Assembly (NCBI RefSeq): GCF_000612545.2
Contig: NZ_CP097800.1
Span: 2,105,001 to 2,169,000, forward strand
Reading direction: 5' to 3'
DNA length: 64,000 nt
Source: Streptomyces sp. PCS3-D2
GTDB lineage: Bacteria; Actinomycetota; Actinomycetes; Streptomycetales; Streptomycetaceae
Shown here one piece after another: positions 1 through 64,000 of the stretch. A model generated the notes under the pieces. That model had not been told where the DNA came from. It ran no database searches and saw only the letters and a list, made by a program, of their open reading frames with translations. The position numbers were made by a program, and so were the translations under genes. The number at the start of each line of letters is the position of its first letter. Positions within the stretch are counted from its first letter, which is position 1.

Positions 1-356
1 AGCTTGGCCTCGATGAGGGCCAGCGTCAGCTTGGAGCCGATCAGCGGGATGTCCGGCTTCTCCCGCAGGAGGTAGGGGACGGCGCCGATGTGGTCTTCGT
101 GGCCGTGGGTGAGGACGATGCCCTCGATGTCGTCGAGGCGGTCCCGGATGGACGAGAAGTCCGGCAGGATCAGGTCGATGCCGGGCTGCTCCTCCTCGGG
201 AAAGAGGACACCGCAGTCGACGATCAGGAGGCGGCCGTCGTACTCGAAGACGGTCATGTTGCGGCCGATCTCGCCGAGGCCACCCAGGGGGGTGACCCTG
301 AGGCCGCCCTTGGGCAGCTTCGGCGGCGGACCGAGTTCCGGATGCGGATGGCTCAA
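1..356 (-). CDS. rnj: Ribonuclease J, N-terminal part (runs off the window)
   Basis: This is the first ~118 residues of RNase J, a metallo-beta-lactamase-fold endo/5'-exoribonuclease used in mRNA decay and rRNA maturation. The zinc-binding signature HGHEDHIG is visible, preceded by the family's conserved GGLGEIGRNM segment and a D-C-G-V turn near residue 47. I chose the TTG at 356 because GAGGAG lies seven bases upstream and the protein then begins SHPHPEL, as I recall for Streptomyces RNase J. The C-terminal two-thirds (beta-CASP and dimerisation domains) lie outside the window. It follows dapA on the same strand with a 123-bp gap. Confidence 0.9.
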   Translation of the reverse strand, partial: MSHPHPELGPPPKLPKGGLRVTPLGGLGEIGRNMTVFEYDGRLLIVDCGVLFPEEEQPGIDLILPDFSSIRDRLDDIEGIVLTHGHEDHIGAVPYLLREKPDIPLIGSKLTLALIEAK

Positions 357-376
357 AAGTGTCTCCTCACCACACA

Positions 377-403
377 CGCCACGTACCCGGAAGGCACGTG
401 GCG
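377..403 (-). terminator. Hairpin between dapA and RNase J
   Basis: An 8-bp perfect stem (CGCCACGT/ACGTGGCG, 377-384 and 396-403) with an 11-base loop lies 77 bases after the dapA stop and just ahead of the RNase J start. It could end the dapA transcript or be part of the RNase J leader. The stretch towards dapA is unusually T-rich for this genome. Confidence 0.4.
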
Positions 404-479
404 CGCATGTCATTCGTGCACTTGCTGTTGTCTGCTCTGTATTTGTTCGGTGGTGCTTATTGAGTTGTGAAGTCTGTTG

Positions 480-1379
480 TCAGAGCTGTACCCCGCCCGC
501 GGCAAGATCGATCTTGAGCTGGGCCGTCTCTTCGTCGGTCAGTTCGATCAGCGGGAGTCGCAGCGGGCCGGCCGGCAGGCCCTGGAGCTTCAGCGCGCCC
601 TTGGTCGTCATCACACCCTGGGTGCGGAACATCCCGGTGAAGACGGGGAGCAGCTTCTGGTGGATCTCGGCAGCCTTCTGGACGTCCCCGGCGAGGTGGG
701 CCTCCAGCATCGCCCGCAGCTCGGGCGTGACCAGGTGGCCCACGACGGAGACGAAGCCGACGGCGCCCACTGACAGGAGCGGCAGGTTCAGCATGTCGTC
801 GCCCGAGTACCAGGCGAGGCCGCTGCGTGCGATCGCCCAGCCGGCCTGGCCGAGGTCGCCCTTGGCGTCCTTGTTGGCCACGATACGGGGGTGCTCGGCC
901 AGCCGGACCAGGGTTTCGGTCTCGATCGGGACACCGCTGCGGCCGGGAATGTCGTAGAGCATGACCGGCAGCTCGGTGGCGTCGGCGATCGCCGTGAAGT
1001 GCCGGTAGAGGCCCTCCTGCGGGGGCTTGCTGTAGTACGGGGTCACGGCGAGCAGGCCGTGTGCGCCGGTGCGCTCGGCCTGGCGGGCCAGCTCCAGCGT
1101 GTGGCGGGTGTCGTTCGTACCGATGCCGGCGACCACGTGGGCGCGGTCTCCGACGGCTTCGAGGACGGCTCGTACGAGGTCGTTTTTCTCCGCGTCGGTG
1201 GTGGTGGGCGACTCGCCGGTGGTGCCGTTGATGATCAGACCGTCGTTGCCTGCGTCCACCAGGTGGACGGCGAGCTGCTGCGCGCCGTCGAGATCGAGAG
1301 CGCCATCCGCCGCGAACGGCGTGATCATGGCGGTGAGGACCCGCCCGAAGGGGGTCTGCGGAGTCGAGATCGGAGCCAT
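480..1379 (-). CDS. dapA: 4-hydroxy-tetrahydrodipicolinate synthase
   Basis: DapA condenses pyruvate with aspartate semialdehyde, the first committed step of the diaminopimelate/lysine pathway that feeds peptidoglycan. The 299-residue protein has the usual TIM-barrel length. It carries the GTTGESPT substrate loop, the YDIPGRSG segment with the catalytic tyrosine region, and the Schiff-base lysine in the NKDAKGD motif. An in-frame ATG eight codons upstream exists (1403), but starting at 1379 gives MAPISTPQTPFGR, the N-terminus I recall for Streptomyces DapA. dapB, a later step of the same pathway, lies ~3 kb away in the window. A promoter-like pair and a leader hairpin lie just upstream. Confidence 0.95.
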   Translation of the reverse strand: MAPISTPQTPFGRVLTAMITPFAADGALDLDGAQQLAVHLVDAGNDGLIINGTTGESPTTTDAEKNDLVRAVLEAVGDRAHVVAGIGTNDTRHTLELARQAERTGAHGLLAVTPYYSKPPQEGLYRHFTAIADATELPVMLYDIPGRSGVPIETETLVRLAEHPRIVANKDAKGDLGQAGWAIARSGLAWYSGDDMLNLPLLSVGAVGFVSVVGHLVTPELRAMLEAHLAGDVQKAAEIHQKLLPVFTGMFRTQGVMTTKGALKLQGLPAGPLRLPLIELTDEETAQLKIDLAAGGVQL

Positions 1380-1446
1380 GGGTAACACGCTACTCGCTGC
1401 CATGCTCGCGGTGTCCCCTCGGGGGACGTCAACAGGGTGTTGGACG

Positions 1447-1482
1447 CCGGCACTGCCTGCTCGGGGGTTCAGGCAGTGCCGG
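1447..1482 (-). terminator. 13-bp perfect hairpin between thyX and dapA
   Basis: CCGGCACTGCCTG (1447-1459) pairs perfectly with 1470-1482 around a 10-base loop. It may end thyX transcripts, whose stop is 108 bases upstream. It also falls just downstream of the predicted dapA transcription start, so it could act in the dapA leader. No T-run follows. Confidence 0.55.
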
Positions 1483-1494
1483 GTCCGTTTGATC

Positions 1495-1524
1495 AGCCTA
1501 GATGAAGTTTACGAAACGTCGCAA
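1495..1524 (-). promoter_or_regulatory. Candidate dapA promoter
   Basis: On the minus strand TTGCGA (1524-1519) and TAGGCT (1500-1495) are spaced by 18 bases, close to the Streptomyces vegetative consensus (TTGAC-N17/18-TAGRRT). Just upstream lie a TACGGA/TCCGTA inverted repeat (1525-1551) and the palindrome GTACATCTGTAC (1549-1560), which might be operator elements. Inferred by eye only. Confidence 0.35.
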
Positions 1525-1589
1525 TACGGACACTTCGGACTTGACTCCGTACATCTGTACGCTGCGGGCACATCGGCCTGCAACGGCTC

Positions 1590-2330
1590 TTACGGGGCAA
1601 CGCGACCGTTGCCGTTGTACGCGGCGTACGTCAGCGGCATGAGCCGGGCCCAGTGCTGCTCCATCTTCTCGCCGACCATCTCGATCTCCCGCTGCGGGAA
1701 GGACGGGACGGTGGCGAGCTCGTGCTGGGTGCGCAGACCGAGGAAGTGCATCAGCGAGCGCGCGTTGCAGGTGGCGTACATCGAGGAGAACAGGCCGACC
1801 GGCAGGACCGAACGGGCCACCTCTCGGGCCACGCCCGCGGCGAGCATCTCCCGGTAGGCCTCGTACGCCTGCACGTACGAGTCCTCCATGACGCGCGCGG
1901 TCAGCTCTTGCTGCGCCTGGGTGCCCTCGACGAAGACGTACTTGCCGGGGCGGCCCTCCTGGACGAGCTTGCGCTCGGCGTCGGGGACGTAGAAGACCGG
2001 TTCGAGCTCCCTGTAGCGGCCCGACTCCTCGTTGTACGACCAGCCCACGCGGTGCCGCATGAACTCGCGGAAGACGAAGATCGGGGCGCTGATGAAGAAG
2101 GTCATCGAGTTGTGCTCGAAGGGGCTGCCGTGACGGTCCCGCATCAGGTAGTTGATGAGCCCCTTCGAGCGCTCCGGGTCCTTCTGGAGCTCCTCCAGCG
2201 ACTGCTCGCCGGCCGTGGAGACACGAGCCGCCCAGAGCACGTCGGAGTCGGCAGCGGAGTGCTTTACCAGCTCCACCGTCACGTCGCTGCGGAAGCTGGG
2301 TTTCAGATCTGAAGCGGCGGTCTCGCTCAC
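1590..2330 (-). CDS. thyX: Flavin-dependent thymidylate synthase ThyX
   Basis: ThyX makes dTMP from dUMP using methylene-tetrahydrofolate and FAD, with no relation to ThyA. The diagnostic motif is present as RHRVGWSYNEESGRYR, matching RHR-x5-6-S-x-R. The 246-residue length is normal for actinobacterial ThyX. I used the GTG at 2330, which has GGAAGGA six bases upstream, rather than the longer open frame from 2369, because the extra N-terminal residues have no counterpart in the family as I remember it. It lies on the same strand as dapA but is separated from it by a strong hairpin, so it is probably its own unit. Confidence 0.95.
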   Translation of the reverse strand: MSETAASDLKPSFRSDVTVELVKHSAADSDVLWAARVSTAGEQSLEELQKDPERSKGLINYLMRDRHGSPFEHNSMTFFISAPIFVFREFMRHRVGWSYNEESGRYRELEPVFYVPDAERKLVQEGRPGKYVFVEGTQAQQELTARVMEDSYVQAYEAYREMLAAGVAREVARSVLPVGLFSSMYATCNARSLMHFLGLRTQHELATVPSFPQREIEMVGEKMEQHWARLMPLTYAAYNGNGRVAP

Positions 2331-2543
2331 CGGGGGTCCTTCCAAACGTGCGTCCTGGGGCGCGCCCACTCTACGGCGCGCCTCGCCGGTCCCCGTGCAC
2401 GCTCACCTGCCGCCGGTGCACCGGCGCAGCTGACGCGCAGCCACGAATTCCGGTCGATGTCCGCATATCCGGCACGGATTGGGCGGCTCGTACGTCCTAC
2501 AGGACAGAACGCACCCGCATCGAGCCCGAGGAGATTGCCTCTC

Positions 2544-2783
2544 ATGTTTCGCCGGAGCGAACCCGTCCCGTTCGCCTTCGTCGCCGAGGCCGACCGCTTC
2601 CGCAGCAATGTCACTCCACCGCCGCGCGAGCGCCTGGGCAGGGCCCAGTTGACCGCCCGTAGTCTGGTCGGCCTGACCGTGGTCGCGGGGCTCGCCGGCT
2701 CGCTGCTCTTCGGGATACCCGCACTGCAGCCGAACAAGGCCCCGGAGAAGTCGCAGCAGTCGACTGCGTCCGAGGGGCGGTAG
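2544..2783 (+). CDS. Small single-pass membrane protein
   Basis: This 79-residue protein starts at an ATG preceded by GAGGAG about ten bases upstream. It has a charged N-terminal half (RRSEPV, then RFRSN) and one hydrophobic segment around residues 40-60 (LVGLTVVAGLAGSLLFGIPA). A short polar Q/S-rich tail follows. It is divergent from thyX and 48 bp ahead of another membrane protein, so the two may be co-transcribed. I do not recognise a family function; similar small proteins sit at this place in other Streptomyces. It is real rather than a shadow because of the ribosome site and the well-formed membrane segment. Confidence 0.75.
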   Translation: MFRRSEPVPFAFVAEADRFRSNVTPPPRERLGRAQLTARSLVGLTVVAGLAGSLLFGIPALQPNKAPEKSQQSTASEGR

Positions 2784-2831
2784 CCTCACGGGCACAGCCC
2801 TACCGAACGTGCATGTGAGTGAGGTCCAGCC

Positions 2832-3395
2832 GTGCCCCTGCCCTTCCTGACGGCCGACGGCGTGTCCGACGCGGACGACGACGGCGACGAGGTCCTGGCC
2901 CACGCCGACGACGACCGCTGGCAACGCCCCTACCGGCCCGGCCCCTGGCGCGTGGCCATCTCCGCGGTGCTGCTGCTGCTGTCCGCCTTCATGCTCCTGG
3001 CCACCATGATCGTCGCCTTCGCCGGCGGCGGCTGGGGCGGCGCGGGCGCGTGCCTGGTCGCCGCACTCGCCGTCCTCGCTTCGGCGCTGCAGATGCTGCG
3101 CGTGGGCGTATGGGTCAGCCGTACGGGCCTGCGCAGGGTCGGCTTCTTCGTCACCCGGACGATCGCCTGGAACGCTGTCACCGAGATCCGCACGGTGCAG
3201 CAGCCGGTGCGCTGGCTCGGCCTGCCGCGGACCGTTCAGGGGCAGGCACTGACGGTGTCCGCCCGGGGCGTCGAGGAGCCGCCGGTGCTGCTGACCGACC
3301 ACAGCGCCGACTTCCTGTCACGGGCCGAGGCCTTCGACCGGGCCGCGGACGCGGTCGAAGCCTGGGCCGAGGAGTACCGGCCGGTGCCCGCCTGA
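2832..3395 (+). CDS. PH-domain-like membrane protein
   Basis: The 187-residue product starts at GTG with GTGAGTGAGG upstream. An acidic N-terminus rich in aspartate (residues 10-28) precedes two membrane segments (about 42-62 and 67-87). A soluble C-terminal part follows, in which a WVSRTGLRRVGFF segment and a DAVEAWAEEY helix resemble bacterial PH-domain (DUF3093/bPH-type) membrane proteins. No catalytic residues are evident. It follows the small membrane protein by 48 bp on the same strand. Its transcript converges on the dapB-linked gene and ends at a perfect bidirectional hairpin. The bPH assignment is an inference from layout, not from a strong motif. Confidence 0.7.
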   Translation: MPLPFLTADGVSDADDDGDEVLAHADDDRWQRPYRPGPWRVAISAVLLLLSAFMLLATMIVAFAGGGWGGAGACLVAALAVLASALQMLRVGVWVSRTGLRRVGFFVTRTIAWNAVTEIRTVQQPVRWLGLPRTVQGQALTVSARGVEEPPVLLTDHSADFLSRAEAFDRAADAVEAWAEEYRPVPA

Positions 3396-3433
3396 CCCCG
3401 GGTCGCGGGGTACGACGGGACACGCCGCGAAGG

Positions 3434-3462
3434 GCCCGTACAGGTGTCAGACCTGTACGGGC
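3434..3462. terminator. Bidirectional terminator hairpin
   Basis: GCCCGTACAGGT (3434-3445) pairs perfectly with 3451-3462 around a 5-base loop. It sits between convergent genes and overlaps the last codons and stop of the minus-strand gene ending at 3447. Confidence 0.8.
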
Positions 3463-3899
3463 TTCTTGTCGTGCAGGGCGATCGCCCGCTGCATGGCCTT
3501 GCGCGCCCGCGGGGTGTCCCGGGCGTCGTGGTAGGCGACGGCCAGCCGGAACCAGCTGCGCCAGTCCCCCGGCGCGTCCTCGGTCTCGGCCTTGCGGCGT
3601 GCGAAGACCTCGTCGGCGGAATCCCGCAGGATCCGGCCGTACTGGTCGCGCTCCAGCTCGTCCACGGGCAGTCCGCCCTCGGCCTCCAGCTCAACGGCCA
3701 GCTGGTTGGCCCTGGTGACGAACTGCGTGTTCTTCCACAGGAACCAGACGCCGATGAACGGCAGGATCAGCACGGCCACCCCGAAGGTGACGGTGAGCCA
3801 GGTGCCCTGTCGGATCAGCAGCAGTCCCCGGCTGCCGACCAGGACGAAGTAGACGACCAGCACGGCGGCCGTGATGAAATACGTGATCTTCGCGCGCAT
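3447..3899 (-). CDS. Membrane protein with TPR-like C-terminus
   Basis: The 150-residue protein has two N-terminal membrane helices (about 5-27 and 36-54) followed by a soluble helical region. The segment WRSWFRLAVAYHDARDTP, followed by a second helix with RARKAMQRAIAL, has the spacing of a single tetratricopeptide repeat. It lies 15 bp downstream of dapB and is almost certainly co-transcribed with it. No enzymatic motif is visible, and a scaffold or assembly role is only a guess. Its stop codon lies inside the bidirectional terminator shared with the gene on the other strand. Confidence 0.75.
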   Translation of the reverse strand: MRAKITYFITAAVLVVYFVLVGSRGLLLIRQGTWLTVTFGVAVLILPFIGVWFLWKNTQFVTRANQLAVELEAEGGLPVDELERDQYGRILRDSADEVFARRKAETEDAPGDWRSWFRLAVAYHDARDTPRARKAMQRAIALHDKKPVQV

Positions 3900-3914
3900 C
3901 GTGAATCAGTCCGG

Positions 3915-4768
<854 letters not shown>

Positions 4769-4769
<1 letters not shown>

Positions 4770-6148
4770 TAGGCGACGACCCCGTCGAGGCGGGCGGCCT
4801 GCTTCTCCTTCAGCGGGCCGATGACCGCCAGCGAGGGCCGCTGGGCCAGCACGTCCTGGGCGACCGCGCGGACGTCGTCCGGGGTCACGGCAGCGATCTG
4901 GGCGAGCATGTCGTCGACCGACATCTGGTCGCCCCAGCACAGCTCGCTCTTGCCGATCCGGTTCATGAGCGCGCCGGTGTCCTCCAGGCCGAGGACGGTG
5001 GAGCCCGAGAGCTGGCCGATGGCCCGCTTGATCTCCTCGTCGCCGATCCCGTCGGCGGCGACCTTGTCGAGCTCGTCGCGGCAGATCCGCAGGACGTCGT
5101 GGACCTGGCTGGGCCGGCAGCCCGCGTACACGCCGAAGAGGCCGGTGTCGGCGAAGCCCGAGGTGTACGAGTACACGCTGTAGGCCAGGCCCCGCTTCTC
5201 GCGGACCTCCTGGAAGAGGCGGGAGGACATGCCGCCACCGAGGGCGGTGTTCAGCACACCGAGCGCCCAGCGGCGCCCGTCCGTGCGAGCCAGGCCGGGC
5301 ATGCCGAGGACCACGTGCGCCTGCTCGGTCTTGCGGCTCACCAGGTCGACCCGGCCGGCGGAGCGGATGCGCCGGGTGCCGGTGCGCGGGCCGATCGGCT
5401 CCGCGTCGGTGCGGGTCAGGGCGCCGGCCCTCTCGAAGGCGGCGCGGACCTGGCGTACGACCTTGTTGTGGTCGACGTTGCCTGCGGCGGCCACGACCAG
5501 GTGGGTCGGGTCGTAGTGCTTCTTGTAGAAGCGGCGGATCCGGTCGGCGCCGAGGGCGTTGATCGTGTCGACGGTGCCCAGGACGGGCCGGCCCAGCGGG
5601 GTGTCACCGTACATGGTCTGCGCAAACAGGTCGTGGACCATGTCGCCCGGGTCGTCCTCGGTCATCGCGATCTCTTCGAGGATGACCCCGCGCTCGGCGT
5701 CGACGTCCTCCTCGCGGATCAGCGAGCCGGTGAGCATGTCGCAGACCACGTCGATGGCGAGCGGCAGGTCGGTGTCGAGCACCCGTGCGTAGTAGCAGGT
5801 GTACTCCTTCGCCGTGAAGGCGTTCATCTCGCCGCCGACCGCATCGATCGCGGAGGAGATGTCGAGGGCGCTGCGCCTGGCGGTGCCCTTGAAGAGGAGG
5901 TGCTCCAGGTAGTGCGTGGCGCCGTTCAGCGTGGGCGTCTCGTCGCGGGAGCCGACGTGCGCCCAGATGCCGAAGGTGGCGGAGCGGACGGAGGGCAGCG
6001 TCTCGGTGACGACGCGCAGTCCGCCGGGCAGGACGGTGCGGCGCACGGTGCCGATGCCGTTCTGCCCCTTGAGCAGGGTTTGGGTACGGGCGACGGCCCG
6101 CCCCTCCGAAGAGGGGCGGGCCGTCACACGGGAACTACGCGACGTCAC
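4769..6148 (-). CDS. M16-family zinc peptidase (processing-peptidase-like)
   Basis: This is a pitrilysin/insulinase-family metallopeptidase of 459 residues. It has the inverted zinc motif HYLEH (residues 79-83) followed by an ERGVILEEI segment carrying the distal zinc glutamate, so the active site looks intact. The C-terminal homologous half includes the R/Y substrate-binding stretch around [11 protein letters not shown]. The GTG start overlaps the pnp TGA by four bases (GTGA), implying translational coupling. Pairing of an M16 peptidase with pnp is typical of actinobacteria and Firmicutes. Oddly, a perfect 15-bp UUCG-capped hairpin (6092-6125) lies inside codons 8-19 of this gene. The physiological substrate is unknown. 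Confidence 0.9.
6092..6125 (-). promoter_or_regulatory. UUCG-capped 15-bp hairpin at the pnp/M16 junction
   Basis: On the minus strand a perfect 15-bp stem (6125-6111 with 6106-6092) is closed by C(UUCG)G, the unusually stable tetraloop. It starts 19 bases after the pnp stop and lies wholly in the coding start of the M16 gene. It could be a 3'-end stabiliser or processing site for pnp mRNA, or an attenuator of M16 expression. Confidence 0.7.
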
Positions 6149-8382
6149 TTGTCGGAGTCGTCCTTGTCAGCCTCGTCGGCGGCGTCCTCGCCCTCGATCA
6201 CGGGGATCAGGGAGAGCTTGCCGCGCTGGTCGATCTCGGCGATCTCGACCTGGACCTTGGCGCCGACCCCGAGCACGTCCTCGACGTTCTCCACGCGCTT
6301 GCCACCGGCGAGCTTGCGGATCTGCGAGATGTGCAGCAGGCCGTCCTTGCCGGGGAGCAGGGAGACGAAGGCACCGAAGGTGGTGGTCTTGACGACCGTA
6401 CCCAGGTAGCGCTCGCCGACCTCCGGCATGGTCGGGTTGGCGATGCCGTTGATCGTGGCGCGGGCGGCCTCGGCGGCCGGTCCGTCCGCGGCACCGATGT
6501 AGATGGTGCCGTCGTCCTCGATCGTGATCTCGGCGCCGGTGTCCTCCTGGATCTGGTTGATCATCTTGCCCTTGGGGCCGATGACCTCACCGATCTTGTC
6601 CACCGGGATCTTGACGGTGATGATCCGCGGGGCGTTCGGGGACATCTCGTCCGGCGTGTCGATCGCTTCCATCATCACGTCGAGGATGTGGAGACGGGCG
6701 TCGCGGGCCTGCTTGAGGGCGGCGGCCAGGACGGAGGCCGGGATGCCGTCGAGCTTGGTGTCCAGCTGGAGCGCGGTGACGAACTCCTTGGTGCCGGCGA
6801 CCTTGAAGTCCATGTCGCCGAAGGCGTCCTCCGCACCGAGGATGTCGGTGAGGGCGACGTAGTGGGTCTTGCCGTCGATCTCCTGGGAGATCAGGCCCAT
6901 GGCGATACCGGCGACGGGGGCCTTGAGGGGCACACCGGCGTTCAGCAGCGACATGGTGGAGGCGCAGACCGAGCCCATGGACGTCGAGCCGTTGGAGCCG
7001 AGGGCCTCGGACACCTGGCGGATCGCGTAGGGGAACTCCTCGCGGGTGGGCAGGACCGGCACGATCGCGCGCTCGGCGAGCGCGCCGTGGCCGATCTCGC
7101 GGCGCTTGGGCGAACCGACGCGGCCGGTCTCGCCGACGGAGTACGGCGGGAAGTTGTAGTTGTGCATGTAGCGCTTGCGGGTCACCGGGGAGAGGGTGTC
7201 CAGCTGCTGCTCCATGCGGAGCATGTTGAGGGTGGTGACGCCCAGGATCTGGGTCTCGCCACGCTCGAAGAGCGCCGAGCCGTGCACGCGCGGGATGGCC
7301 TCGACCTCGGCGGCGAGGGTGCGGATGTCGGTGATCCCGCGGCCGTCGATGCGGACCTTGTCCTTGATGACGCGCTCGCGCACCAGGGCCTTGGTCAGGC
7401 TGCGGTAGGCGGCGGAGATCTCCTTCTCGCGGCCCTCGAAGGCCGGGAGGAGCTTCTCGGCGGCGATCTCCTTGACGCGGTCCAGCTCGGCCTCGCGGTC
7501 CTGCTTGCCCGCGATGGTCAGCGCCTGGGAGAGCTCGCCCTTGACGGCGGCCGCGAGGGCCTCGTAGACGTCGTCCTGGTAGTCCAGGAAGACCGGGAAC
7601 TCGCCCTCGGGCTTGGCGGCCTTGGCGGCCAGGTCGGCCTGGGCCTTGCAGAGGACCTTGATGAACGGCTTCGCGGCTTCGAGGCCCGCGGCCACGATCT
7701 CCTCGGTCGGCGCCTCGGCGCCGCCCTTGACGAGGGCGATGGTCTTCTCGGTGGCCTCGGCCTCGACCATCATGATCGCGACGTCGCCGTCCTCCAGGGT
7801 GCGGCCGGCGACCACCATGTCGAAGACGGCGTCCTCGAGCTCGGTGTGCGTCGGGAACGCCACCCACTGGCCGCGGATCAGCGCGACGCGGACGCCGCCG
7901 ATCGGGCCGGAGAAGGGCAGGCCGGCGAGCTGCGTGGACGCGGACGCGGCGTTGATCGCGATGACGTCGTACAGGTGGTCCGGGTTGAGCGCCATGACGG
8001 TGGCGACGACCTGGATCTCGTTGCGCAGGCCCTTCTTGAAGGACGGGCGCAGCGGGCGGTCGATCAGGCGGCAGGTGAGGATCGCGTCCTCGGAAGGGCG
8101 GCCCTCACGGCGGAAGAAGGAGCCGGGGATCTTGCCGGCCGCGTACTGGCGCTCCTCGACGTCCACCGTCAGGGGGAAGAAGTCGAGCTGGTCCTTGGGC
8201 TTCTTCGACGCGGTGGTGGCGGACAGCACCATCGTGTCGTCGTCCAGGTAGGCGACGGCGGAGCCGGCGGCCTGGCGGGCCAGGCGGCCCGTCTCGAAGC
8301 GGATGGTGCGGGTGCCGAAGGAACCGTTGTCAATGACGGCCTCGGCGTAGTGGGTCTCGTTCTCCACTAGCGTTTTCTCCAT
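6145..8382 (-). CDS. pnp: Polyribonucleotide nucleotidyltransferase (PNPase)
   Basis: PNPase degrades RNA phosphorolytically from the 3' end and, in Streptomyces, also adds 3' tails. The 745-residue protein has the two RNase PH-like halves (the N-terminal one with [12 protein letters not shown], the C-terminal core with [14 protein letters not shown]). A KH domain ([13 protein letters not shown]) and an S1 domain ([18 protein letters not shown] to HISQIR) follow, ending in an acidic tail. ATG 8382 has GGAG upstream, and a GTG five codons later is also possible. It follows rpsO by 292 bp. In S. coelicolor rpsO-pnp is co-transcribed and the intergenic hairpin is cut by RNase III, so similar autoregulation is likely here. 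Confidence 0.97.
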
Positions 8383-8629
8383 TTTCGTCGTCTCCGTCCG
8401 CCGCCCGTGTGGCGGAGGACGGTTGCGGAGAAGCGCTCCTGGGGTGCTGGCCGGTCTTCGATCGAAGCACCCGGTCCGTTGCCCGTGCGGGGCATTCCGG
8501 GTGCCACTACCGAGGACCGGCGGCGTGGGAGGGCGCTCCTCCTCTTCAGTTGTGCACGTCTCGTCGTCGGACGTACACGTGCGTCCGTTCCAGACTACAA
8601 AGGGACCGGTCCGTACCGCACGTACAGCA

Positions 8630-8665
8630 AAGGGAGCGGCCCCCGGATGTGGGAACCGCTCCCTT
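8630..8665 (-). terminator. rpsO-pnp intergenic hairpin
   Basis: A 10-bp stem AAGGGAGCGG (8630-8639 with 8656-8665) with a 16-base loop lies ten bases after the rpsO stop. It matches the position of the readthrough hairpin known in S. coelicolor rpsO-pnp. The rest of the 292-bp gap (8383-8674) holds no gene I can support and presumably contains the pnp promoter. Confidence 0.75.
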
Positions 8666-8674
8666 CACGGCGTC

Positions 8675-8962
8675 TTACTTGGCGCCGGCCGCACCGCGGC
8701 GGATGCCGAGGCGCTCGACCAGCGTACGGAAGCGCTGGATGTCCTTCTTGGCCAGGTACTGCAGCAGGCGGCGACGCTGGCCGACCAGGATCAGCAGACC
8801 ACGACGGGAGTGGTGGTCGTGCTTGTGGGTCTTGAGGTGCTCGGTCAGGTCCGAGATGCGGCGGGACAGCATCGCGACCTGGACCTCGGGGGAGCCGGTG
8901 TCGCCCTCCTTGGCACCGAACTCGGTGATGATCTGCTTCTTCGTAGCGGCGTCGAGCGGCAC
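8675..8962 (-). CDS. rpsO: 30S ribosomal protein S15
   Basis: S15 binds 16S rRNA in the central domain and is an early assembly protein. The 95-residue product has the family core, including [11 protein letters not shown], the [15 protein letters not shown] segment and the rRNA-contacting RRRLLQYL. I chose the GTG at 8962, preceded by GAGGAG at six bases and giving the normal length. The longer open frame back to 8992 adds a basic ten-residue extension with no ribosome site. It is followed by the intergenic hairpin and pnp. Confidence 0.96.
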
Positions 8963-9143
8963 GCGTACTCCTCGTTTGGTCTTCGTTGCCACCGAGTGCC
9001 CCAGGTCTGAGTCTCTGGGGAGCTTCCGTTACTCGGGAGGCGGGGTCCGCTGAGCGCAGTCCACAGACCCTCCGAGGGGAATCCGGGAGACGCGTACACA
9101 TACGGCCGTCACACAGCGTACCAGGCTGCCGCTCCGCCCCGTC

Positions 9144-10661
9144 TCAGCTGGTGAGAGCCCGGGCCCGGGCGTACACGTCGAGCACGGCAAGGGTCAGCGG
9201 CACCAGGCTGAGCAGGACCGCCGCCTCGGTGAGGTCGAGCAGCCTTCCCCAGAAGGGTGACAGGCCCTTGCGGGGGATGACAAGCGCAATTCCCGCGAGG
9301 AGGGCGGCGCCGGCGGCGACGGCCGCGGTGAGCCAGATCGTGCGGAGGTCCAGTCCGCTGCGGTCCTGCTCCATCACGAGGGCGTCGAGCAGGGCCTGCG
9401 GCGGGTGCAGCGACAGGCCGAGGATCAGCAGCGCGACGGCGGCGAGGCCGGCGGCCAGGGCGCACACGACCTGGGAGGTATAGCGGAAGAGGCGGGCGCG
9501 CAGCAGCATGGCGAGCCCGGTGGCCAGGGCCAGCAGGCGGCCCCAGGTGTTGTCGGAGAAGCCCAGGACGGCGGCGGCGCCGACGGCGACGGCGGCACAG
9601 CCGCCGACGAGGCCGAGCAGCATCTCGTGGCCCCGGCGGGCCTGGGCGGCGATCGCCTCGGCGTCGAGCGGGGCACCCTGCTCGTTGTGGTCCGCGCCGG
9701 CCTGGTCGCCGTAGGGCTCGGTGTCGTAGCGGTCCGGGGCCACCGCGTGATCGACGTACTCGTCGACCGCGCTCTGCGGGGCCGCGTAGCCGATGGGCAG
9801 GCGGGCGAAGCGCGCGGAGAGGCCGGGGAGGAAGGCGACGAGGCCGATGGCGACGGGCGCGCAGACGGCGGCCGCGTAGGTAGCGGAGGCCTCGGTGGCG
9901 ATCGCGGCGAAGGTCGCCAGGGTGCCGGTGGCGGCGACGAAGGTGGCCGCGACGAAGGGGGCGTCGCCGCTGGGGGTGAGCGCGACGAGGGCGACGGAGG
10001 CGACCAGGACGCAGACGCACCCCAGGAGGAACTGCAGTCGGCCGGGCCCCTGGCCGGTGGCGGGGCCGATGATCCCGGATCCGGCGATCAGCAGGTGCGG
10101 GAGGGCTCCGAGGCCGAGGGCGACGGCGGAGAGGCGGTCCCGGTATACGCGGGCGCGCACCCCGGCCACGGCGGTGAGCAGGATGCCGACGGCGCCGGCG
10201 ATGATCCCGGGCAGGCCGTGCATGTCGTGGCGGACGGGGTCCGCGTACCAGAGGACGAAGCCCAGCATGACCAGCAGCACGGCGGAGCCGGCGAGGCCCG
10301 CGGCGCGCAGCATGTCGTCGCTCCAGCGGTGCCGGTCGCGGACGACGGCCGAGGCAACGGCGTCGGAGACGTCGTCGAAGACGGCCGGCGGCAGGGACTC
10401 GGCGAACGGGCGCAGGCTGAGCACCTCGCCGTCGAGGACCTGCTGGGCGGCGAGGGTGCGGGCGCCGTCCAGGACGGTTCCGGAGCGGCGTACGAGATGG
10501 AAGCCGGTGGGGGCGCCGACGGGCTGGGTCTGGCCGGTGAGGCGGAGCAGCTCGGGGTAGACGTCGGCGACGGCGATGTCCTCGGGGAGGGCGACGTCGA
10601 TGCGGCTGTCGGGGGCCACGACGGTGACCCTGCAGAAACCCGTCGTCCCGGCCGTACTCAC
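9144..10661 (-). CDS. eccD: Type VII secretion integral membrane protein EccD
   Basis: EccD is the main multi-pass membrane component of ESX secretion. The 505-residue protein starts with a ubiquitin-like/YukD-type domain (about residues 10-90: FCRVTVVAPDSRIDVALPED). About eleven membrane helices follow from residue ~120 onward, interrupted by a cytosolic D/E-rich loop around residues 300-350. The GTG at 10661 with AAGGGGG upstream places the YukD-like domain at the very N-terminus; an open frame to 10760 adds an arginine-rich stretch with no support. It is transcribed divergently from eccC across a 196-bp gap that must hold both promoters. It is the only ESX core gene on this side of eccC. 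Confidence 0.9.
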   Translation of the reverse strand: MSTAGTTGFCRVTVVAPDSRIDVALPEDIAVADVYPELLRLTGQTQPVGAPTGFHLVRRSGTVLDGARTLAAQQVLDGEVLSLRPFAESLPPAVFDDVSDAVASAVVRDRHRWSDDMLRAAGLAGSAVLLVMLGFVLWYADPVRHDMHGLPGIIAGAVGILLTAVAGVRARVYRDRLSAVALGLGALPHLLIAGSGIIGPATGQGPGRLQFLLGCVCVLVASVALVALTPSGDAPFVAATFVAATGTLATFAAIATEASATYAAAVCAPVAIGLVAFLPGLSARFARLPIGYAAPQSAVDEYVDHAVAPDRYDTEPYGDQAGADHNEQGAPLDAEAIAAQARRGHEMLLGLVGGCAAVAVGAAAVLGFSDNTWGRLLALATGLAMLLRARLFRYTSQVVCALAAGLAAVALLILGLSLHPPQALLDALVMEQDRSGLDLRTIWLTAAVAAGAALLAGIALVIPRKGLSPFWGRLLDLTEAAVLLSLVPLTLAVLDVYARARALTS

Positions 10662-10857
10662 CTGCGTGACCCCCTTGGTTGGTGTCCGCGTCCGTACTCG
10701 ATTCGCGGATGCGCATGCTGCGCGCGACACCCTACCGGGCGTATGAGCGACAGTCGGCAAGTAGGATCACCGTCGCGCTGGGGATACCCCCTGCGCGCCC
10801 GGGACTTGGGGGCGCCGGTTGCGACGTCCCGTCCGTTTTCGAGGGATTGATGCTCCG

Positions 10858-13800
10858 GTGAGCCAGATCGTCGTCAAACGCCCGCCGCGGTCCCTGCCGC
10901 CCGAGGTCCCCTCGGAGGAGCTGCGGCTGGAGGCGCCTCCCGAACTTCCGCGCGGGCAGCAGGAGGGCATGCTGATGCAGCTCCTGCCGATGCTCGGCAT
11001 GGGCTCGTCCGTCGTCTTCTTCTTCATGCCGGGTGCGGCCCCCTTCATGCGCATCATGGGCGTGCTGATGCTGGCGTCGACGGTGGGCATGGTCGTGGCA
11101 CAGCTGGTGCGCTACCGGCGCGGTACGCAGGGGCAAATGGCCGATGTACGCCGGGACTATCTCAAGTACCTCGCCCAGACGCGCCGTCAGGTGCGGCGGA
11201 CCGCCCGGGCGCAGCGTGACGCGCAGCTGTACCTGCACCCGTCTCCGGAGCAGTTGTGGTCGGTGGTGGCCGACGGATCGCGGCTGTGGGAGCGGCGGGT
11301 CGGCGATCCGGACTTCGGCCAGGCCCGGCTGGGGCTGGGTGCGCAGCGTCTGGCGACCCCTCTGGTGGCGCCCGAGACCGCGCCGGTGGACGAGCTGGAG
11401 CCGCTGACGGCGGGCGCGATGCAGCGCTTCCTGAAGGTGCACTCCTCGCTGGACGGGCTGCCGATGGCGGTGTCGATGCGCGCCTTCTACCACGTGGCCG
11501 TGTCGGGGGAGCCGGAGTCGGCGCGCGGTGCGGCGCGGGCGATGGTCGCGCAGCTGGCGACGCTGCACTCCCCCGAGGACCTGATGGTGGCCGTGGTGGC
11601 CGCGCCCGGTGCGGTGCCCTCGTGGGACTGGACGAAGTGGTTGCCCCACACCCAGCTGCCAGGGCAGGTCGACGGGGCGGGTACGAAGCGGCTGTTCGGC
11701 GACGACCTCGCCGAACTGGAGGGGATGCTGGCGTCGCGGCTGGAGGGGCGCCCGCGGTTCAGCCGCGACGTGTCCCCCGTACTGGACCAGCCGCACCTGG
11801 TGGTGGTGCTGGACGGGGGCATGGTGCCCCCGGACTCGGTGTTCGCGGCGGCCGAGGGCCTGCAGGGCGTCACCATCGTCGAGGTGGTCGCGGGCGAGCT
11901 GGACGAGCCGCGCGGCGGCCTGTCGGTCGTGGTGCGTCCGGGCCGGCTGCTCCTGGAATCGGGCGGCGGCCTCGCGTACGAGGGCGTGCCGGACAGTCTG
12001 TCGCTGCCCGCGGCGGAGGCTCTGGCACGGCAGCTGGCGCCGCTGCGCACGGGTGGCGGGGACGACGACGAGCCGCTGCTGGCGAACCTGGACTTCACCG
12101 ACCTGCTGAACCTGGGTGACGCCGCCGCGGTCGACGTGGCGCGGACCTGGCGGCCGCGGTCCGCCGGCGAGCGGCTGCGCGTGCCGATCGGCGTCGGGGA
12201 GGACGGCGCCCCGGTGATGCTGGACCTGAAGGAGGCTGCGCAGGAGGGCATGGGGCCGCACGGCCTGTGCGTGGGTGCGACCGGTTCCGGCAAGTCGGAG
12301 CTGCTGCGCACGCTGGTGCTGGGTCTGGCGGTCACCCACACCTCGGAGACGCTGAACTTCGTGCTCGCCGACTTCAAGGGCGGTGCGACCTTCACCGGCA
12401 TGGGCCAGATGCCGCACGTCGCCGCGGTGATCACGAACCTGGCGGACGACCTCACGCTCGTGGACCGCATGGGCGACTCGATCCGCGGCGAGCTGCAGCG
12501 CAGGCAGGAACTGCTGCGTTCGGCGGGCAACTACGCGAACATCCACGACTACGAGAAGGCCCGCGCGGCCGGCGCCCCGCTGGAGCCGCTGGCTTCGCTG
12601 GTGCTGGTCATCGACGAGTTCAGCGAGCTGCTGACGGCGAAGCCCGACTTCATCGACATGTTCATCCAGATCGGCCGCATCGGCCGTTCGCTGGGTGTCC
12701 ACCTGCTGCTGGCGTCCCAGCGGCTGGAAGAGGGCAAGCTGCGCGGCCTGGACACGTACCTGTCCTACCGGATCGGTCTGCGGACCTTCTCGGCGGCGGA
12801 GTCCCGCACCGCGATCGGCGTGCCGGACGCCTACCACCTGCCGTCGGTGCCCGGTTCGGGCTATCTGAAGTTCGGTACCGACGAGATGGTGCGCTTCAAG
12901 GCGGCGTACGTGTCGGGCACCTACCGCTCGGGCGGGCCGGACCTGTCGGTGGGGCAGTTCCCGGTGGAGCGGCGGCCCGCGCTGTTCACGGCGGCGCCGG
13001 TGCCGGTGGTGTACGCCGCCCCGGACCCGGCGTACCTGGCGGCGCAGTCGGCGCGCGAGGACGACGCGCTCGCGGACACCGTGCTGGACGTGATCGTGAG
13101 CCGGCTGGAGGGCCAGGGGGTGCCGGCGCACCAGGTGTGGCTGCCGCCGCTCGACCAGGCTCCGCCGCTGGACCAGCTGCTTCCGGCGCTGGCACCGAGC
13201 GCGGAGCGCGGGCTGCACGCGGAGGGCTACACACGGCCGGGCGGGCTGATCGTGCCGCTGGGCCTGATCGACAAGCCGTTCGAGCAGCGGCGCGAGGTGC
13301 TGTACCGGGACTTCTCCGGCGCGGCGGGCCACATGATGGTGGTCGGCGGCCCGCAGTCGGGCAAGTCGACGCTGATGCGGACGCTGATCTCCTCCTTCGC
13401 TCTGACGCACACCCCGCGCGAGGTGCAGTTCTACGGTTTGGACTTCGGCGGTGGCAGCCTGTCGGGGGTCTCCGACCTGCCGCACGTGGGCGGTATCGCC
13501 TCGCGTCTGGACCCGGAGCGGGTCCGGCGCACGGTCGCGGAGGTGGGGGGCATCCTCAACCGCCGCGAGGAGTTCTTCCGCGCGAACAACATCGACTCGA
13601 TCGCCACCTACCGGCGGCGGCGCGCGGCGGGCGAGCTGCCGAACGAGCCGTGGGGCGACGTGTTCCTGATCGTCGACGGCTGGGGCAACTTCCGCGGCGA
13701 GTACGAGGTCCTGGAGCAGGTCGTCACGGACATCGCGGCGCGCGGCCTGGGCTACGGCATCCACGTGGTGATCACCGCGGGCCGGTACATGGAGGTACGG

Positions 13801-14814
13801 GCGGCGCTGAAGGACCAGATGCTCAGTCGGCTGGAGCTGCGGCTCGGCGACACGATGGACTCGGAGTTCGACCGGAAGGTCGCGGCGAACGTCCCCACGG
13901 GGATGCCGGGCCGCGGTCAGGTGGCGGAGAAGCTGCACTTCCTGGGCGCGCTCCCGCGGATCGACGGCTCGCACGAGGCCGAAGACCTCTCGGAGGCCAC
14001 GGCTGCCTTCGTGGAGGCGGTCCGGCAGAACTGGGCGGGGCCGGCGGCTCCCGGCGTACGGCTGCTCCCGCGGCTGCTGCACAGCGACCACCTGCCCAAG
14101 GGTGGGGAGTTCCCCGAGCGCGGGATCGCGATCGGCATCGACGAGACCGATCTGGAGCCGGTGTTCGTCGACTTCGAGACCGACCCCTTCCTGCTCGTCT
14201 TCGGCGAGAGCGAGTCCGGCAAGACGAACCTGTTGCGGCTCATCGCCAAGCAGATCGCGGAGCGCTACACACCGGACCAGGCTCGGCTGGTCGTGGGCGA
14301 CTACCGGCGGACCCTGCTCGGGGCGCTGCCGGAGGAGCACCTGCTGGAGTACGCGCCGATGGCGAGCTCCCTGCAGATGCACATGGAGGCGCTGGGCGGG
14401 GTGTTCTCGCGGCGGCAACCTCCGCCGGACGTCACCCCGCAGCAGCTGCGCGACCGCAGCTGGTGGACGGGACCGGACGTCTTCATCATCATCGACGACT
14501 TCGACCTGGTGGCCACGAGCCAGGGCAATCCGCTCGCGCCGCTGGTGGAGTACCTGCCGTTCGCCCGCGACACGGGGGTGCGCTTCATCATCGCGCGCAG
14601 CTCGGCGGGCGCCTCCCGATCGATGTACGAGTCGTTCATGCAACGGATCAAGGAGCTGGGCGCGCAGGGCGTCGTGCTGTCCGGTGATCCGGCCGAGGGC
14701 GATCTGGTCGGCACCGTCCGGCCGCGTCCGATGCCGCCGGGCCGGGGCTACTTCGCCTCGCGCCGGAGGGGAACGTCGCTGGTCCAGCTCGGCCGGATGC
14801 CGGGCGGCATGTGA
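10858..14814 (+). CDS. eccC: Type VII secretion ATPase EccC (three FtsK/SpoIIIE domains)
   Basis: EccC is the motor and substrate receptor of ESX secretion. This 1318-residue form is a single polypeptide rather than the split EccCa/EccCb of mycobacterial ESX-1. Two membrane helices near residues 45-85 precede three ATPase domains. Their P-loops are GATGSGKS (lysine 479), GGPQSGKS (lysine 836) and GESESGKT (lysine 1122). Walker B segments read LVIDEF in domain 1, LIVDGW in domain 2 (no glutamate) and IIIDDF in domain 3. The GTG at 10858 follows GAGGGA by 11 bases. A very long antisense open frame covers this gene but is a shadow of its codon usage. Confidence 0.96.
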   Translation: MSQIVVKRPPRSLPPEVPSEELRLEAPPELPRGQQEGMLMQLLPMLGMGSSVVFFFMPGAAPFMRIMGVLMLASTVGMVVAQLVRYRRGTQGQMADVRRDYLKYLAQTRRQVRRTARAQRDAQLYLHPSPEQLWSVVADGSRLWERRVGDPDFGQARLGLGAQRLATPLVAPETAPVDELEPLTAGAMQRFLKVHSSLDGLPMAVSMRAFYHVAVSGEPESARGAARAMVAQLATLHSPEDLMVAVVAAPGAVPSWDWTKWLPHTQLPGQVDGAGTKRLFGDDLAELEGMLASRLEGRPRFSRDVSPVLDQPHLVVVLDGGMVPPDSVFAAAEGLQGVTIVEVVAGELDEPRGGLSVVVRPGRLLLESGGGLAYEGVPDSLSLPAAEALARQLAPLRTGGGDDDEPLLANLDFTDLLNLGDAAAVDVARTWRPRSAGERLRVPIGVGEDGAPVMLDLKEAAQEGMGPHGLCVGATGSGKSELLRTLVLGLAVTHTSETLNFVLADFKGGATFTGMGQMPHVAAVITNLADDLTLVDRMGDSIRGELQRRQELLRSAGNYANIHDYEKARAAGAPLEPLASLVLVIDEFSELLTAKPDFIDMFIQIGRIGRSLGVHLLLASQRLEEGKLRGLDTYLSYRIGLRTFSAAESRTAIGVPDAYHLPSVPGSGYLKFGTDEMVRFKAAYVSGTYRSGGPDLSVGQFPVERRPALFTAAPVPVVYAAPDPAYLAAQSAREDDALADTVLDVIVSRLEGQGVPAHQVWLPPLDQAPPLDQLLPALAPSAERGLHAEGYTRPGGLIVPLGLIDKPFEQRREVLYRDFSGAAGHMMVVGGPQSGKSTLMRTLISSFALTHTPREVQFYGLDFGGGSLSGVSDLPHVGGIASRLDPERVRRTVAEVGGILNRREEFFRANNIDSIATYRRRRAAGELPNEPWGDVFLIVDGWGNFRGEYEVLEQVVTDIAARGLGYGIHVVITAGRYMEVRAALKDQMLSRLELRLGDTMDSEFDRKVAANVPTGMPGRGQVAEKLHFLGALPRIDGSHEAEDLSEATAAFVEAVRQNWAGPAAPGVRLLPRLLHSDHLPKGGEFPERGIAIGIDETDLEPVFVDFETDPFLLVFGESESGKTNLLRLIAKQIAERYTPDQARLVVGDYRRTLLGALPEEHLLEYAPMASSLQMHMEALGGVFSRRQPPPDVTPQQLRDRSWWTGPDVFIIIDDFDLVATSQGNPLAPLVEYLPFARDTGVRFIIARSSAGASRSMYESFMQRIKELGAQGVVLSGDPAEGDLVGTVRPRPMPPGRGYFASRRRGTSLVQLGRMPGGM

Positions 14815-14924
14815 GGTCGGGGGAATCCCGGGCGCCGGCCGGATCGGGGGGAAACCCGTCCCGACCGGCGGCGGCTCCCCGATAATCGGCGGGGAAGACC
14901 GCTCCACCGAAGGAAGGGCCGCCC

Positions 14925-15170
14925 ATGGGCACTCAGCAGGAGAAGGACGAGCTGTACGCGCTCGACATCAGTGGCGTGGAGTGGGAGGGGCCGCCGGGGA
15001 CCAGCCCGGACGAGGAGCGGGTGGAGATCGCGCGGCTTCCCGACGGGGCGGTGGCGATGCGGTCTTCACTGGACCGAGAGACGGTGCTGCGCTACACGGC
15101 CGCCGAGTGGGAGGCCTTCGTACTCGGTGCCAGGGACGGCGAGTTCGACCTGGACCGGCACGAGCCCTGA
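14925..15170 (+). CDS. bldB: DUF397 protein, probable BldB developmental regulator
   Basis: The 81-residue protein is a DUF397 member: SGVEW near the N-terminus, then VEIARLPDGAVAMRSS, and the C-terminal AEWEAFVLGARDGEFDL segment typical of the family. BldB of S. coelicolor is a DUF397 protein required for aerial growth, and from memory it lies within the ESX locus next to esxA/esxB, exactly as here. The symbol therefore rests on family plus position, and the length is somewhat shorter than the 98 residues I recall. A GAAGGAAGG ribosome site precedes the ATG. Unlike most DUF397 genes it has no adjacent helix-turn-helix partner. It converges on the WXG100 genes and ends at a perfect 17-bp hairpin. 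Confidence 0.7.
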   Translation: MGTQQEKDELYALDISGVEWEGPPGTSPDEERVEIARLPDGAVAMRSSLDRETVLRYTAAEWEAFVLGARDGEFDLDRHEP

Positions 15171-15179
15171 GGCGGCAGG

Positions 15180-15226
15180 ACACGCCGAAGGGGCGCGCCC
15201 GGTACGGGTGCGCCCCTTCGGCGTGT
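15180..15226. terminator. Perfect 17-bp bidirectional terminator
   Basis: ACACGCCGAAGGGGCGC (15180-15196) pairs perfectly with 15210-15226 around a 13-base loop. It separates the convergent bldB-like and esx genes. Confidence 0.85.
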
Positions 15227-15256
15227 CGGGACGCCGGACACCGGCTCCCGCAGGGC

Positions 15257-15562
15257 TCAGTAGGCCTCGGTGAAGAGGGTCGAGGCCCGCTTGTCGGTGG
15301 CCCGGTAGTCGTCCTTGCCGCGCTCGATGAGCTTGGCGACCTTCTCCAGCTCCGCGTGCATGGTGTCGGCCTTGGCCTTGTACTTCTTCTGCAGGGCGAC
15401 GTACTCCCGGTGCGCCTCACCGTCCCAGGTGTCCGTGACGACCTTCACGGCCTGCTCCATCTCGGCCAGGTCCTTGAGGATGTTCCCGGAGACGACCCGG
15501 ATGCGGTCCGCCATCTGCTGAACGGTCTCGTACCGGACCCGGGTCCCGTCGTTCGCCGTCAT
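15257..15562 (-). CDS. esxA: WXG100 protein (EsxA/EsxB family)
   Basis: This 101-residue helical-hairpin protein is an ESX substrate of the WXG100 family. The turn motif is W-D-G (DTWDGEAH), and the C-terminal export signal Y-x3-D is present (YRATD). ATG 15562 follows AAGGAG at good spacing; the open frame extending to 15967 is out-of-context readthrough of the upstream gene region. It is the second gene of a pair, 44 bp after the other WXG100 gene, and the two products should form a heterodimer. The names esxA and esxB are assigned from remembered S. coelicolor order (the esx gene next to bldB taken as esxA) and could be swapped. Confidence 0.85.
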   Translation of the reverse strand: MTANDGTRVRYETVQQMADRIRVVSGNILKDLAEMEQAVKVVTDTWDGEAHREYVALQKKYKAKADTMHAELEKVAKLIERGKDDYRATDKRASTLFTEAY

Positions 15563-15606
15563 GTTCTTCTCCTTCTCGCTACGGCCTCGTGGATGGGGGG
15601 CGTTGA

Positions 15607-15954
15607 TCAGATGCCGTCGAGGCCCGAACGCGGGCCCGAGGCGGACGTCGGCTGGACGGCGTTCTTGAACGCGGCCCGCACCTCCTCGTCCTGCGCGTTG
15701 CTGAGGTTCTTGGTCTGCGCCACTGCGTTGTGCAGGACACCGAGGAGCCGGCGGATCTCGTCGTGGCTGTCGTTGAGCGTCGTCTGGGCCGTGATGAAGC
15801 CCGAGGCGCCCACACCGGTCCAGCCCGCGCTCACGGTGGCGATGATGTCGGCCAGCTCGCGGGCCTGCTTGGAGACGGCGGTTCCCGTCTCCTGGATCTT
15901 GTTCTTCGCCTGGACGACCGGATCGTCCGCAAGTCCGAAGGTGTTCGTGCTCAT
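15607..15954 (-). CDS. esxB: WXG100 protein, partner of the downstream Esx protein
   Basis: This 115-residue member of the WXG100 family has the central turn W-T-G (GWTGVGASG) between two predicted helices. It has a longer, flexible glycine/serine/proline-rich tail (residues ~98-115). No clear Y-x3-D signal is visible, so export is probably directed by the partner. It is the first gene of the esx pair and starts at ATG with a GAGGAGC sequence upstream. The 212-bp gap before mycP (15955-16166) contains no gene I can support and presumably holds the promoter. Confidence 0.85.
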   Translation of the reverse strand: MSTNTFGLADDPVVQAKNKIQETGTAVSKQARELADIIATVSAGWTGVGASGFITAQTTLNDSHDEIRRLLGVLHNAVAQTKNLSNAQDEEVRAAFKNAVQPTSASGPRSGLDGI

Positions 15955-16166
15955 CGAAGCTCCTCACTTCTCAATTCGCCGGCAGAACCGGCGGATTGCG
16001 CAGCGGGGAGGGCGTGCCCGGCGCGGCTGTGAGTCACGCGCTCGGTGCAGTCCCCCTCCGCTTCACGCGATCCCCCGATCACACTCGTGAAGCTGCTGCC
16101 ACTCTAGTCAGTTCACGAAACTGTCCCAACACCGGTGGTCTGCTTCCTCGGACGAACCATGGCTGT

Positions 16167-17453
16167 TCACTGCAAACGGCGTCGGCGGCCGCGCGCGTCG
16201 CGGACGACGGTCGCCGTGCCCGCGATGACGGCGATCAGGACGGCGCCGATGCCGAGAGCGTACGTGCCGTAGCGCTCCTGCCGCTCCTGGGCCGTCTCGG
16301 TGAGCCGGAGGGGTGCGGCCTGCGGCGCCGCCGCCGGGGCCGGGCCGGGGTCCGGGACGGGCGCCTTCGGGGCCTCCTGGTCCTGGCTGAGCGCGCGCAC
16401 CGGATCCACCACTCCCCAACCGACGTAGTCGTCACGCCCGTTGACGGTGCGCTCGGCCGTGTTCTGGATCTGCCAGACGATCTGCTGGGCGGACCAGTCC
16501 CGATGCTCGGCGCGCAGCAGGGCAGCGACCCCGGCGACATAAGGCGCGGAGAAGCTGGTGCCGTTGTCGATGCACTGGCCGAAGCCGGGGACGGTGGAGA
16601 CCATGTCCACTCCGGGCGCGGCGACCCCGATGAAGTCGCCGGGCTGGGAGAAGGCGGCGCGCTCGTTGTTGCGGTCGGAGGCGCCGACCGCGAGGACGCC
16701 GGGGAAGGCGGCCGGATAGGTTTTGCGCTTCTGGCCGCTCAAGCCGTCGTTGCCCGCCGAGGCGACGACCACGATGTCGGCGGCGACGGCCTTCTGGACG
16801 GACCTGCCGAGCTCGGAGTCCGCGGTCAACGGGACGTCGGTGTCCTGCGAGATGTTGATGACCTGGGCGCCCTTGGCCACCGCGTGGTCGATCGCCTGAC
16901 TCAGCGAGAGGGCGTTGCCCTTGCCCTGCCCGTCGTTCTGCCGGATGGGGATGATCGTGGCGTCCGGGGCCAGGCCGACGAAGCCCGTGCCGGCCTGGGG
17001 GCGGGCCGCGATCAGCCCGGCGACCTTGGTGCCGTGGCCTACGGTGTCGGTCGTGCCGTCACCGCCCTTGGGATCGACGAAGTCCCTGCCCGCACCGACG
17101 TCGACGGCGCCGCTGAGCTGCGGGTTCGCCCGGTCCACACCGGTGTCGATGACGGCCACCCGGATGCTCGCGCCGCTCTTGTCCTTGCCCTTGGTCTGCG
17201 CCCAGAGCTCGTCGAGGAGGAGCCGCTGGAGGGCCCAGGGGCGGTCTTCGATCTGCTTCTTCATGGGGAAGGTGCACTCCCCCGCGCCGTCCAGGCGCAG
17301 CCCGTACGGGGCGTGCGGCGGGGCGGTGCGGGTCGGGGCGGCCCCGGCCGCAGAGGCGGAGGCGGAGGCGGAGGCGGAGGCGGAGGCGGAGGTCAGGGTG
17401 AGGGCGCAGGCCGCGATGAGCAGCGCGCGCCGGGGCTTGCGGTTCTGGGGCAT
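16167..17453 (-). CDS. mycP: Mycosin-type subtilisin protease MycP
   Basis: Mycosins are membrane-anchored S8 serine proteases essential to ESX systems. The 428-residue protein has a signal peptide extended by a (Ser-Ala) repeat (residues ~22-35) and an intact catalytic triad: Asp103 (AVIDTGVD), His140 (GHGTKVAG) and Ser300 (NGTSFSAP). A proline-rich linker and a single C-terminal helix (about 390-410) ending in RGRRRR follow. I used ATG 17453, preceded by GAGGAA at seven bases. A GTG at 17468 overlapping the eccB stop as GTGA is an alternative adding five residues. It is directly coupled to eccB. The signal-peptide repeat is encoded by a 6-bp microsatellite. Confidence 0.92.
   Translation of the reverse strand: MPQNRKPRRALLIAACALTLTSASASASASASASAAGAAPTRTAPPHAPYGLRLDGAGECTFPMKKQIEDRPWALQRLLLDELWAQTKGKDKSGASIRVAVIDTGVDRANPQLSGAVDVGAGRDFVDPKGGDGTTDTVGHGTKVAGLIAARPQAGTGFVGLAPDATIIPIRQNDGQGKGNALSLSQAIDHAVAKGAQVINISQDTDVPLTADSELGRSVQKAVAADIVVVASAGNDGLSGQKRKTYPAAFPGVLAVGASDRNNERAAFSQPGDFIGVAAPGVDMVSTVPGFGQCIDNGTSFSAPYVAGVAALLRAEHRDWSAQQIVWQIQNTAERTVNGRDDYVGWGVVDPVRALSQDQEAPKAPVPDPGPAPAAAPQAAPLRLTETAQERQERYGTYALGIGAVLIAVIAGTATVVRDARGRRRRLQ
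17353..17392. repeat. Hexanucleotide microsatellite (GAGGCG)n in the mycP signal peptide
   Basis: Six full copies plus a partial copy of GAGGCG run without interruption and encode alternating Ser-Ala on the minus strand. Copy-number change by slippage would stay in frame and only lengthen or shorten the signal region. Confidence 0.9.
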
Positions 17454-17464
17454 CGGCGGCTTCC

Positions 17465-19042
17465 TCACGAACCCTGGGGCTGGCGAGCGGAGTTGGTGTC
17501 GAGCCGGGGCCCCTTGGAGAGGAACTCCGACCAGGCGATGGGCACCATGGCCGGGGTGACACCGCCGTAGCCCAGCCTGACCTGTGCCTGGCTGGCCTCG
17601 GGGCGACCGTCCCCGCCCGCCGTGGACTGGTCGGGGGCGCCGATCCCGGACTGCTCGGCGTCGCTGTCGCCGTTGGCCTGGACGGCGTACCGCAGGCCGG
17701 TGTCGGTGACCAGGAAGAGGGAGCCGCCGGCCGTGGTCTGCTTGCCCTGCACCTGGGTGTAGAGCAGGCCCGTGCCGGGGGTGACGTACGCGCTCGTGCC
17801 GCTGGCCGTGATGTCGACGGGGTAGCTGGTGCCGGCCCAAGTACTCAGGGTCTGGTTGCCCTGGCCGTCGACCGAGCGCAGGACGTTGCAGACGGTGTCG
17901 CGGTTGTTGGACCCGCTCGTCCGGGTGCCTGCGGACGGCGTCGTCCGGTTGATCCGCTCGGTCTTCGCCTGCGGCCACCTGACGTCGCCGGCGAACGGGG
18001 TGGCATCCGGGTCGAGGGACTGGAGGTCGACCTCGCGGGCCTTGCCGTGCATGTTGAGGCCGTCGGTCGCCGGCGCCGAGATCAGCAGCCAGGCGACGAA
18101 GTCGGAGACCGGCGCGACCTTGCCGGGCAGGACCACATAGTGCTGGGCGCCGGAGCCGGTCTGGGCCTTGAGCACCATGCCGACCTTGTTGTCGGCGGTG
18201 GTCAGACCCTTGACGTCGGCGGCGGCTCCCGCCCTGCCGGGCAGGGGCGGGAAGGCCAGGTCGGCACCGGAGTTGAGGGTGCCGAGCCATTCGGGGGTCA
18301 CCTGCTGCGGGGTGGCTCCGGTGCCGACCAGGGCGTTGGTCATGGTGCCGGCGGCCGGGCCGCCCTCGGGGAACCTGTACTTGGTCCCGCTCGCGTCGAC
18401 CAGGTACCGCTCCTTGCCGGGGCCGGTGCTCTCCACGTACAGCGACTGGGTGTCCGCGAGCCTGCGCGCGTCGTCCGTCACGGACGCCTCGCGGTCCGCG
18501 AGGACGAAGGTGGCGGTCTGGACGCCGCGGCCGTTCCCGCCGGGCTGCTGGCAGACGGCCCAGCGCTTGGCCTTGCCGGCCTCGGACTTGGAGGGGAGCC
18601 GGTCGGGGGCGTACGGGATGCCGATGATGGGGCCGCGTGGCGGCGTGCCTGCGTCCAGGACCTTGTCCTCGACCTGGACCACCTTGAACTTCTGCGGGTC
18701 CAGCAGGAGTCGGGCCGAGGCCAGGTTCAGCACCGGGTGCAGGCGGGTCTGGTCCTTGCCGTCCACCTTCGTCGTCAAGACCACGTACCGGGTCGTGGAG
18801 TCCTTGCCGACGATGACCCTCGTTCCGGGCTCGTCCCAGCCCTTGGGGGCGGTCGGCTTGAACATGCCCCAGGCGCCGAACCCGGCGAGCACGAGGGCTC
18901 CGACGATCATCCCCGGCAGGACCGCGCGCAGGGGACGGGGGGCTCCCTCCTCGGTACCCGTGGCGGAGGGCTGGAGGAACGCGGCCACCGTCCGCCGCTT
19001 CGCAAAGGTGTACGCGTTGAGCTCATCGCGTCGTGATGCCAT
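17465..19042 (-). CDS. eccB: Type VII secretion protein EccB
   Basis: EccB is a bitopic ESX component with a large extracytoplasmic domain. The 525-residue protein opens with the family's conserved MASRRDELNAYTFAKRRTV-type segment. One membrane helix (about residues 45-65) and a repeat-containing soluble domain follow, with paired cysteines (CQQPGG, TVCNVL) that may form a disulphide. The ATG at 19042 is chosen because this segment is the usual N-terminus; 24 upstream codons to 19114 lack support. The stop overlaps the possible GTG start of mycP. It is divergent from eccE across a 258-bp gap. Confidence 0.92.
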   Translation of the reverse strand: MASRRDELNAYTFAKRRTVAAFLQPSATGTEEGAPRPLRAVLPGMIVGALVLAGFGAWGMFKPTAPKGWDEPGTRVIVGKDSTTRYVVLTTKVDGKDQTRLHPVLNLASARLLLDPQKFKVVQVEDKVLDAGTPPRGPIIGIPYAPDRLPSKSEAGKAKRWAVCQQPGGNGRGVQTATFVLADREASVTDDARRLADTQSLYVESTGPGKERYLVDASGTKYRFPEGGPAAGTMTNALVGTGATPQQVTPEWLGTLNSGADLAFPPLPGRAGAAADVKGLTTADNKVGMVLKAQTGSGAQHYVVLPGKVAPVSDFVAWLLISAPATDGLNMHGKAREVDLQSLDPDATPFAGDVRWPQAKTERINRTTPSAGTRTSGSNNRDTVCNVLRSVDGQGNQTLSTWAGTSYPVDITASGTSAYVTPGTGLLYTQVQGKQTTAGGSLFLVTDTGLRYAVQANGDSDAEQSGIGAPDQSTAGGDGRPEASQAQVRLGYGGVTPAMVPIAWSEFLSKGPRLDTNSARQPQGS

Positions 19043-19300
19043 GACCGTCTGCTTCTCCCCGCACGGCCCGGCCGGTGAGTACGGTCCCCGGGCCTCGATA
19101 GTCGGACCGGGCACCTACTATGCCTCTTGACGGACGGTACGCAGGGGCCGGGTAGGGTGAGGCAGCCGCTCAGGACCTTCCGCACCGGGGTAATCAGGGC
19201 TTGTTGGGGTGGATTGGGGAGGTTCCGGGGTTCCGTGACGGGTGTCGCGCAACGCCGGAAGTCGTCAGGTCCGGCCCGTGAGAGGGGAAGTGCGCGAGTG

Positions 19301-20575
19301 ATGGCCACGGCGACGGAGCCGCAGACCGGCGCGCCCGCACCCGCACGAGGTGGGGTGGCACCGCACCCTCGGTCGAGCCCCGGCCGGTTCGGCCCGTTCC
19401 GACTGCAACAACTCGTACTGCTCCAGCTCGCGGCGGCCGCGCTGCTCGTGGCGTGGGTGGTCGACCCCCTGCTCCTGGTGCCGGCCGGTGTGCTGGCGCT
19501 GGCGCTGGTGGTCCTCGCGGTCGTACGCCGCCACCAGCGCTCCCTGCCGGAGTGGATCGGCGGTGTGCTCGCCCTGCGGGCCCGGCGCCGCCGGGCCGCG
19601 GCCTCCACCGTGCCCGCGGGCACCGAGCCGGGGCTGGCCCCACTGGTGGAAGCCGATCCGGCGCTGCGCACGCTGACCTTCAGCGATCGCGACCGGCGGC
19701 CCGTCGGCATGGTCGGCGACGGCACCTTCCTGACCGCGGTGGTCCAGGTGGACACCGACGCCACCGCGCTCCGGCCCGAGCGGGCGGCACGACCGCTGCC
19801 GCTCGGTGCCGTACGGGACGTCCTCGAAGTGGACGGCATCCGACTGGAGTCCGCCCAACTGGTGCAGCACACCCAGCCGGCACCGGCCCCTCACCTGCCG
19901 GCGCAGTCGATGGCCGCGCGCAACTACGCCCCACTGCAGGCCCGCACGGGCACCCCGGCGGTGCGGCTGACCTGGATCGCGCTCAAGCTCGACCCGGAGC
20001 TGTGCCCCGAGGCGGTCGCCGCCCGCGGCGGCGGACTGGCCGGCGCGCAGCGGTGTGTGGCGCGGGTGGCGGACCAGCTGGCGAGCCGGCTGGCCGGGGC
20101 CGGGTTCAAGGCCACCGTCCTGACCGAGCAGGAGCTGACGGCAGCTCTGGCCACGTCTTCGTGCGCGAACCCGATGGCGATCACCCAGGCCGGGCGCTCC
20201 GCCAGCACCGGGCGGCGCACCGAGGAGACCTCGCGGACCTGGCGCTGCGACGACCGCCGGCACACCACCTACTGGATCGGCCGCTGGCCCCAGTTGGGCG
20301 GCGCCGGGGCGGCGGCGCTACCGCAGTTCGTGGCACTGCTCACGTCCATGCCCGCGCTCGCCACGAACTTCAGCCTGACGATGGCCGCTGCGGAGCGGCA
20401 GGGCGTGACGCTGACCGGACACGTACGGGTGACAGGGCGCAGCGACGAGGAACTGGTCGCTGCACGAAGGGAGTTGGAGAGGACGGCGCGGGGCGTGAAG
20501 ACCGGGCTGGTGCGGCTCGACCGCGAACAGGTGCCGGGGCTGCTGGCTTCGCTGCCGCTGGGAGGCGCGCGATGA
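19301..20575 (+). CDS. eccE: Type VII secretion protein EccE
   Basis: EccE is a peripheral membrane part of the ESX core complex. The 424-residue product has two close membrane helices (about residues 30-68: LLQLAAAALLVAWVVDPLLLVP and the next), then a cytosolic domain with no obvious catalytic motif. The C-terminal region includes paired cysteines and a PQFVALLTSMPALATNFSL segment characteristic of Streptomyces EccE-type proteins. ATG 19301 is used; a GTG immediately before it is equally possible, with AGAGGGGAAG upstream. The stop overlaps the next gene by four bases (ATGA). Assignment rests on context, topology and length more than on a sharp motif. Confidence 0.8.
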   Translation: MATATEPQTGAPAPARGGVAPHPRSSPGRFGPFRLQQLVLLQLAAAALLVAWVVDPLLLVPAGVLALALVVLAVVRRHQRSLPEWIGGVLALRARRRRAAASTVPAGTEPGLAPLVEADPALRTLTFSDRDRRPVGMVGDGTFLTAVVQVDTDATALRPERAARPLPLGAVRDVLEVDGIRLESAQLVQHTQPAPAPHLPAQSMAARNYAPLQARTGTPAVRLTWIALKLDPELCPEAVAARGGGLAGAQRCVARVADQLASRLAGAGFKATVLTEQELTAALATSSCANPMAITQAGRSASTGRRTEETSRTWRCDDRRHTTYWIGRWPQLGGAGAAALPQFVALLTSMPALATNFSLTMAAAERQGVTLTGHVRVTGRSDEELVAARRELERTARGVKTGLVRLDREQVPGLLASLPLGGAR

Positions 20576-21270
20576 GGGGCGGTTTCGGGCTGGTCGGCCC
20601 GCGGCGGGAGCGACAGGTGGTGCCCGCAGCGGACCTGGACGCGCTGGCCGTGCCCGTCGGGGACGACGGCGTCGTGATCGGCGTCGACGCCGAGGGACGG
20701 TCGGCGGTGCTCGGCATCAACCGGCCGACGCCGTACGAGGTGACCCTGATCGGCGGGCTGTGGACGGCGCAGGTGCTGGCGCTGCGCGCGGCGGCCACCG
20801 GTGCGCGCGTCGCCGTGGAGACCGGACGCGGACAGGTGTGGTCCGGGCTGGCCCGGGCCGCGGGCGGCGGGCAGCAGTGCGTGACCCTGCACGAGGTGGG
20901 CCGGATACCGCCGCAGGGCGCGTCCGCGGGCAGCCCGGTGCTGGTGATCCGCGACTGCGGGATGCGGCCGCCGCGCGGTCGCGTGGTGGCCGGCCCCTGG
21001 CAGTCGGTACTGACCCTGCTGCCGTACCTGAGCCCGACGGCGCCGAGGCTGCTCCAGCAGGCGTCACTCGTGGGCGTGCAGCGGGTGTCGCCGGACGAGG
21101 CGGAGCAGATCGGCCGCCTGATGCAACTGCCCGCGCAGGCCATTGCGTCCCTGCCGACCCTGGGTGACGGGGTGACCCTGTGGTGCACGCCACGGGACCG
21201 GCAGTTCGTGATGACCCAGGGGACCGAGGCGGAGACCGGCCTGTTGGGCGCGGCGCGCCGCATCGACTGA
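20572..21270 (+). CDS. Unrecognised ESX-cluster protein, coupled to eccE
   Basis: This 232-residue protein overlaps eccE by ATGA and lies between eccE and the EspI-like ATPase, so it very probably works with the ESX machine. I do not recognise the family. It has no signal peptide and no convincing membrane helix. The middle segment TLIGGLWTAQVLALRAAATG has the glycine turn and following helix expected of a P-loop region but no Gly-Lys-Ser/Thr, so it may be a nucleotide-binding fold that has lost its P-loop. Four cysteines are scattered through the sequence. Alternatives are a divergent EccE paralogue or a cytosolic adaptor. Confidence 0.75.
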   Translation: MRGGFGLVGPRRERQVVPAADLDALAVPVGDDGVVIGVDAEGRSAVLGINRPTPYEVTLIGGLWTAQVLALRAAATGARVAVETGRGQVWSGLARAAGGGQQCVTLHEVGRIPPQGASAGSPVLVIRDCGMRPPRGRVVAGPWQSVLTLLPYLSPTAPRLLQQASLVGVQRVSPDEAEQIGRLMQLPAQAIASLPTLGDGVTLWCTPRDRQFVMTQGTEAETGLLGAARRID

Positions 21271-21408
21271 CAGGGCGGGCCCCGGGCGACCGCCTGCCCT
21301 CCCCGCGGAGCGGGACGCGGCGGACAGGGGTGGCGCGCCCCGATTAGGCTGGACGCCGGCGTGGCGTGGGTGGACGCCGGAGCAGTGTTCGACAGACCAG
21401 GAGGACCA

Positions 21409-23799
21409 GTGAGCGGCGATCGGAACGAGAGGCGCGGCGGGACGTGGGACGTCCCGACGGACGATCAGTCCGACGCGGAGCCCGAGATGACGGGCGAGTT
21501 CACCATCGACTACACACCACCGGCCTGGTACACGCAGAGCACGGGGTCGGCCGCGCCCGCGCAGGTGCCGGGGCTCCCCGAGGGGAGCGGCTTCGAGCCG
21601 CACCGACCGTCGGACCTGGAGTCGCCCTCGACCATGCGGATCGCTCCGCCGGCGCCGCGGACACCGTCCGCCGGTACCGGTACGCCCCCGCCGTTCCCGC
21701 TCCCCGGCACGGCCGAGGCTCCGGCACCGGCCGCGGAGCCGCCGTACGCGGCTCCCGAGCCGATCACGGCCCCCGAGCTTCCGTACGCGACACCCGCACC
21801 GGCACCGGCACCGGCGCCCGTCGAGGCAGCGCCCGCGCCCCCCGCTCCGGCCCCGGACCCGTACGCCGCACCCGCACCCGCACCGGCGCCCGTCGAGGCA
21901 GCCCCCACCCCGCCCGCGCCCCCCGCTCCGACCCCGATCGCTCCGGCACCGGCCGCTCCGACCCCGGACCCGTACGCCGCCGCACCCGCACCAGCACCGG
22001 CCCCCGCCGAGGCAGCGCCCACGCCGCCCGCGCCCCCCGCTCCGGCCCCGATCGCTCCGGCACCGGTACAGGCCCCCGCGCCCGAGCCGTACACGGACCC
22101 GGCACCAGTTCCGGCCCCCGTGGAGGCGACTCCTCCGGCGCCCGAGCCCGCGGCGCCGTTCCCGGCGGCCGCGGCCGGGCCCGCCGTGGCAGACGCCGCT
22201 GCCTCGGTCCCCGAGGCCCCGACTCCCTTCCCTGCGTTCGCGGCCCCGGCCGAGGAGGCCGCCCCGGAGCCGGCCGATGCCGTGCCCGCGGCGTTCGCGG
22301 CCCCTGCTCCGCCGGCGCCTCCGGCCGAGGCCCCGCCGTACCCCGCGCCCACGCCCGCGCCCGCGCCCGCCGCGGAGCCGGCCATCGCCGCTGCCCCGGT
22401 CGAGGGGGAGAGCCCCTTCGGCGCTCCGCCCGGTGAACTGCCCCCGCTGCCGAACGCGTTCGCGCACCAGGGCGGCGCCTACGGCTTCCCGCCGCCAGCG
22501 CCCGCGCCGCAGCAGCCCCCGCAGCCCCAGCCCCAGCCCGATCCCCGTAACGCCGGTCAGTGGCCCGTCGGCGGCCCGGGCCAGCAGCCGCCGCAGCCCC
22601 AGCCGCACGACCCGCGGTACGCGGCCGGCCCCACCGGCGGCGGCGCGCCGCTCGGCTACACCGCCGCCGTCGAGCTGTCCTCGGACCGGCTGCTGCGCAA
22701 CAAGCAGAAGCCCAGGAGCAACAACAACGGCGCGGGCGGCGGCCTGTTCCGCTTCGGTGGCAAGGCGGCCGAAGCGGAGCGCCGCCGCAAGCTGGAGCTG
22801 ATCCGCACCCCGGTCATGTCCTGCTACCGCATCGCCGTCATCAGCCTCAAGGGCGGCGTCGGCAAGACCACGACCACCACCGCCCTCGGCGCCACCCTCG
22901 CCACCGAGCGCCAGGACAAGATCCTGGCCATCGACGCGAACCCCGACGCCGGCACGCTCGGCCGCCGTGTCCGGCGCGAGACCGGCGCGACGATCCGGGA
23001 CCTGGTCCAGGCGATCCCGTACCTGAACTCGTACATGGACATTCGCCGCTTCACCTCGCAGGCGCCCTCCGGCCTGGAGATCATCGCCAACGACGTGGAC
23101 CCGGCGGTCTCCACGACCTTCAACGACGAGGACTACCGCCGTGTCATCGAGACGCTGGGGCGGCAGTACCCGATCATCCTGACCGATTCGGGCACCGGTC
23201 TCCTCTACTCCGCCATGCGCGGCGTCCTGGACCTGGCCGACCAGCTGATCATCATCTCGACCCCGTCCGTGGACGGCGCCAGCAGTGCCAGCACCACCCT
23301 CGACTGGCTCTCCGCCCACGGGTACGCGGACCTCGTCTCCCGTTCCATCACCGTCATCTCCGGCGTCCGCGAGACCGCCAAGATGATCAAGACCGAGGAC
23401 ATCGTGCAGCACTTCGAGACCCGCTGCCGAGGTGTCGTCGTGGTGCCGTTCGACGAACACCTCGCGGCCGGCGCCGAGGTCGATCTCGACATGATGCGAC
23501 CCAAGACCCGTGAGGCGTACTTCAACCTGTCCGCCCTGGTGGCCGAGGACTTCCTGCGGGCCCAGCAGCAGGCGCCGCAGAACCACTGGGGGGCGCCGCA
23601 GCAGCCCCAGCAGCCCCACCCCCAGCAGCCGCAGCACCACCAGCCGCAGCCGCCGCCCCAGCCGTACGGACAGCCCCAGGGCCAGCCCCCGTACCAGCAG
23701 CCGGCCCCGCAGCCGGGGCCCTACGGCCAGCCGTACCCGCAGCAGCCGCAGCCCGGCCAGCCCTGGCAGCAGCCGCCGCGCGACCCGCGCCTGGGCTGA
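21409..23799 (+). CDS. EspI-like ParA/MinD ATPase with proline-rich arms
   Basis: The 796-residue protein has three parts. An N-terminal ~440-residue low-complexity region is dominated by Ala-Pro dipeptides and Glu-rich repeats. A SIMIBI-class ATPase domain follows, with the deviant P-loop KGGVGKTT (Lys481, Lys486) and a D-A-N-P-D segment. A Pro-Gln-rich tail occupies roughly the last 75 residues. This layout is that of mycobacterial EspI (proline-rich arm plus ParA-like domain), an ESX regulator linked to ATP level. I used GTG 21409 behind AGGAGG (spacing four); an open frame to 21361 is also possible. It closes the ESX locus and is followed by a 27-bp perfect hairpin. Confidence 0.8.
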
Positions 23800-23820
23800 C
23801 GGCAGCGCCGTTCGGGCCGA

Positions 23821-23885
23821 CCGCTACGGGCGAGGGCCCGTACCGCCCCGGGACAGGTGGCGGTACGGGCCCTCGCCCGTAGCGG
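23821..23885. terminator. 27-bp perfect bidirectional terminator
   Basis: Bases 23821-23847 pair perfectly with 23859-23885 around an 11-base loop, the longest perfect stem noticed in the window. It lies between the convergent EspI-like gene and ribF. Confidence 0.9.
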
Positions 23886-23895
23886 CGTCAGCGCG

Positions 23896-24852
23896 TCAGC
23901 GCTTGATGTCGTACGCGTCGGTCAGCACCCGTGCCCGCTTGACGTCGTCGGCGATCGCCTCCAGCAGCCCGTCCAGCGACTCGAACTTCGCCATCCCCCG
24001 CACGTACGCGAGGAAGTCGACGGCCACGTGCTTTCCGTACAGGTCCAACCCGACCCGGTCGATCGCGTACGCCTCGACCGTCCGCTCGGTCGCGTCGAAC
24101 TGCACGTTCGTCCCCACCGAGATCGCCGCGGGCATCCGCTCGCCGTCCGCCGTCAGCCAGCCCGCGTAGACCCCGTCCGCCGGGATCGCGGTGTGCGGCT
24201 GCGTCTCCACGTTCGCCGTCGGGTAGCCGAGTTCCCGCCCGCGCTGCGCTCCGCGCACCACCACGCCCTCGACCCGGTGCGGACGCCCCAGGACCTCGGC
24301 CGCACCGTCCATGTCGCCCTCGGCGACCAGCCGGCGCGCCAGCGTCGACGAGAAGGGCACGCCGCCGCCCGCCTCGCCGCGCTCCACGAGGTCGACGACC
24401 TCGACCCGGTAGTCGTACGTGGAACCCAGCTCGCGCAGGAAGTCGACGTTCCCTGCGGCCCGGTGGCCGAAGCGGAAGTTCGGGCCCTCGATCACGGCCA
24501 GGGCGTGCAGCTTGTCGACGAGCACCTTCACGATGAAGTCGGCCGGGGACAGCTGCGAGAACTCCGCGGTGAACGGCAGGATCAGCAGCGCGTCCACGCC
24601 CAGTCCGGCCATCAGCTCGGCGCGGCGGTCGTAGGGGGCCAGGATCGGCGGGTGGCTGCCGGGGCGGACGACCTCGCTCGGGTGCGGGTCGAAGGTGACG
24701 ACGACGGACGGGACGCCGAGCTCGCGCGCAGCGGCCACGGCCCGTCCGATGATCAGCTGATGTCCCCGGTGCACGCCGTCGTAGGAGCCGATGGTGACGA
24801 CGCTGCGTCCCCAGTCCTGGGGGATGTCCTCCAAGCCACGCCACCGCTGCAC
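23896..24852 (-). CDS. ribF: Bifunctional riboflavin kinase / FAD synthetase
   Basis: RibF phosphorylates riboflavin to FMN and adenylylates it to FAD. The 318-residue protein has an N-terminal nucleotidyltransferase domain with the GSYDGVHRGHQ motif (usual form G-x-FDG-V-H-x-GH) and a P-F-S-S-T-x-A-R segment. The C-terminal kinase domain has the GRELGYPTAN motif that binds Mg/ATP and the downstream catalytic glutamate region EAYAID. GTG 24852 has GAGGAG about ten bases upstream. It is downstream of, and probably separate from, the large protease-NTPase gene. The usual neighbour truB is one gene away. Confidence 0.95.
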   Translation of the reverse strand: MQRWRGLEDIPQDWGRSVVTIGSYDGVHRGHQLIIGRAVAAARELGVPSVVVTFDPHPSEVVRPGSHPPILAPYDRRAELMAGLGVDALLILPFTAEFSQLSPADFIVKVLVDKLHALAVIEGPNFRFGHRAAGNVDFLRELGSTYDYRVEVVDLVERGEAGGGVPFSSTLARRLVAEGDMDGAAEVLGRPHRVEGVVVRGAQRGRELGYPTANVETQPHTAIPADGVYAGWLTADGERMPAAISVGTNVQFDATERTVEAYAIDRVGLDLYGKHVAVDFLAYVRGMAKFESLDGLLEAIADDVKRARVLTDAYDIKR

Positions 24853-24950
24853 TGTGACCGCTCCTCGCCCGAACCCGGTTGGTCCTTGAACTGATTGCCG
24901 ATTGCAGGTCTAAGACTGCCATGCCGGGGGCCGGTGCCACGCATCGGCAT

Positions 24951-24969
24951 CCGGGCCGGACGGGCCCGG
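24951..24969 (-). terminator. Short GC hairpin after the protease-NTPase gene
   Basis: CCGGGCC (24951-24957) pairs with 24963-24969 around five bases, 20 bases past the stop. It is a plausible weak terminator ahead of ribF. Confidence 0.4.
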
Positions 24970-24988
24970 CGGGGCCGCCGGACCGTCC

Positions 24989-27900
24989 TCATGTCACATC
25001 CGCGGCGGCCCGGCCGAGCGTCTCCACCGCCCGCCGGGCACCGGGCCCCAGCAGGGCCGCCGCCTCCGTGGCCGCCTGGGCCAGCCAGCGGGCCACGAGC
25101 TCCCCGAAGGCCGGCTGGGCCAGGGCCAGCTCCACCGTGCGCCGCTCGAAGACGGCCGGACCGCCGGGAACCCCCAGCAGCTGCCGCCCGGTGCGCCGCA
25201 GCAGTTCCCGCGTGCGTTCCTCCGGGCGTACCGCGGCACCGGCCGCGACCGCACCGAGGAAGGCGTCCAGCACCCGCGGGTCCTTCTCCTCCCGCAGCAG
25301 TACGGCGGCCAGATCGCCGCGCAGCGCGTGCGAGTGCTCCCCGCCCGGCGCGCCCAGCACGACGGCGAGCTCCGCGCGCACCCCGGCCGGCGCGGTCCGC
25401 AGCAGGTCCAGCACGAGCGGGCGCAGCGCGGGGCCGGCTGCAGGCCCCTGCTCCAGCCGCCGGTTCACGAACGCCGCGGCGTGCGGCGCGTCCCCGGGGC
25501 TACGGGCCAGGTGCTCCCTCACGAGCTCGGCCGCGCGCCGGGCCAGCCCCGGCGTGTTCAGCTCGGCCAGGGACCGCAGCACCTCGCCGTCGGCGCGGTC
25601 CCGCAGGGCGGCGAGTACCGCGTCCTGGTCCGGCAGCACAGGCAGGGCCGCGACCAGCGCGGCGGCGGGCAGCCGGGAGCCGGGCTCGGGGTCGCGGAAC
25701 GACGCGAGGGCGTCGGGCAGGTAGCGGGCCCGCACCTGCGGGTCGCGCAGCAGCACGGCGAGCGCACTGCCGTGCAGGGTGGCGTCACCGGGGCGGGCGA
25801 GTAGCGCCCGGGCCGCGCGGCGCAGCAGCTCCCGGTCGGCGGGGGTGCGGACGTGCGGGGCGGTGGCGAGGCCGTAGGCGGCTGCGGCGACCCTGCGCGA
25901 GGGCCGTTCGTCGTGTGCCCAGCGGTCCACCGCCCGGCACAGCGCGGAGGGCTCCTCCTCGGCGAGTACGGCGAGCAACTCGTCGGCGCGCGGGTGCGCG
26001 GCGGTGACGAGCGCTTCGGTGAGGTCGTCCGGGGCGAGGTGGCGGTGGGTGTGCAGCAGGGCCTGCGCGGCGGTGGCGACGGTGGCCCCCGGGCGTCCGC
26101 GCAGCCGGCGGCCGTCGGCGAACCAGGCGCAGAGCAGCGGCTGGGTCCGCCGGGGATCCCGGACCAGTCGGCGGGCCACGGCGTCGAGGTAGCGGTCGCC
26201 GGGGACCGCCTCGGCGGGGTCCGCGGGCAGCAGGCGGCGCAGCAGGTCGAGACGGACCGGCTCGGCCAGCCGGAGCCGGTTCCAGAACCAGCCGTCGTAC
26301 TCGCCCGGGCCGGCCCGGGCCACGTGCTCGGCGAGGGCGTGCAGAACGGCGAGGTGGGGGTGCGCGTCGGGGAGGCGCAGCAAGGTCTCGCGCAGCAGCC
26401 GGTCGGCCCACCAGGCGCGGTCGGCGTCACCGTCGCGGGCGCCGTCGGCCGGGACGTCGGCCGGGACTGCCGTCCGGACGTCGGCCCGGACCCCGGCCGG
26501 GACGTCGGTGCAGCCGCCCAGGGCACGGACCAGCCGGGTGAGTTCCTCGCCCAGCCGGTCCGGGGGAAGGCGGAGCAGGGCTTCCAGGACGGGCCCGATA
26601 CGGTGCCGGGGCACGGCCGGCCCGGGCCGGGCGGGGCCGTGGACGAGGGTACCGAGCGCTGTGGCGACGTCGAGGTGGCAGGCCTGGATCCAGTCGGACA
26701 GTTCCTCGTGGGCGAAGCGGTAGCCGGACCCGGCGGGCTCCAGCAGGCCCTCGGCGAGGACGGCGCAGGCCCAGCCGGTGCGCCACGGGAACAGTTCCTC
26801 GAAGGAGGCGCGGTCCAGTTGCCCCCGCCCGGGTCCCAGGCAGCGGCGGGCCGCTTCGTGCACACGGCCGGCGACGCGGGCGGCGAGCCTCCTGACACCG
26901 GGCCCGTGCACGCGGGCGCCCCCGGCGTCGGTGCCTGCGGCGGCGATGCGGACCGCGCTGCGCAGGCACAGCAGGTCCAGGTGGGCGGCGAACACCTCGT
27001 CGCGGCCGGGGCGGCCCGCGGTGACCTCGGCGGCGCGAATCCCGGCGAGTAGGTGCAGGGTGAGCGGATGCCGGGCGTCGGCCTCGCCGACGGCGTCGGC
27101 GGGGATGCCGAGGCGGGCCCGGGCGGTCTCCGCCTCGGCGGTGGTGAGGTCGCCGAGAAGGAGGGCGGGCGGCAGTCGGCGGGCCGCCCGGGCCGGGACG
27201 TGCAGCGACTCGGGCCGGTGGAGGGCGCCGGCCCGCTCCCAGTACTCGGGGCGGGCGGCGACGACCAGGCGGGCCCCGGTTCCGCTCAGCCACGCGTCGG
27301 TGGCCTCGGTCCACGGCCCGAGCCGGTGGGCGAGCCCGGGCGGCATCTCCTCGGGCGCGTCCAGCACGATGAGCAGGGTCCGACCGGCGCGGGCGACGAC
27401 CCCGGCGAGCCGCACGGCGACTCCCTCGGGGTCCCCGTTCTCCCCTCCGGTGTCCGGACCCGCCGGACCCGCGCCGTCTCCCGCCGTGTCCGCGCGGCTG
27501 GAGTCCGGTTGCCACCGGTTGGCCGAGGTCCCGCCGGAGCCGGACACCGGCCGTCCGTGCCACCCGTCGGGCGGGGATCCCCGGGGGCCGGGCACCGGCC
27601 GGCCCCCGGACTCGCCCGGTGTGGACCCGACCGGGTCGGGCGCCGCCCGGCTGCGCCACTCGCCCGACCGGGACCGTTCGTACCGGGCCCCGGGGCCGTC
27701 GCCCTCCGGTGCGGCCGGGGCCCGGTCGACGGGACCCTCGGCGGCGACGTGCGACGCCGCCGTGAGGGCGCGTGCCGCCGCATCCGCCAGGGAGGTGTCG
27801 TCGGGGTGCAGGTCCGCCCCGCGCAGCCACAGCGTGGGTGCGGGTCGGGGGCCGCGCGCCCGGCGGGCGGCCAGCGCCGCCAGCTCCGTGGTGCGGCCCG

Positions 27901-28681
27901 TGCCGGGGTGCCCGACGAGGCCCAGCACCCGGCGGTCCCCCGTCGTGAAGGCCTCCAGTTCGGCGGCAATGGCGGGCCGCTCCACCAGCGGGTCGGGCAG
28001 GAGAGCGGAGCGCATGGTGGTCGCGGTCAGTTCCAGCGCCCCGGCGAGGTTCAGGTCGGCGCCGCGGCCCGGCACGACCGCCGCGTTGCGTTCCAGCAGC
28101 GCGGCCAACGGGCCCCGCGGGTCGGCGCCGGCCGCGGCCCGCAGCGCCACCGCGAAGCCTCCGCGGCGGTGCTCCGCGCGCAGAGCGGTGCCCAGTACCG
28201 CGAGCACCGCCCCGGTGACGGCGTCCAGGACCGGCGCCCCGCAGGCCTCCCCGCCCTGTGCGAGCGCGTCGCGGCCGTCGGTGCCGATCGCCAGCTCCAC
28301 CGCCGCTCCGGGGGGCACCGCGTACACCCGCAGCCCGCCGGCCGCCGGGTAGGTGACCTGCGCGCCGCCCAGTACCCGCGCCTGCCGCCAGCCTTGCGCC
28401 GGCACCCGTACGTAGGTCCCCGGATCGATCGCCTCGCGCTGCGCCACCGGCAGCGGCCGCACCCCGAGTCCGTCCGTGCGGATGAGGGCCAGGGCGACGC
28501 CGGGCAGTTCGGTCACGTCGGCCGCGTCGGCCAGCCAGGTCCGCCCCGAGGCCCGCACCATGACCCGGGACAGGCCGTCGACGGCCTCGTGGCTGGTGAC
28601 GACCGTCCCGCGGTCGTCCGCGACGAACCCGCTGCCCCGTTCGCGCCCCGCCGGATCGCAGATCGTGACGAGTTCCGCCAT
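24989..28681 (-). CDS. Degenerate trypsin-like domain fused to a P-loop NTPase and helical repeats
   Basis: The 1230-residue protein has three regions. Residues ~1-190 look like a chymotrypsin-fold protease: GSGFV, then His31 in the T-S-H-E-A-V position. The Asp position appears to be glycine (Gly61, GVALALIRTD), and the Ser motif reads EACGAP with Cys147 in place of serine. Residues ~230-480 form a P-loop NTPase whose Walker A is GHPGTGRTT, with Arg263 for the lysine, and whose Walker B is LIVLDAPEE (Asp441). A ~110-residue Gly/Pro/Ser-rich insert separates the two motifs. Residues ~560-1230 are Ala/Leu/Arg-rich helices suggestive of HEAT-type repeats. ATG 28681 follows GGAG. It recalls trypsin-STAND conflict proteins, but its chemistry seems lost or altered. 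Confidence 0.75.
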   Translation of the reverse strand: MAELVTICDPAGRERGSGFVADDRGTVVTSHEAVDGLSRVMVRASGRTWLADAADVTELPGVALALIRTDGLGVRPLPVAQREAIDPGTYVRVPAQGWRQARVLGGAQVTYPAAGGLRVYAVPPGAAVELAIGTDGRDALAQGGEACGAPVLDAVTGAVLAVLGTALRAEHRRGGFAVALRAAAGADPRGPLAALLERNAAVVPGRGADLNLAGALELTATTMRSALLPDPLVERPAIAAELEAFTTGDRRVLGLVGHPGTGRTTELAALAARRARGPRPAPTLWLRGADLHPDDTSLADAAARALTAASHVAAEGPVDRAPAAPEGDGPGARYERSRSGEWRSRAAPDPVGSTPGESGGRPVPGPRGSPPDGWHGRPVSGSGGTSANRWQPDSSRADTAGDGAGPAGPDTGGENGDPEGVAVRLAGVVARAGRTLLIVLDAPEEMPPGLAHRLGPWTEATDAWLSGTGARLVVAARPEYWERAGALHRPESLHVPARAARRLPPALLLGDLTTAEAETARARLGIPADAVGEADARHPLTLHLLAGIRAAEVTAGRPGRDEVFAAHLDLLCLRSAVRIAAAGTDAGGARVHGPGVRRLAARVAGRVHEAARRCLGPGRGQLDRASFEELFPWRTGWACAVLAEGLLEPAGSGYRFAHEELSDWIQACHLDVATALGTLVHGPARPGPAVPRHRIGPVLEALLRLPPDRLGEELTRLVRALGGCTDVPAGVRADVRTAVPADVPADGARDGDADRAWWADRLLRETLLRLPDAHPHLAVLHALAEHVARAGPGEYDGWFWNRLRLAEPVRLDLLRRLLPADPAEAVPGDRYLDAVARRLVRDPRRTQPLLCAWFADGRRLRGRPGATVATAAQALLHTHRHLAPDDLTEALVTAAHPRADELLAVLAEEEPSALCRAVDRWAHDERPSRRVAAAAYGLATAPHVRTPADRELLRRAARALLARPGDATLHGSALAVLLRDPQVRARYLPDALASFRDPEPGSRLPAAALVAALPVLPDQDAVLAALRDRADGEVLRSLAELNTPGLARRAAELVREHLARSPGDAPHAAAFVNRRLEQGPAAGPALRPLVLDLLRTAPAGVRAELAVVLGAPGGEHSHALRGDLAAVLLREEKDPRVLDAFLGAVAAGAAVRPEERTRELLRRTGRQLLGVPGGPAVFERRTVELALAQPAFGELVARWLAQAATEAAALLGPGARRAVETLGRAAADVT

Positions 28682-28866
28682 GGCCGCACCACTCCCCGCA
28701 CCGCTCCCCCGCTGCACCCCGTGCTCACGACGGTAGGCAGGTCAAGATCGGCAGGAAAGCACGTGCGGCGAACGCGCCCCCTTACGCTCCCTCCATTCAC
28801 TCCGAGCGCCTGCTCGGACGGGTGAATAGCGGTGTCAGGGTGGATAGAGACCTACCCGAGGGGGGT

Positions 28867-28910
28867 CGTGGAGCGGTGAGCGGCACGGCACGTGCGCTCA
28901 CCGCTCCACG
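28867..28910 (-). terminator. 16-bp perfect terminator after truB
   Basis: CGTGGAGCGGTGAGCG (28867-28882) pairs perfectly with 28895-28910 around a 12-base loop, nine bases past the truB stop. The remainder of the 237-bp gap to the protease-NTPase start (28682-28918) holds no supported gene. Confidence 0.85.
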
Positions 28911-28918
28911 TCAACGGA

Positions 28919-29854
28919 TCAGACGAAGACCGCGAGGGACTTCGCCTTCCCGTTCTTGCTCTCGACGAGCCCGAGGAGCTGCCCCTGCGGTCCGAAGACC
29001 GCGACGGTACGGCCGTCCCCGTACTCCTCCGGCATGTCGATCCGCACGCCGTTGGCGAGCAGCGACGCCCGCCGGGTGTCCAGGTCCCAGCGCGGGAAGG
29101 CCGCCGCGGCCGCCTCCCCGATCGGCATGACGGTCAGCTCCTCCTGGAGCTGGTCCAGGGTCCGGGCGCGGTCGAGCTTGTACGGGCCCACCCGCGTGCG
29201 GCGCAGCGCGGTCAGGTGTCCGCCGACGCCGAGGTCGGCGCCGAGGTCGCGGGCGAGGGCCCGGATGTACGTCCCGCTGGAGCAGACCACGGAGACGACG
29301 AGGTCGACGACCTTGGTGCCGTCCTCGGCCTCCGCCTCCCGCATGTCGTACACCTGGAACGACGAGATGGTCACCGGCCTGGCCGGGATCTCGAAGTCCT
29401 CGCCGTCGCGGGCGCGCTTGTAGGAGCGTACGCCCTTGATCTTGATGGCGCTGACCTTGGACGGGACCTGCATGATCTCGCCCGAGAGCTTGGCGACGCC
29501 CGCGTCCACGGCGTCCCGGGTGACCCCGGTGGCGTCCGTGGAGGTGGTGATCTCGCCCTCGGCGTCGTCCGTCAGGGTGTTCTGTCCCAGGCGGATGGTG
29601 CCGACGTACTCCTTCTCCGTGAGCGCGAGGTGGCCGAGGAGCTTGGTGGCCTTCTCCACTCCGAGGACCAGGACGCCGGTCGCCATCGGGTCGAGGGTGC
29701 CGGCGTGGCCGACGCGGCGGGTCTTGGCGATCCCGCGCATCTTGGCGACCACGTCGTGCGAGGTGAAGCCTGCGGGCTTGTCGACGATGACGAGTCCGCC
29801 CCCGGCCTCGGGCCGGGAGGGACCGCCAGGCGTCTTCCCTGCATTGGTGCTCAT
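28919..29854 (-). CDS. truB: tRNA pseudouridine(55) synthase
   Basis: TruB makes pseudouridine 55 in the T-loop of tRNAs. The 311-residue protein has the catalytic motif GHAGTLDPMATGVL with the nucleophilic aspartate, preceded by KPAGFTSHDVV and followed by the SGTYIRALARDLG segment. A C-terminal PUA-like domain reads through GQLLGLVE. ATG 29854 overlaps the rbfA stop as ATGA, so the two are translationally coupled in the infB-DUF503-rbfA-truB order common in bacteria. Confidence 0.96.
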   Translation of the reverse strand: MSTNAGKTPGGPSRPEAGGGLVIVDKPAGFTSHDVVAKMRGIAKTRRVGHAGTLDPMATGVLVLGVEKATKLLGHLALTEKEYVGTIRLGQNTLTDDAEGEITTSTDATGVTRDAVDAGVAKLSGEIMQVPSKVSAIKIKGVRSYKRARDGEDFEIPARPVTISSFQVYDMREAEAEDGTKVVDLVVSVVCSSGTYIRALARDLGADLGVGGHLTALRRTRVGPYKLDRARTLDQLQEELTVMPIGEAAAAAFPRWDLDTRRASLLANGVRIDMPEEYGDGRTVAVFGPQGQLLGLVESKNGKAKSLAVFV

Positions 29855-30300
29855 TCCGCGGCTGCGTCCTCGTCGTCCTCGCCGGGCTTCTTGTACGGGT
29901 CGGCGTCGCCGGCGTACTGGGCGCCGGAGGACACCTCCCGCACCTGGGCGTCGGAGGCGCGCGCCTTGTCGAGGAGGTCCTCGATGGTGCGGGCGTTCTC
30001 CGGGAGGGCGTCCGCCACGAAGGTCAGGGTGGGCGTGAACTTGGTCCCCGCCGCCCGGCCCACCGCGGAGCGCAGAACGCCCTTGGCGCTCTCCAGGCCC
30101 GCCGCCGCACTGGCGCGGTCCTCGTCGTCGCCGTAGACCGTGTAGAAGACCGTGGCCTCCCGCAGGTCGCCGGTGACCCTGGTGTCCGTGATGGTCACGT
30201 GCGTACCGAGGCGGGGGTCCTTGACACCGCGCTGCAGCTTCTCCGCCACCACCTCCCGGATGAGGTCCGCCAGCTTCTTCGCCCGCGCATTGTCGGCCAC
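29851..30300 (-). CDS. rbfA: 30S ribosome-binding factor A
   Basis: RbfA is a KH-fold factor that binds immature 30S subunits during 16S rRNA processing. The 149-residue protein has the N-terminal RAKKLADLIREVVAEKL helix, the GDLREATVFYTVYG strand region and the family C-terminal helix with EDLLDKARA. The acidic tail after residue ~120 is typical of actinobacterial forms. I chose GTG 30300 with AAGGAG eight bases upstream. Its TGA overlaps the truB start. Confidence 0.95.
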   Translation of the reverse strand: MADNARAKKLADLIREVVAEKLQRGVKDPRLGTHVTITDTRVTGDLREATVFYTVYGDDEDRASAAAGLESAKGVLRSAVGRAAGTKFTPTLTFVADALPENARTIEDLLDKARASDAQVREVSSGAQYAGDADPYKKPGEDDEDAAAE

Positions 30301-30334
30301 TGGTCCGTCTCCTTCTTTTCTTGCAGACAAGCAA

Positions 30335-30628
30335 TCAGTCTTCATCACCGTGGAGGCGCCGTCGCACGGACAGCAGCTCCACTTCGGGACGTGCCGCGAC
30401 CAGCCGCTCGCAGCGGTCCAGTACGTCCGAGAGGAACCCCGCGTCCCCACTCACCAGCGCGACCCCTATGCGGGTCCTGCGGTGCAGATCCTGGTCGCCC
30501 ACCTCTGCCGCGCTCACGGAGAACTTCCGCTGGAGCTCGGCGACGATGGGCCGGACGACGGAGCGTTTCTCCTTCAGCGAGTGGACGTCGCCGAGGAGCA
30601 GGTCGAAGGACAGAGTCCCCACGTACAT
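30335..30628 (-). CDS. DUF503 (YlxP-like) protein
   Basis: This 97-residue protein of the DUF503/YlxP family lies between infB and rbfA, its usual place in Gram-positive genomes. It carries the family hallmark SLKEKRSVVRP and the ferredoxin-like alternation of strands and helices (VGTLSFDLLL, then VSAAEVG). ATG 30628 gives the normal length; the open frame to 30730 adds an arginine/proline-rich stretch across a hairpin. The precise function is not established, and a role in ribosome or RNA metabolism is inferred from position. Confidence 0.88.
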   Translation of the reverse strand: MYVGTLSFDLLLGDVHSLKEKRSVVRPIVAELQRKFSVSAAEVGDQDLHRRTRIGVALVSGDAGFLSDVLDRCERLVAARPEVELLSVRRRLHGDED

Positions 30629-30664
30629 GCAGTTCCGGATGTCCCGCCGGTGCGGGTTCGATGG

Positions 30665-30688
30665 CCTGCCGGGCCGTCGCCCGGCAGG
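30665..30688 (-). terminator. Hairpin between infB and DUF503
   Basis: CCTGCCGGG (30665-30673) pairs perfectly with 30680-30688 around six bases. It lies between the infB terminator-like repeat and the DUF503 start and may reduce readthrough. Confidence 0.5.
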
Positions 30689-30737
30689 ATCACCCGGCGC
30701 TCGTGCGGCCGGGTCACCAGAACCGTACACGCAACGG

Positions 30738-30776
30738 CCGGGGCCGATCGACGGATATTCCGCCGACCGGCCCCGG
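30738..30776 (-). terminator. infB terminator hairpin
   Basis: A 17-bp stem with two mismatches (30738-30754 with 30760-30776) and an ATATT loop lies 38 bases after the infB stop. Confidence 0.7.
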
Positions 30777-30813
30777 TGTTACGCGTTACGACACGGTGCG
30801 AACCGCCTCGCGC

Positions 30814-33897
<3,084 letters not shown>

Positions 33898-34046
33898 TTC
33901 GCTCCTTTTAGGTCCGGGTTACGCCGGACCGTCGCTACTTCATGGGCGTACTCATCGCGTACTCATCGAGTGCTCATCGCAATCTCGACCTACTTCCAAC
34001 TCGCGAGGTACCTGACCGCACGGGGTATCCGTGCCGTACTACTTCT

Positions 34047-34334
34047 CTACGCTGTGGTCCCGGCTTTCCCGGCCACGGCATTGCGCAGGTTCGCCGTGTC
34101 GAGCGCTCCGGCGGACCGGAGGGCCCGGGGGAACGCGCGTCGGCGGACCGCCTGGTCGAGACAGACCACGGCAGGGTGCACGTACGCACCCCGGCCGGGC
34201 AGCGTACCGCGAGGATCGGGGACGCATTCGTCCTCGATCGCCACGATCCGCAGCAGATCGCTCTTGGCCGCTCGCTCCCGACACCCCACACAGGTGCGTT
34301 CGGGGCATGCGCGGGCTTGCGTCCGGCCAGACAC
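34047..34334 (-). CDS. ylxR: YlxR-family (DUF448) RNA-binding protein
   Basis: YlxR is a small nucleoid/RNA-binding-type protein encoded between nusA and infB. The 95-residue protein has the family signature PERTCVGCRERAAKSDLLR and the GRGAYVHPAVVCL segment. Its three cysteines are in the expected places. In other bacteria YlxR has been reported to affect rnpB expression or RNase P; no such role can be read here. The start is GTG 34334, with GGGAGG about 11 bases upstream. Confidence 0.92.
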   Translation of the reverse strand: MSGRTQARACPERTCVGCRERAAKSDLLRIVAIEDECVPDPRGTLPGRGAYVHPAVVCLDQAVRRRAFPRALRSAGALDTANLRNAVAGKAGTTA

Positions 34335-34480
34335 GCCTAAGTCTACCTCCCCGCACCGACCTCTCCCCCGACAAGTATCGGAGGAGAGACCGAACGGACG
34401 TTGTGTTGTCCTGATCCGCTGCCCGGGCAGCGGCCGTGTGAACCCTGTCTACCGTCGGGACAGCCCCGGCCGGTAACGGT

Positions 34481-35491
34481 TTATTCCCCGCCCCGGTCCC
34501 GCTCCGCGTCCGGGGACGCCTCGGTGTCGGGACGGATGTCGATGCGCCAGCCGGTGAGCCGCGCTGCGAGGCGGGCGTTCTGGCCCTCCTTGCCGATGGC
34601 CAGGGACAGCTGGTAATCGGGCACGGTCACCCGGGCGGAGCGGGAGTCCCAGTCGACGACCTCGACCTTGCTCACCCGGGCGGGTGACAGCGCGTTGGCG
34701 ACCATCTCCGCCGGGTCGTCCGACCAGTCGACGATGTCGATCTTCTCGCCGTGCAGTTCGGCCATCACGTTGCGCACGCGGCTGCCCATCGGGCCGATGC
34801 AGGCACCCTTGGGATTCAGGCCCGAACGGGTGGACCGGACGGCGATCTTGGTGCGGTGACCGGCCTCACGGGCGATCGCCGAGATCTCGACGCTGCCGTC
34901 GGCGATCTCCGGGACCTCCAGCGAGAACAGCTTCTTCACCAGGTTCGGGTGGGTGCGCGAGAGGGTCACGGACGGACCGCGGACACCCTTCGCCACGCGC
35001 ACGACGTACGCCTTCAGGCGCAGACCGTGCGGGTACTCCTCACCGGGGACCTGCTCCTGCACCGGCAGGATGGCCTCCAGCTTGCCGATGTCGACGAGGA
35101 CGTTCTTGGGGTCCTTGCCCTGCTGCACGACGCCGGTGATGACGTCGCCCTCACGGCCGGCGAACTCGCCGAAGGTCAGGTCGTCCTCGGCGTCGCGCAG
35201 ACGCTGGAGGATCACCTGCTTCGCGGTCGTCGCGGCGATGCGGCCGAAGTCCGACGGCGTGTCGTCGAACTCCTTGGGTTCCTGCCCCTCTTCGAGGTCC
35301 CTCGGGTCTTCCGTCGCCCACACGACCACGTGACCGTTGGTGCGGTCCAGCACGACGCGGGCGCGGCGGAAGCTCCCCTCGGTGCGGTGGTACGCGATGA
35401 GGAGGGCCGACTCGATCGCCTCGACGAGCAGGTCGAAGGAGATCTCCTTCTCCCGGACCAGACCCCGCAGGGCACTCATGTCGATGTCCAC
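34481..35491 (-). CDS. nusA: Transcription termination/antitermination factor NusA
   Basis: NusA binds RNA polymerase and nascent RNA to control pausing, termination and antitermination. The 336-residue protein has the N-terminal polymerase-binding domain ([23 protein letters not shown]), an S1 domain ([14 protein letters not shown]), and two KH domains including [14 protein letters not shown] and [14 protein letters not shown]. The acidic C-terminal repeats of enterobacterial NusA are absent, as usual for actinobacteria. GTG 35491 is two bases after the rimP stop, so the genes are coupled. Confidence 0.96.
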
Positions 35492-35493
35492 GG

Positions 35494-36006
35494 CTACGCC
35501 TCCTCTTCCTTCTTGTCCTTGCGGTTGAACTCGATCTCGACACGCGCCCTGGCGATGTCGGTGAAAGCAATGCGGCGGGCGGTCGCCTTGCGGCCCTTCA
35601 CGCCCGGTACTTCGAGGTCCATGCCCTCGTCGTCGACGTCGAGGATCCGGGCGACCAGTTCGCCGGCGCCCTTGCCGTCCTCGGCGGACAGCTGGAACTT
35701 CACGAGGCGGCCGATGGCCCGTACGTAGTGGCGGTGCTCGGTCAGCGGACGGTCCGCGCCCGGGGAGCTCACCTCGAGGACGTACTCGTCCTCGCCCATC
35801 ACGTCGGATGCGTCGAGACTGTCGGAGACCTCACGGCTCAGCTCGGCACACGCGTCCAGCTCCACGCCCTCGTCGGAGTCCACGATGATCCGCAGCATCC
35901 GGCGCCTGCCCGCGCGCGACAGCTCGATCTCTTCGAGGTCCAGGCCCTTGGCGGCGACGAGCGGCTCCAGCAGTCCGCGCAGCCTGTCGCTCTGGGTGGT
36001 GCTCAT
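35494..36006 (-). CDS. rimP: Ribosome maturation factor RimP
   Basis: RimP assists 30S maturation. The 170-residue protein has the two expected domains: the N-terminal alpha-beta part with [10 protein letters not shown] and [12 protein letters not shown], the family's [14 protein letters not shown] core, and a C-terminal Sm-like barrel. It heads the rimP-nusA-ylxR-infB order. ATG 36006 has GAGGAG eight bases upstream; the open frame extending to 36180 is not supported. A lysine/glutamate tail ends two bases before nusA. Confidence 0.95.
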
Positions 36007-36162
36007 CCGGGTGACTCCTCGGCCGCGTGTGCTGTTGTGGTTTCCGTCGTGTGTCAGGTCAAAGGGTATCCGGTGTCGGAGGGTGTTGCCGTCCGCCCTG
36101 TGCGGAGGGCCCCGGGTACCGTGATCACACCCTGCCCCGCCCCACACCACGAGGACGTCGCC

Positions 36163-36705
36163 GTGCCCTGGACTCCGCATTCCAGACCTTCGCGCAGGAG
36201 CCTGCTCGCCGGTGCCGCCGGCGCGGCGGGTGTCGCGCTGCTGACCGGGTGCACCGACGGCCGCCCGGCGGTCGCCGAGCCCGCCGTTTCACTCGAACGG
36301 CGGATGCGGGAGGCGGCCGTTCGTGACAGCGCCCGGTTGCTGGAACGTTACGACGCCACCGCCGCCGTCCATCCGGACCTGACCGCGCGGCTCGCTCCGC
36401 TGCGCGCCGCCGTCGCCGCGCACGCCTCCGCCCTCTCCCCCGCTGGGGCGGGATCGCCGTCCCCCTCTGCGTCGCCGTCCGGCGGTACGGGGGCCGCCGC
36501 GCCCGCGGCAGGGGGCGGGCCGGTGCCCGCGAAGCCCGCCGAGGCCCTGACCGCGCTCGCCGACGCCGAGCGGAGCCTGTCCGAGACACGGACCATCGAC
36601 CTGGCCGGGGCGCCCGGCGAGCTGGCCCGGCTGCTGGCCTCGGTGGCCGCCTGCGGCGCCGTGCACGTCCACCTGCTGACCTCGGACCCCGGAGCCACGG
36701 CGTGA
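36163..36705 (+). CDS. Tat-type lipoprotein, helical
   Basis: The 180-residue protein begins with a twin-arginine signal ([14 protein letters not shown]) ending in a lipobox L-T-G-C, so it should be exported folded and lipid-anchored. The mature part is alanine-rich and helical, interrupted by a Ser/Pro/Gly linker around residues 95-125. I chose GTG 36163 with GAGGA seven bases upstream; an open frame back to 35728 overlaps rimP antisense and is rejected. It is coupled by GTGA overlap to a ferritin-like DUF4439 protein, suggesting the pair work together outside or at the membrane. No catalytic motif is recognised. Confidence 0.8.
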   Translation: MPWTPHSRPSRRSLLAGAAGAAGVALLTGCTDGRPAVAEPAVSLERRMREAAVRDSARLLERYDATAAVHPDLTARLAPLRAAVAAHASALSPAGAGSPSPSASPSGGTGAAAPAAGGGPVPAKPAEALTALADAERSLSETRTIDLAGAPGELARLLASVAACGAVHVHLLTSDPGATA

Positions 36706-37175
36706 AGCACGGACCCTCCCCCACCGGACCCGCCCCCGTCGGACCCGCCCTGGAGGCCGCCCAGGCGGCCCTCGCCGCCGAGCACGCGGCCGCGTACGGC
36801 TACGGGGTGATCGGCGCGCGGACCGCCGGCGCCCGGGCCACGGAGGCCCGGGAGGCGTACGGCGACCACCTCGCGCGGCGTGACGCGCTGGCCCGGACCG
36901 TGCGCGAGCTGGGCGGTGCGCCCCGACCCTCGGAGGCCGCGTACGCCCTACCGTTCGAGGTGCGCGATCCCTCCGACGCCGAGCGGCTGGCCGCGGTGAT
37001 CGAGGACCGGGTGGCCGGCGCGTACTCCGATCTGGTGCGGGCTGCGGAAGGCCCGCTGCGCCGCGAGGCGGCCGACGCGTTGAGCGGCGCGGCGGTCCGC
37101 GCGGCACGCTGGCGCGGTGTCGGCGTAGCCTTCCCTGGGCTCGCGGAACGCGCAGAGCGAGCCCTCACCAGCTGA
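36702..37175 (+). CDS. Ferritin-like DUF4439 protein
   Basis: This 157-residue all-helical protein is of the DUF4439 ferritin-like type. It carries LEAAQAALAAEHAAAYGYGV with the EHAAxYxYG pattern, and further helices with ERLAAVIEDRVAGAYSDL. The paired E/H metal-ligand set of classical ferritins is only partly visible, so iron binding is uncertain. Its GTG start overlaps the preceding lipoprotein stop (GTGA). It has no signal peptide of its own, which is notable if its partner is exported by Tat, since Tat can carry hitch-hiking folded partners. Confidence 0.82.
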   Translation: MKHGPSPTGPAPVGPALEAAQAALAAEHAAAYGYGVIGARTAGARATEAREAYGDHLARRDALARTVRELGGAPRPSEAAYALPFEVRDPSDAERLAAVIEDRVAGAYSDLVRAAEGPLRREAADALSGAAVRAARWRGVGVAFPGLAERAERALTS

Positions 37176-37191
37176 AAGGGACCCCGCACGC

Positions 37192-38094
37192 ATGGCTTTC
37201 GAACCGCCGCAGCGGCTTGTACGGGCGCTCGGCGAGACGCCGGAGACGGCGCAGGACGCGGACTGGCTGGGGCGGCTGCCCGGGCTCACCGAGGCCGCGC
37301 TCTCCCGGCGGGGGGTACGGGCCCAGCGGGTGCAGGCCCCGGGCGGCCGCAGCAGTCTGGTCGTCCTCGTCGCCTACCCGGACGGGACCCCGGCCGCCCT
37401 GAAGCTGGCGCCCCCGCACGCCCGGCCCGACCGGGAGCTGGCCGCGCTGGCGCACTGGGGCGGTTTCGGCGCCGTACGCGTCCTCGACACCCGCCACCAC
37501 CAGGACGACGGGGCCCTGCTGCTGGAGCGGCTGCACGCGGAGGTGTCGCTGCGGTCCCTGCCGGAGGCGAAGGCCCAGCTGGAGGCGACCGGCACACTGC
37601 GCCGGCTGTGGGTGGCGCCGCCCGCCGGGCACGGCTGGGAGTCGGTGGCCGAACGCACCGCGCGGCAGTCGCAGGCCCTGCGGGAGGCCCCGGCGGAGGC
37701 CCGCGCACTCGCCGACGCCGCCCTGGCCCTGCGGGAGGAGCTGGTGGCGGCCCCGCCGGAGGAACTGCTGCTGCACGGGAACTTCCGGCAGGGCAAGGTC
37801 CTGGCGGGCGAGCGGGCGCCGTGGCTGGCGGTGGGCCCCGACCCGCTGGTCGGCGAGCGGGCGTACGACCTGGCGCGGCTGGTCAGGGACCGGCTGGAGG
37901 ACCAGGTCGCCTCCTCCGCCGGAGCGGCGGGAGCCCGGCGCCGGGTGAACAAGCTGGCGGACGCGCTGGACGTGGACCGGGACCGGCTGCGGGGCTGGAC
38001 GCTCTTCCGGGCCGTGGAATCGGGCCACCGTGCCCTGGCCGCCGGACGGCGCCGGGACGCGGAACTGCTGCTGGAGTTCGCCGCCTGGTTGTAG
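37192..38094 (+). CDS. Aminoglycoside-phosphotransferase-fold protein, probable pseudokinase
   Basis: The 300-residue protein resembles streptomycin 6-kinase/APH enzymes. The ATP lysine (Lys71, AALKLAP) and the following helix glutamate (Glu82) are kept, as is the LVGERAYDLARL segment that follows the metal site in this family. The catalytic loop, however, reads LLHGNFRQGKVL where active members have HGD and a downstream asparagine: Asn197 replaces the catalytic Asp and Lys202 the metal-binding Asn. The metal aspartate of the IDPKP motif is replaced by glycine (Gly215, VGPDP). It follows the DUF4439 gene by 16 bp. A regulatory or binding role seems likelier than drug resistance. Confidence 0.8.
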   Translation: MAFEPPQRLVRALGETPETAQDADWLGRLPGLTEAALSRRGVRAQRVQAPGGRSSLVVLVAYPDGTPAALKLAPPHARPDRELAALAHWGGFGAVRVLDTRHHQDDGALLLERLHAEVSLRSLPEAKAQLEATGTLRRLWVAPPAGHGWESVAERTARQSQALREAPAEARALADAALALREELVAAPPEELLLHGNFRQGKVLAGERAPWLAVGPDPLVGERAYDLARLVRDRLEDQVASSAGAAGARRRVNKLADALDVDRDRLRGWTLFRAVESGHRALAAGRRRDAELLLEFAAWL

Positions 38095-38151
38095 CCGGAG
38101 ACCTCTTTGGGCATACCGTAAAGAGAGCGATATGTCCGGCAGGGGGCCGTC

Positions 38152-39162
38152 ATGGTCGAGGAACTGCTGACAGCGGTGGTCGCCGCAGGCGTGGGCGCCG
38201 CCGTCTACCTGGGTGCGGCGGCCCGCGTGGTGAAGCAGTACGAGCGGGGCCTGGTGTTCCGCTTCGGTCGGCTGCGGGAGCAGGTACGACCTCCCGGCTT
38301 CACGGTGATCGTTCCCGTGATCGACCGGCTCCGCAAGGTGAACATGCAGATCGTGACGCTGCCGGTGCCCGCACAGGAGGGCATCACCCGGGACAACGTC
38401 ACCGTGCGGGTGGACGCGGTCGTGTACTTCAAGGTCGTGGACCCGGCGAGCGCGGTCGTGGCGTTGGAGGACTACCGCTTCGCCGTGTCCCAGATGGCCC
38501 AGACCTCACTGCGGTCGATCATCGGAAAGTCCGACCTGGACGACCTGCTCTCCAACCGGGAGATGCTCAACCAGGGCCTGGAGCTGATGATCGACAGCCC
38601 GGCGGTGGGCTGGGGGGTGCAGATCGACCGGGTCGAGATCAAGGACGTGTCGCTGCCGGAGACGATGAAGCGGTCGATGGCGCGGCAGGCGGAGGCCGAC
38701 CGTGAGCGCCGGGCCCGCGTGATCAACGCGGACGCCGAACTGCAGGCCTCGCACAAGCTCGCCGAGGCAGCGGAGGTGATGTCGGAGCAGCCGGCGGCGC
38801 TCCAACTGCGCCTGCTGCACACGGTCGTCGCGGTCGCCGCCGAGAAGAACTCCACGCTGGTCCTGCCGTTCCCGGTGGAGCTGCTGCGCTTCCTGGAGCG
38901 CGCCGCCCCACCTGCCGCGGCGGCTCCGGCGCGGGCGGAACCGGCCTCGGCCGGCCCGGCTTCCGAAGGCCCCGGGCCGGCCGAGGTCGACACTCCGGGG
39001 GCCGAGGACCCGCCGGCCGTCGACCCGGCGGCGGAGAGTCCGGCCCTCGGACCGGCGCGACCCGCACGACCGGCACGACCGGCACGACCGGCACGACCGG
39101 ACGAGCCGCCGCGGCAAGAGGCGTCCGTCCGTCGGGGCGGCCCGCGCGAGGACGCCGCCTGA
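38152..39162 (+). CDS. SPFH/band-7 (stomatin-like) membrane protein
   Basis: The 336-residue protein has an N-terminal membrane segment (residues 4-24), then the SPFH domain (VKQYERGLVFRFGRL, PPGFTVIVPVIDRL, QEGITRDNVTVRVDAVVYF) and a coiled region with RQAEADRERRARVINADAE. The C-terminal ~90 residues are disordered Ala/Pro/Glu, including a short Pro-Ala-Arg tandem. Such proteins form membrane scaffolds and often pair with an NfeD protein, but none is adjacent. It is 57 bp after the pseudokinase gene and probably co-transcribed with it. Confidence 0.9.
   Translation: MVEELLTAVVAAGVGAAVYLGAAARVVKQYERGLVFRFGRLREQVRPPGFTVIVPVIDRLRKVNMQIVTLPVPAQEGITRDNVTVRVDAVVYFKVVDPASAVVALEDYRFAVSQMAQTSLRSIIGKSDLDDLLSNREMLNQGLELMIDSPAVGWGVQIDRVEIKDVSLPETMKRSMARQAEADRERRARVINADAELQASHKLAEAAEVMSEQPAALQLRLLHTVVAVAAEKNSTLVLPFPVELLRFLERAAPPAAAAPARAEPASAGPASEGPGPAEVDTPGAEDPPAVDPAAESPALGPARPARPARPARPARPDEPPRQEASVRRGGPREDAA
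39058..39100. repeat. 9-bp tandem repeat CGACCGGCA in the SPFH gene
   Basis: About 4.8 copies (the first imperfect) encode the Pro-Ala-Arg repeats near the C-terminus. It is in frame, so copy changes would only alter tail length. Confidence 0.85.
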
Positions 39163-39221
39163 GGCCCTCCGGCCCTCGCGAGGAACGGGGAAGGGGAGGA
39201 AGGCGTTCGCCCCGCGTGCCC

Positions 39222-39249
39222 CGGCAGGCGCCCGGAGAGGGCGCTGCCG
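39222..39249. terminator. Terminator between SPFH and proS genes
   Basis: A stem of 11 pairs with one bulged G (39222-39233 with 39239-39249) and a GGAGA loop lies in the 264-bp convergent gap, which otherwise holds only an 11-bp tandem repeat. Confidence 0.6.
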
Positions 39250-39311
39250 CGGTGCGGGGGCGGTGGGGCCGGGCGTCCCGGCCTCCGTGCAGCCTCCCCT
39301 GCGCCGTCGGC

Positions 39312-39347
39312 CCGGCCGCGGTCCGGCCGCGGTCCGGCCGCGGTCCG
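39312..39347. repeat. 11-bp tandem repeat CCGGCCGCGGT, 3.3 copies
   Basis: Three perfect head-to-tail copies plus three bases lie between the SPFH gene and proS. Each contains the palindrome CCGCGG. No function can be assigned. Confidence 0.85.
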
Positions 39348-39426
39348 ACGCCGCCCGACCGGGCGTCAGGCCCGTTTGTGCGCCCGCGTGTTCGCCGGAG
39401 CGGACGGCTGGTGCCCGGCGCCGGGG

Positions 39427-41130
39427 TCAGGCCGTTGCCGCCAGCCGGGCGAGGGCATCCGCCAGGGGGAGCTCTTCCCGGGTGCCCGACGCACGGTCCT
39501 GGAGCTCGACGACCCCGTCACCGGATCGGCGGCCCGCCACCAGGATCCAGGGCACGCCGATCAGCTCCGCGTCGGTGAGCTTCACGCCCGGGGAGAGGCC
39601 CGGACGGTCGTCCAGCAGGACCCGCAGGCCCGATCCCGCCAGGGCCGTCGCCGCCTGCTCGGCCAGCGCGAGCTGCACCGCCTTGCCCGCCGCCACCACG
39701 TGGACGTCGGCCGGGGCGACCGCCGCCGGCCAGCACAGTCCGCGCTCGTCCGCGGTTTGTTCGGCCAGGGCCGCCACCGCTCGGGAGACGCCGATGCCGT
39801 AGGAGCCCATCGTGACCCGCACCGGCTTGCCCTCGCGGCCCAGCACGTCCAGCCCGAAGGCGTCCGCGTACTTGCGGCCGAGCTGGAAGATGTGGCCGAT
39901 CTCGATGGCACGGTCCAGGCGGAGGCCGGCTCCGCAGGAGGGGCAGGGGTCGCCCGGCTCCACGACCGCCACGTCCAGGTACTGGTCCACCTCGAAGTCA
40001 CGTCCGCAGACCACGTTGCGGGCGTGGGTGTCGGGCTTGTTGGCGCCCGTCACCCAGGCCGTGCCCGGCGCGACCCGCGGGTCGGCCAGATAGCGGACCT
40101 TCTCCAGGCCCTGCGGGCCCACGTACCCGCGCACGAGGTCGGGCCGGTCCGCGAAGTCCTCTGCCGTGACGAGCTCCACGACCGCGGGGGCCAGGTGTTC
40201 GCCCAGCTTGCCGAGGTCCACCTCCCGGTCCCCGGGCACGCCCACGGCCACGATCTCGCCGTCGACCTTCACCAGGAGGTTCTTCAGGGTCGCCGAGGCG
40301 GGGACCCTCAGGTGCGCGGCGAGGGTCTCGATCGTCGGGGTGTCGGGGGTGTCCACCTCCTCCGGCGCCGGGTGCTCCCCGGAGGCGGGGGTCAGCGCGA
40401 AGGTCACGGCCTCCGTGTTGGCCGCGTAGGCGCAGGAGGGGCAGTCCACGAAGGTGTCCTCGCCCGCCTCGGCCGGGGCCAGGAACTCCTCGGACGCGGA
40501 GCCGCCCATCGCCCCCGACACCGCCGACACGATCCGGTGGTCCAGGCCCAGCCGCTCGAAGATGCGGACGTAGGCCTCGCGGTGGAGCCGGTAGGACTCC
40601 TCCAGCGCCTCGTCGGACACGTCGAAGGAGTAGGAGTCCTTCATCTGGAACTCACGGCCGCGCAGCACGCCCGACCGGGGCCGCGCCTCGTCGCGGTACT
40701 TGGTCTGGATCTGGTACAGCATGACCGGCAGGTCCTTGTAGGAGGTGCACTGGTCCTTCACCACCAGGGTGAAGATCTCCTCGTGGGTGGGGCCGAGCAG
40801 GTAGTCCGCACCCTTGCGGTCCCTGAGCCGGAACAGCAGGTCGCCGTACTCCGACCAGCGGCCGCTCACCTCGTACGGTTCCCGGGGCAGCAGGGCCGGC
40901 AGCAGCACCTCCTGGGCGCCGATGGCGTCCATCTCCTCGCGGACGATGCGGCTGACGTTGTCCAGGACCCGCTTGCCGAGCGGGAGCCACGTCCACACCC
41001 CGGCCGAGCTGCGCCGGACGTATCCGGCGCGGACCAGGAGCCGGTGGCTGAGGGTCTCGGCGTCGGCCGGGTCCTCTCGGAGGGTCTTGGCCATGAGGCG
41101 GGACATGCGCTGTACGTGATGTGTGGACAT
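39427..41130 (-). CDS. proS: Prolyl-tRNA synthetase (bacterial type with editing domain)
   Basis: ProS charges tRNA-Pro. The 567-residue class II enzyme has motif 2 around [20 protein letters not shown] and the GPTHEE loop. The YbaK-like editing insertion (about residues 225-385) is typical of the bacterial form. Motif 3 reads [16 protein letters not shown]-x-C pair in the editing region ([11 protein letters not shown]) and another later (CPSCGAGL) could bind zinc. ATG 41130 gives the normal length. It is convergent with the SPFH gene and downstream of two GNAT genes on its own strand. Confidence 0.96.
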
Positions 41131-41173
41131 CCCCGGAGCGTACCGGGGTCGCGGTGGAGCCCGATAAGCCGTT

Positions 41174-41716
41174 TCAGGGCCTGGTCAGCGGCAGGGTGGC
41201 ACCCATGACCGCGTACGGGAGGCTCGCGCTCGGGAAGTGCACCCGGCGGGCGAGGTCGGCATAGCCGAGGGACCGGTAGAGGCCGCGGGCGGGACTCTCG
41301 GTGTCGATGGCGGAGAGGATCGAGCGGGGTTCGGCGGCGTCGTCGGTGAGGGCGGTGATCAGTGAGCGGCCGATGCCGTGGCCCTGGAAGCCGGGGTGGA
41401 CGTGCAGCTCGGTGATGACGAAGGAGCCGTCGAGCCATTCCTCGTGGCCTCCGGCCCGCAGGTAGGGCTCGACGACGGTGGACCACCAGTGCGTGCGGTC
41501 GTTGGGCATCCCGTAGACGAATCCGGTGAGCGCGCCGTCCTCGGCGAAGGCCCCGAGCGCGCGGGCTCCCTTGCAGGTCATGTGGCGCTGGACGATGTAG
41601 CGCCGGATGCCGACCTCCTCCTCGCTCAGGCCGAAGGCGACGGCCTGCACGCGCAGGGCCTCGTCCACGCGGGCGGCGAGGTCGAGGGGGCCGATACGGA
41701 CTCCGGAAGGCAGCAT
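41174..41716 (-). CDS. GNAT-family N-acetyltransferase
   Basis: The 180-residue protein has the acetyl-CoA-binding motif A of the GNAT fold: [20 protein letters not shown], with the Q-x-x-G-x-G pyrophosphate loop. This is followed by an R-G-L-Y-x-x-L-G-Y motif B. The first ~70 residues carry the substrate side ([14 protein letters not shown]). The substrate is unknown. It starts at ATG 41716 and lies 43 bp upstream of proS on the same strand. Confidence 0.88.
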
Positions 41717-41778
41717 GCGGTGACCTTACTTCGCGGTAAGGGTGTGCCGGAATGCCCCGCCCCCGGTCTCCTCCCGGT

Positions 41779-42624
41779 TCAGAACAGCACGCTCATGAAC
41801 GCACCGACCTCGCGGAAGCCCACCCGGTGGTACGCGGCCCGCGCCGCGGTGTTGAAGTCGTTGACGTAGAGGCTGACCACGGGCGCCACGTCGCGCAGCG
41901 CGTACGCGACGACGGCAGCCATTCCGGTCTCGGAATGGCCCCGACCGCGGAACTCGGGGGCGACCCAGACGCCCTGGATCTGGCAGGCGCGGGAGGTGGC
42001 GGCGCCGATCTCCGCCTTGAAGACGATCTTGTCGTCCTCGACGCGGGCGAAGGATCGGCCGCCGGCGACGAGCTCGGCGACGCGGGCCTGGTACAGCAGG
42101 CCGCCGTCACCGGCCATCGGCGAGACGCCGACCTCCTCGGTGAACATCGCCACGCAGGCGGGCATGATCAGGTCCATCTCGTTCTTGCGGATCCGGCGGA
42201 CCTGCGGATCCGGCTCGACCGTGGTGGACGGGTGCTCGATGACCATGAGGGGCTGGTGGGCGCGGACCTCGCGGGCCGGCCCCCAGCTGGGCTCCAGGAG
42301 CTGCCACAGCAGCCGGGTGGGCGCGGCGGGGCCGACGATGGAGGAGCAGCGGCGGCCGGTGCGGCGGGCCCGGTCGGCGAAGGCGCGTACCGCGTCGGGC
42401 TCGGCGCAGACGGGGACGAGGTTGGCTCCGGCGTAGCAGAGCGAGCGGAGCTCGCCGTCGGCGTACCAGCCCCACATCTCGCCGCCCAGACGCCAGGGGT
42501 CGAGTCCGGCGACCTGGACCCTGGAGGTGACGAAAGCGTTCTCCACCGGCTCGCGTCCGAGGACGTCGAGCGCGGCGTCGAGATCACTGGGTTCAAGGAC
42601 CCGGGTGGTGGTCTGCGTCAACAC
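41779..42624 (-). CDS. GNAT acetyltransferase with DUF4081-type N-terminal domain
   Basis: The 281-residue protein has an N-terminal domain ending around residue 130 (ENAFVTSRV and WGWYADGELRSLCYAGAN) that matches the DUF4081 type. A GNAT domain follows with QGVWVAPEFRGRGHSETGMA as motif A, and YHRVGFREVG near the end. I chose GTG 42624 with TGAGG six bases upstream; the far longer open frame to 44052 is readthrough antisense to nothing real. It lies between ispG and the other GNAT. The substrate is unknown; similar proteins are conserved beside ispG in Streptomyces. Confidence 0.87.
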   Translation of the reverse strand: MLTQTTTRVLEPSDLDAALDVLGREPVENAFVTSRVQVAGLDPWRLGGEMWGWYADGELRSLCYAGANLVPVCAEPDAVRAFADRARRTGRRCSSIVGPAAPTRLLWQLLEPSWGPAREVRAHQPLMVIEHPSTTVEPDPQVRRIRKNEMDLIMPACVAMFTEEVGVSPMAGDGGLLYQARVAELVAGGRSFARVEDDKIVFKAEIGAATSRACQIQGVWVAPEFRGRGHSETGMAAVVAYALRDVAPVVSLYVNDFNTAARAAYHRVGFREVGAFMSVLF

Positions 42625-42706
42625 TGGGGCCTCACCATGCAAGTCTGCTGATCTCCGCACTGTACCCGGCGGCACCGGACCGTGCCGCGTCCACGGGTCA
42701 CGAAAA

Positions 42707-42749
42707 GGCCCCGGCCCCGCTCCCGAACTGCGGGAACGGGGCCGGGGCC
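42707..42749 (-). terminator. ispG terminator
   Basis: GGCCCCGGCCCCG (42707-42719) pairs perfectly with 42737-42749, with an inner TCCCG/CGGGA helix. It lies 54 bases past the ispG stop. Confidence 0.85.
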
Positions 42750-42803
42750 GGACGACTGCGGCGCCCTCGCCGGACAGCGCGGGCGGTGCGCCGGACCGGT
42801 GCG

Positions 42804-43961
<1,158 letters not shown>

Positions 43962-44074
43962 CTGCTGTGCAACCCCAAGGTGTGGATCGAGGTCCCGATA
44001 TCGGCGGGCTCCAGGCTTCGAGATTACGCCAACCACGGCACGCCCCGTGCATCCGAGGGGGCGCACGGCCCGAA

Positions 44075-44113
44075 CGTCGGGGGCCGGGCCCGATGTGTGC
44101 CCGGCCCCCGACG
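44075..44113 (-). terminator. 15-bp perfect hairpin between the M50 protease gene and ispG
   Basis: Bases 44075-44089 pair perfectly with 44099-44113 around a 9-base loop, 25 bases past the stop of the M50 gene. It should separate dxr-rseP from ispG expression. Confidence 0.85.
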
Positions 44114-44137
44114 GCCCGTCGCGGTGTGCCGTGAGGG

Positions 44138-45439
44138 CTAGGTGATCTTGATGGGGTTCACCACGTCCGCGACCATCACCAGCAGGGTGAAGCAGATGAA
44201 CAGGCCCGCGACCACGTAGGCGACGGGCATCAGCGTCGCCACGTCGAACGGGCCGGGGTCGGGGCGGCGGAAGATCCGCGCCACGCCCCGCCGGACGGAC
44301 TCCCACAGCGCGCCGGCGATGTGCCCGCCGTCGAGCGGGAGCAGCGGCAGCATGTTGAAGAGGAACAGCGAGAGGTTGAAGCCGGCCAGCAGGTTCAGGA
44401 AGAACACCAGCTGGTGCTGTGCGGGGATGTCGAGGGCGAAGATCTCGCCGCTGACGCGCGCCGCACCGACGACGCCCATCGGGCTGTCCTGCTTGCGCTC
44501 GCCCCCGTTGAAGGCGGCGTTCCACAAGTCCGGGACCTTGGACGGCAGGGCGACCAGCGACTGCACACCGGCCTCCATCATCTCGCCCATGCGCTCGGCG
44601 GACTGGCCGAAGGACTGCGGTACGTAGCCGGAGGCGGGTGCGAATCCGAGGAACCCGGCGGTGACGTACTCGTCCTTGACGTACCTGCCGCTGCCGTCGG
44701 TCTTGGCGACCTTGTTCTCGATCAGGTTCGCGGTGAGGTCAAGGCGCTCCCCCGCGCGCACGACGGTGATGGTGGCAGGCCCCACGGTGGAGCGGATGTC
44801 CTTCTGCAGGGCCGACCAGTCGTCGACCGCGCGGCCGTTGAAGGCGACGATCTTGTCGCCGGCCTGGAGGCCCGCGGCCTTGGCGGGGGCGGCCGGGTCG
44901 CCGGGCCGGCAGGTGTCCCGCTTCTCGCTCTGCTGGATGACGCAGTCCGAGACGGTGGCGACCGAGGTGGTCTGGGTGTTCAGCCCGAAGGTCATCAGGG
45001 TGGTGAGGAAGATCGCCACGGCCAGGACCAGGTTCATGAACGGGCCGGCGAACATCACGATCACGCGCTTCCACGGCTTGCGCGTGTAGAAGAGCCGGGT
45101 CTCGTCGCCGGGCTGGAGCTCCTCGTACGCCGCCGAGCGCGCGTCCTCGATCATCGACCGGAACGGCGAGGTGGACCGGGCGGTGACCCTGCCGTCCTCG
45201 CCGGGCGGGAACATCCCGATCATGCGGATGTAGCCGCCCATGGGGATGGCCTTGATCCCGTACTCGGTCTCGCCCTTCCTCCGCGACCAGACGGTCGGCC
45301 CGAAGCCCACCATGTACTGCGGCACCCGAATGCCGAACATCTTGGCCGTGGAGAGGTGCCCCAGCTCGTGCCACGCGATGGAGACCAGCAGGCCGACCGC
45401 GAAGATCACGATTCCGAGCACCGTCATCAGAAGTGTCAT
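44138..45439 (-). CDS. rseP: RseP/Rip1-like site-2 zinc protease (M50)
   Basis: This is a membrane-embedded protease for intramembrane proteolysis of anti-sigma factors and similar targets. The 433-residue protein has the zinc motif HELGH in the first helix (residues 24-28), a PDZ domain (about 195-260, [14 protein letters not shown]), and the second metal motif in the C-terminal helices ([10 protein letters not shown]). Its ATG overlaps the dxr TGA as ATGA. The dxr-rseP pairing is common in actinobacteria, where Rip1 is the mycobacterial counterpart. The symbol is used in the family sense; the substrate is unknown. Confidence 0.9.
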
Positions 45440-46689
45440 GCGCGCGCCTCCGCGGCGGCCCGAGCCGCCATCTCCCGCGCCCGGGCCCTGGCCCAGGCCT
45501 CTGCTTCAAGGACGTCCCGCACGGTCAGGGAGGTTCCCGACTGCGGCGTCCCGTGCTCATCGACCACGGCAGAGACCGTATCCATGATTGCTGTGAACGG
45601 CAGCCGACCGGCCAGGAATGCCTCGACGCACTCCTCGTTCGCCGCGTTGAAGACGGCCGGGGCGGTACCGCCGAGGGCGCCCACGTGCCGGGCGATGCCC
45701 ACGGCGGGGAAGGCCTCGGTGTCCAGCGGGAAGAACTCCCAGGCGGAGGCCCTGGTCCAGTCGAAGGCGGGGGCGGCATCCGGGATCCGCTGGGGCCAGC
45801 CGAGGCCGATCGCGATGGGGCCGCGCATGTCCGGCGGGGTGGCCTGGGCGAGTGTGGAGCCGTCGGTGAACTCCACCATCGAGTGCACGTACGACTGCGG
45901 GTGGACCACGACCTCGATCTGCTCGAACGGGATGTCGTAGAGCAGGTGCGCCTCGATGACCTCCAGTCCCTTGTTGACCAGGGTCGCCGAGTTGACGGTG
46001 ATCACCGGGCCCATGGCCCAGGTGGGGTGGGCGAGCGCGTCCTCGACGGTCACCTCCGCCAGCTCGGCGCGGGTGCGGCCGCGGAAGGGGCCGCCGGAGG
46101 CGGTCACCACGAGCTTGCGCACGTCCGCGCGGGTGCCGGCGGCCAGCGCCTGGAAGAGGGCCGCGTGCTCGGAGTCCACGGGGATGATCTGGCCGGGCCC
46201 GGCCAGGGCCTTGACCAGCGGGCCGCCGACGATCAGCGACTCCTTGTTGGCCAGCGCCAGGGTGCGGCCGGCCCGCAGGGCTGCGAGGGTCGGCGCGAGG
46301 CCGATGGAGCCGGTGATGCCGTTGAGGACGGTGTGGCATTCGGAGGCGGCGAGCTCGGTCGCCGCGTCCGGCCCGGCCAGGATCTCGGGCAGTGTCTCGC
46401 CCGGGCCGTGCTGGGCGCTCAGCGCCTCCTTCAGGGCCGGTACGGCGTCTTCGCGGGCGACGGCCACCTTCTCCACCCGCAGCAGCCGGGCCTGCTCGGC
46501 CAGCAGCGCCACCCGGCCGCCGGCGGCGGACAGGGCGGTGACCCGGAACCGGTCCGGGTTGCGCAGGGCGAGGTCGATGGCCTGGGTGCCGATGGAGCCG
46601 GTGGACCCGAGGATCACGATGTCCCGGCGGCCGGCCGCGGGGTCGAAGAGGAGGTGCGGGTCGGCGAGGGGGGCTGGACGGTCGCTCAT
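45436..46689 (-). CDS. dxr: 1-deoxy-D-xylulose 5-phosphate reductoisomerase
   Basis: Dxr makes 2-C-methyl-D-erythritol 4-phosphate, the first committed step of the non-mevalonate isoprenoid pathway. The 417-residue protein has the NADPH loop [21 protein letters not shown], the metal site [11 protein letters not shown] and the flexible-loop HPTWAMG. I use ATG 46689 (MSDRPAP), as recalled for S. coelicolor; another ATG three codons upstream cannot be excluded. It overlaps rseP and follows an unknown gene by 21 bp. Confidence 0.95.
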
Positions 46690-46710
46690 GCCCCCCATTG
46701 TCGCGGCACG

Positions 46711-48042
46711 TCAGGGGCGGCCCGACACGGAGCCCCCTTCTGTGACGCGCAGGAGGAGGTGCGGGAGCGTTCCGGCGAAGTCGGGGAGCGTGCGGGCGGT
46801 GCGCCACCAGGCCTCCGGGGCCTCGCCGAGGGCGGCGGTGAGCAGCCGGTACGCCTCCGCGTGCGCGGCGAGGACGGCCTCCGGGTGGTCGTGCCGGTCG
46901 GGGCGGTCCACCTCGCCGAGCCAGTGGTCCTCGTCGAGGGCCCAGCAGGCCGGCAGCTTGTGCCGGATCACGTCGGTACCGGTGAGCAGGCCGCGGTCGA
47001 GGCAGTCGCGCACCCAGCGGATGTCCTCCTCGGCGCTCTCCATGGGCACGGCCAGGCTCGCGAGGGCCAGTTCGCGCTCCACGTCCCCGGAGGGCTCGGC
47101 GGCCGTAGGGGCCAGGTGGCGCACGGCCCGGTCGAGCCCCGGGTCCGGCTCTCCCGTGCCGGCCGGTCCGGGCAGGGTCCCGTCGGCGACGCCCGCCACC
47201 AGGGCGGGCAGCGGTCCGCGGTACCCGGGGGCGTACCGCAGCAGCTCCGCCCACAGCCGCGGGTCGTCCCCCAGCGGGCGCAGGGCCCGCATCACGGCGG
47301 TCTGCATGCCTGCCTGTTCGGGCAGGGTCCAGCGCAGGGAGCGGCGTTCGGGGAGGTGGCCGAGGAGCAGGGTGTGGCGCGCGGGGGCGACGTGGGCGAC
47401 GAGTTCCTGGTGGGTGAGCCGGCCCATCCGTACGGCGCGGACGGCGGGCCGGTGCCAGGAGCCGCGGTCCGCGGGTGTCTCCGCGGCGGTGGCGAGCAGC
47501 CCGAGAACGGTCTCCCGGGGCAGGTCGGCCACGAGCAGCAGGGCCTCGACGGAGCCCGCGGGCAGCGGCCGGCGGGTGTGCTCGGCGAGGAGCAGCCCGG
47601 GATCGGTCGCGTGGGGCAGCGCCAGGATGTCCAGCGGGACCCGCGGCCCGCGCCTGCCGTGCCGGCGCAGCAGGCCGGTCAGCTCGGCGGTGGCGAGGGG
47701 CCCTGCGGCGGGGTCCCGGCCGAGCTCGGCGCGCAGGACGGGCAGGAGTTCCGGCGGTGTGCGGCGGCGAGCGTAGCGGGCCGGCCCGGGCAGGCCGGGC
47801 AGCGGCCGGCCCAGGACCCGCGGGTTGTGGGCGATGTGGCCGCGGTCGTCCGCGCCGCCGTGGCGCAACAGCAGGGTGACGGTGGAACCCGCCAGCCATG
47901 CGTCGCGGCAGAGGTACTTCAGGGTCGGCCGGTCGAGGCGGCGGATCATGTCGACGACGACGTGGTCCGGTGCGTGGCGCAGGAGGTGCGCCACGCACCA
48001 GGCCAGCCGTCGGCTGGTGCGGTCCTGCTCGGCCGTCGGCAT
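46711..48042 (-). CDS. Hypothetical protein upstream of dxr
   Basis: The 443-residue protein is Arg/Leu/Ala-rich and predicted mostly helical, with no signal peptide or membrane helix. I do not recognise a family. A central stretch (WLAGSTVTLLLRHGGAD followed by RGHIAHNPRVLGRPLPGLP) looks conserved-protein-like, and later parts have regularly spaced helices (DPRLWAELLRYAPGYRGPLP) that could be armadillo- or HEAT-like repeats. ATG 48042 gives a compact N-terminus; an ATG at 48090 is possible. It ends 21 bp before dxr and may be co-transcribed with dxr and rseP. Confidence 0.7.
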   Translation of the reverse strand: MPTAEQDRTSRRLAWCVAHLLRHAPDHVVVDMIRRLDRPTLKYLCRDAWLAGSTVTLLLRHGGADDRGHIAHNPRVLGRPLPGLPGPARYARRRTPPELLPVLRAELGRDPAAGPLATAELTGLLRRHGRRGPRVPLDILALPHATDPGLLLAEHTRRPLPAGSVEALLLVADLPRETVLGLLATAAETPADRGSWHRPAVRAVRMGRLTHQELVAHVAPARHTLLLGHLPERRSLRWTLPEQAGMQTAVMRALRPLGDDPRLWAELLRYAPGYRGPLPALVAGVADGTLPGPAGTGEPDPGLDRAVRHLAPTAAEPSGDVERELALASLAVPMESAEEDIRWVRDCLDRGLLTGTDVIRHKLPACWALDEDHWLGEVDRPDRHDHPEAVLAAHAEAYRLLTAALGEAPEAWWRTARTLPDFAGTLPHLLLRVTEGGSVSGRP

Positions 48043-48138
48043 CGTTCTCGTCCGCCCTGTGCTGTGCGCGTACGCGTGCCGGATCCGCACGCGTACTCAT
48101 CCTCGTACGTCTGTCCGACGTGCGGCGATGATCGCAGG

Positions 48139-50094
48139 TCAGCGGATGGGGCGGTGCACGTTTTTCCGGTTCGAGGGTCCGGGGGCGGCGTCCGCGATCC
48201 AGGGGCCGTCGTCCGAGGGATCGAGGACGCCCTCCTCCAGCCAGGCGTAGGTCCCGGACAGGACTCCGGCGACCACCTTGCGGTCGAGGTCGTCGGTGTT
48301 GGACCAGAGCCGCCCGAAGAGCTCCTCGACGCGCAGCCGGGACTGCTCGCAGAAGGCGTCGGCGAGCTGGTACGCCTCGCGGCCGTGCTCACCCGAGGCG
48401 CGCAGGTGCTCGGCGCGGACGCAGGCCGCGCTCATCGCGAAGAGCTCGGCTCCGATGTCGACGATCCGGCCGAGGAAGCCCTGCCTGGTCTCCATGCGGC
48501 CCTGCCAGCGGGACATGGCGTAGAAGGTGGACCGGGCGAGTTTGCGGGCGCTGCGCTCCACGTGGCGCAGGTGGGTGGAGAGGTCGGGGTGGCCCGCGGG
48601 GTGGAAGGCCCGGTAGGTGCCGGGGACGTGGCCGGGTCCGGTGGCCAGCCGGGGCAGCCAGCGGGCGTAGAAGCCGGCGGCGCGGGCACCGGCCCTGGCC
48701 TTGTCGCCGAGTGCCTTCTCGGGGTCGATGAGGTCGCCGGCCACCGACAGGTGGGCGTCGACGGCCTCGCGGGCGATCAGCAGGTGCATGATCTCCGTCG
48801 AGCCCTCGAAGATCCGGTTGATGCGCAGGTCGCGGAGCAGCTGCTCGGCGGGGACGGCACGCTCGCCCCGGGCGGCCAGGGACTCGGCCGTCTCGAAGCC
48901 GCGTCCGCCGCGGATCTGGACCAGCTCGTCGGCCATCAGGCAGGCCATCTCGGAACCGTAGAGCTTGGCGAGGGCGGCTTCGATGCGGATGTCGTTGCGG
49001 TCCTCGTCGGCCATCTGGGAGGCGAGGTCGACGACCGCTTCGAGGGCGAAGGTGGTGGCGGCGATGAAGGAGATCTTGGCGCCGACCGCCTCGTGCCGGG
49101 CGACCGGCCGGCCCCATTGCTCGCGTACGCCGGACCATTCACGGGCGATCTTCAGGCACCACTTGCCGGCGCCGACGCACATGGCGGGCAGGGAGAGCCG
49201 GCCGGTGTTGAGCGTGGTGAGGGCGATCTTGAGCCCGGCGCCCTCGGCGCCGATGCGCTGGTCGGCGGGGACACGTACCCGGTGGAAGCGGGTGACGCCG
49301 TTCTCCAGGCCGCGCAGGCCCATGAAGGCGTTGCGATGCTCGACGGTGATGCCGGGCGAGTCCGCCTCGACGACGAAGGCGGTGATACCGCCGCGGTGGT
49401 TCTCCGACTTCGGCACCCGGGCCATGACCACGAGCAGGTCCGCGACGACCCCGTTGGTGGTCCACAGCTTCACCCCGTCGAGGACGTAGTCGTCGCCGTC
49501 CGGGACCGCGGTGGTGGCCAGGCGCGCCGGGTCGGAACCCACGTCGGGCTCGGTGAGCAGGAAGGCGCTGATGGCGGTGGTGGCGCAGCGCGGCAGGTAG
49601 GCGTCCTTCTGCGCCTGCGTGCCGAACATCTTCAGGGGCTGGGGCACGCCGATCGACTGGTGAGCGGAGAGCAGGGCCCCGATGGCCGGGCTGACCGAGC
49701 CGACCAGGGCGAGCGCCTTGTTGTAGTACACCTGGGTGAGGCCGAGCCCCCCGTACTTGGGGTCGATCTTCATCCCGAGGGCGCCGAGCTCCTTGAGCCC
49801 TCGCACGGTCTCGTCCGGGATCTTCGCCTCGCGCTCGATGAGCGCGCCGTCGACACGGGTCTCGCAGAACTCGCGCAGCCGGGCGAGAAAGGCCTCGCCC
49901 CGGCGGACGTCCTCTTCGGCGGGGAGCGGGTGGGGATGGATCAGGTCGAGCCGGAACCGTCCCAGGAACAGCTCCTTGGCGAAACTGGGTTTGCGCCAGT
50001 CCTGCTCCCGGGCCGCTTCCGCGACCTGTCGTGCCTCGCGCTCGGTCACCTTGGGCTGGGTGCCGCTGGGCTGTACGGGCTGTGTTGCGGACAT
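48139..50094 (-). CDS. Acyl-CoA dehydrogenase, long form
   Basis: The 651-residue flavoprotein oxidises an acyl-CoA at the alpha-beta position. It has the family motifs AFLLTEPDVGSDPARL (FAD/substrate loop), LWTTNG, and the C-terminal RINRIFEGSTEIMHLLIAREAVD region containing the usual catalytic-base area. It is ~250 residues longer than classical forms; the C-terminal extension (after residue ~480) is helical, like the FadE/VLCAD group. ATG 50094 is chosen; the much longer open frame to 51618 is an out-of-frame overlap with the aldehyde dehydrogenase gene. Substrate chain length is unknown. Confidence 0.9.
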   Translation of the reverse strand: MSATQPVQPSGTQPKVTEREARQVAEAAREQDWRKPSFAKELFLGRFRLDLIHPHPLPAEEDVRRGEAFLARLREFCETRVDGALIEREAKIPDETVRGLKELGALGMKIDPKYGGLGLTQVYYNKALALVGSVSPAIGALLSAHQSIGVPQPLKMFGTQAQKDAYLPRCATTAISAFLLTEPDVGSDPARLATTAVPDGDDYVLDGVKLWTTNGVVADLLVVMARVPKSENHRGGITAFVVEADSPGITVEHRNAFMGLRGLENGVTRFHRVRVPADQRIGAEGAGLKIALTTLNTGRLSLPAMCVGAGKWCLKIAREWSGVREQWGRPVARHEAVGAKISFIAATTFALEAVVDLASQMADEDRNDIRIEAALAKLYGSEMACLMADELVQIRGGRGFETAESLAARGERAVPAEQLLRDLRINRIFEGSTEIMHLLIAREAVDAHLSVAGDLIDPEKALGDKARAGARAAGFYARWLPRLATGPGHVPGTYRAFHPAGHPDLSTHLRHVERSARKLARSTFYAMSRWQGRMETRQGFLGRIVDIGAELFAMSAACVRAEHLRASGEHGREAYQLADAFCEQSRLRVEELFGRLWSNTDDLDRKVVAGVLSGTYAWLEEGVLDPSDDGPWIADAAPGPSNRKNVHRPIR

Positions 50095-50190
50095 GAGGGG
50101 ACTCACCTCGCCGCTGGAGTCGGGGGTACCGGCCTCCTGGCCGGTGCTGCCTGTGAGTCGTACCCAAAGTGCGCGGAATGGAAAAGGGGG

Positions 50191-50225
50191 ACGGCCGGAG
50201 CCCCCGCACAGTAGGCTCCGGCCGT
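50191..50225 (-). terminator. Terminator after the aldehyde dehydrogenase gene
   Basis: ACGGCCGGAGCC (50191-50202) pairs perfectly with 50214-50225 around an 11-base loop, 21 bases past the stop. Confidence 0.85.
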
Positions 50226-50246
50226 CGGCTTTTCGGCGGTACGAGA

Positions 50247-51692
50247 TCAGATGTCGAGGCCGGTCAGGACCAGGACTCGCTCGTACGTGTAGTCGTCCAT
50301 CGCGTAGCGGACGCCCTCGCGGCCCACACCGGACTGCTTGACGCCGCCGTACGGCATCTGGTCGGCGCGGTAGGACGGCGCGTCGCCGATGATCACGCCG
50401 CCGACCTCGAGCTCGCGGTGGGCGCGGAACGCGGTCTGGACGTCGTGCGTGAAGACACCGGCCTGCAGACCGAACTTCGAGTCGTTCACCGCGGCGAAGG
50501 CCTCGTCGGTGTTCTCGACCCGCAGCAGGGTCAGGACCGGGCCGAAGACCTCCTCGGTGGCGAGCTTGACGCCGTCGGGGACGTTCGCGAGGACGGTGGG
50601 CTCGTAGGAGGCGCCTTCGCGCTTGCCGCCGGTGAGCAGCTTGGCACCGGCCGAGACGGCCTCGTCGACCCAGGACTCGACGCGCTGGGCGGCGGCCTCG
50701 GAGACGAGCGGGCCGACGTCGGTGGCGTCGTCGCCGGGGTCGCCGGTGACCTGGGCCTGGACCTTCGCGACGACCTTCTCGACGAGGCGGTCGTAGACGG
50801 AGGCGTCGGCGATGACCCGCTGTACGGAGATGCAGGACTGGCCGGCCTGGTAGTTCGAGAAGGTCGCGATACGGGTCGCGGCCCAGTCGAGGTCCGCCTC
50901 GGAGGACCAGTCGTCCAGGACCACGGCCGCGGCGTTGCCGCCGAGCTCCAGGGTGCAGTGCTTGTGGGGCACCGACTGCTGGATGGCGTACCCGACGGTG
51001 TCGGAACCGGTGAAGGAAATGACGGGGAGGCGCTCGTCCTTCACCAGGGCGGGCATCTTGTCGTTCGCGACCGGCAGGACCGACCAGGAGCCGGCCGGGA
51101 GGTCGGTCTCGGCGAGCAGCTCGCCCAGGATCAGGCCGGACAGCGGCGTGGCCGGGGCCGGCTTGAGGATGATCGGCGCACCGACGGCGATGGCCGGGGC
51201 GACCTTGTGGGCGCACAGGTTCAGCGGGAAGTTGAACGGCGCGATGCCGAGGACCGGGCCCTTGACGAAGCGGCGGGTCAGCGCGAGGCGACCGACACCG
51301 CCGGCGTCGGTGTCCAGGCGCTGGGCCTCGCCGCCGTTGAAGCGGCGGGCCTCCTCCGCGGCGAAACGGAACACGGACACCGCACGGCCGACCTCGCCGC
51401 GGGCCCACTTGACGGGCTTGCCGTTCTCGGCGGAGATCAGCTGGGCGATCTCCTCGGTGCGCTCGATGAGCCGCTTGGACACGTGGTCCAGGGCGGCGGC
51501 CCGTACGTGGGCGGGGGTTGCGGAGAACTCCGCCGTCACGGCGTACGCCGCGGCCACGGCCTCCTCGACCTGCTCGTCGGTGGGCACGCTGACGGCGGCG
51601 ACCAGTCGACCGTCCCACGGGGAGTGGACGTCGAAGCTGTCCTCGCCGGTGGCCTGGCGGCCGGCGAGCCAGAAGGCGTGGGTGGAAGTCAT
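50247..51692 (-). CDS. NAD(P)-dependent aldehyde dehydrogenase (putative GABA/putrescine pathway)
   Basis: The 481-residue enzyme has the full aldehyde dehydrogenase set: the proline-rich APFNFPLNL, ISFTGSDTVG, the general base Glu249 in LELGGNAA, and the nucleophile Cys287 in YQAGQSCIS. ATG 51692 is preferred over the frame opening at 51740. It lies next to a PucR regulator and near gabT, so oxidation of succinic semialdehyde or gamma-aminobutyraldehyde is a reasonable inference, but the substrate cannot be read from the sequence. Confidence 0.9.
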   Translation of the reverse strand: MTSTHAFWLAGRQATGEDSFDVHSPWDGRLVAAVSVPTDEQVEEAVAAAYAVTAEFSATPAHVRAAALDHVSKRLIERTEEIAQLISAENGKPVKWARGEVGRAVSVFRFAAEEARRFNGGEAQRLDTDAGGVGRLALTRRFVKGPVLGIAPFNFPLNLCAHKVAPAIAVGAPIILKPAPATPLSGLILGELLAETDLPAGSWSVLPVANDKMPALVKDERLPVISFTGSDTVGYAIQQSVPHKHCTLELGGNAAAVVLDDWSSEADLDWAATRIATFSNYQAGQSCISVQRVIADASVYDRLVEKVVAKVQAQVTGDPGDDATDVGPLVSEAAAQRVESWVDEAVSAGAKLLTGGKREGASYEPTVLANVPDGVKLATEEVFGPVLTLLRVENTDEAFAAVNDSKFGLQAGVFTHDVQTAFRAHRELEVGGVIIGDAPSYRADQMPYGGVKQSGVGREGVRYAMDDYTYERVLVLTGLDI

Positions 51693-51845
51693 GCGAATCC
51701 CGGCCCTTCGGAAGTGTGCGGTGGGTCCTGACCCCTCCACCGTAGGACTCCGCGGGGGATTCGGCGTTTGTCCGGCGTGTAGTACCGGTCGCCGGGGTCG
51801 CGCCGGTTTGTCACTGTCGCACCCGGCCGGGCTCCGTGCGGGTCC

Positions 51846-53426
51846 TTAGCTCGGGGTGGAGGTGGCCTTGAGGGCGAGCCACAGTTCCATGCGGACGTCC
51901 GGGTCCTCCAGGGAACGGCCGAGGATCTCCTCGACCCGCTTCATCCGGTAGCGCAGGGTGTGCCGGTGCACGCCGAGGTCGGCCGCGGCCGCGTCCCACT
52001 GGCCGTGGCGGGAAAGCCAGGCCTGCAGGGAGGCCACCAGGTCCCCGCGGCCCGTCGCGTCGTGCTCCCGCAGCGCACGCAGGGTGCCGTCCGCGAAGGC
52101 CCGCACGGCGTCGTCGGCCAGTAGCGGCAGGACCGAGCCCGTCGCCATGTCCTCGTGCTCCACCAGCGGGCGGCCGCGCCGACGGGCCACCGCGAGGGCC
52201 TGGTCGGCCTGCTTCAGGGCGGCCGCGACGCCGCCCGGCCCGGCGGGTGCGGAAAGCCCGACCACCAGTTCGTCCGGCTCCGGTCCGGCCGCGTCGCGGC
52301 CGCGCCGGGCCTCCAGGGCCTCCGCGTGGACGGTGCACGCCCGTACGGCCGCGCCGGCGTCGGCGGCGAGGACCACCAGCCTCCCGGGCTCCGGTACCAC
52401 CAGCAGCGCCTCCCCGGTGCGGGCGGCGGCGGACTCCACCGCGTCGGCCAGCAGCGCCAGGCCCTCCGGCCGCGCCGTGCCCCCCAGCGCGGGCTCGGCC
52501 ACGACCAGCCGGAACGGCGCGTCCAGCAGCGACCCGTACAGGTCGCCCGCCACCGCCCGGGCGTGGTCCGGCTCGTCGGCCAGCAGCATCCGCAGCACCG
52601 CCGCCCCCAGCCGGGACTCGGCGTCGTGCAGCGAGCGTGAGCGCTCGGTGGTGAGCGTCAGCAGCGCGACCGCGGAGTGGACGGCGTACCTCTCGGCCGT
52701 GCCCAGCGGGGCCCCCGTGCCGACGGCGAGCGCGCCCCGGGCCCGCCGGCCGGTGCCCAGGGACTGGAGCTCGACGCGGTCCTCGGAGCCTCCCACCACG
52801 GCGCTCGCGGGTGCGGGGCGTTCCCGCAGCCGCTCCACGTCCGGGGTCAGCCGGGCGGCGCGGCGCGCCGCCCAGTCGGGGGCCGCCGCCACGACCGCTC
52901 CGGAGGCGTCGTAGAGGGCCGCCCAGCCGTGCACGTGCGCGGCGAGCTTCGCGAGCAGTTCGGCGGGGCCGTCGACGGAGAGCGCGGCGCGGGTCAGTTC
53001 GCGCTGCGCCTCGAAACCGGCGGTCACCGCCCGGTACTGGTCGGCCGCGAGCGCCGCGGAGACGGCCTTGCTGATGGCGAGGAACGGCGTCCGGCGCGGC
53101 ACCTCCAGCAGCGGCATGTCCTCGGCCCGCGCCGCTTCGACCAGCGCCTGGGGGACCGCCTCGTAGTTGACGCCGATCGCGAAGCCGATGCCGACCACTC
53201 CGGCCGCGGCGAGGCGGCGCACGTAGGCCCGCATCTCGTGCGGGTCGTCGGCGTCCAGCTTCATCGCCGTGATCAGGAGCAGTTCGCCGCCCTCCATATA
53301 GGGGACGGGATCGGCGAGTTCGCTGACGTGGGCCCAGCGCACGGGGGTGTCCAGGCGGTTCTCCCCCGCCCGGACGCCGAGCTTGAGCGCCGAGTGCTGG
53401 ACGAGGGAGGCGAGGGTCAGCGGCAT
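51846..53426 (-). CDS. PucR-family transcriptional regulator
   Basis: The 526-residue regulator has the N-terminal PucR domain (LGVRAGENRLDTPVRWAHVS and EGGELLLITA) and a central GGDEF-like/CdaR-type region. A C-terminal helix-turn-helix of the HTH_30 type follows (LGVHRHTLRYRMKRVEEILG). PucR-type regulators typically control purine, amino-acid or polyamine catabolism. It lies between the aldehyde dehydrogenase gene and the VirD4-like gene and near gabT, so these are its likely targets. The 153-bp gap before the aldehyde dehydrogenase start would be the first place to look for its operator. Confidence 0.92.
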   Translation of the reverse strand: MPLTLASLVQHSALKLGVRAGENRLDTPVRWAHVSELADPVPYMEGGELLLITAMKLDADDPHEMRAYVRRLAAAGVVGIGFAIGVNYEAVPQALVEAARAEDMPLLEVPRRTPFLAISKAVSAALAADQYRAVTAGFEAQRELTRAALSVDGPAELLAKLAAHVHGWAALYDASGAVVAAAPDWAARRAARLTPDVERLRERPAPASAVVGGSEDRVELQSLGTGRRARGALAVGTGAPLGTAERYAVHSAVALLTLTTERSRSLHDAESRLGAAVLRMLLADEPDHARAVAGDLYGSLLDAPFRLVVAEPALGGTARPEGLALLADAVESAAARTGEALLVVPEPGRLVVLAADAGAAVRACTVHAEALEARRGRDAAGPEPDELVVGLSAPAGPGGVAAALKQADQALAVARRRGRPLVEHEDMATGSVLPLLADDAVRAFADGTLRALREHDATGRGDLVASLQAWLSRHGQWDAAAADLGVHRHTLRYRMKRVEEILGRSLEDPDVRMELWLALKATSTPS

Positions 53427-53547
53427 CGGTTACCAGGAGCCTTAGCGGGAGGGGACGGCGGGAACGCGGGAGCCGTCGACGCCTTTTCGCCGTGTCGTAC
53501 GCACGACTCCCCTCGATTCTGCCACCTCGTACGGGTCGGGGCGCGGG

Positions 53548-55635
53548 TCAGGCCGTTCCGGACAGCCGGACCAGCAGCGGGGCCGCCCGCTCCCCCTGCA
53601 CGGAGGTGAGCGAGAGCACCGCGTGTCCCGGTGGCACGGCGTGCGCCAGGTCCGAGGCCGACCACCGCTCCCGTTCCACCTGCCGCACGGTCACCGCGTC
53701 CGTGGTGACCGCCTTGCCTGTGACGAGCTTGCGGAAGGCGTGGATGGCCCGGGTCAGCGGCTGGTCGGCGAAGACCGTGCGGTGGGTGACGTCGCGCGTC
53801 TCCACCCACTCGGTGCCCCAGGCCTCGGCGAAGCGCTTGCCGTCCCAGGTGGTGACCCCGGAGAAGGCCATCCGGCAGCCGACCGCCCCGAGCAGGGGGG
53901 TGCGCAGCGGCTCCGGTACGTCGTCCAGCGAGCGCAGGGTGAGCAGGACGCCCGCGTGCGCCGAGCGCAGCCGCTGCACGCCGCGCACGGTCTCGGCGGT
54001 CAACGTGTGCGAGGCGTCGTCGAAGGCGAGGAACGCGAAGAGGGAGCGGTCGGCGCGGGCGGCCGCGGCGGCGTTGAACTGGGCGAGCAGCAGCCTGGCC
54101 AGCATCCGGGAGGCGTCGGCGTGCCCGCGTTCGGGCAGATCCACGCGGACCCGGATCGGGTGTTCCAGGGCGCGCAGCGAGAACGGCCGGCCGTGGCCCG
54201 TGGTGTCGAAGAAGCCGGCGAAGGCGGGCCGGTCCAGCAGCGCCACCCGGTCGGCGAGGGCCGGACCGGGGTCCCCGTGCGCCCCGTGCTGGCGGGCGCG
54301 GGCGTCGAGCTCCCGCAGCATGGTGTGCCGGGCCGCGCCGTCGGCGGCGAGCTCGCGGCGCAGCGCGTCGAAGGCGGCCGGGACCTGGTCGAGCAGCTCG
54401 CGCAGTTCGGGCACCGTCGGGAAGCGGTCGTACGCCGCGCGGAACGGCCCGAGCAGCTGGGCGAGGGCGGTCGCGGCCCGGCGTACGTCGATCCCGGGGA
54501 CGTCCCCGACGAACGCCTCGGCGAGCAGGGTGGCGGCCTCGTCGGGATCGGTGGCGCCGCCGTAGAGGTCGAGGTCGTACACCGAGGCGGGGTCGCCGAC
54601 CCGGACGACGACGTCGTAGGCGTCGTCGGGCCCGAGCTGGGCGCCGGCCGCGCCGACGGCGACGACGGCGGCCTGGCCGGCCAGCGCCTGGAGCGCGAGG
54701 GACTCCACGACGGGCCGCACCAGGTGCCGGGTCTTGCCGGTGCCGGACGGGCCGACGGCGAGCAGGGAGGTGCCGAGCACGTCCGGGTCGAGCGCCAGGG
54801 AGGTGCCGCGGCGGGCGTACGGGTTGCGGACCCCGTCCTCCACGGTGCCGAGCAACACCTGCCGGGCCAGCAGGTCGTGCCGGGCGGCCCGCACGGGCAG
54901 GTCCCGGTCGCCGGAGGGGTGCACGCAGGCCCCGGCGCCCTTGTCGCGGACGGAGTCCGCGAAGGCCCGCATGCGGGAGGGATCGACCCGCACGGAGTCC
55001 CAGGCCCGGCGGATGCGGGCGTAGTCCACGTCGTTCATCCGCCCGCCCCCGGCCTCCCCCTCAAGCCGGTCGGCCGCCTCCGCCAGCCCGGCGGCCCGCA
55101 GCTGCGGCCATCGCACGGGATCGTCCTCCCCGCCGGGCCGGGGGGCGGGGTCGGCGGAGTGCAGGGGCTGTGCGGCCCGGCTGCGAAGCAACCTGCGCAG
55201 CAGCTCCGGCCATCGGCCGAGCCGCCCGAATCCGACGATCAGGATGATCGCGACGATGGCGTACCAGCTGTACGAGGCCACCACGGACAGGAAGTTATTG
55301 GCCCAGGAGTCGGGCGTGAACATGTAGAGCGGCCAGAGCCAGAACCTGCCCAGGTAGCCGTTCCACAGCAGCGACCACAGCAGCAGGCCGGCCAACAGAG
55401 AGATCAGGGCTCCGCTGACCAGCTGGCGGGTGGGGGTGACCTCGGGTTCCTCGGCAGCACGCGCCACGTGCCCGTACGTCCATACACCCGGCCCGTCCGA
55501 AGTGCGGACTACCCGCAGCCACTCCCCCAGGGTCGGCCCGGCCGTCGGTGCGTGCAACGGCTTCGGCGGAGCGGCCGGTCTCGGGATGTGGCCGGTGCGG
55601 TTCGGGCGCGTCCCGTGCGTGCCGTCGGTGTCCAT
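53548..55635 (-). CDS. Membrane-anchored VirD4/TraG-like P-loop ATPase
   Basis: The 695-residue protein has two N-terminal membrane helices (about residues 72-91 and 121-138). A soluble ATPase of the VirD4/TraG/FtsK-like type follows, with Walker A GPSGTGKT (Lys301) and Walker B LFAFLAFDDAS (Asp539-Asp540). Motifs such as GVLLTLRSLDDV match the sensor region where coupling proteins have a Q-rich loop, but the glutamine is missing. No relaxase, type IV secretion genes or mobility markers are nearby. ATG 55635 follows GGGGTTTC; the frame opens further to 55728. Function is unknown; DNA or protein pumping at the membrane is the family inference. Confidence 0.8.
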   Translation of the reverse strand: MDTDGTHGTRPNRTGHIPRPAAPPKPLHAPTAGPTLGEWLRVVRTSDGPGVWTYGHVARAAEEPEVTPTRQLVSGALISLLAGLLLWSLLWNGYLGRFWLWPLYMFTPDSWANNFLSVVASYSWYAIVAIILIVGFGRLGRWPELLRRLLRSRAAQPLHSADPAPRPGGEDDPVRWPQLRAAGLAEAADRLEGEAGGGRMNDVDYARIRRAWDSVRVDPSRMRAFADSVRDKGAGACVHPSGDRDLPVRAARHDLLARQVLLGTVEDGVRNPYARRGTSLALDPDVLGTSLLAVGPSGTGKTRHLVRPVVESLALQALAGQAAVVAVGAAGAQLGPDDAYDVVVRVGDPASVYDLDLYGGATDPDEAATLLAEAFVGDVPGIDVRRAATALAQLLGPFRAAYDRFPTVPELRELLDQVPAAFDALRRELAADGAARHTMLRELDARARQHGAHGDPGPALADRVALLDRPAFAGFFDTTGHGRPFSLRALEHPIRVRVDLPERGHADASRMLARLLLAQFNAAAAARADRSLFAFLAFDDASHTLTAETVRGVQRLRSAHAGVLLTLRSLDDVPEPLRTPLLGAVGCRMAFSGVTTWDGKRFAEAWGTEWVETRDVTHRTVFADQPLTRAIHAFRKLVTGKAVTTDAVTVRQVERERWSASDLAHAVPPGHAVLSLTSVQGERAAPLLVRLSGTA

Positions 55636-56019
55636 GAAACCCCTGCCCCCTGACCGTCCCTGCGCTGCTGCGTCGCTCAATGTAGTGGCCGTCGGGGCCC
55701 CGCGGGTGGACCCAGGTCGTCTTCGCACCGGTGGTCATGACACGCAGTCGAAACCGCGACAGGCATGAAGGCTGCCGAGGGTGGGACGATCAGCCAGGTG
55801 ACGTACGGAACCGGCCGAGGTCAAGAGCCGCCGGCCCGGTCTACGGGCCGGGTCCCCTCGCGCGGGCCGGCGGGGCGAGGGGGCCACCGAGCTCTATGTC
55901 CGTCGCGGACAAGGACACGCCGAGATCACTACCGAACGGAGCATGCAGGACCCCCGCCCCCGGGCCTAGCCTGCGGACAAAGACACAAGTGCGTCCGAAA
56001 ACACCCCCAGGAGCCCTCT
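55636..56019. other. Divergent intergenic region upstream of gabT
   Basis: This 384-bp gap separates the divergent VirD4-like gene and gabT. An open frame in the gabT frame runs through part of it (from ATG 55765), but the ribosome site AGGAG at 56009 and normal protein length place the gabT start at 56020. A CCGGCCCGG-type GC-rich inverted patch lies around 55840-55875. It must carry two promoters, which I could not pin down. Confidence 0.6.
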
Positions 56020-57366
56020 ATGACCGCTGTCCCGCAGGAGCGCAAGATCGTCACCGCGATCCCCGGCCCCAAGTCGCAGGAGCTGCAGGCCCGCCGCCTG
56101 CAGACGGTGGCCGGCGGCGTGGGCTCCGTGCTGCCCGTCTTCACGGCCCGCGCGGGTGGCGGCATCATCCAGGACGTCGACGGCAACCAGCTGATCGACT
56201 TCGGCTCCGGCATCGCCGTGACCTCGGTCGGCGCGTCCGCCGAGGCCGTCGTGCGCCGCGCCTCCGCTCAGCTCGCCGACTTCACCCACACCTGCTTCAT
56301 GGTCACGCCCTACGAAGGCTACGTCGAGGTCTGCGAGGCCCTCGCCGAGCTGACCCCGGGCGACCACGCCAAGAAGTCGGCCCTGTTCAACTCCGGCGCC
56401 GAGGCCGTCGAGAACGCCGTCAAGATCGCCCGTTCGTACACCAAGCGCCAGGCCGTCGTCGTCTTCGACCACGGCTACCACGGCCGGACGAACCTCACCA
56501 TGGCGCTGACCGCGAAGAACATGCCGTACAAGCACGGTTTCGGCCCGTTCGCCCCCGAGGTCTACCGCGTCCCGGTCGCCTACGGCTACCGCTGGCCCAC
56601 CGGTGCCGAGAACTGCGGCCCCGAGGCCGCCGCCCAGGCGATCGACCAGATCACCAAGCAGATCGGCGCCGAGAACGTCGCCGCGATCATCATCGAGCCG
56701 GTCCTCGGCGAGGGCGGCTTCATCGAGCCGGCCAAGGGCTTCCTGCCGGCGATCGTGAAGTTCGCCAACGAGAACGGCATCGTCTTCGTCGCCGACGAGA
56801 TCCAGTCCGGCTTCTGCCGCACCGGTCAGTGGTTCGCGTGCGAGGACGAGGGCATCGTCCCGGACCTGATCACCACCGCCAAGGGCATCGCGGGCGGCCT
56901 GCCGCTCGCCGCCGTGACCGGCCGCGCCGAGATCATGGACGCCGCCCACGCGGGCGGCCTGGGCGGCACCTACGGCGGCAACCCGGTGGCATGCGCCGGT
57001 GCGCTCGGCTCCATCGAAACCATGAAGGAGCTCGACCTCAACGCCAAGGCCAAGAAGATCGAGTCCGTCATGAAGGCCCGCCTGTCGGCCATGCAGGAGA
57101 AGTACGAGATCATCGGCGACATCCGCGGCCGCGGCGCCATGATCGCCATCGAGCTGGTCAAGGACCCGGTCTCCAAGACCCCGTTCCCGGAGGCGGCCGG
57201 CGCGCTCGCCAAGGCCTGCCACGCCGAGGGCCTGCTCGTCCTCACCTGCGGCACCTACGGCAACGTGCTCCGCTTCCTCCCGCCGCTCGTCATCGGCGAG
57301 GACCTGCTGAACGAGGGCCTGGACCTGATCGAGGCCGCGTTCGCGGCCATCGGCACGGACATCTGA
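56020..57366 (+). CDS. gabT: 4-aminobutyrate aminotransferase
   Basis: GabT is a class III PLP transaminase moving the amino group of GABA to 2-oxoglutarate, giving succinic semialdehyde. The 448-residue protein has the cofactor lysine Lys288 in TTAKGIAGGLPLAAV, the D-E-x-Q turn (Asp259-Glu260, Gln262), the NSGAEAVENAVKIAR phosphate-binding helix and DHGYHGRTN. AGGAG precedes ATG 56020. It lies in a region with an aldehyde dehydrogenase, a PucR regulator, a PuuB-like oxidase and polyamine-type permeases, which supports GABA rather than ornithine as substrate. A hairpin follows at 57399. Confidence 0.93.
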   Translation: MTAVPQERKIVTAIPGPKSQELQARRLQTVAGGVGSVLPVFTARAGGGIIQDVDGNQLIDFGSGIAVTSVGASAEAVVRRASAQLADFTHTCFMVTPYEGYVEVCEALAELTPGDHAKKSALFNSGAEAVENAVKIARSYTKRQAVVVFDHGYHGRTNLTMALTAKNMPYKHGFGPFAPEVYRVPVAYGYRWPTGAENCGPEAAAQAIDQITKQIGAENVAAIIIEPVLGEGGFIEPAKGFLPAIVKFANENGIVFVADEIQSGFCRTGQWFACEDEGIVPDLITTAKGIAGGLPLAAVTGRAEIMDAAHAGGLGGTYGGNPVACAGALGSIETMKELDLNAKAKKIESVMKARLSAMQEKYEIIGDIRGRGAMIAIELVKDPVSKTPFPEAAGALAKACHAEGLLVLTCGTYGNVLRFLPPLVIGEDLLNEGLDLIEAAFAAIGTDI

Positions 57367-57398
57367 GCAACGGTCGAGACGCGGCCTGCGGACCGCCC

Positions 57399-57425
57399 CG
57401 CTCGAACGTGGGGAACGTACGAGCG
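57399..57425 (+). terminator. gabT terminator
   Basis: An 11-bp stem with a single A-A mismatch (57399-57409 with 57415-57425) and a GGGGA loop lies 33 bases past the gabT stop. Confidence 0.65.
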
Positions 57426-57544
57426 CGGCGCACGCCCGAATACCGACGGTAACGGGCGGACGCTGTGAAGAAGCTGTGGGGGGCCGATGGCGGGAGCGCG
57501 TTCCCGCTGTCGGTCCCCCTTCCACTGCCGTACGGTTTCTGCAG

Positions 57545-58330
57545 ATGAGTGAGACAGCCCGCTCCCGGGAGACCGGGGGCGATTCCGGTACCGGGCTTCC
57601 CCAGCGCCGTACCGGGCATGCGTTCGCGCACACTCCTCGCCGATCGGACGGCCGACCGCCCCAAACCCCCCGGGGCGTGCGGCAACCCGGTCCGGGCGGC
57701 CGTCCCGGAACCATCCCCCCTGTTCCGGGACGGCCGGCCACCCTTCTCGGCGCACTCGCCGCCTCCGCGCTCTGCGCGCTCCTCCTCGCCCTGGTCACCT
57801 GGCAGGTCCTGGTGCGGGGCCCCCTGCTGTCCTGGGACGCCCGCCTCAGCGGCGCGCTCGTGCGCACCGTCCCCGATCCGGTCACCGAAGCACTCTCCGA
57901 CCTGGGGAACATCCCGGTCGCGCTGCCGGTACTGCTCCTCGCCGCCGGGTACGCCGCCCGGCGCGGGAACCGCCGCGGCGCCGCGGCCGCGGTGGCGGCG
58001 ATGGCCCTGGTGCCGGCGCTCGTCGTCCCGCTGAAGGAGTGGACTGCCCGACCCGGGCCCCTGGAGCCGTGGGCCGCCGGCTACTTCCCCTCCGGGCACA
58101 CCGCGACGGCCTTCGTGGCGTACGCGGGCGCGGCCCTGCTCCTGCGGCCGTACACGCGTCGGCGGTGGCCTGCGGCCGCCGCCCTCGTGCTGACGGGGGC
58201 GACGGCCGCCGGGCTGGTGCTGCGGGGGTTCCACTGGCCGCTGGACGTCGCGGCCAGCCTGCTGCTCTGCACGCCGTTGCTGCTGGCGGTCAGCGGGTCC
58301 TGCCGTAGTACGCGTCGAAGTTCCGGCTGA
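57545..58330 (+). CDS. PAP2-family membrane phosphatase
   Basis: The 261-residue protein has a disordered Arg/Pro/Gly N-terminus (residues 1-70), then about five membrane helices and the three PAP2 motifs in order: KEWTARP (a shortened K-x-RP motif), YFPSGHTATAF with the catalytic P-S-G-H, and RGFHWPLDV with the H-x3-D base. It probably dephosphorylates a lipid such as undecaprenyl-PP, phosphatidic acid or PGP. ATG 57545 is chosen over the longer frame from 57476. Its last 13 codons overlap the end of the convergent chitinase gene by 41 bp, so the two C-termini share sequence on opposite strands. Confidence 0.87.
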   Translation: MSETARSRETGGDSGTGLPQRRTGHAFAHTPRRSDGRPPQTPRGVRQPGPGGRPGTIPPVPGRPATLLGALAASALCALLLALVTWQVLVRGPLLSWDARLSGALVRTVPDPVTEALSDLGNIPVALPVLLLAAGYAARRGNRRGAAAAVAAMALVPALVVPLKEWTARPGPLEPWAAGYFPSGHTATAFVAYAGAALLLRPYTRRRWPAAAALVLTGATAAGLVLRGFHWPLDVAASLLLCTPLLLAVSGSCRSTRRSSG

Positions 58331-60098
58331 ACTCCCAGCCCCCGAAGCGGTCCCAGTTGACCGACCAGGTCATCAGGCCGCGCAGGCCGGGCCAGGTGCC
58401 GTGGGTCGGGTAGGTCCCGCAGTCGGTCTTCTTGGTCAGGCAGTTCAGCGCCTTGGCCACCTCGGCCGGCGGGGTGTGGCCGTTGCCCGCGTGGGTGGTG
58501 GCGGGCAGTCCGATGGCGACCTGGTCGGGGCGCAGGGCGGGGAAGAAGCGGGAGGCGTCGCCGGCGACCGGGAAGCCGGTGAGCAGCATGTCGGTCATGG
58601 CGATGTGGAAGTCCGCGCCGCCCATGGAGTGGTACTGGTTGTCGAGGCCCATGATCGGGCCGGAGTTGTAGTCCTGGACGTGGAGCAGGGTGAGGTCGTC
58701 GCGCAGGGCGTGGATGACCGGCAGGTACGCGCCGGCGCGCGGGTCCTGGCCGCCCCAGGGGCCCGAGCCGTAGAACTGGTAGCCGAGCTGAACGAAGAAG
58801 GTCTCCGGGGCCATGGTGAGGACGAAGCCGGGGCCGTAGCGGGCCTTCAGGGCCTTGACGGCGGAGATCAGGTGGACGATCCCCGGGGTGGTGGGGTTGC
58901 GGAAGTCCGTGTCGCCGGAGGCCAGGGAGAGGGAGTGGCCCTCGAAGTCGATGTCCAGCCCGTCGAGCCCGTACTCGTCGATGATCTTGCCGACGGAGGA
59001 GACGAAGGTGTCGCGGGCGGCGACGGTCGGGAGCTGGACCTGGCCGTTCTGCCCGCCGATGGAGATCAGCACCTTCTTGCCCGCGGCTTGCTTGGCCCTG
59101 ACCGCCGCCTTGAACTCCTCCGTGGATTCGACGTTCGGGCATTCCGCGACGGGGCAGAGGCGGAAGCGGATGTCGCCGGAGGTCACCGAGGTCGGTTCGC
59201 CGAAGGCGAGGTTGATGACGTCCCAGGAGGAGGGCACGTCGGCCATGCGGACATGGCCGGCGCCGTTGGCGAAGCTCGTGTGCAGGTAGCCGACGAGCGC
59301 GTGCTCGGGGAGCTCGCCGCCCCCGCCTCCGCCGCTGCCCGTCGTCACGGAGACGGGCGCGCTGAGCGGGGACTCCCCCGACGCGTTCACCGCGCGGACC
59401 CGGAAGGTGTAGGTGGTGGAGGCGGCGAGGCCGGTCACCGCCGCCGTGGCGGCGGCTGCCGGGAGGGGCGCGGCACCGTCCCGGTGGACGGTGTACGAGG
59501 TGGCGCCGGCCACCGCCGCCCAGGACAGCCGGACCGAGGTCGCCGAGGTCGCCGAGGCGGTCAGGCCGGTGGGGGCGGCCGGCGGCAGGGGCTGGCCGGG
59601 GCCTCCGGGATCGGGTCCGACCAGGGTGACGTCGTCGGTGACGTGGGCGGGCTGGCCGTACCAGCCGTGGGTGTGGACGGTCACCGAGGTGGTGGACGGG
59701 CCGGTGCGGAAGGTGGCCGTCAGCTGCTTCCAGGCGCCGGGGCTCTGCGTCCAGGTCGACACGTCGGTGGTGCCGGTCCCGGTCGCGCCGAGGTAGACGT
59801 ACGCGCCCTGCAGCCAGGCGCCGAGCGTGTACGTGGAGTCCGGCTTGACGGTGACGGTCTGGGAGCAGCGGGCGTTGTCCTGCCCCGTCGGGGTGGCCCG
59901 GAGGGCGGAGGTGCCGCCGTGGACGGGGGTGCTGACGGCCGTGCCGCTGCCGGCCGAGCAGTTCCAGCCGTCGAGTCCGGCTTCGAAGCCGCCGTTGCGG
60001 ACGAGGTCGGCGTCCGCGGCCGCGGCCGGCGGGCCCGCGGCGAGGAAACCGGCCGCCGCGAGGGCGGCGGCCGTGAGGAAGGACCAGGCTCTGCGCAC
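58290..60098 (-). CDS. Secreted GH18 chitinase with carbohydrate-binding and FnIII domains
   Basis: The 602-residue protein has a signal peptide (residues 1-28, ending PAAAA). A CBM4/9- or CBM16-like carbohydrate-binding domain follows (about 30-162, from VRNGGFEAGLDGW), then a fibronectin III domain (about 174-254), a six-glycine linker and a GH18 barrel. The catalytic motif DGLDIDFE places Glu386 as the acid. It should hydrolyse chitin outside the cell. GTG 60098 follows GGAGG at six bases. A promoter with TTGACA and a DasR-type operator lies ~65 bases upstream, consistent with N-acetylglucosamine-controlled expression. Its 3' end overlaps the PAP2 gene. Confidence 0.94.
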   Translation of the reverse strand: MRRAWSFLTAAALAAAGFLAAGPPAAAADADLVRNGGFEAGLDGWNCSAGSGTAVSTPVHGGTSALRATPTGQDNARCSQTVTVKPDSTYTLGAWLQGAYVYLGATGTGTTDVSTWTQSPGAWKQLTATFRTGPSTTSVTVHTHGWYGQPAHVTDDVTLVGPDPGGPGQPLPPAAPTGLTASATSATSVRLSWAAVAGATSYTVHRDGAAPLPAAAATAAVTGLAASTTYTFRVRAVNASGESPLSAPVSVTTGSGGGGGGELPEHALVGYLHTSFANGAGHVRMADVPSSWDVINLAFGEPTSVTSGDIRFRLCPVAECPNVESTEEFKAAVRAKQAAGKKVLISIGGQNGQVQLPTVAARDTFVSSVGKIIDEYGLDGLDIDFEGHSLSLASGDTDFRNPTTPGIVHLISAVKALKARYGPGFVLTMAPETFFVQLGYQFYGSGPWGGQDPRAGAYLPVIHALRDDLTLLHVQDYNSGPIMGLDNQYHSMGGADFHIAMTDMLLTGFPVAGDASRFFPALRPDQVAIGLPATTHAGNGHTPPAEVAKALNCLTKKTDCGTYPTHGTWPGLRGLMTWSVNWDRFGGWEFSRNFDAYYGRTR

Positions 60099-60158
60099 AA
60101 CTGCCTCCGGAACATGGGGGATGGAGCCAGGCTGCTGCGAACGGGAACAGCGGCACCC

Positions 60159-60187
60159 AACCTGGTCCAGACCAATCCCGTTGTCAA
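60159..60187 (-). promoter_or_regulatory. Chitinase promoter containing a DasR-type operator
   Basis: On the minus strand TTGACA (60187-60182) and CAGGTT (60164-60159) are spaced by 17 bases. The palindromic core TGGTCTGGACCA (60174-60163) fills most of the spacer and is a near match to the DasR responsive element ACTGGTCTAGACCACT (12 of 16 positions by eye). Binding there would block RNA polymerase. Confidence 0.7.
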
Positions 60188-60645
60188 CGGTTCCGGGCTT
60201 TCTCCCTCCCGCGTGCGGCCGCCTCGTGCATGGCGAGCTCCAGCAGGACCGGGTCCGTGAGGGTCCCGCGGCCGTCCGGGGGCACCGCCCAGCGCACTCC
60301 CCCGGTCGCCCGGCCCGGGTGGGGGACCACGATCCACGCCCCGTGCCCGACTCCCCGCACGCCCGTACCGATCCAGTGGGAGGCGGTGCCCGGGGGCACG
60401 AAGAAGCCCAGCCGCGATGCGCCGAAGTCGGCGAGCACCGGGCCGGGCCGTCCGACCGCCGGATCGAGTACGCCGAGGGTGGTCCGCCCCAGCTCCCCCG
60501 GCAGGATCAGTACGTCCCAGAGCCGTCCCGCGGGCAGCAGTGCGACCCCGAGGGGGTTGCGCTCCCATGCCCTTCGGCTGGCGTCGGGATCCGGCGCCGC
60601 CGACGCCAGCCATGCCACCGCTGCCTTCTCCCCCGGGGTCGTCAT
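60184..60645 (-). CDS. Hypothetical protein upstream of the chitinase
   Basis: The 153-residue protein has no signal peptide or membrane helix and mixes strands and helices (RLWDVLILPGELGRTTLG, then HWIGTGVRGVGHGAWIVVP). I do not recognise it with confidence; it recalls short stand-alone proteins related to the N-terminal region of bifunctional primase/polymerase-type proteins in Streptomyces. ATG 60645 follows GGAGG at seven bases, so the frame from 60729 is rejected. Its stop codon lies inside the -35 hexamer of the chitinase promoter. Confidence 0.65.
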   Translation of the reverse strand: MTTPGEKAAVAWLASAAPDPDASRRAWERNPLGVALLPAGRLWDVLILPGELGRTTLGVLDPAVGRPGPVLADFGASRLGFFVPPGTASHWIGTGVRGVGHGAWIVVPHPGRATGGVRWAVPPDGRGTLTDPVLLELAMHEAAARGREKARNR

Positions 60646-60767
60646 CGCCCGGCCTCCGTTCCGTGTGGGTGAGGTGTCCTCACCCACAGAGAGCGGGGCC
60701 GGGGCCGGCGATGACGCGGGTTTCCCCACCCCGTGGTGGTGAACCGGGTCACACGGCCGGCGGCGGT

Positions 60768-60793
60768 GCGCTCCGGGCGCTCCGGGCGCTCCG
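60768..60793. repeat. 9-bp tandem repeat GCGCTCCGG, nearly three copies
   Basis: Three head-to-tail copies (the last one base off) lie 12 bases beyond the stop of the oxidase gene. No function can be assigned. Confidence 0.85.
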
Positions 60794-60804
60794 ACCGGGG
60801 CGGC

Positions 60805-62223
60805 TCAGCTGTCGAAACCGAGGCCGAGCTTGTCCATCGCCTTCAGCCACAGGTTCCGGTGCCCGCCGCGGGCGTCCGCCCGGGCCAGCGACCACTTGGT
60901 GAGCGCGATGCCGGTCCAGGCGAACGGTTCGGGCGGGAACGGCATCGGCTTGGACCGGACCATCTCCAGCCGGGTGCGCTCGGTGGAGAGCCCGTCGAGC
61001 AGGTCGAGCATGACCTCCGCCCCGAAGCGGGTGGCGCCCACCCCGAGGCCGGTGTAGCCAGCCGCGTACGCCACCTTGCCGGAGTGCGCCGTCCCGAAGA
61101 AGGCGGAGAAGCGCGAGCAGGTGTCGATCGCACCGCCCCAGGCATGGCTGAACTTGAGCCCCTCCAGTTGGGGGAAGGCGGTGAAGAAGTGCTCCGCCAG
61201 CCGGAGGTAGGTCTCCGGGCGGTGGTCGTACTCGGAGTCGAGCTTGCCGCGGTACGGGTAGATCGCGTCGTAGCCGCCCCACAGGATCCGGTTGTCCTTG
61301 GTGATCCGGAAGTAGTGGAACTGGTTGGCGCTGTCACCCAGGCCCTGGCGGTTCTTCCAGCCGACGGAGGCCAGCTGGGCCTCGTCCAGCGGCTCGCTCA
61401 TCAGGGCGTAGTCGTAGACCGGGACGGTGAAGGGGCGGATCCGGCGGACCAGTGACGGGAAGATGTTGGTCCCCAGGGCGACCCGGCGGGCGAGGATCGT
61501 GCCGTAGGGGGTCTGCACGGTCATCCCGCGCCCGGCCGCGGCGAGCTTCAGGCCGCGCGTGTTCTCGTAGACCCGCACCCCGAGGTCCAGGCACGCCTGC
61601 TTGAGGCCCCAGGCCAGCTTCGCCGGGTTGAGCATGGCGACGCCGTCGCGGTCCCAGAGGCCGGCGAGGAAGGTCGGGGAGTCCACCTCGGCGCGCACGG
61701 CGTCCCGGTCGAGCCATTCGGAGCCGCCCGCCAGGCCCAGCCGGAGCGCCTCCTCGTGCAGTTCGCGCAGCTCCTCGACCTGGTGCGGCTCGGTGGCGAC
61801 GTCGATCTCGCCGGTCCGCTCGAAGTCGCATGCGATGCCGTAGCGGGCGACCGCCTCCTCGATGGCGTCGAGGTTGCGCGCGCCCAGCTCCTCCAGCTTC
61901 GCCAGCTCGCCGGGCCAGCGGGCGATGCCGTTGCCCAGGCCGTGGGTGAGGGAGGCGGCGCAGAAGCCGCCGTTGCGGCCGGAGGCGGCCCAGCCCGCCT
62001 CCTTGCTCTCGATCAGTACGACGTCCCGCTCGGGGTCGCGCTCCTTGGCGAGCAGCGCGGTCCACAGTCCGCTGTAGCCGCCGCCGATGACCAGCAGGTC
62101 GCAGCGCTCGTCGGAGGTGAGCGCCGGCTGGGGGGCGGGCTTGCCGGGGTCGTCCAGCCAGTACGAGACCGGCTTCGCTTCGGAAAGGGATTTCGCAACA
62201 CTACGCATGGCGACTGGGGCCAT
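60805..62223 (-). CDS. FAD-dependent oxidoreductase, PuuB-like (gamma-glutamylputrescine oxidase type)
   Basis: The 472-residue DAO-fold enzyme has the FAD-binding loop LLVIGGGYSGLWTALLA near residue 45, ESKEAGWAASGRNGGF, and a C-terminal AAGYTGLGVGATRFGAE segment closing the FAD site. This layout fits the PuuB/YgaF-like family that oxidises gamma-glutamylated putrescine or related amines. It follows the two polyamine-type permease genes (41 bp after potC-like) on the same strand. ATG 62223 follows GGGAG; a TTG at 62232 is too close to that site. Exact substrate is inferred from context only. Confidence 0.88.
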   Translation of the reverse strand: MAPVAMRSVAKSLSEAKPVSYWLDDPGKPAPQPALTSDERCDLLVIGGGYSGLWTALLAKERDPERDVVLIESKEAGWAASGRNGGFCAASLTHGLGNGIARWPGELAKLEELGARNLDAIEEAVARYGIACDFERTGEIDVATEPHQVEELRELHEEALRLGLAGGSEWLDRDAVRAEVDSPTFLAGLWDRDGVAMLNPAKLAWGLKQACLDLGVRVYENTRGLKLAAAGRGMTVQTPYGTILARRVALGTNIFPSLVRRIRPFTVPVYDYALMSEPLDEAQLASVGWKNRQGLGDSANQFHYFRITKDNRILWGGYDAIYPYRGKLDSEYDHRPETYLRLAEHFFTAFPQLEGLKFSHAWGGAIDTCSRFSAFFGTAHSGKVAYAAGYTGLGVGATRFGAEVMLDLLDGLSTERTRLEMVRSKPMPFPPEPFAWTGIALTKWSLARADARGGHRNLWLKAMDKLGLGFDS

Positions 62224-62265
62224 GGCTTCCAACTCCCTACGGAACTGATGACATGCTCTTCCGAA

Positions 62266-63072
62266 TTACTTCGGTTGTGCCTTCTTGCGGCGGTTGCCGA
62301 CCGTCTGGCCGGCGAGGACCACCAGCACCGCGATGACGAACATCGCCGTGCCGATGACGTTGATCTGCACGGGGGTACCGCGCTGCGCCGATCCCCACAC
62401 GAACATGGGGAAGGTGACGGTGTTGCCCGAGTTGAAGTTGGTGATGATGAAGTCGTCGAAGGAGAGCGCGAAGGAGAGCAGCGCGCCCGCCGCGATGCCC
62501 GGTGCCGCGATGGGCAGGGTCACCCTCAGGAAGGTCTGCACCGGCCCCGCGTAGAGGTCCCGGGCGGCCTCCTCCAGCCGCGGGTCCATGGACAGGACGC
62601 GGGCCTTGACGGCGGCGACGACGAAGCTGAGACAGAACATGATGTGGGCGATCAGGATCGTCCAGAAGCCCAGCTGGATGCCCATGTTGAGGAACAGCGC
62701 GAGCAGCGAGGCCGCCATCACGATCTCCGGCATCGCCATGGGCAGGAAGATCAGCGAGTTGACCGCGCCGCGCGCCCGGAACCGGTAGCGCACGAGCGCG
62801 AAGGCCATGGCCGTGCCCAGGGCGGTCGCCACGAGCGTGGACCACAGGGCGATCTGCAGTGAGAGCCCGAGGGAGCCGCACATGTCGGCGACGCCGCAGG
62901 GGTCCTTCCACGCGTCGAGCGAGAACTCCTGCCAGGCGTAGTTGAAACGCCCGGAGGGGTTGTTGAAGGAGAAGACGGTGACCACGACGTTCGGCAGGAT
63001 CATGTACGCGAGCGTGCCGAGTCCGGCGATCACGACCAGATTGCGCCGCAGCCAGGCGAGGGGTGTGCGCAT
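62266..63072 (-). CDS. ABC transporter permease, PotC-type (spermidine/putrescine)
   Basis: The 268-residue protein has six predicted membrane helices and the EAA loop of ABC permeases (LEEAARDLYAGPVQTFLRVTLP), with PIAAPGIAAGALLSFALSFDDF after it. That stretch is characteristic of the PotC group. The ATG shares one base with the preceding permease stop (TGATG), so both are coupled. With the upstream PotB-type permease it would form the membrane channel of a polyamine importer; the ATPase and binding protein must lie outside the window. Confidence 0.9.
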   Translation of the reverse strand: MRTPLAWLRRNLVVIAGLGTLAYMILPNVVVTVFSFNNPSGRFNYAWQEFSLDAWKDPCGVADMCGSLGLSLQIALWSTLVATALGTAMAFALVRYRFRARGAVNSLIFLPMAMPEIVMAASLLALFLNMGIQLGFWTILIAHIMFCLSFVVAAVKARVLSMDPRLEEAARDLYAGPVQTFLRVTLPIAAPGIAAGALLSFALSFDDFIITNFNSGNTVTFPMFVWGSAQRGTPVQINVIGTAMFVIAVLVVLAGQTVGNRRKKAQPK

Positions 63073-64000
63073 CAGACCAGGTCCTCCGTCCCCGCTCGGC
63101 GGATGTAGATGGTGACCATGATCAGCACGGTCGCCATGAGAATGAAGGACAGCGCGGCCGCCGTCGGGTAGTCGAGGATCCGCAGGTACTGCGACTGGAT
63201 GACGCTGCCGATCATCCGGGTGTCCGTGGAGCCGAGCAGCTCGGCGTTCACGTAGTCGCCGCTCGCCGGGATGAAGGTGAGCAGGGTCCCGGAGACCACG
63301 CCGGGCATGGAGAGCGGGAAGGTCACCTTCCGGAAGACCGTGACGGGGCGGGCGTACAGGTCCCCGGCCGCCTCGTGGAGGCGGGTGTCGATGCGCTCCA
63401 GCGAGGAGTACAGCGGCAGGATCATGAAGGGGAGGAAGTTGTAGGTCAGGCCGCAGACGACCGCGAGCGGCGTGGCCAGCACCCGCTCCCCCTCGGTCAT
63501 GCCGAGCCAGCTGGTGACGTCGAGGAAGCCGACCGCGTTGAGGCCCGCGACCACCGGACCGCCGTCGGCGAGGATCGTCTTCCAGGCCAGTGTGCGGATC
63601 AGGAAGCTGGTGAAGAACGGGGCGATGACCAGGACCAGCAGCAGGTTGCGCCAGCGGCCCGCCTTGAAGGCGATCAAGTAGGCCAGCGGGTACCCGAGCA
63701 GCAGGCACAGAGCGGTGGCGGTGCCCGCGTAGAGCAGGGAGCGCAGGAACTGCGGCAGGTACTCGGTGAAGGCGTCCCAGTACGTCCGGAAGTGCCAGGT
63801 GACCTCGAAGCCCTCTTCGAGGGAGCCGGTCTGCACCGAGGTGGAGGCCTGGTAGATCATCGGCAGCACGAAGAAGACCAGCAACCACAGGATGCCGGGC
63901 AGCAGCAGCCAGTAAGGGACCAGCCGCTTGCGCACGGCCGGCTTGTGGACCGGGGGTCCGGCGGGGGCGGGCGCCTGGGGCGGCGCGGCGGTGGCGGTCA
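63072..64000 (-). CDS. ABC transporter permease, PotB-type (start beyond window)
   Basis: At least 309 residues of a PotB-like permease are visible. From residue RLVPYWLLLPGILWLLVFF on there are six membrane helices, and the EAA loop is LHEAAGDLYARPVTVFRKVTFP. A GTG at 63935 would give 287 residues, but the frame stays open to the window edge through a Pro/Ala-rich leader (TATAAPPQAP then GPPVHKPAVRKR). The last visible bases TGACCGCC could be the tail of an ATG or GTG start at 64001-63999. I therefore treat it as cut at its 5' end. It overlaps the PotC-type gene by one base. Confidence 0.9.
   Translation of the reverse strand, partial: TATAAPPQAPAPAGPPVHKPAVRKRLVPYWLLLPGILWLLVFFVLPMIYQASTSVQTGSLEEGFEVTWHFRTYWDAFTEYLPQFLRSLLYAGTATALCLLLGYPLAYLIAFKAGRWRNLLLVLVIAPFFTSFLIRTLAWKTILADGGPVVAGLNAVGFLDVTSWLGMTEGERVLATPLAVVCGLTYNFLPFMILPLYSSLERIDTRLHEAAGDLYARPVTVFRKVTFPLSMPGVVSGTLLTFIPASGDYVNAELLGSTDTRMIGSVIQSQYLRILDYPTAAALSFILMATVLIMVTIYIRRAGTEDLV

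Follow-up and report, generated by a model that had tools for sequence, protein, structure and literature searches.

A predicted NLR-like protein with a pseudo-trypsin domain and an invariant arginine P-loop, encoded between truB and ribF in Streptomyces

Between truB and ribF, Streptomyces sp. PCS3-D2 encodes a giant protein in which a trypsin-like domain precedes an NTPase region and the expected active-site residues of both appear altered, which raises the question of whether such a protein still cuts, still uses nucleotide, and serves the cell itself or its defence. The window, meaning the whole stretch of DNA analysed, comprises 64,000 nucleotides of contig NZ_CP097800.1, and no publications on this protein were found in the open-access literature searched. 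The reading favoured here, which we consider reasonably probable, is that of a vertically inherited NLR-like protein combining a non-cutting trypsin fold, a NACHT-like switch with an arginine P-loop, and a HEAT-like scaffold. In the aligned sequences, the His/Asp/Ser set is missing, the arginine is invariant, Walker B is intact, and gene order and purifying selection are evident, while the trypsin, NACHT-like, and HEAT-like folds are predicted from models.

24989..28681, minus strand: whole gene for a pseudo-trypsin/NACHT-like NTPase/HEAT-like protein of 1230 amino acids (open frame, homologues, purifying selection)
28919..29854, minus strand: truB, upstream neighbour (Pfam TruB_N)
23896..24852, minus strand: ribF, downstream neighbour (reading frame; tblastn places it beside the gene in 79 of 80 loci; named as in the preliminary description)

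The frame runs uninterrupted on the minus strand from an ATG at 28681 to a stop at 24989, confirming the open reading frame as real, and the residue numbering of the preliminary description was correct, with His31, Gly61, GEACGAP with Cys147, GHPGTGRTT with Arg263, and Asp441 all present. Homologues at E≤1e-3 numbered 2444 among 7975 scored candidates, and because of this number, and because 30 of 34 members match Pfam Trypsin_2 (E≤0.1), the original observation exceeds chance. Homologue comparisons used the best 120 of 2444, of 250, and of 2012 matches, and locus comparisons the best 80 of 175. Among the matches listed, the gene occurs in Streptomyces, Actinacidiphila, Streptantibioticus, and one Actinomycetia bin. 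Column counts refer to 426 aligned rows, many of them close relatives of each other, and residue changes were counted on a midpoint-rooted tree of 293 of these rows (<15% gaps each). Samples A1 and A2 consisted of the window and 33 loci chosen for diversity out of 67, with the 34th pick, L012, omitted as too long, and sample A3 consisted of 15 loci.

The strongest of the competing explanations, although an unlikely one, is that the protein is an NLR of an anti-phage or other conflict system whose gene merely occupies a fixed chromosomal locus. Its NLR-like architecture would suit this role, as would precedents in the sections consulted of two papers, one describing inactive trypsin domains in bacterial conflict systems (PMC7159879) and the other phage defence by bacterial NACHT proteins (PMC12169576). 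The protein also evolves faster than the neighbouring proteins, which would likewise suit a sensor of foreign molecules. Against this stands the position of the gene, as the order truB-gene-ribF is preserved in 75 of the best 80 of 175 loci and the other five are truncated; the gap between the gene and ribF measures 2.5-2.9 kb in 2 of the 75. The surroundings are translation genes for ribosome and tRNA maturation, so that the housekeeping rather than defence neighbourhood proposed earlier is upheld. Moreover, no MoxR AAA+ or vWA gene was found among the 18 window frames scanned, 17 of which are located no more than about 24 kb below the gene or 16 kb above it. A PADLOC defence-model search of the window protein returned only OloA (E 0.03), and the PADLOC model mad8 matched 1 of 34 members (E 7.8e-4) and not the window member.

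The closest conflict systems in layout are the VMAP/iSTAND ternary systems, in which, according to the portions of PMC7159879 used here, a trypsin-type domain precedes or adjoins NTPase machinery, almost every trypsin domain that occupies the vWA effector position is inactive, and iSTAND denotes an inactive STAND NTPase. The present protein differs in its fixed housekeeping locus and in the lack of MoxR or vWA partners in the frames scanned, and the same portions describe iSTAND systems as almost wholly missing from actinobacteria.

28112..28681, minus strand: trypsin/HtrA-fold domain, apparently catalytically dead, residues 1-190 (Pfam Trypsin_2, AlphaFold2, Foldseek, VIA-align)
28574..28597, minus strand: TSHEAVDG, residues 29-36, with Glu32 in the catalytic His column and His31 one before it (ungapped HhoA alignment, column counts)
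28499..28501, minus strand: Gly61, catalytic Asp column (alignment, column counts)
28232..28252, minus strand: GEACGAP, residues 144-150, with Cys147 in the nucleophile column (profile alignment, column counts)
27002..28048, minus strand: NACHT-like NTPase region, residues 212-560
27887..27913, minus strand: Walker A GHPGTGRTT, residues 257-265, with Arg263 for Lys (Arg in all 425 ungapped rows)
27407..27745, minus strand: disordered insert, residues 313-425, long in this strain (model confidence, length comparison)
27347..27376, minus strand: Walker B LLIVLDAPEE, residues 436-445 (Asp441 and Glu444 column counts)
27236..27256, minus strand: sensor-1-like ARPEYWE, residues 476-482 (Arg477 in 378 of 397 ungapped rows)
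27062..27070, minus strand: P-motif-like HPL, residues 538-540 (Pro539 in 368 of 372 ungapped rows)
26612..27001, minus strand: helical/winged-helix-like stretch, residues 561-690 (within the NLRP3/NLRC4 match; secondary structure)
24992..26611, minus strand: HEAT-like helical solenoid, residues 691-1230 (AlphaFold2 pLDDT 86; Foldseek, VIA-align)

Pfam matches, predicted models, and structure matches agree with the layout first described, a trypsin-like domain followed by a STAND-like NTPase and helical repeats. The predicted N-terminal domain has a chymotrypsin-type fold matching Rv3671c, HtrA, and MamO structures, and the predicted solenoid matches the PP2A scaffold and importins (both by Foldseek and VIA-align). 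The predicted NTPase region has a NACHT-like fold matching NLRP3 and NLRC4; trypsin matches filled most rows of the structure searches, which consequently reveal little about which folds are unlike the NTPase part. AlphaFold2 model 1 was uneven (best pLDDT 77.3, remaining four 63.5-68.5). At E≤0.1, Pfam NACHT was detected in 5, nSTAND_NTPase5 in 13, and AAA_16 in 15 of the 34 members, the window member matching none of these, and the window protein scored 21.8 bits against Trypsin_2, under Pfam's 27.6 cut-off.

The arginine noted at the Walker A lysine position of the window protein turned out to be a family trait, as Lys was found in 0 of 425 ungapped rows and Arg263 underwent zero changes across the 293-row tree. 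The Walker A Gly and Thr/Ser are retained across the family, and the Walker B Asp441, reported as present, is kept in 394 of 401 ungapped rows alongside Glu444 in 393 of 402. From its position relative to NLRP3, in the part of PMC9633759 consulted, Arg477 may be the counterpart of the NACHT sensor Arg. The earlier view that both catalytic sets have been lost is thus supported for the protease and overstated for the NTPase, which keeps its Walker A Gly and Thr/Ser, its Walker B acids, and the sensor-like Arg. The HPL at 538-540 resembles the P-motif of STAND proteins.

These retained residues would also fit an ordinary ATP-hydrolysing switch in which Arg merely substitutes for Lys and the trypsin domain is a structural spacer, an account that seems distinctly unlikely. 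Lys never occurs at position 263 even though many adjacent columns vary, which suggests that Arg has a role of its own. A mere spacer, furthermore, would have no need of the care with which His31 and Glu32 are guarded, with 2 and 4 changes, respectively, on the tree compared with 16 for the median trypsin column.

The loss of protease chemistry is clearest at the catalytic His. TSHEAVDG aligns without gaps to TNAHVVDG of HhoA (HMMER), placing His31 over Ala and Glu32 over His, the latter presumably the catalytic His of HtrA proteases, and the predicted secondary structure, a strand at 26-30 followed by a short helix at 31-34, fits this placement. The His31 described as kept is therefore present as a residue but lies outside the catalytic column, and the first alignment of the motifs was shifted by one residue, at the His only. 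The catalytic His column reads Glu 406, Gln 7, Arg 3, Asp 2, gap 8, and His 0 in 426 rows. Gly61 does align to the catalytic Asp column, as proposed, where the residues are Glu 177, Gly 129, Ala 54, His 28, and Asp 18, and the nucleophile column holds Ala 178, Cys 138, Ser 68, Thr 19, Val 14, and others 9 (426 rows each). On the 293-row tree, 16 changes fell in the nucleophile column and 47 in the Asp column, and the midpoint-rooted tree gave no single answer for the ancestral nucleophile. Catalytic decay is, on these counts, partial in places, with Ser kept in 68 and Asp in 18 of 426 rows; canonical Ser thus occurs in orthologues, but never with His in the catalytic His column. A loss confined to one lineage was rejected, as the loss of His and the Walker A Arg hold throughout the 426 rows.

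Replacement of Ser by Cys147 is accordingly true of the window protein and not a family trait, since Cys147 is found in 120 of 121 close homologues yet in only the 138 rows overall. Of the two fates suggested for the protease, Cys-type or inactive, loss of the catalytic set is sustained, and a Cys-type enzyme is unlikely because none of the 418 covering rows has His in the catalytic column and the nucleophile column varies, with Ala its commonest residue. Judged from aligned residues, the sampled family is a pseudoprotease, and its N-terminal domain likely binds protein or peptide instead of cutting. The label 'serine protease', which public records give to many homologues among the matches listed, is misleading because no sampled row has the catalytic His. 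That Cys147 might pair with His31 or Glu32 in an unconventional active protease is very improbable: the conservation of His31 (415 of 418 covering rows) and Glu32 (406 of 418), and of Cys147 among close homologues, would favour such a pair, but the nucleophile is replaced by Ala in 178 of 426 rows and by Val, Ile, Arg, or Gly in another 23, all with the remainder of the site unaltered, and His31 lies one place off the catalytic column.

An N-terminal match was present in 71 of the best 80 of 175 loci and absent from 9, and 4 of the 71 (L005, L038, L056, and L081) carry frame breaks and were omitted from the selection, evolutionary-rate, and insert-length work on 67 loci. The trypsin domain is under purifying selection, with a median dN/dS of 0.23 and values >1 in 0 of 79 pairs. 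Short versions of the protein exist on megabase contigs, such as P0123 of 728 amino acids, and these, together with the frame breaks, may point either to a gene that cells can do without or to errors in the sequences concerned. That these broken and short entries mark a gene in decay, on its way out, is hardly credible, given dN/dS <1 in each of the four gene stretches tested, on which ground a pseudogene was rejected, and NTPase motifs invariant over 293 full-length rows.

Under the favoured reading of a vertically inherited NLR-like protein, the trypsin fold without its catalytic His would act as a partner-binding module for protein or peptide. The invariant-Arg P-loop would still bind ATP, with turnover slow or absent, so that the switch would be set by partner binding rather than fast hydrolysis, and the HEAT-like scaffold would follow the nucleotide switch. 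The partner would be the cell's own and not of phage origin. A bolder version, which is offered tentatively and is rather doubtful, holds that the Streptomyces lineage has domesticated a switch of the NLR type within its translation gene cluster, where the protein reads protein ends with a protease fold unable to cut while the Arg P-loop holds its nucleotide unspent; if true, this would be a switch chemistry so far unreported among NACHT proteins. The fixed Arg P-loop in any case offers a clean, testable case of a nucleotide switch without the usual Lys, and an NLR-like protein at one housekeeping locus in the sampled Streptomyces would be unusual in serving the cell's own use, as opposed to being a variable defence gene.

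Compared with NLRP3, NLRC4, and bacterial NACHT proteins, the protein shares a predicted NACHT-like core and C-terminal repeat scaffold but has an N-terminal pseudo-trypsin domain, repeats that are HEAT-like and not LRR, a conserved single locus, and the Walker A Arg, where 14 of 14 human NLRPs have Lys in the data consulted from PMC9633759. HtrA and Rv3671c are the nearest solved folds to the N-terminal domain and differ in that here the catalytic His, Asp, and Ser are replaced, no Pfam PDZ match was seen among the 34 members, the window protein included, and an NTPase is fused. MamO, whose structures were the 6th and 19th Foldseek matches to model 1, is likewise a trypsin/HtrA fold that lost catalysis and took another job. 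As described in the sections of PMC4794232 used here, however, MamO has Thr as its predicted nucleophile, retains His116 and Asp149, uses two surface His to bind metal, and carries a TauE-type domain as its fusion partner in place of an NTPase.

A fixed link to a nearby type VII secretion cluster was considered and rejected, as the ParA-like marker was not detected in 14 of 76 loci with rbfA, truB, and ribF, although in some of these, including L001, L032, and L076, the available sequence runs out. The gene is present as a single copy in its own genome, and the one plasmid match to it was partial (8% coverage). Within the NTPase region, AlphaFold2 confidence falls below 50 at residues 317-415 of the insert, the length of which ranges from 11 to 290 residues with a median of 20 (68 rows).

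The window protein, for which a trypsin fold, a NACHT-like core and a HEAT-like solenoid are predicted, has as its top database relatives, among the matches listed, Streptomyces proteins, many of them annotated 'serine protease', and a single match in its own genome (E ≤ 0.001; 7.63 Mb in three contigs). The plasmid collection gave one match to the gene, at 8% coverage. The gene and a secretion cluster just downstream, past ribF, are placed as follows:

28681 (ATG) to 24989 (stop), minus strand: window protein gene, an open frame of 1230 residues
9144-23799: type VII (ESX) secretion cluster, with EccD, an FtsK/SpoIIIE ATPase, WXG100, EccB, EccE and a proline-rich ParA-like protein

This locus is conserved. 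Among the best 80 of 175 loci holding relatives, 79 labelled Streptomyces, the order rbfA, truB, gene, ribF is found on one strand in 75, and in the other five the contig begins less than 400 bases from the gene or carries little else. Upstream in the window, RimP, NusA, IF-2 and TruB are encoded. Two of the 75 loci (L060 and L069) have 2.5-2.9 kb of extra DNA separating the gene from ribF.

The residue numbering of the preliminary description (31, 61, 147, 263 and 441) was correct when rechecked against the sequence, but its statement that the catalytic histidine is kept as His31 fails. HhoA, a solved HtrA-type protease whose catalytic residues we take from knowledge of the family, aligns without gaps across residues 15-40, pairing TSHEAVDG with TNAHVVDG, as does a profile of 34 relatives, so that Glu32 occupies the catalytic histidine column and His31 lies opposite alanine. 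The predicted secondary structure, a strand at 26-30 followed by a helix at 31-34, fits this assignment. In the single-sequence alignment, Gly61 pairs with the aspartate of HhoA TDLAV, and the nucleophile column has a gap; the profile, which places residue 147 there, is for that reason the better guide.

Residue frequencies were read from 426 aligned rows (the window protein, 71 loci and 354 proteins drawn from best-match listings, with no identical pair), which are mutually related and not independent trials. The histidine column holds Glu in 406, Gln in 7, Arg in 3, Asp in 2, a gap in 8 and His in none; the nucleophile column holds Ala in 178, Cys in 138, Ser in 68, Thr in 19, Val in 14, Ile in 4, Arg in 3 and Gly in 2. 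Cys147 is nearly fixed in close homologues (120/121, including the window protein and drawn from the best 120 of 2444 matches), and the more diverse 71 loci have Ala in 60, Cys in 6, Arg and Ser in 2 each and Gly in 1. On a midpoint-rooted tree of the 293 full-length rows, cysteine marks 120 of 124 rows in one half, and Ala, Ser or Thr 166 of 169 in the other. The sampled family has no conventional serine- or cysteine-protease site, and the suggested Cys-type protease is rejected because the sampled rows lack the catalytic histidine and alanine is commonest at the nucleophile column.

The suspected alteration of the NTPase site was borne out in part. Arginine occupies Walker A position 263 in all 121 close homologues, in 70/70 ungapped rows of the diverse loci and in 425 of the 426 rows (one gap), and Walker B is kept (Asp441 in 394/401 and Glu444 in 393/402 ungapped rows). 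The NTPase cannot be called dead, since one residue is off consensus, identically in every row read, and the others are retained. On the 293-row tree, Arg263, Gly260, Gly262, Thr265, Asp441 and Glu444 never change, with one change at Gly257, three at Glu445 and seven, to serine, at Thr264. His31 changes twice and Glu32 four times. The Asp column shows 47 changes, and the nucleophile column, at 16 against a trypsin-domain median of 16, behaves as an average column. The His31-Glu32 pair and the arginine P-loop are guarded, unlike the nucleophile column. A strain-specific Gly/Pro/Ser-rich insert (27407-27745) separates Walker A from Walker B within the NTPase; relatives have 11-290 residues at this place (median 20).

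In other P-loop proteins, arginine retains binding better than alanine, and the same may hold here. The NTPase would bind ATP, with hydrolysis slow if any. In NLRP3 the Walker A lysine is reported to contact the beta and gamma phosphates, with turnover threefold lower in the K232A variant (PMC9633759). The trypsin fold would grip a protein or peptide but not cleave it, by analogy with inactive trypsin domains of bacterial conflict systems, for which such binding is proposed (PMC7159879), and with MamO, a dead HtrA relative that likewise serves a different, non-catalytic job (PMC4794232).

Over 79 pairs, each of at least 80% identity, the trypsin domain had a median dN/dS of 0.23 and the solenoid one of 0.32, and two stretches of the NTPase gave 0.25 and 0.44; none of the values exceeds 1, which shows purifying selection on the family, dead trypsin domain included. 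Across 67 loci, median identity to the window protein was 58% for the trypsin domain and 55% for the solenoid, and best-segment identity was 52% for the whole protein versus 84% for RibF, 84% for TruB and 86% for RbfA. The protein is constrained yet faster-evolving than its neighbours. The orthologue frame is broken in 4/71 loci (L005, L038, L056 and L081), through either misassembly or true loss, and several shortened forms sit on long contigs, so some strains may be able to do without the gene, or these sequences may be erroneous.

The window protein may instead act in defence, since NLR-like proteins are often phage sensors, but neither the locus nor the PADLOC library lends this support, the PADLOC defence models giving nothing firm for the window protein or the relatives tested. 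MoxR and vWA had no match among the 18 window frames scanned. The ParA/MinD-like protein (21361-23799) has a long Pro/Ala-rich N-terminus and a core that is 89% identical (median best segment, 65 loci). On the opposite strand, upstream of rimP and adjoining a DUF4439 gene, 37192-38094 encodes an aminoglycoside/hydroxyurea kinase family protein (APH_6_hur, E 1.1e-62).
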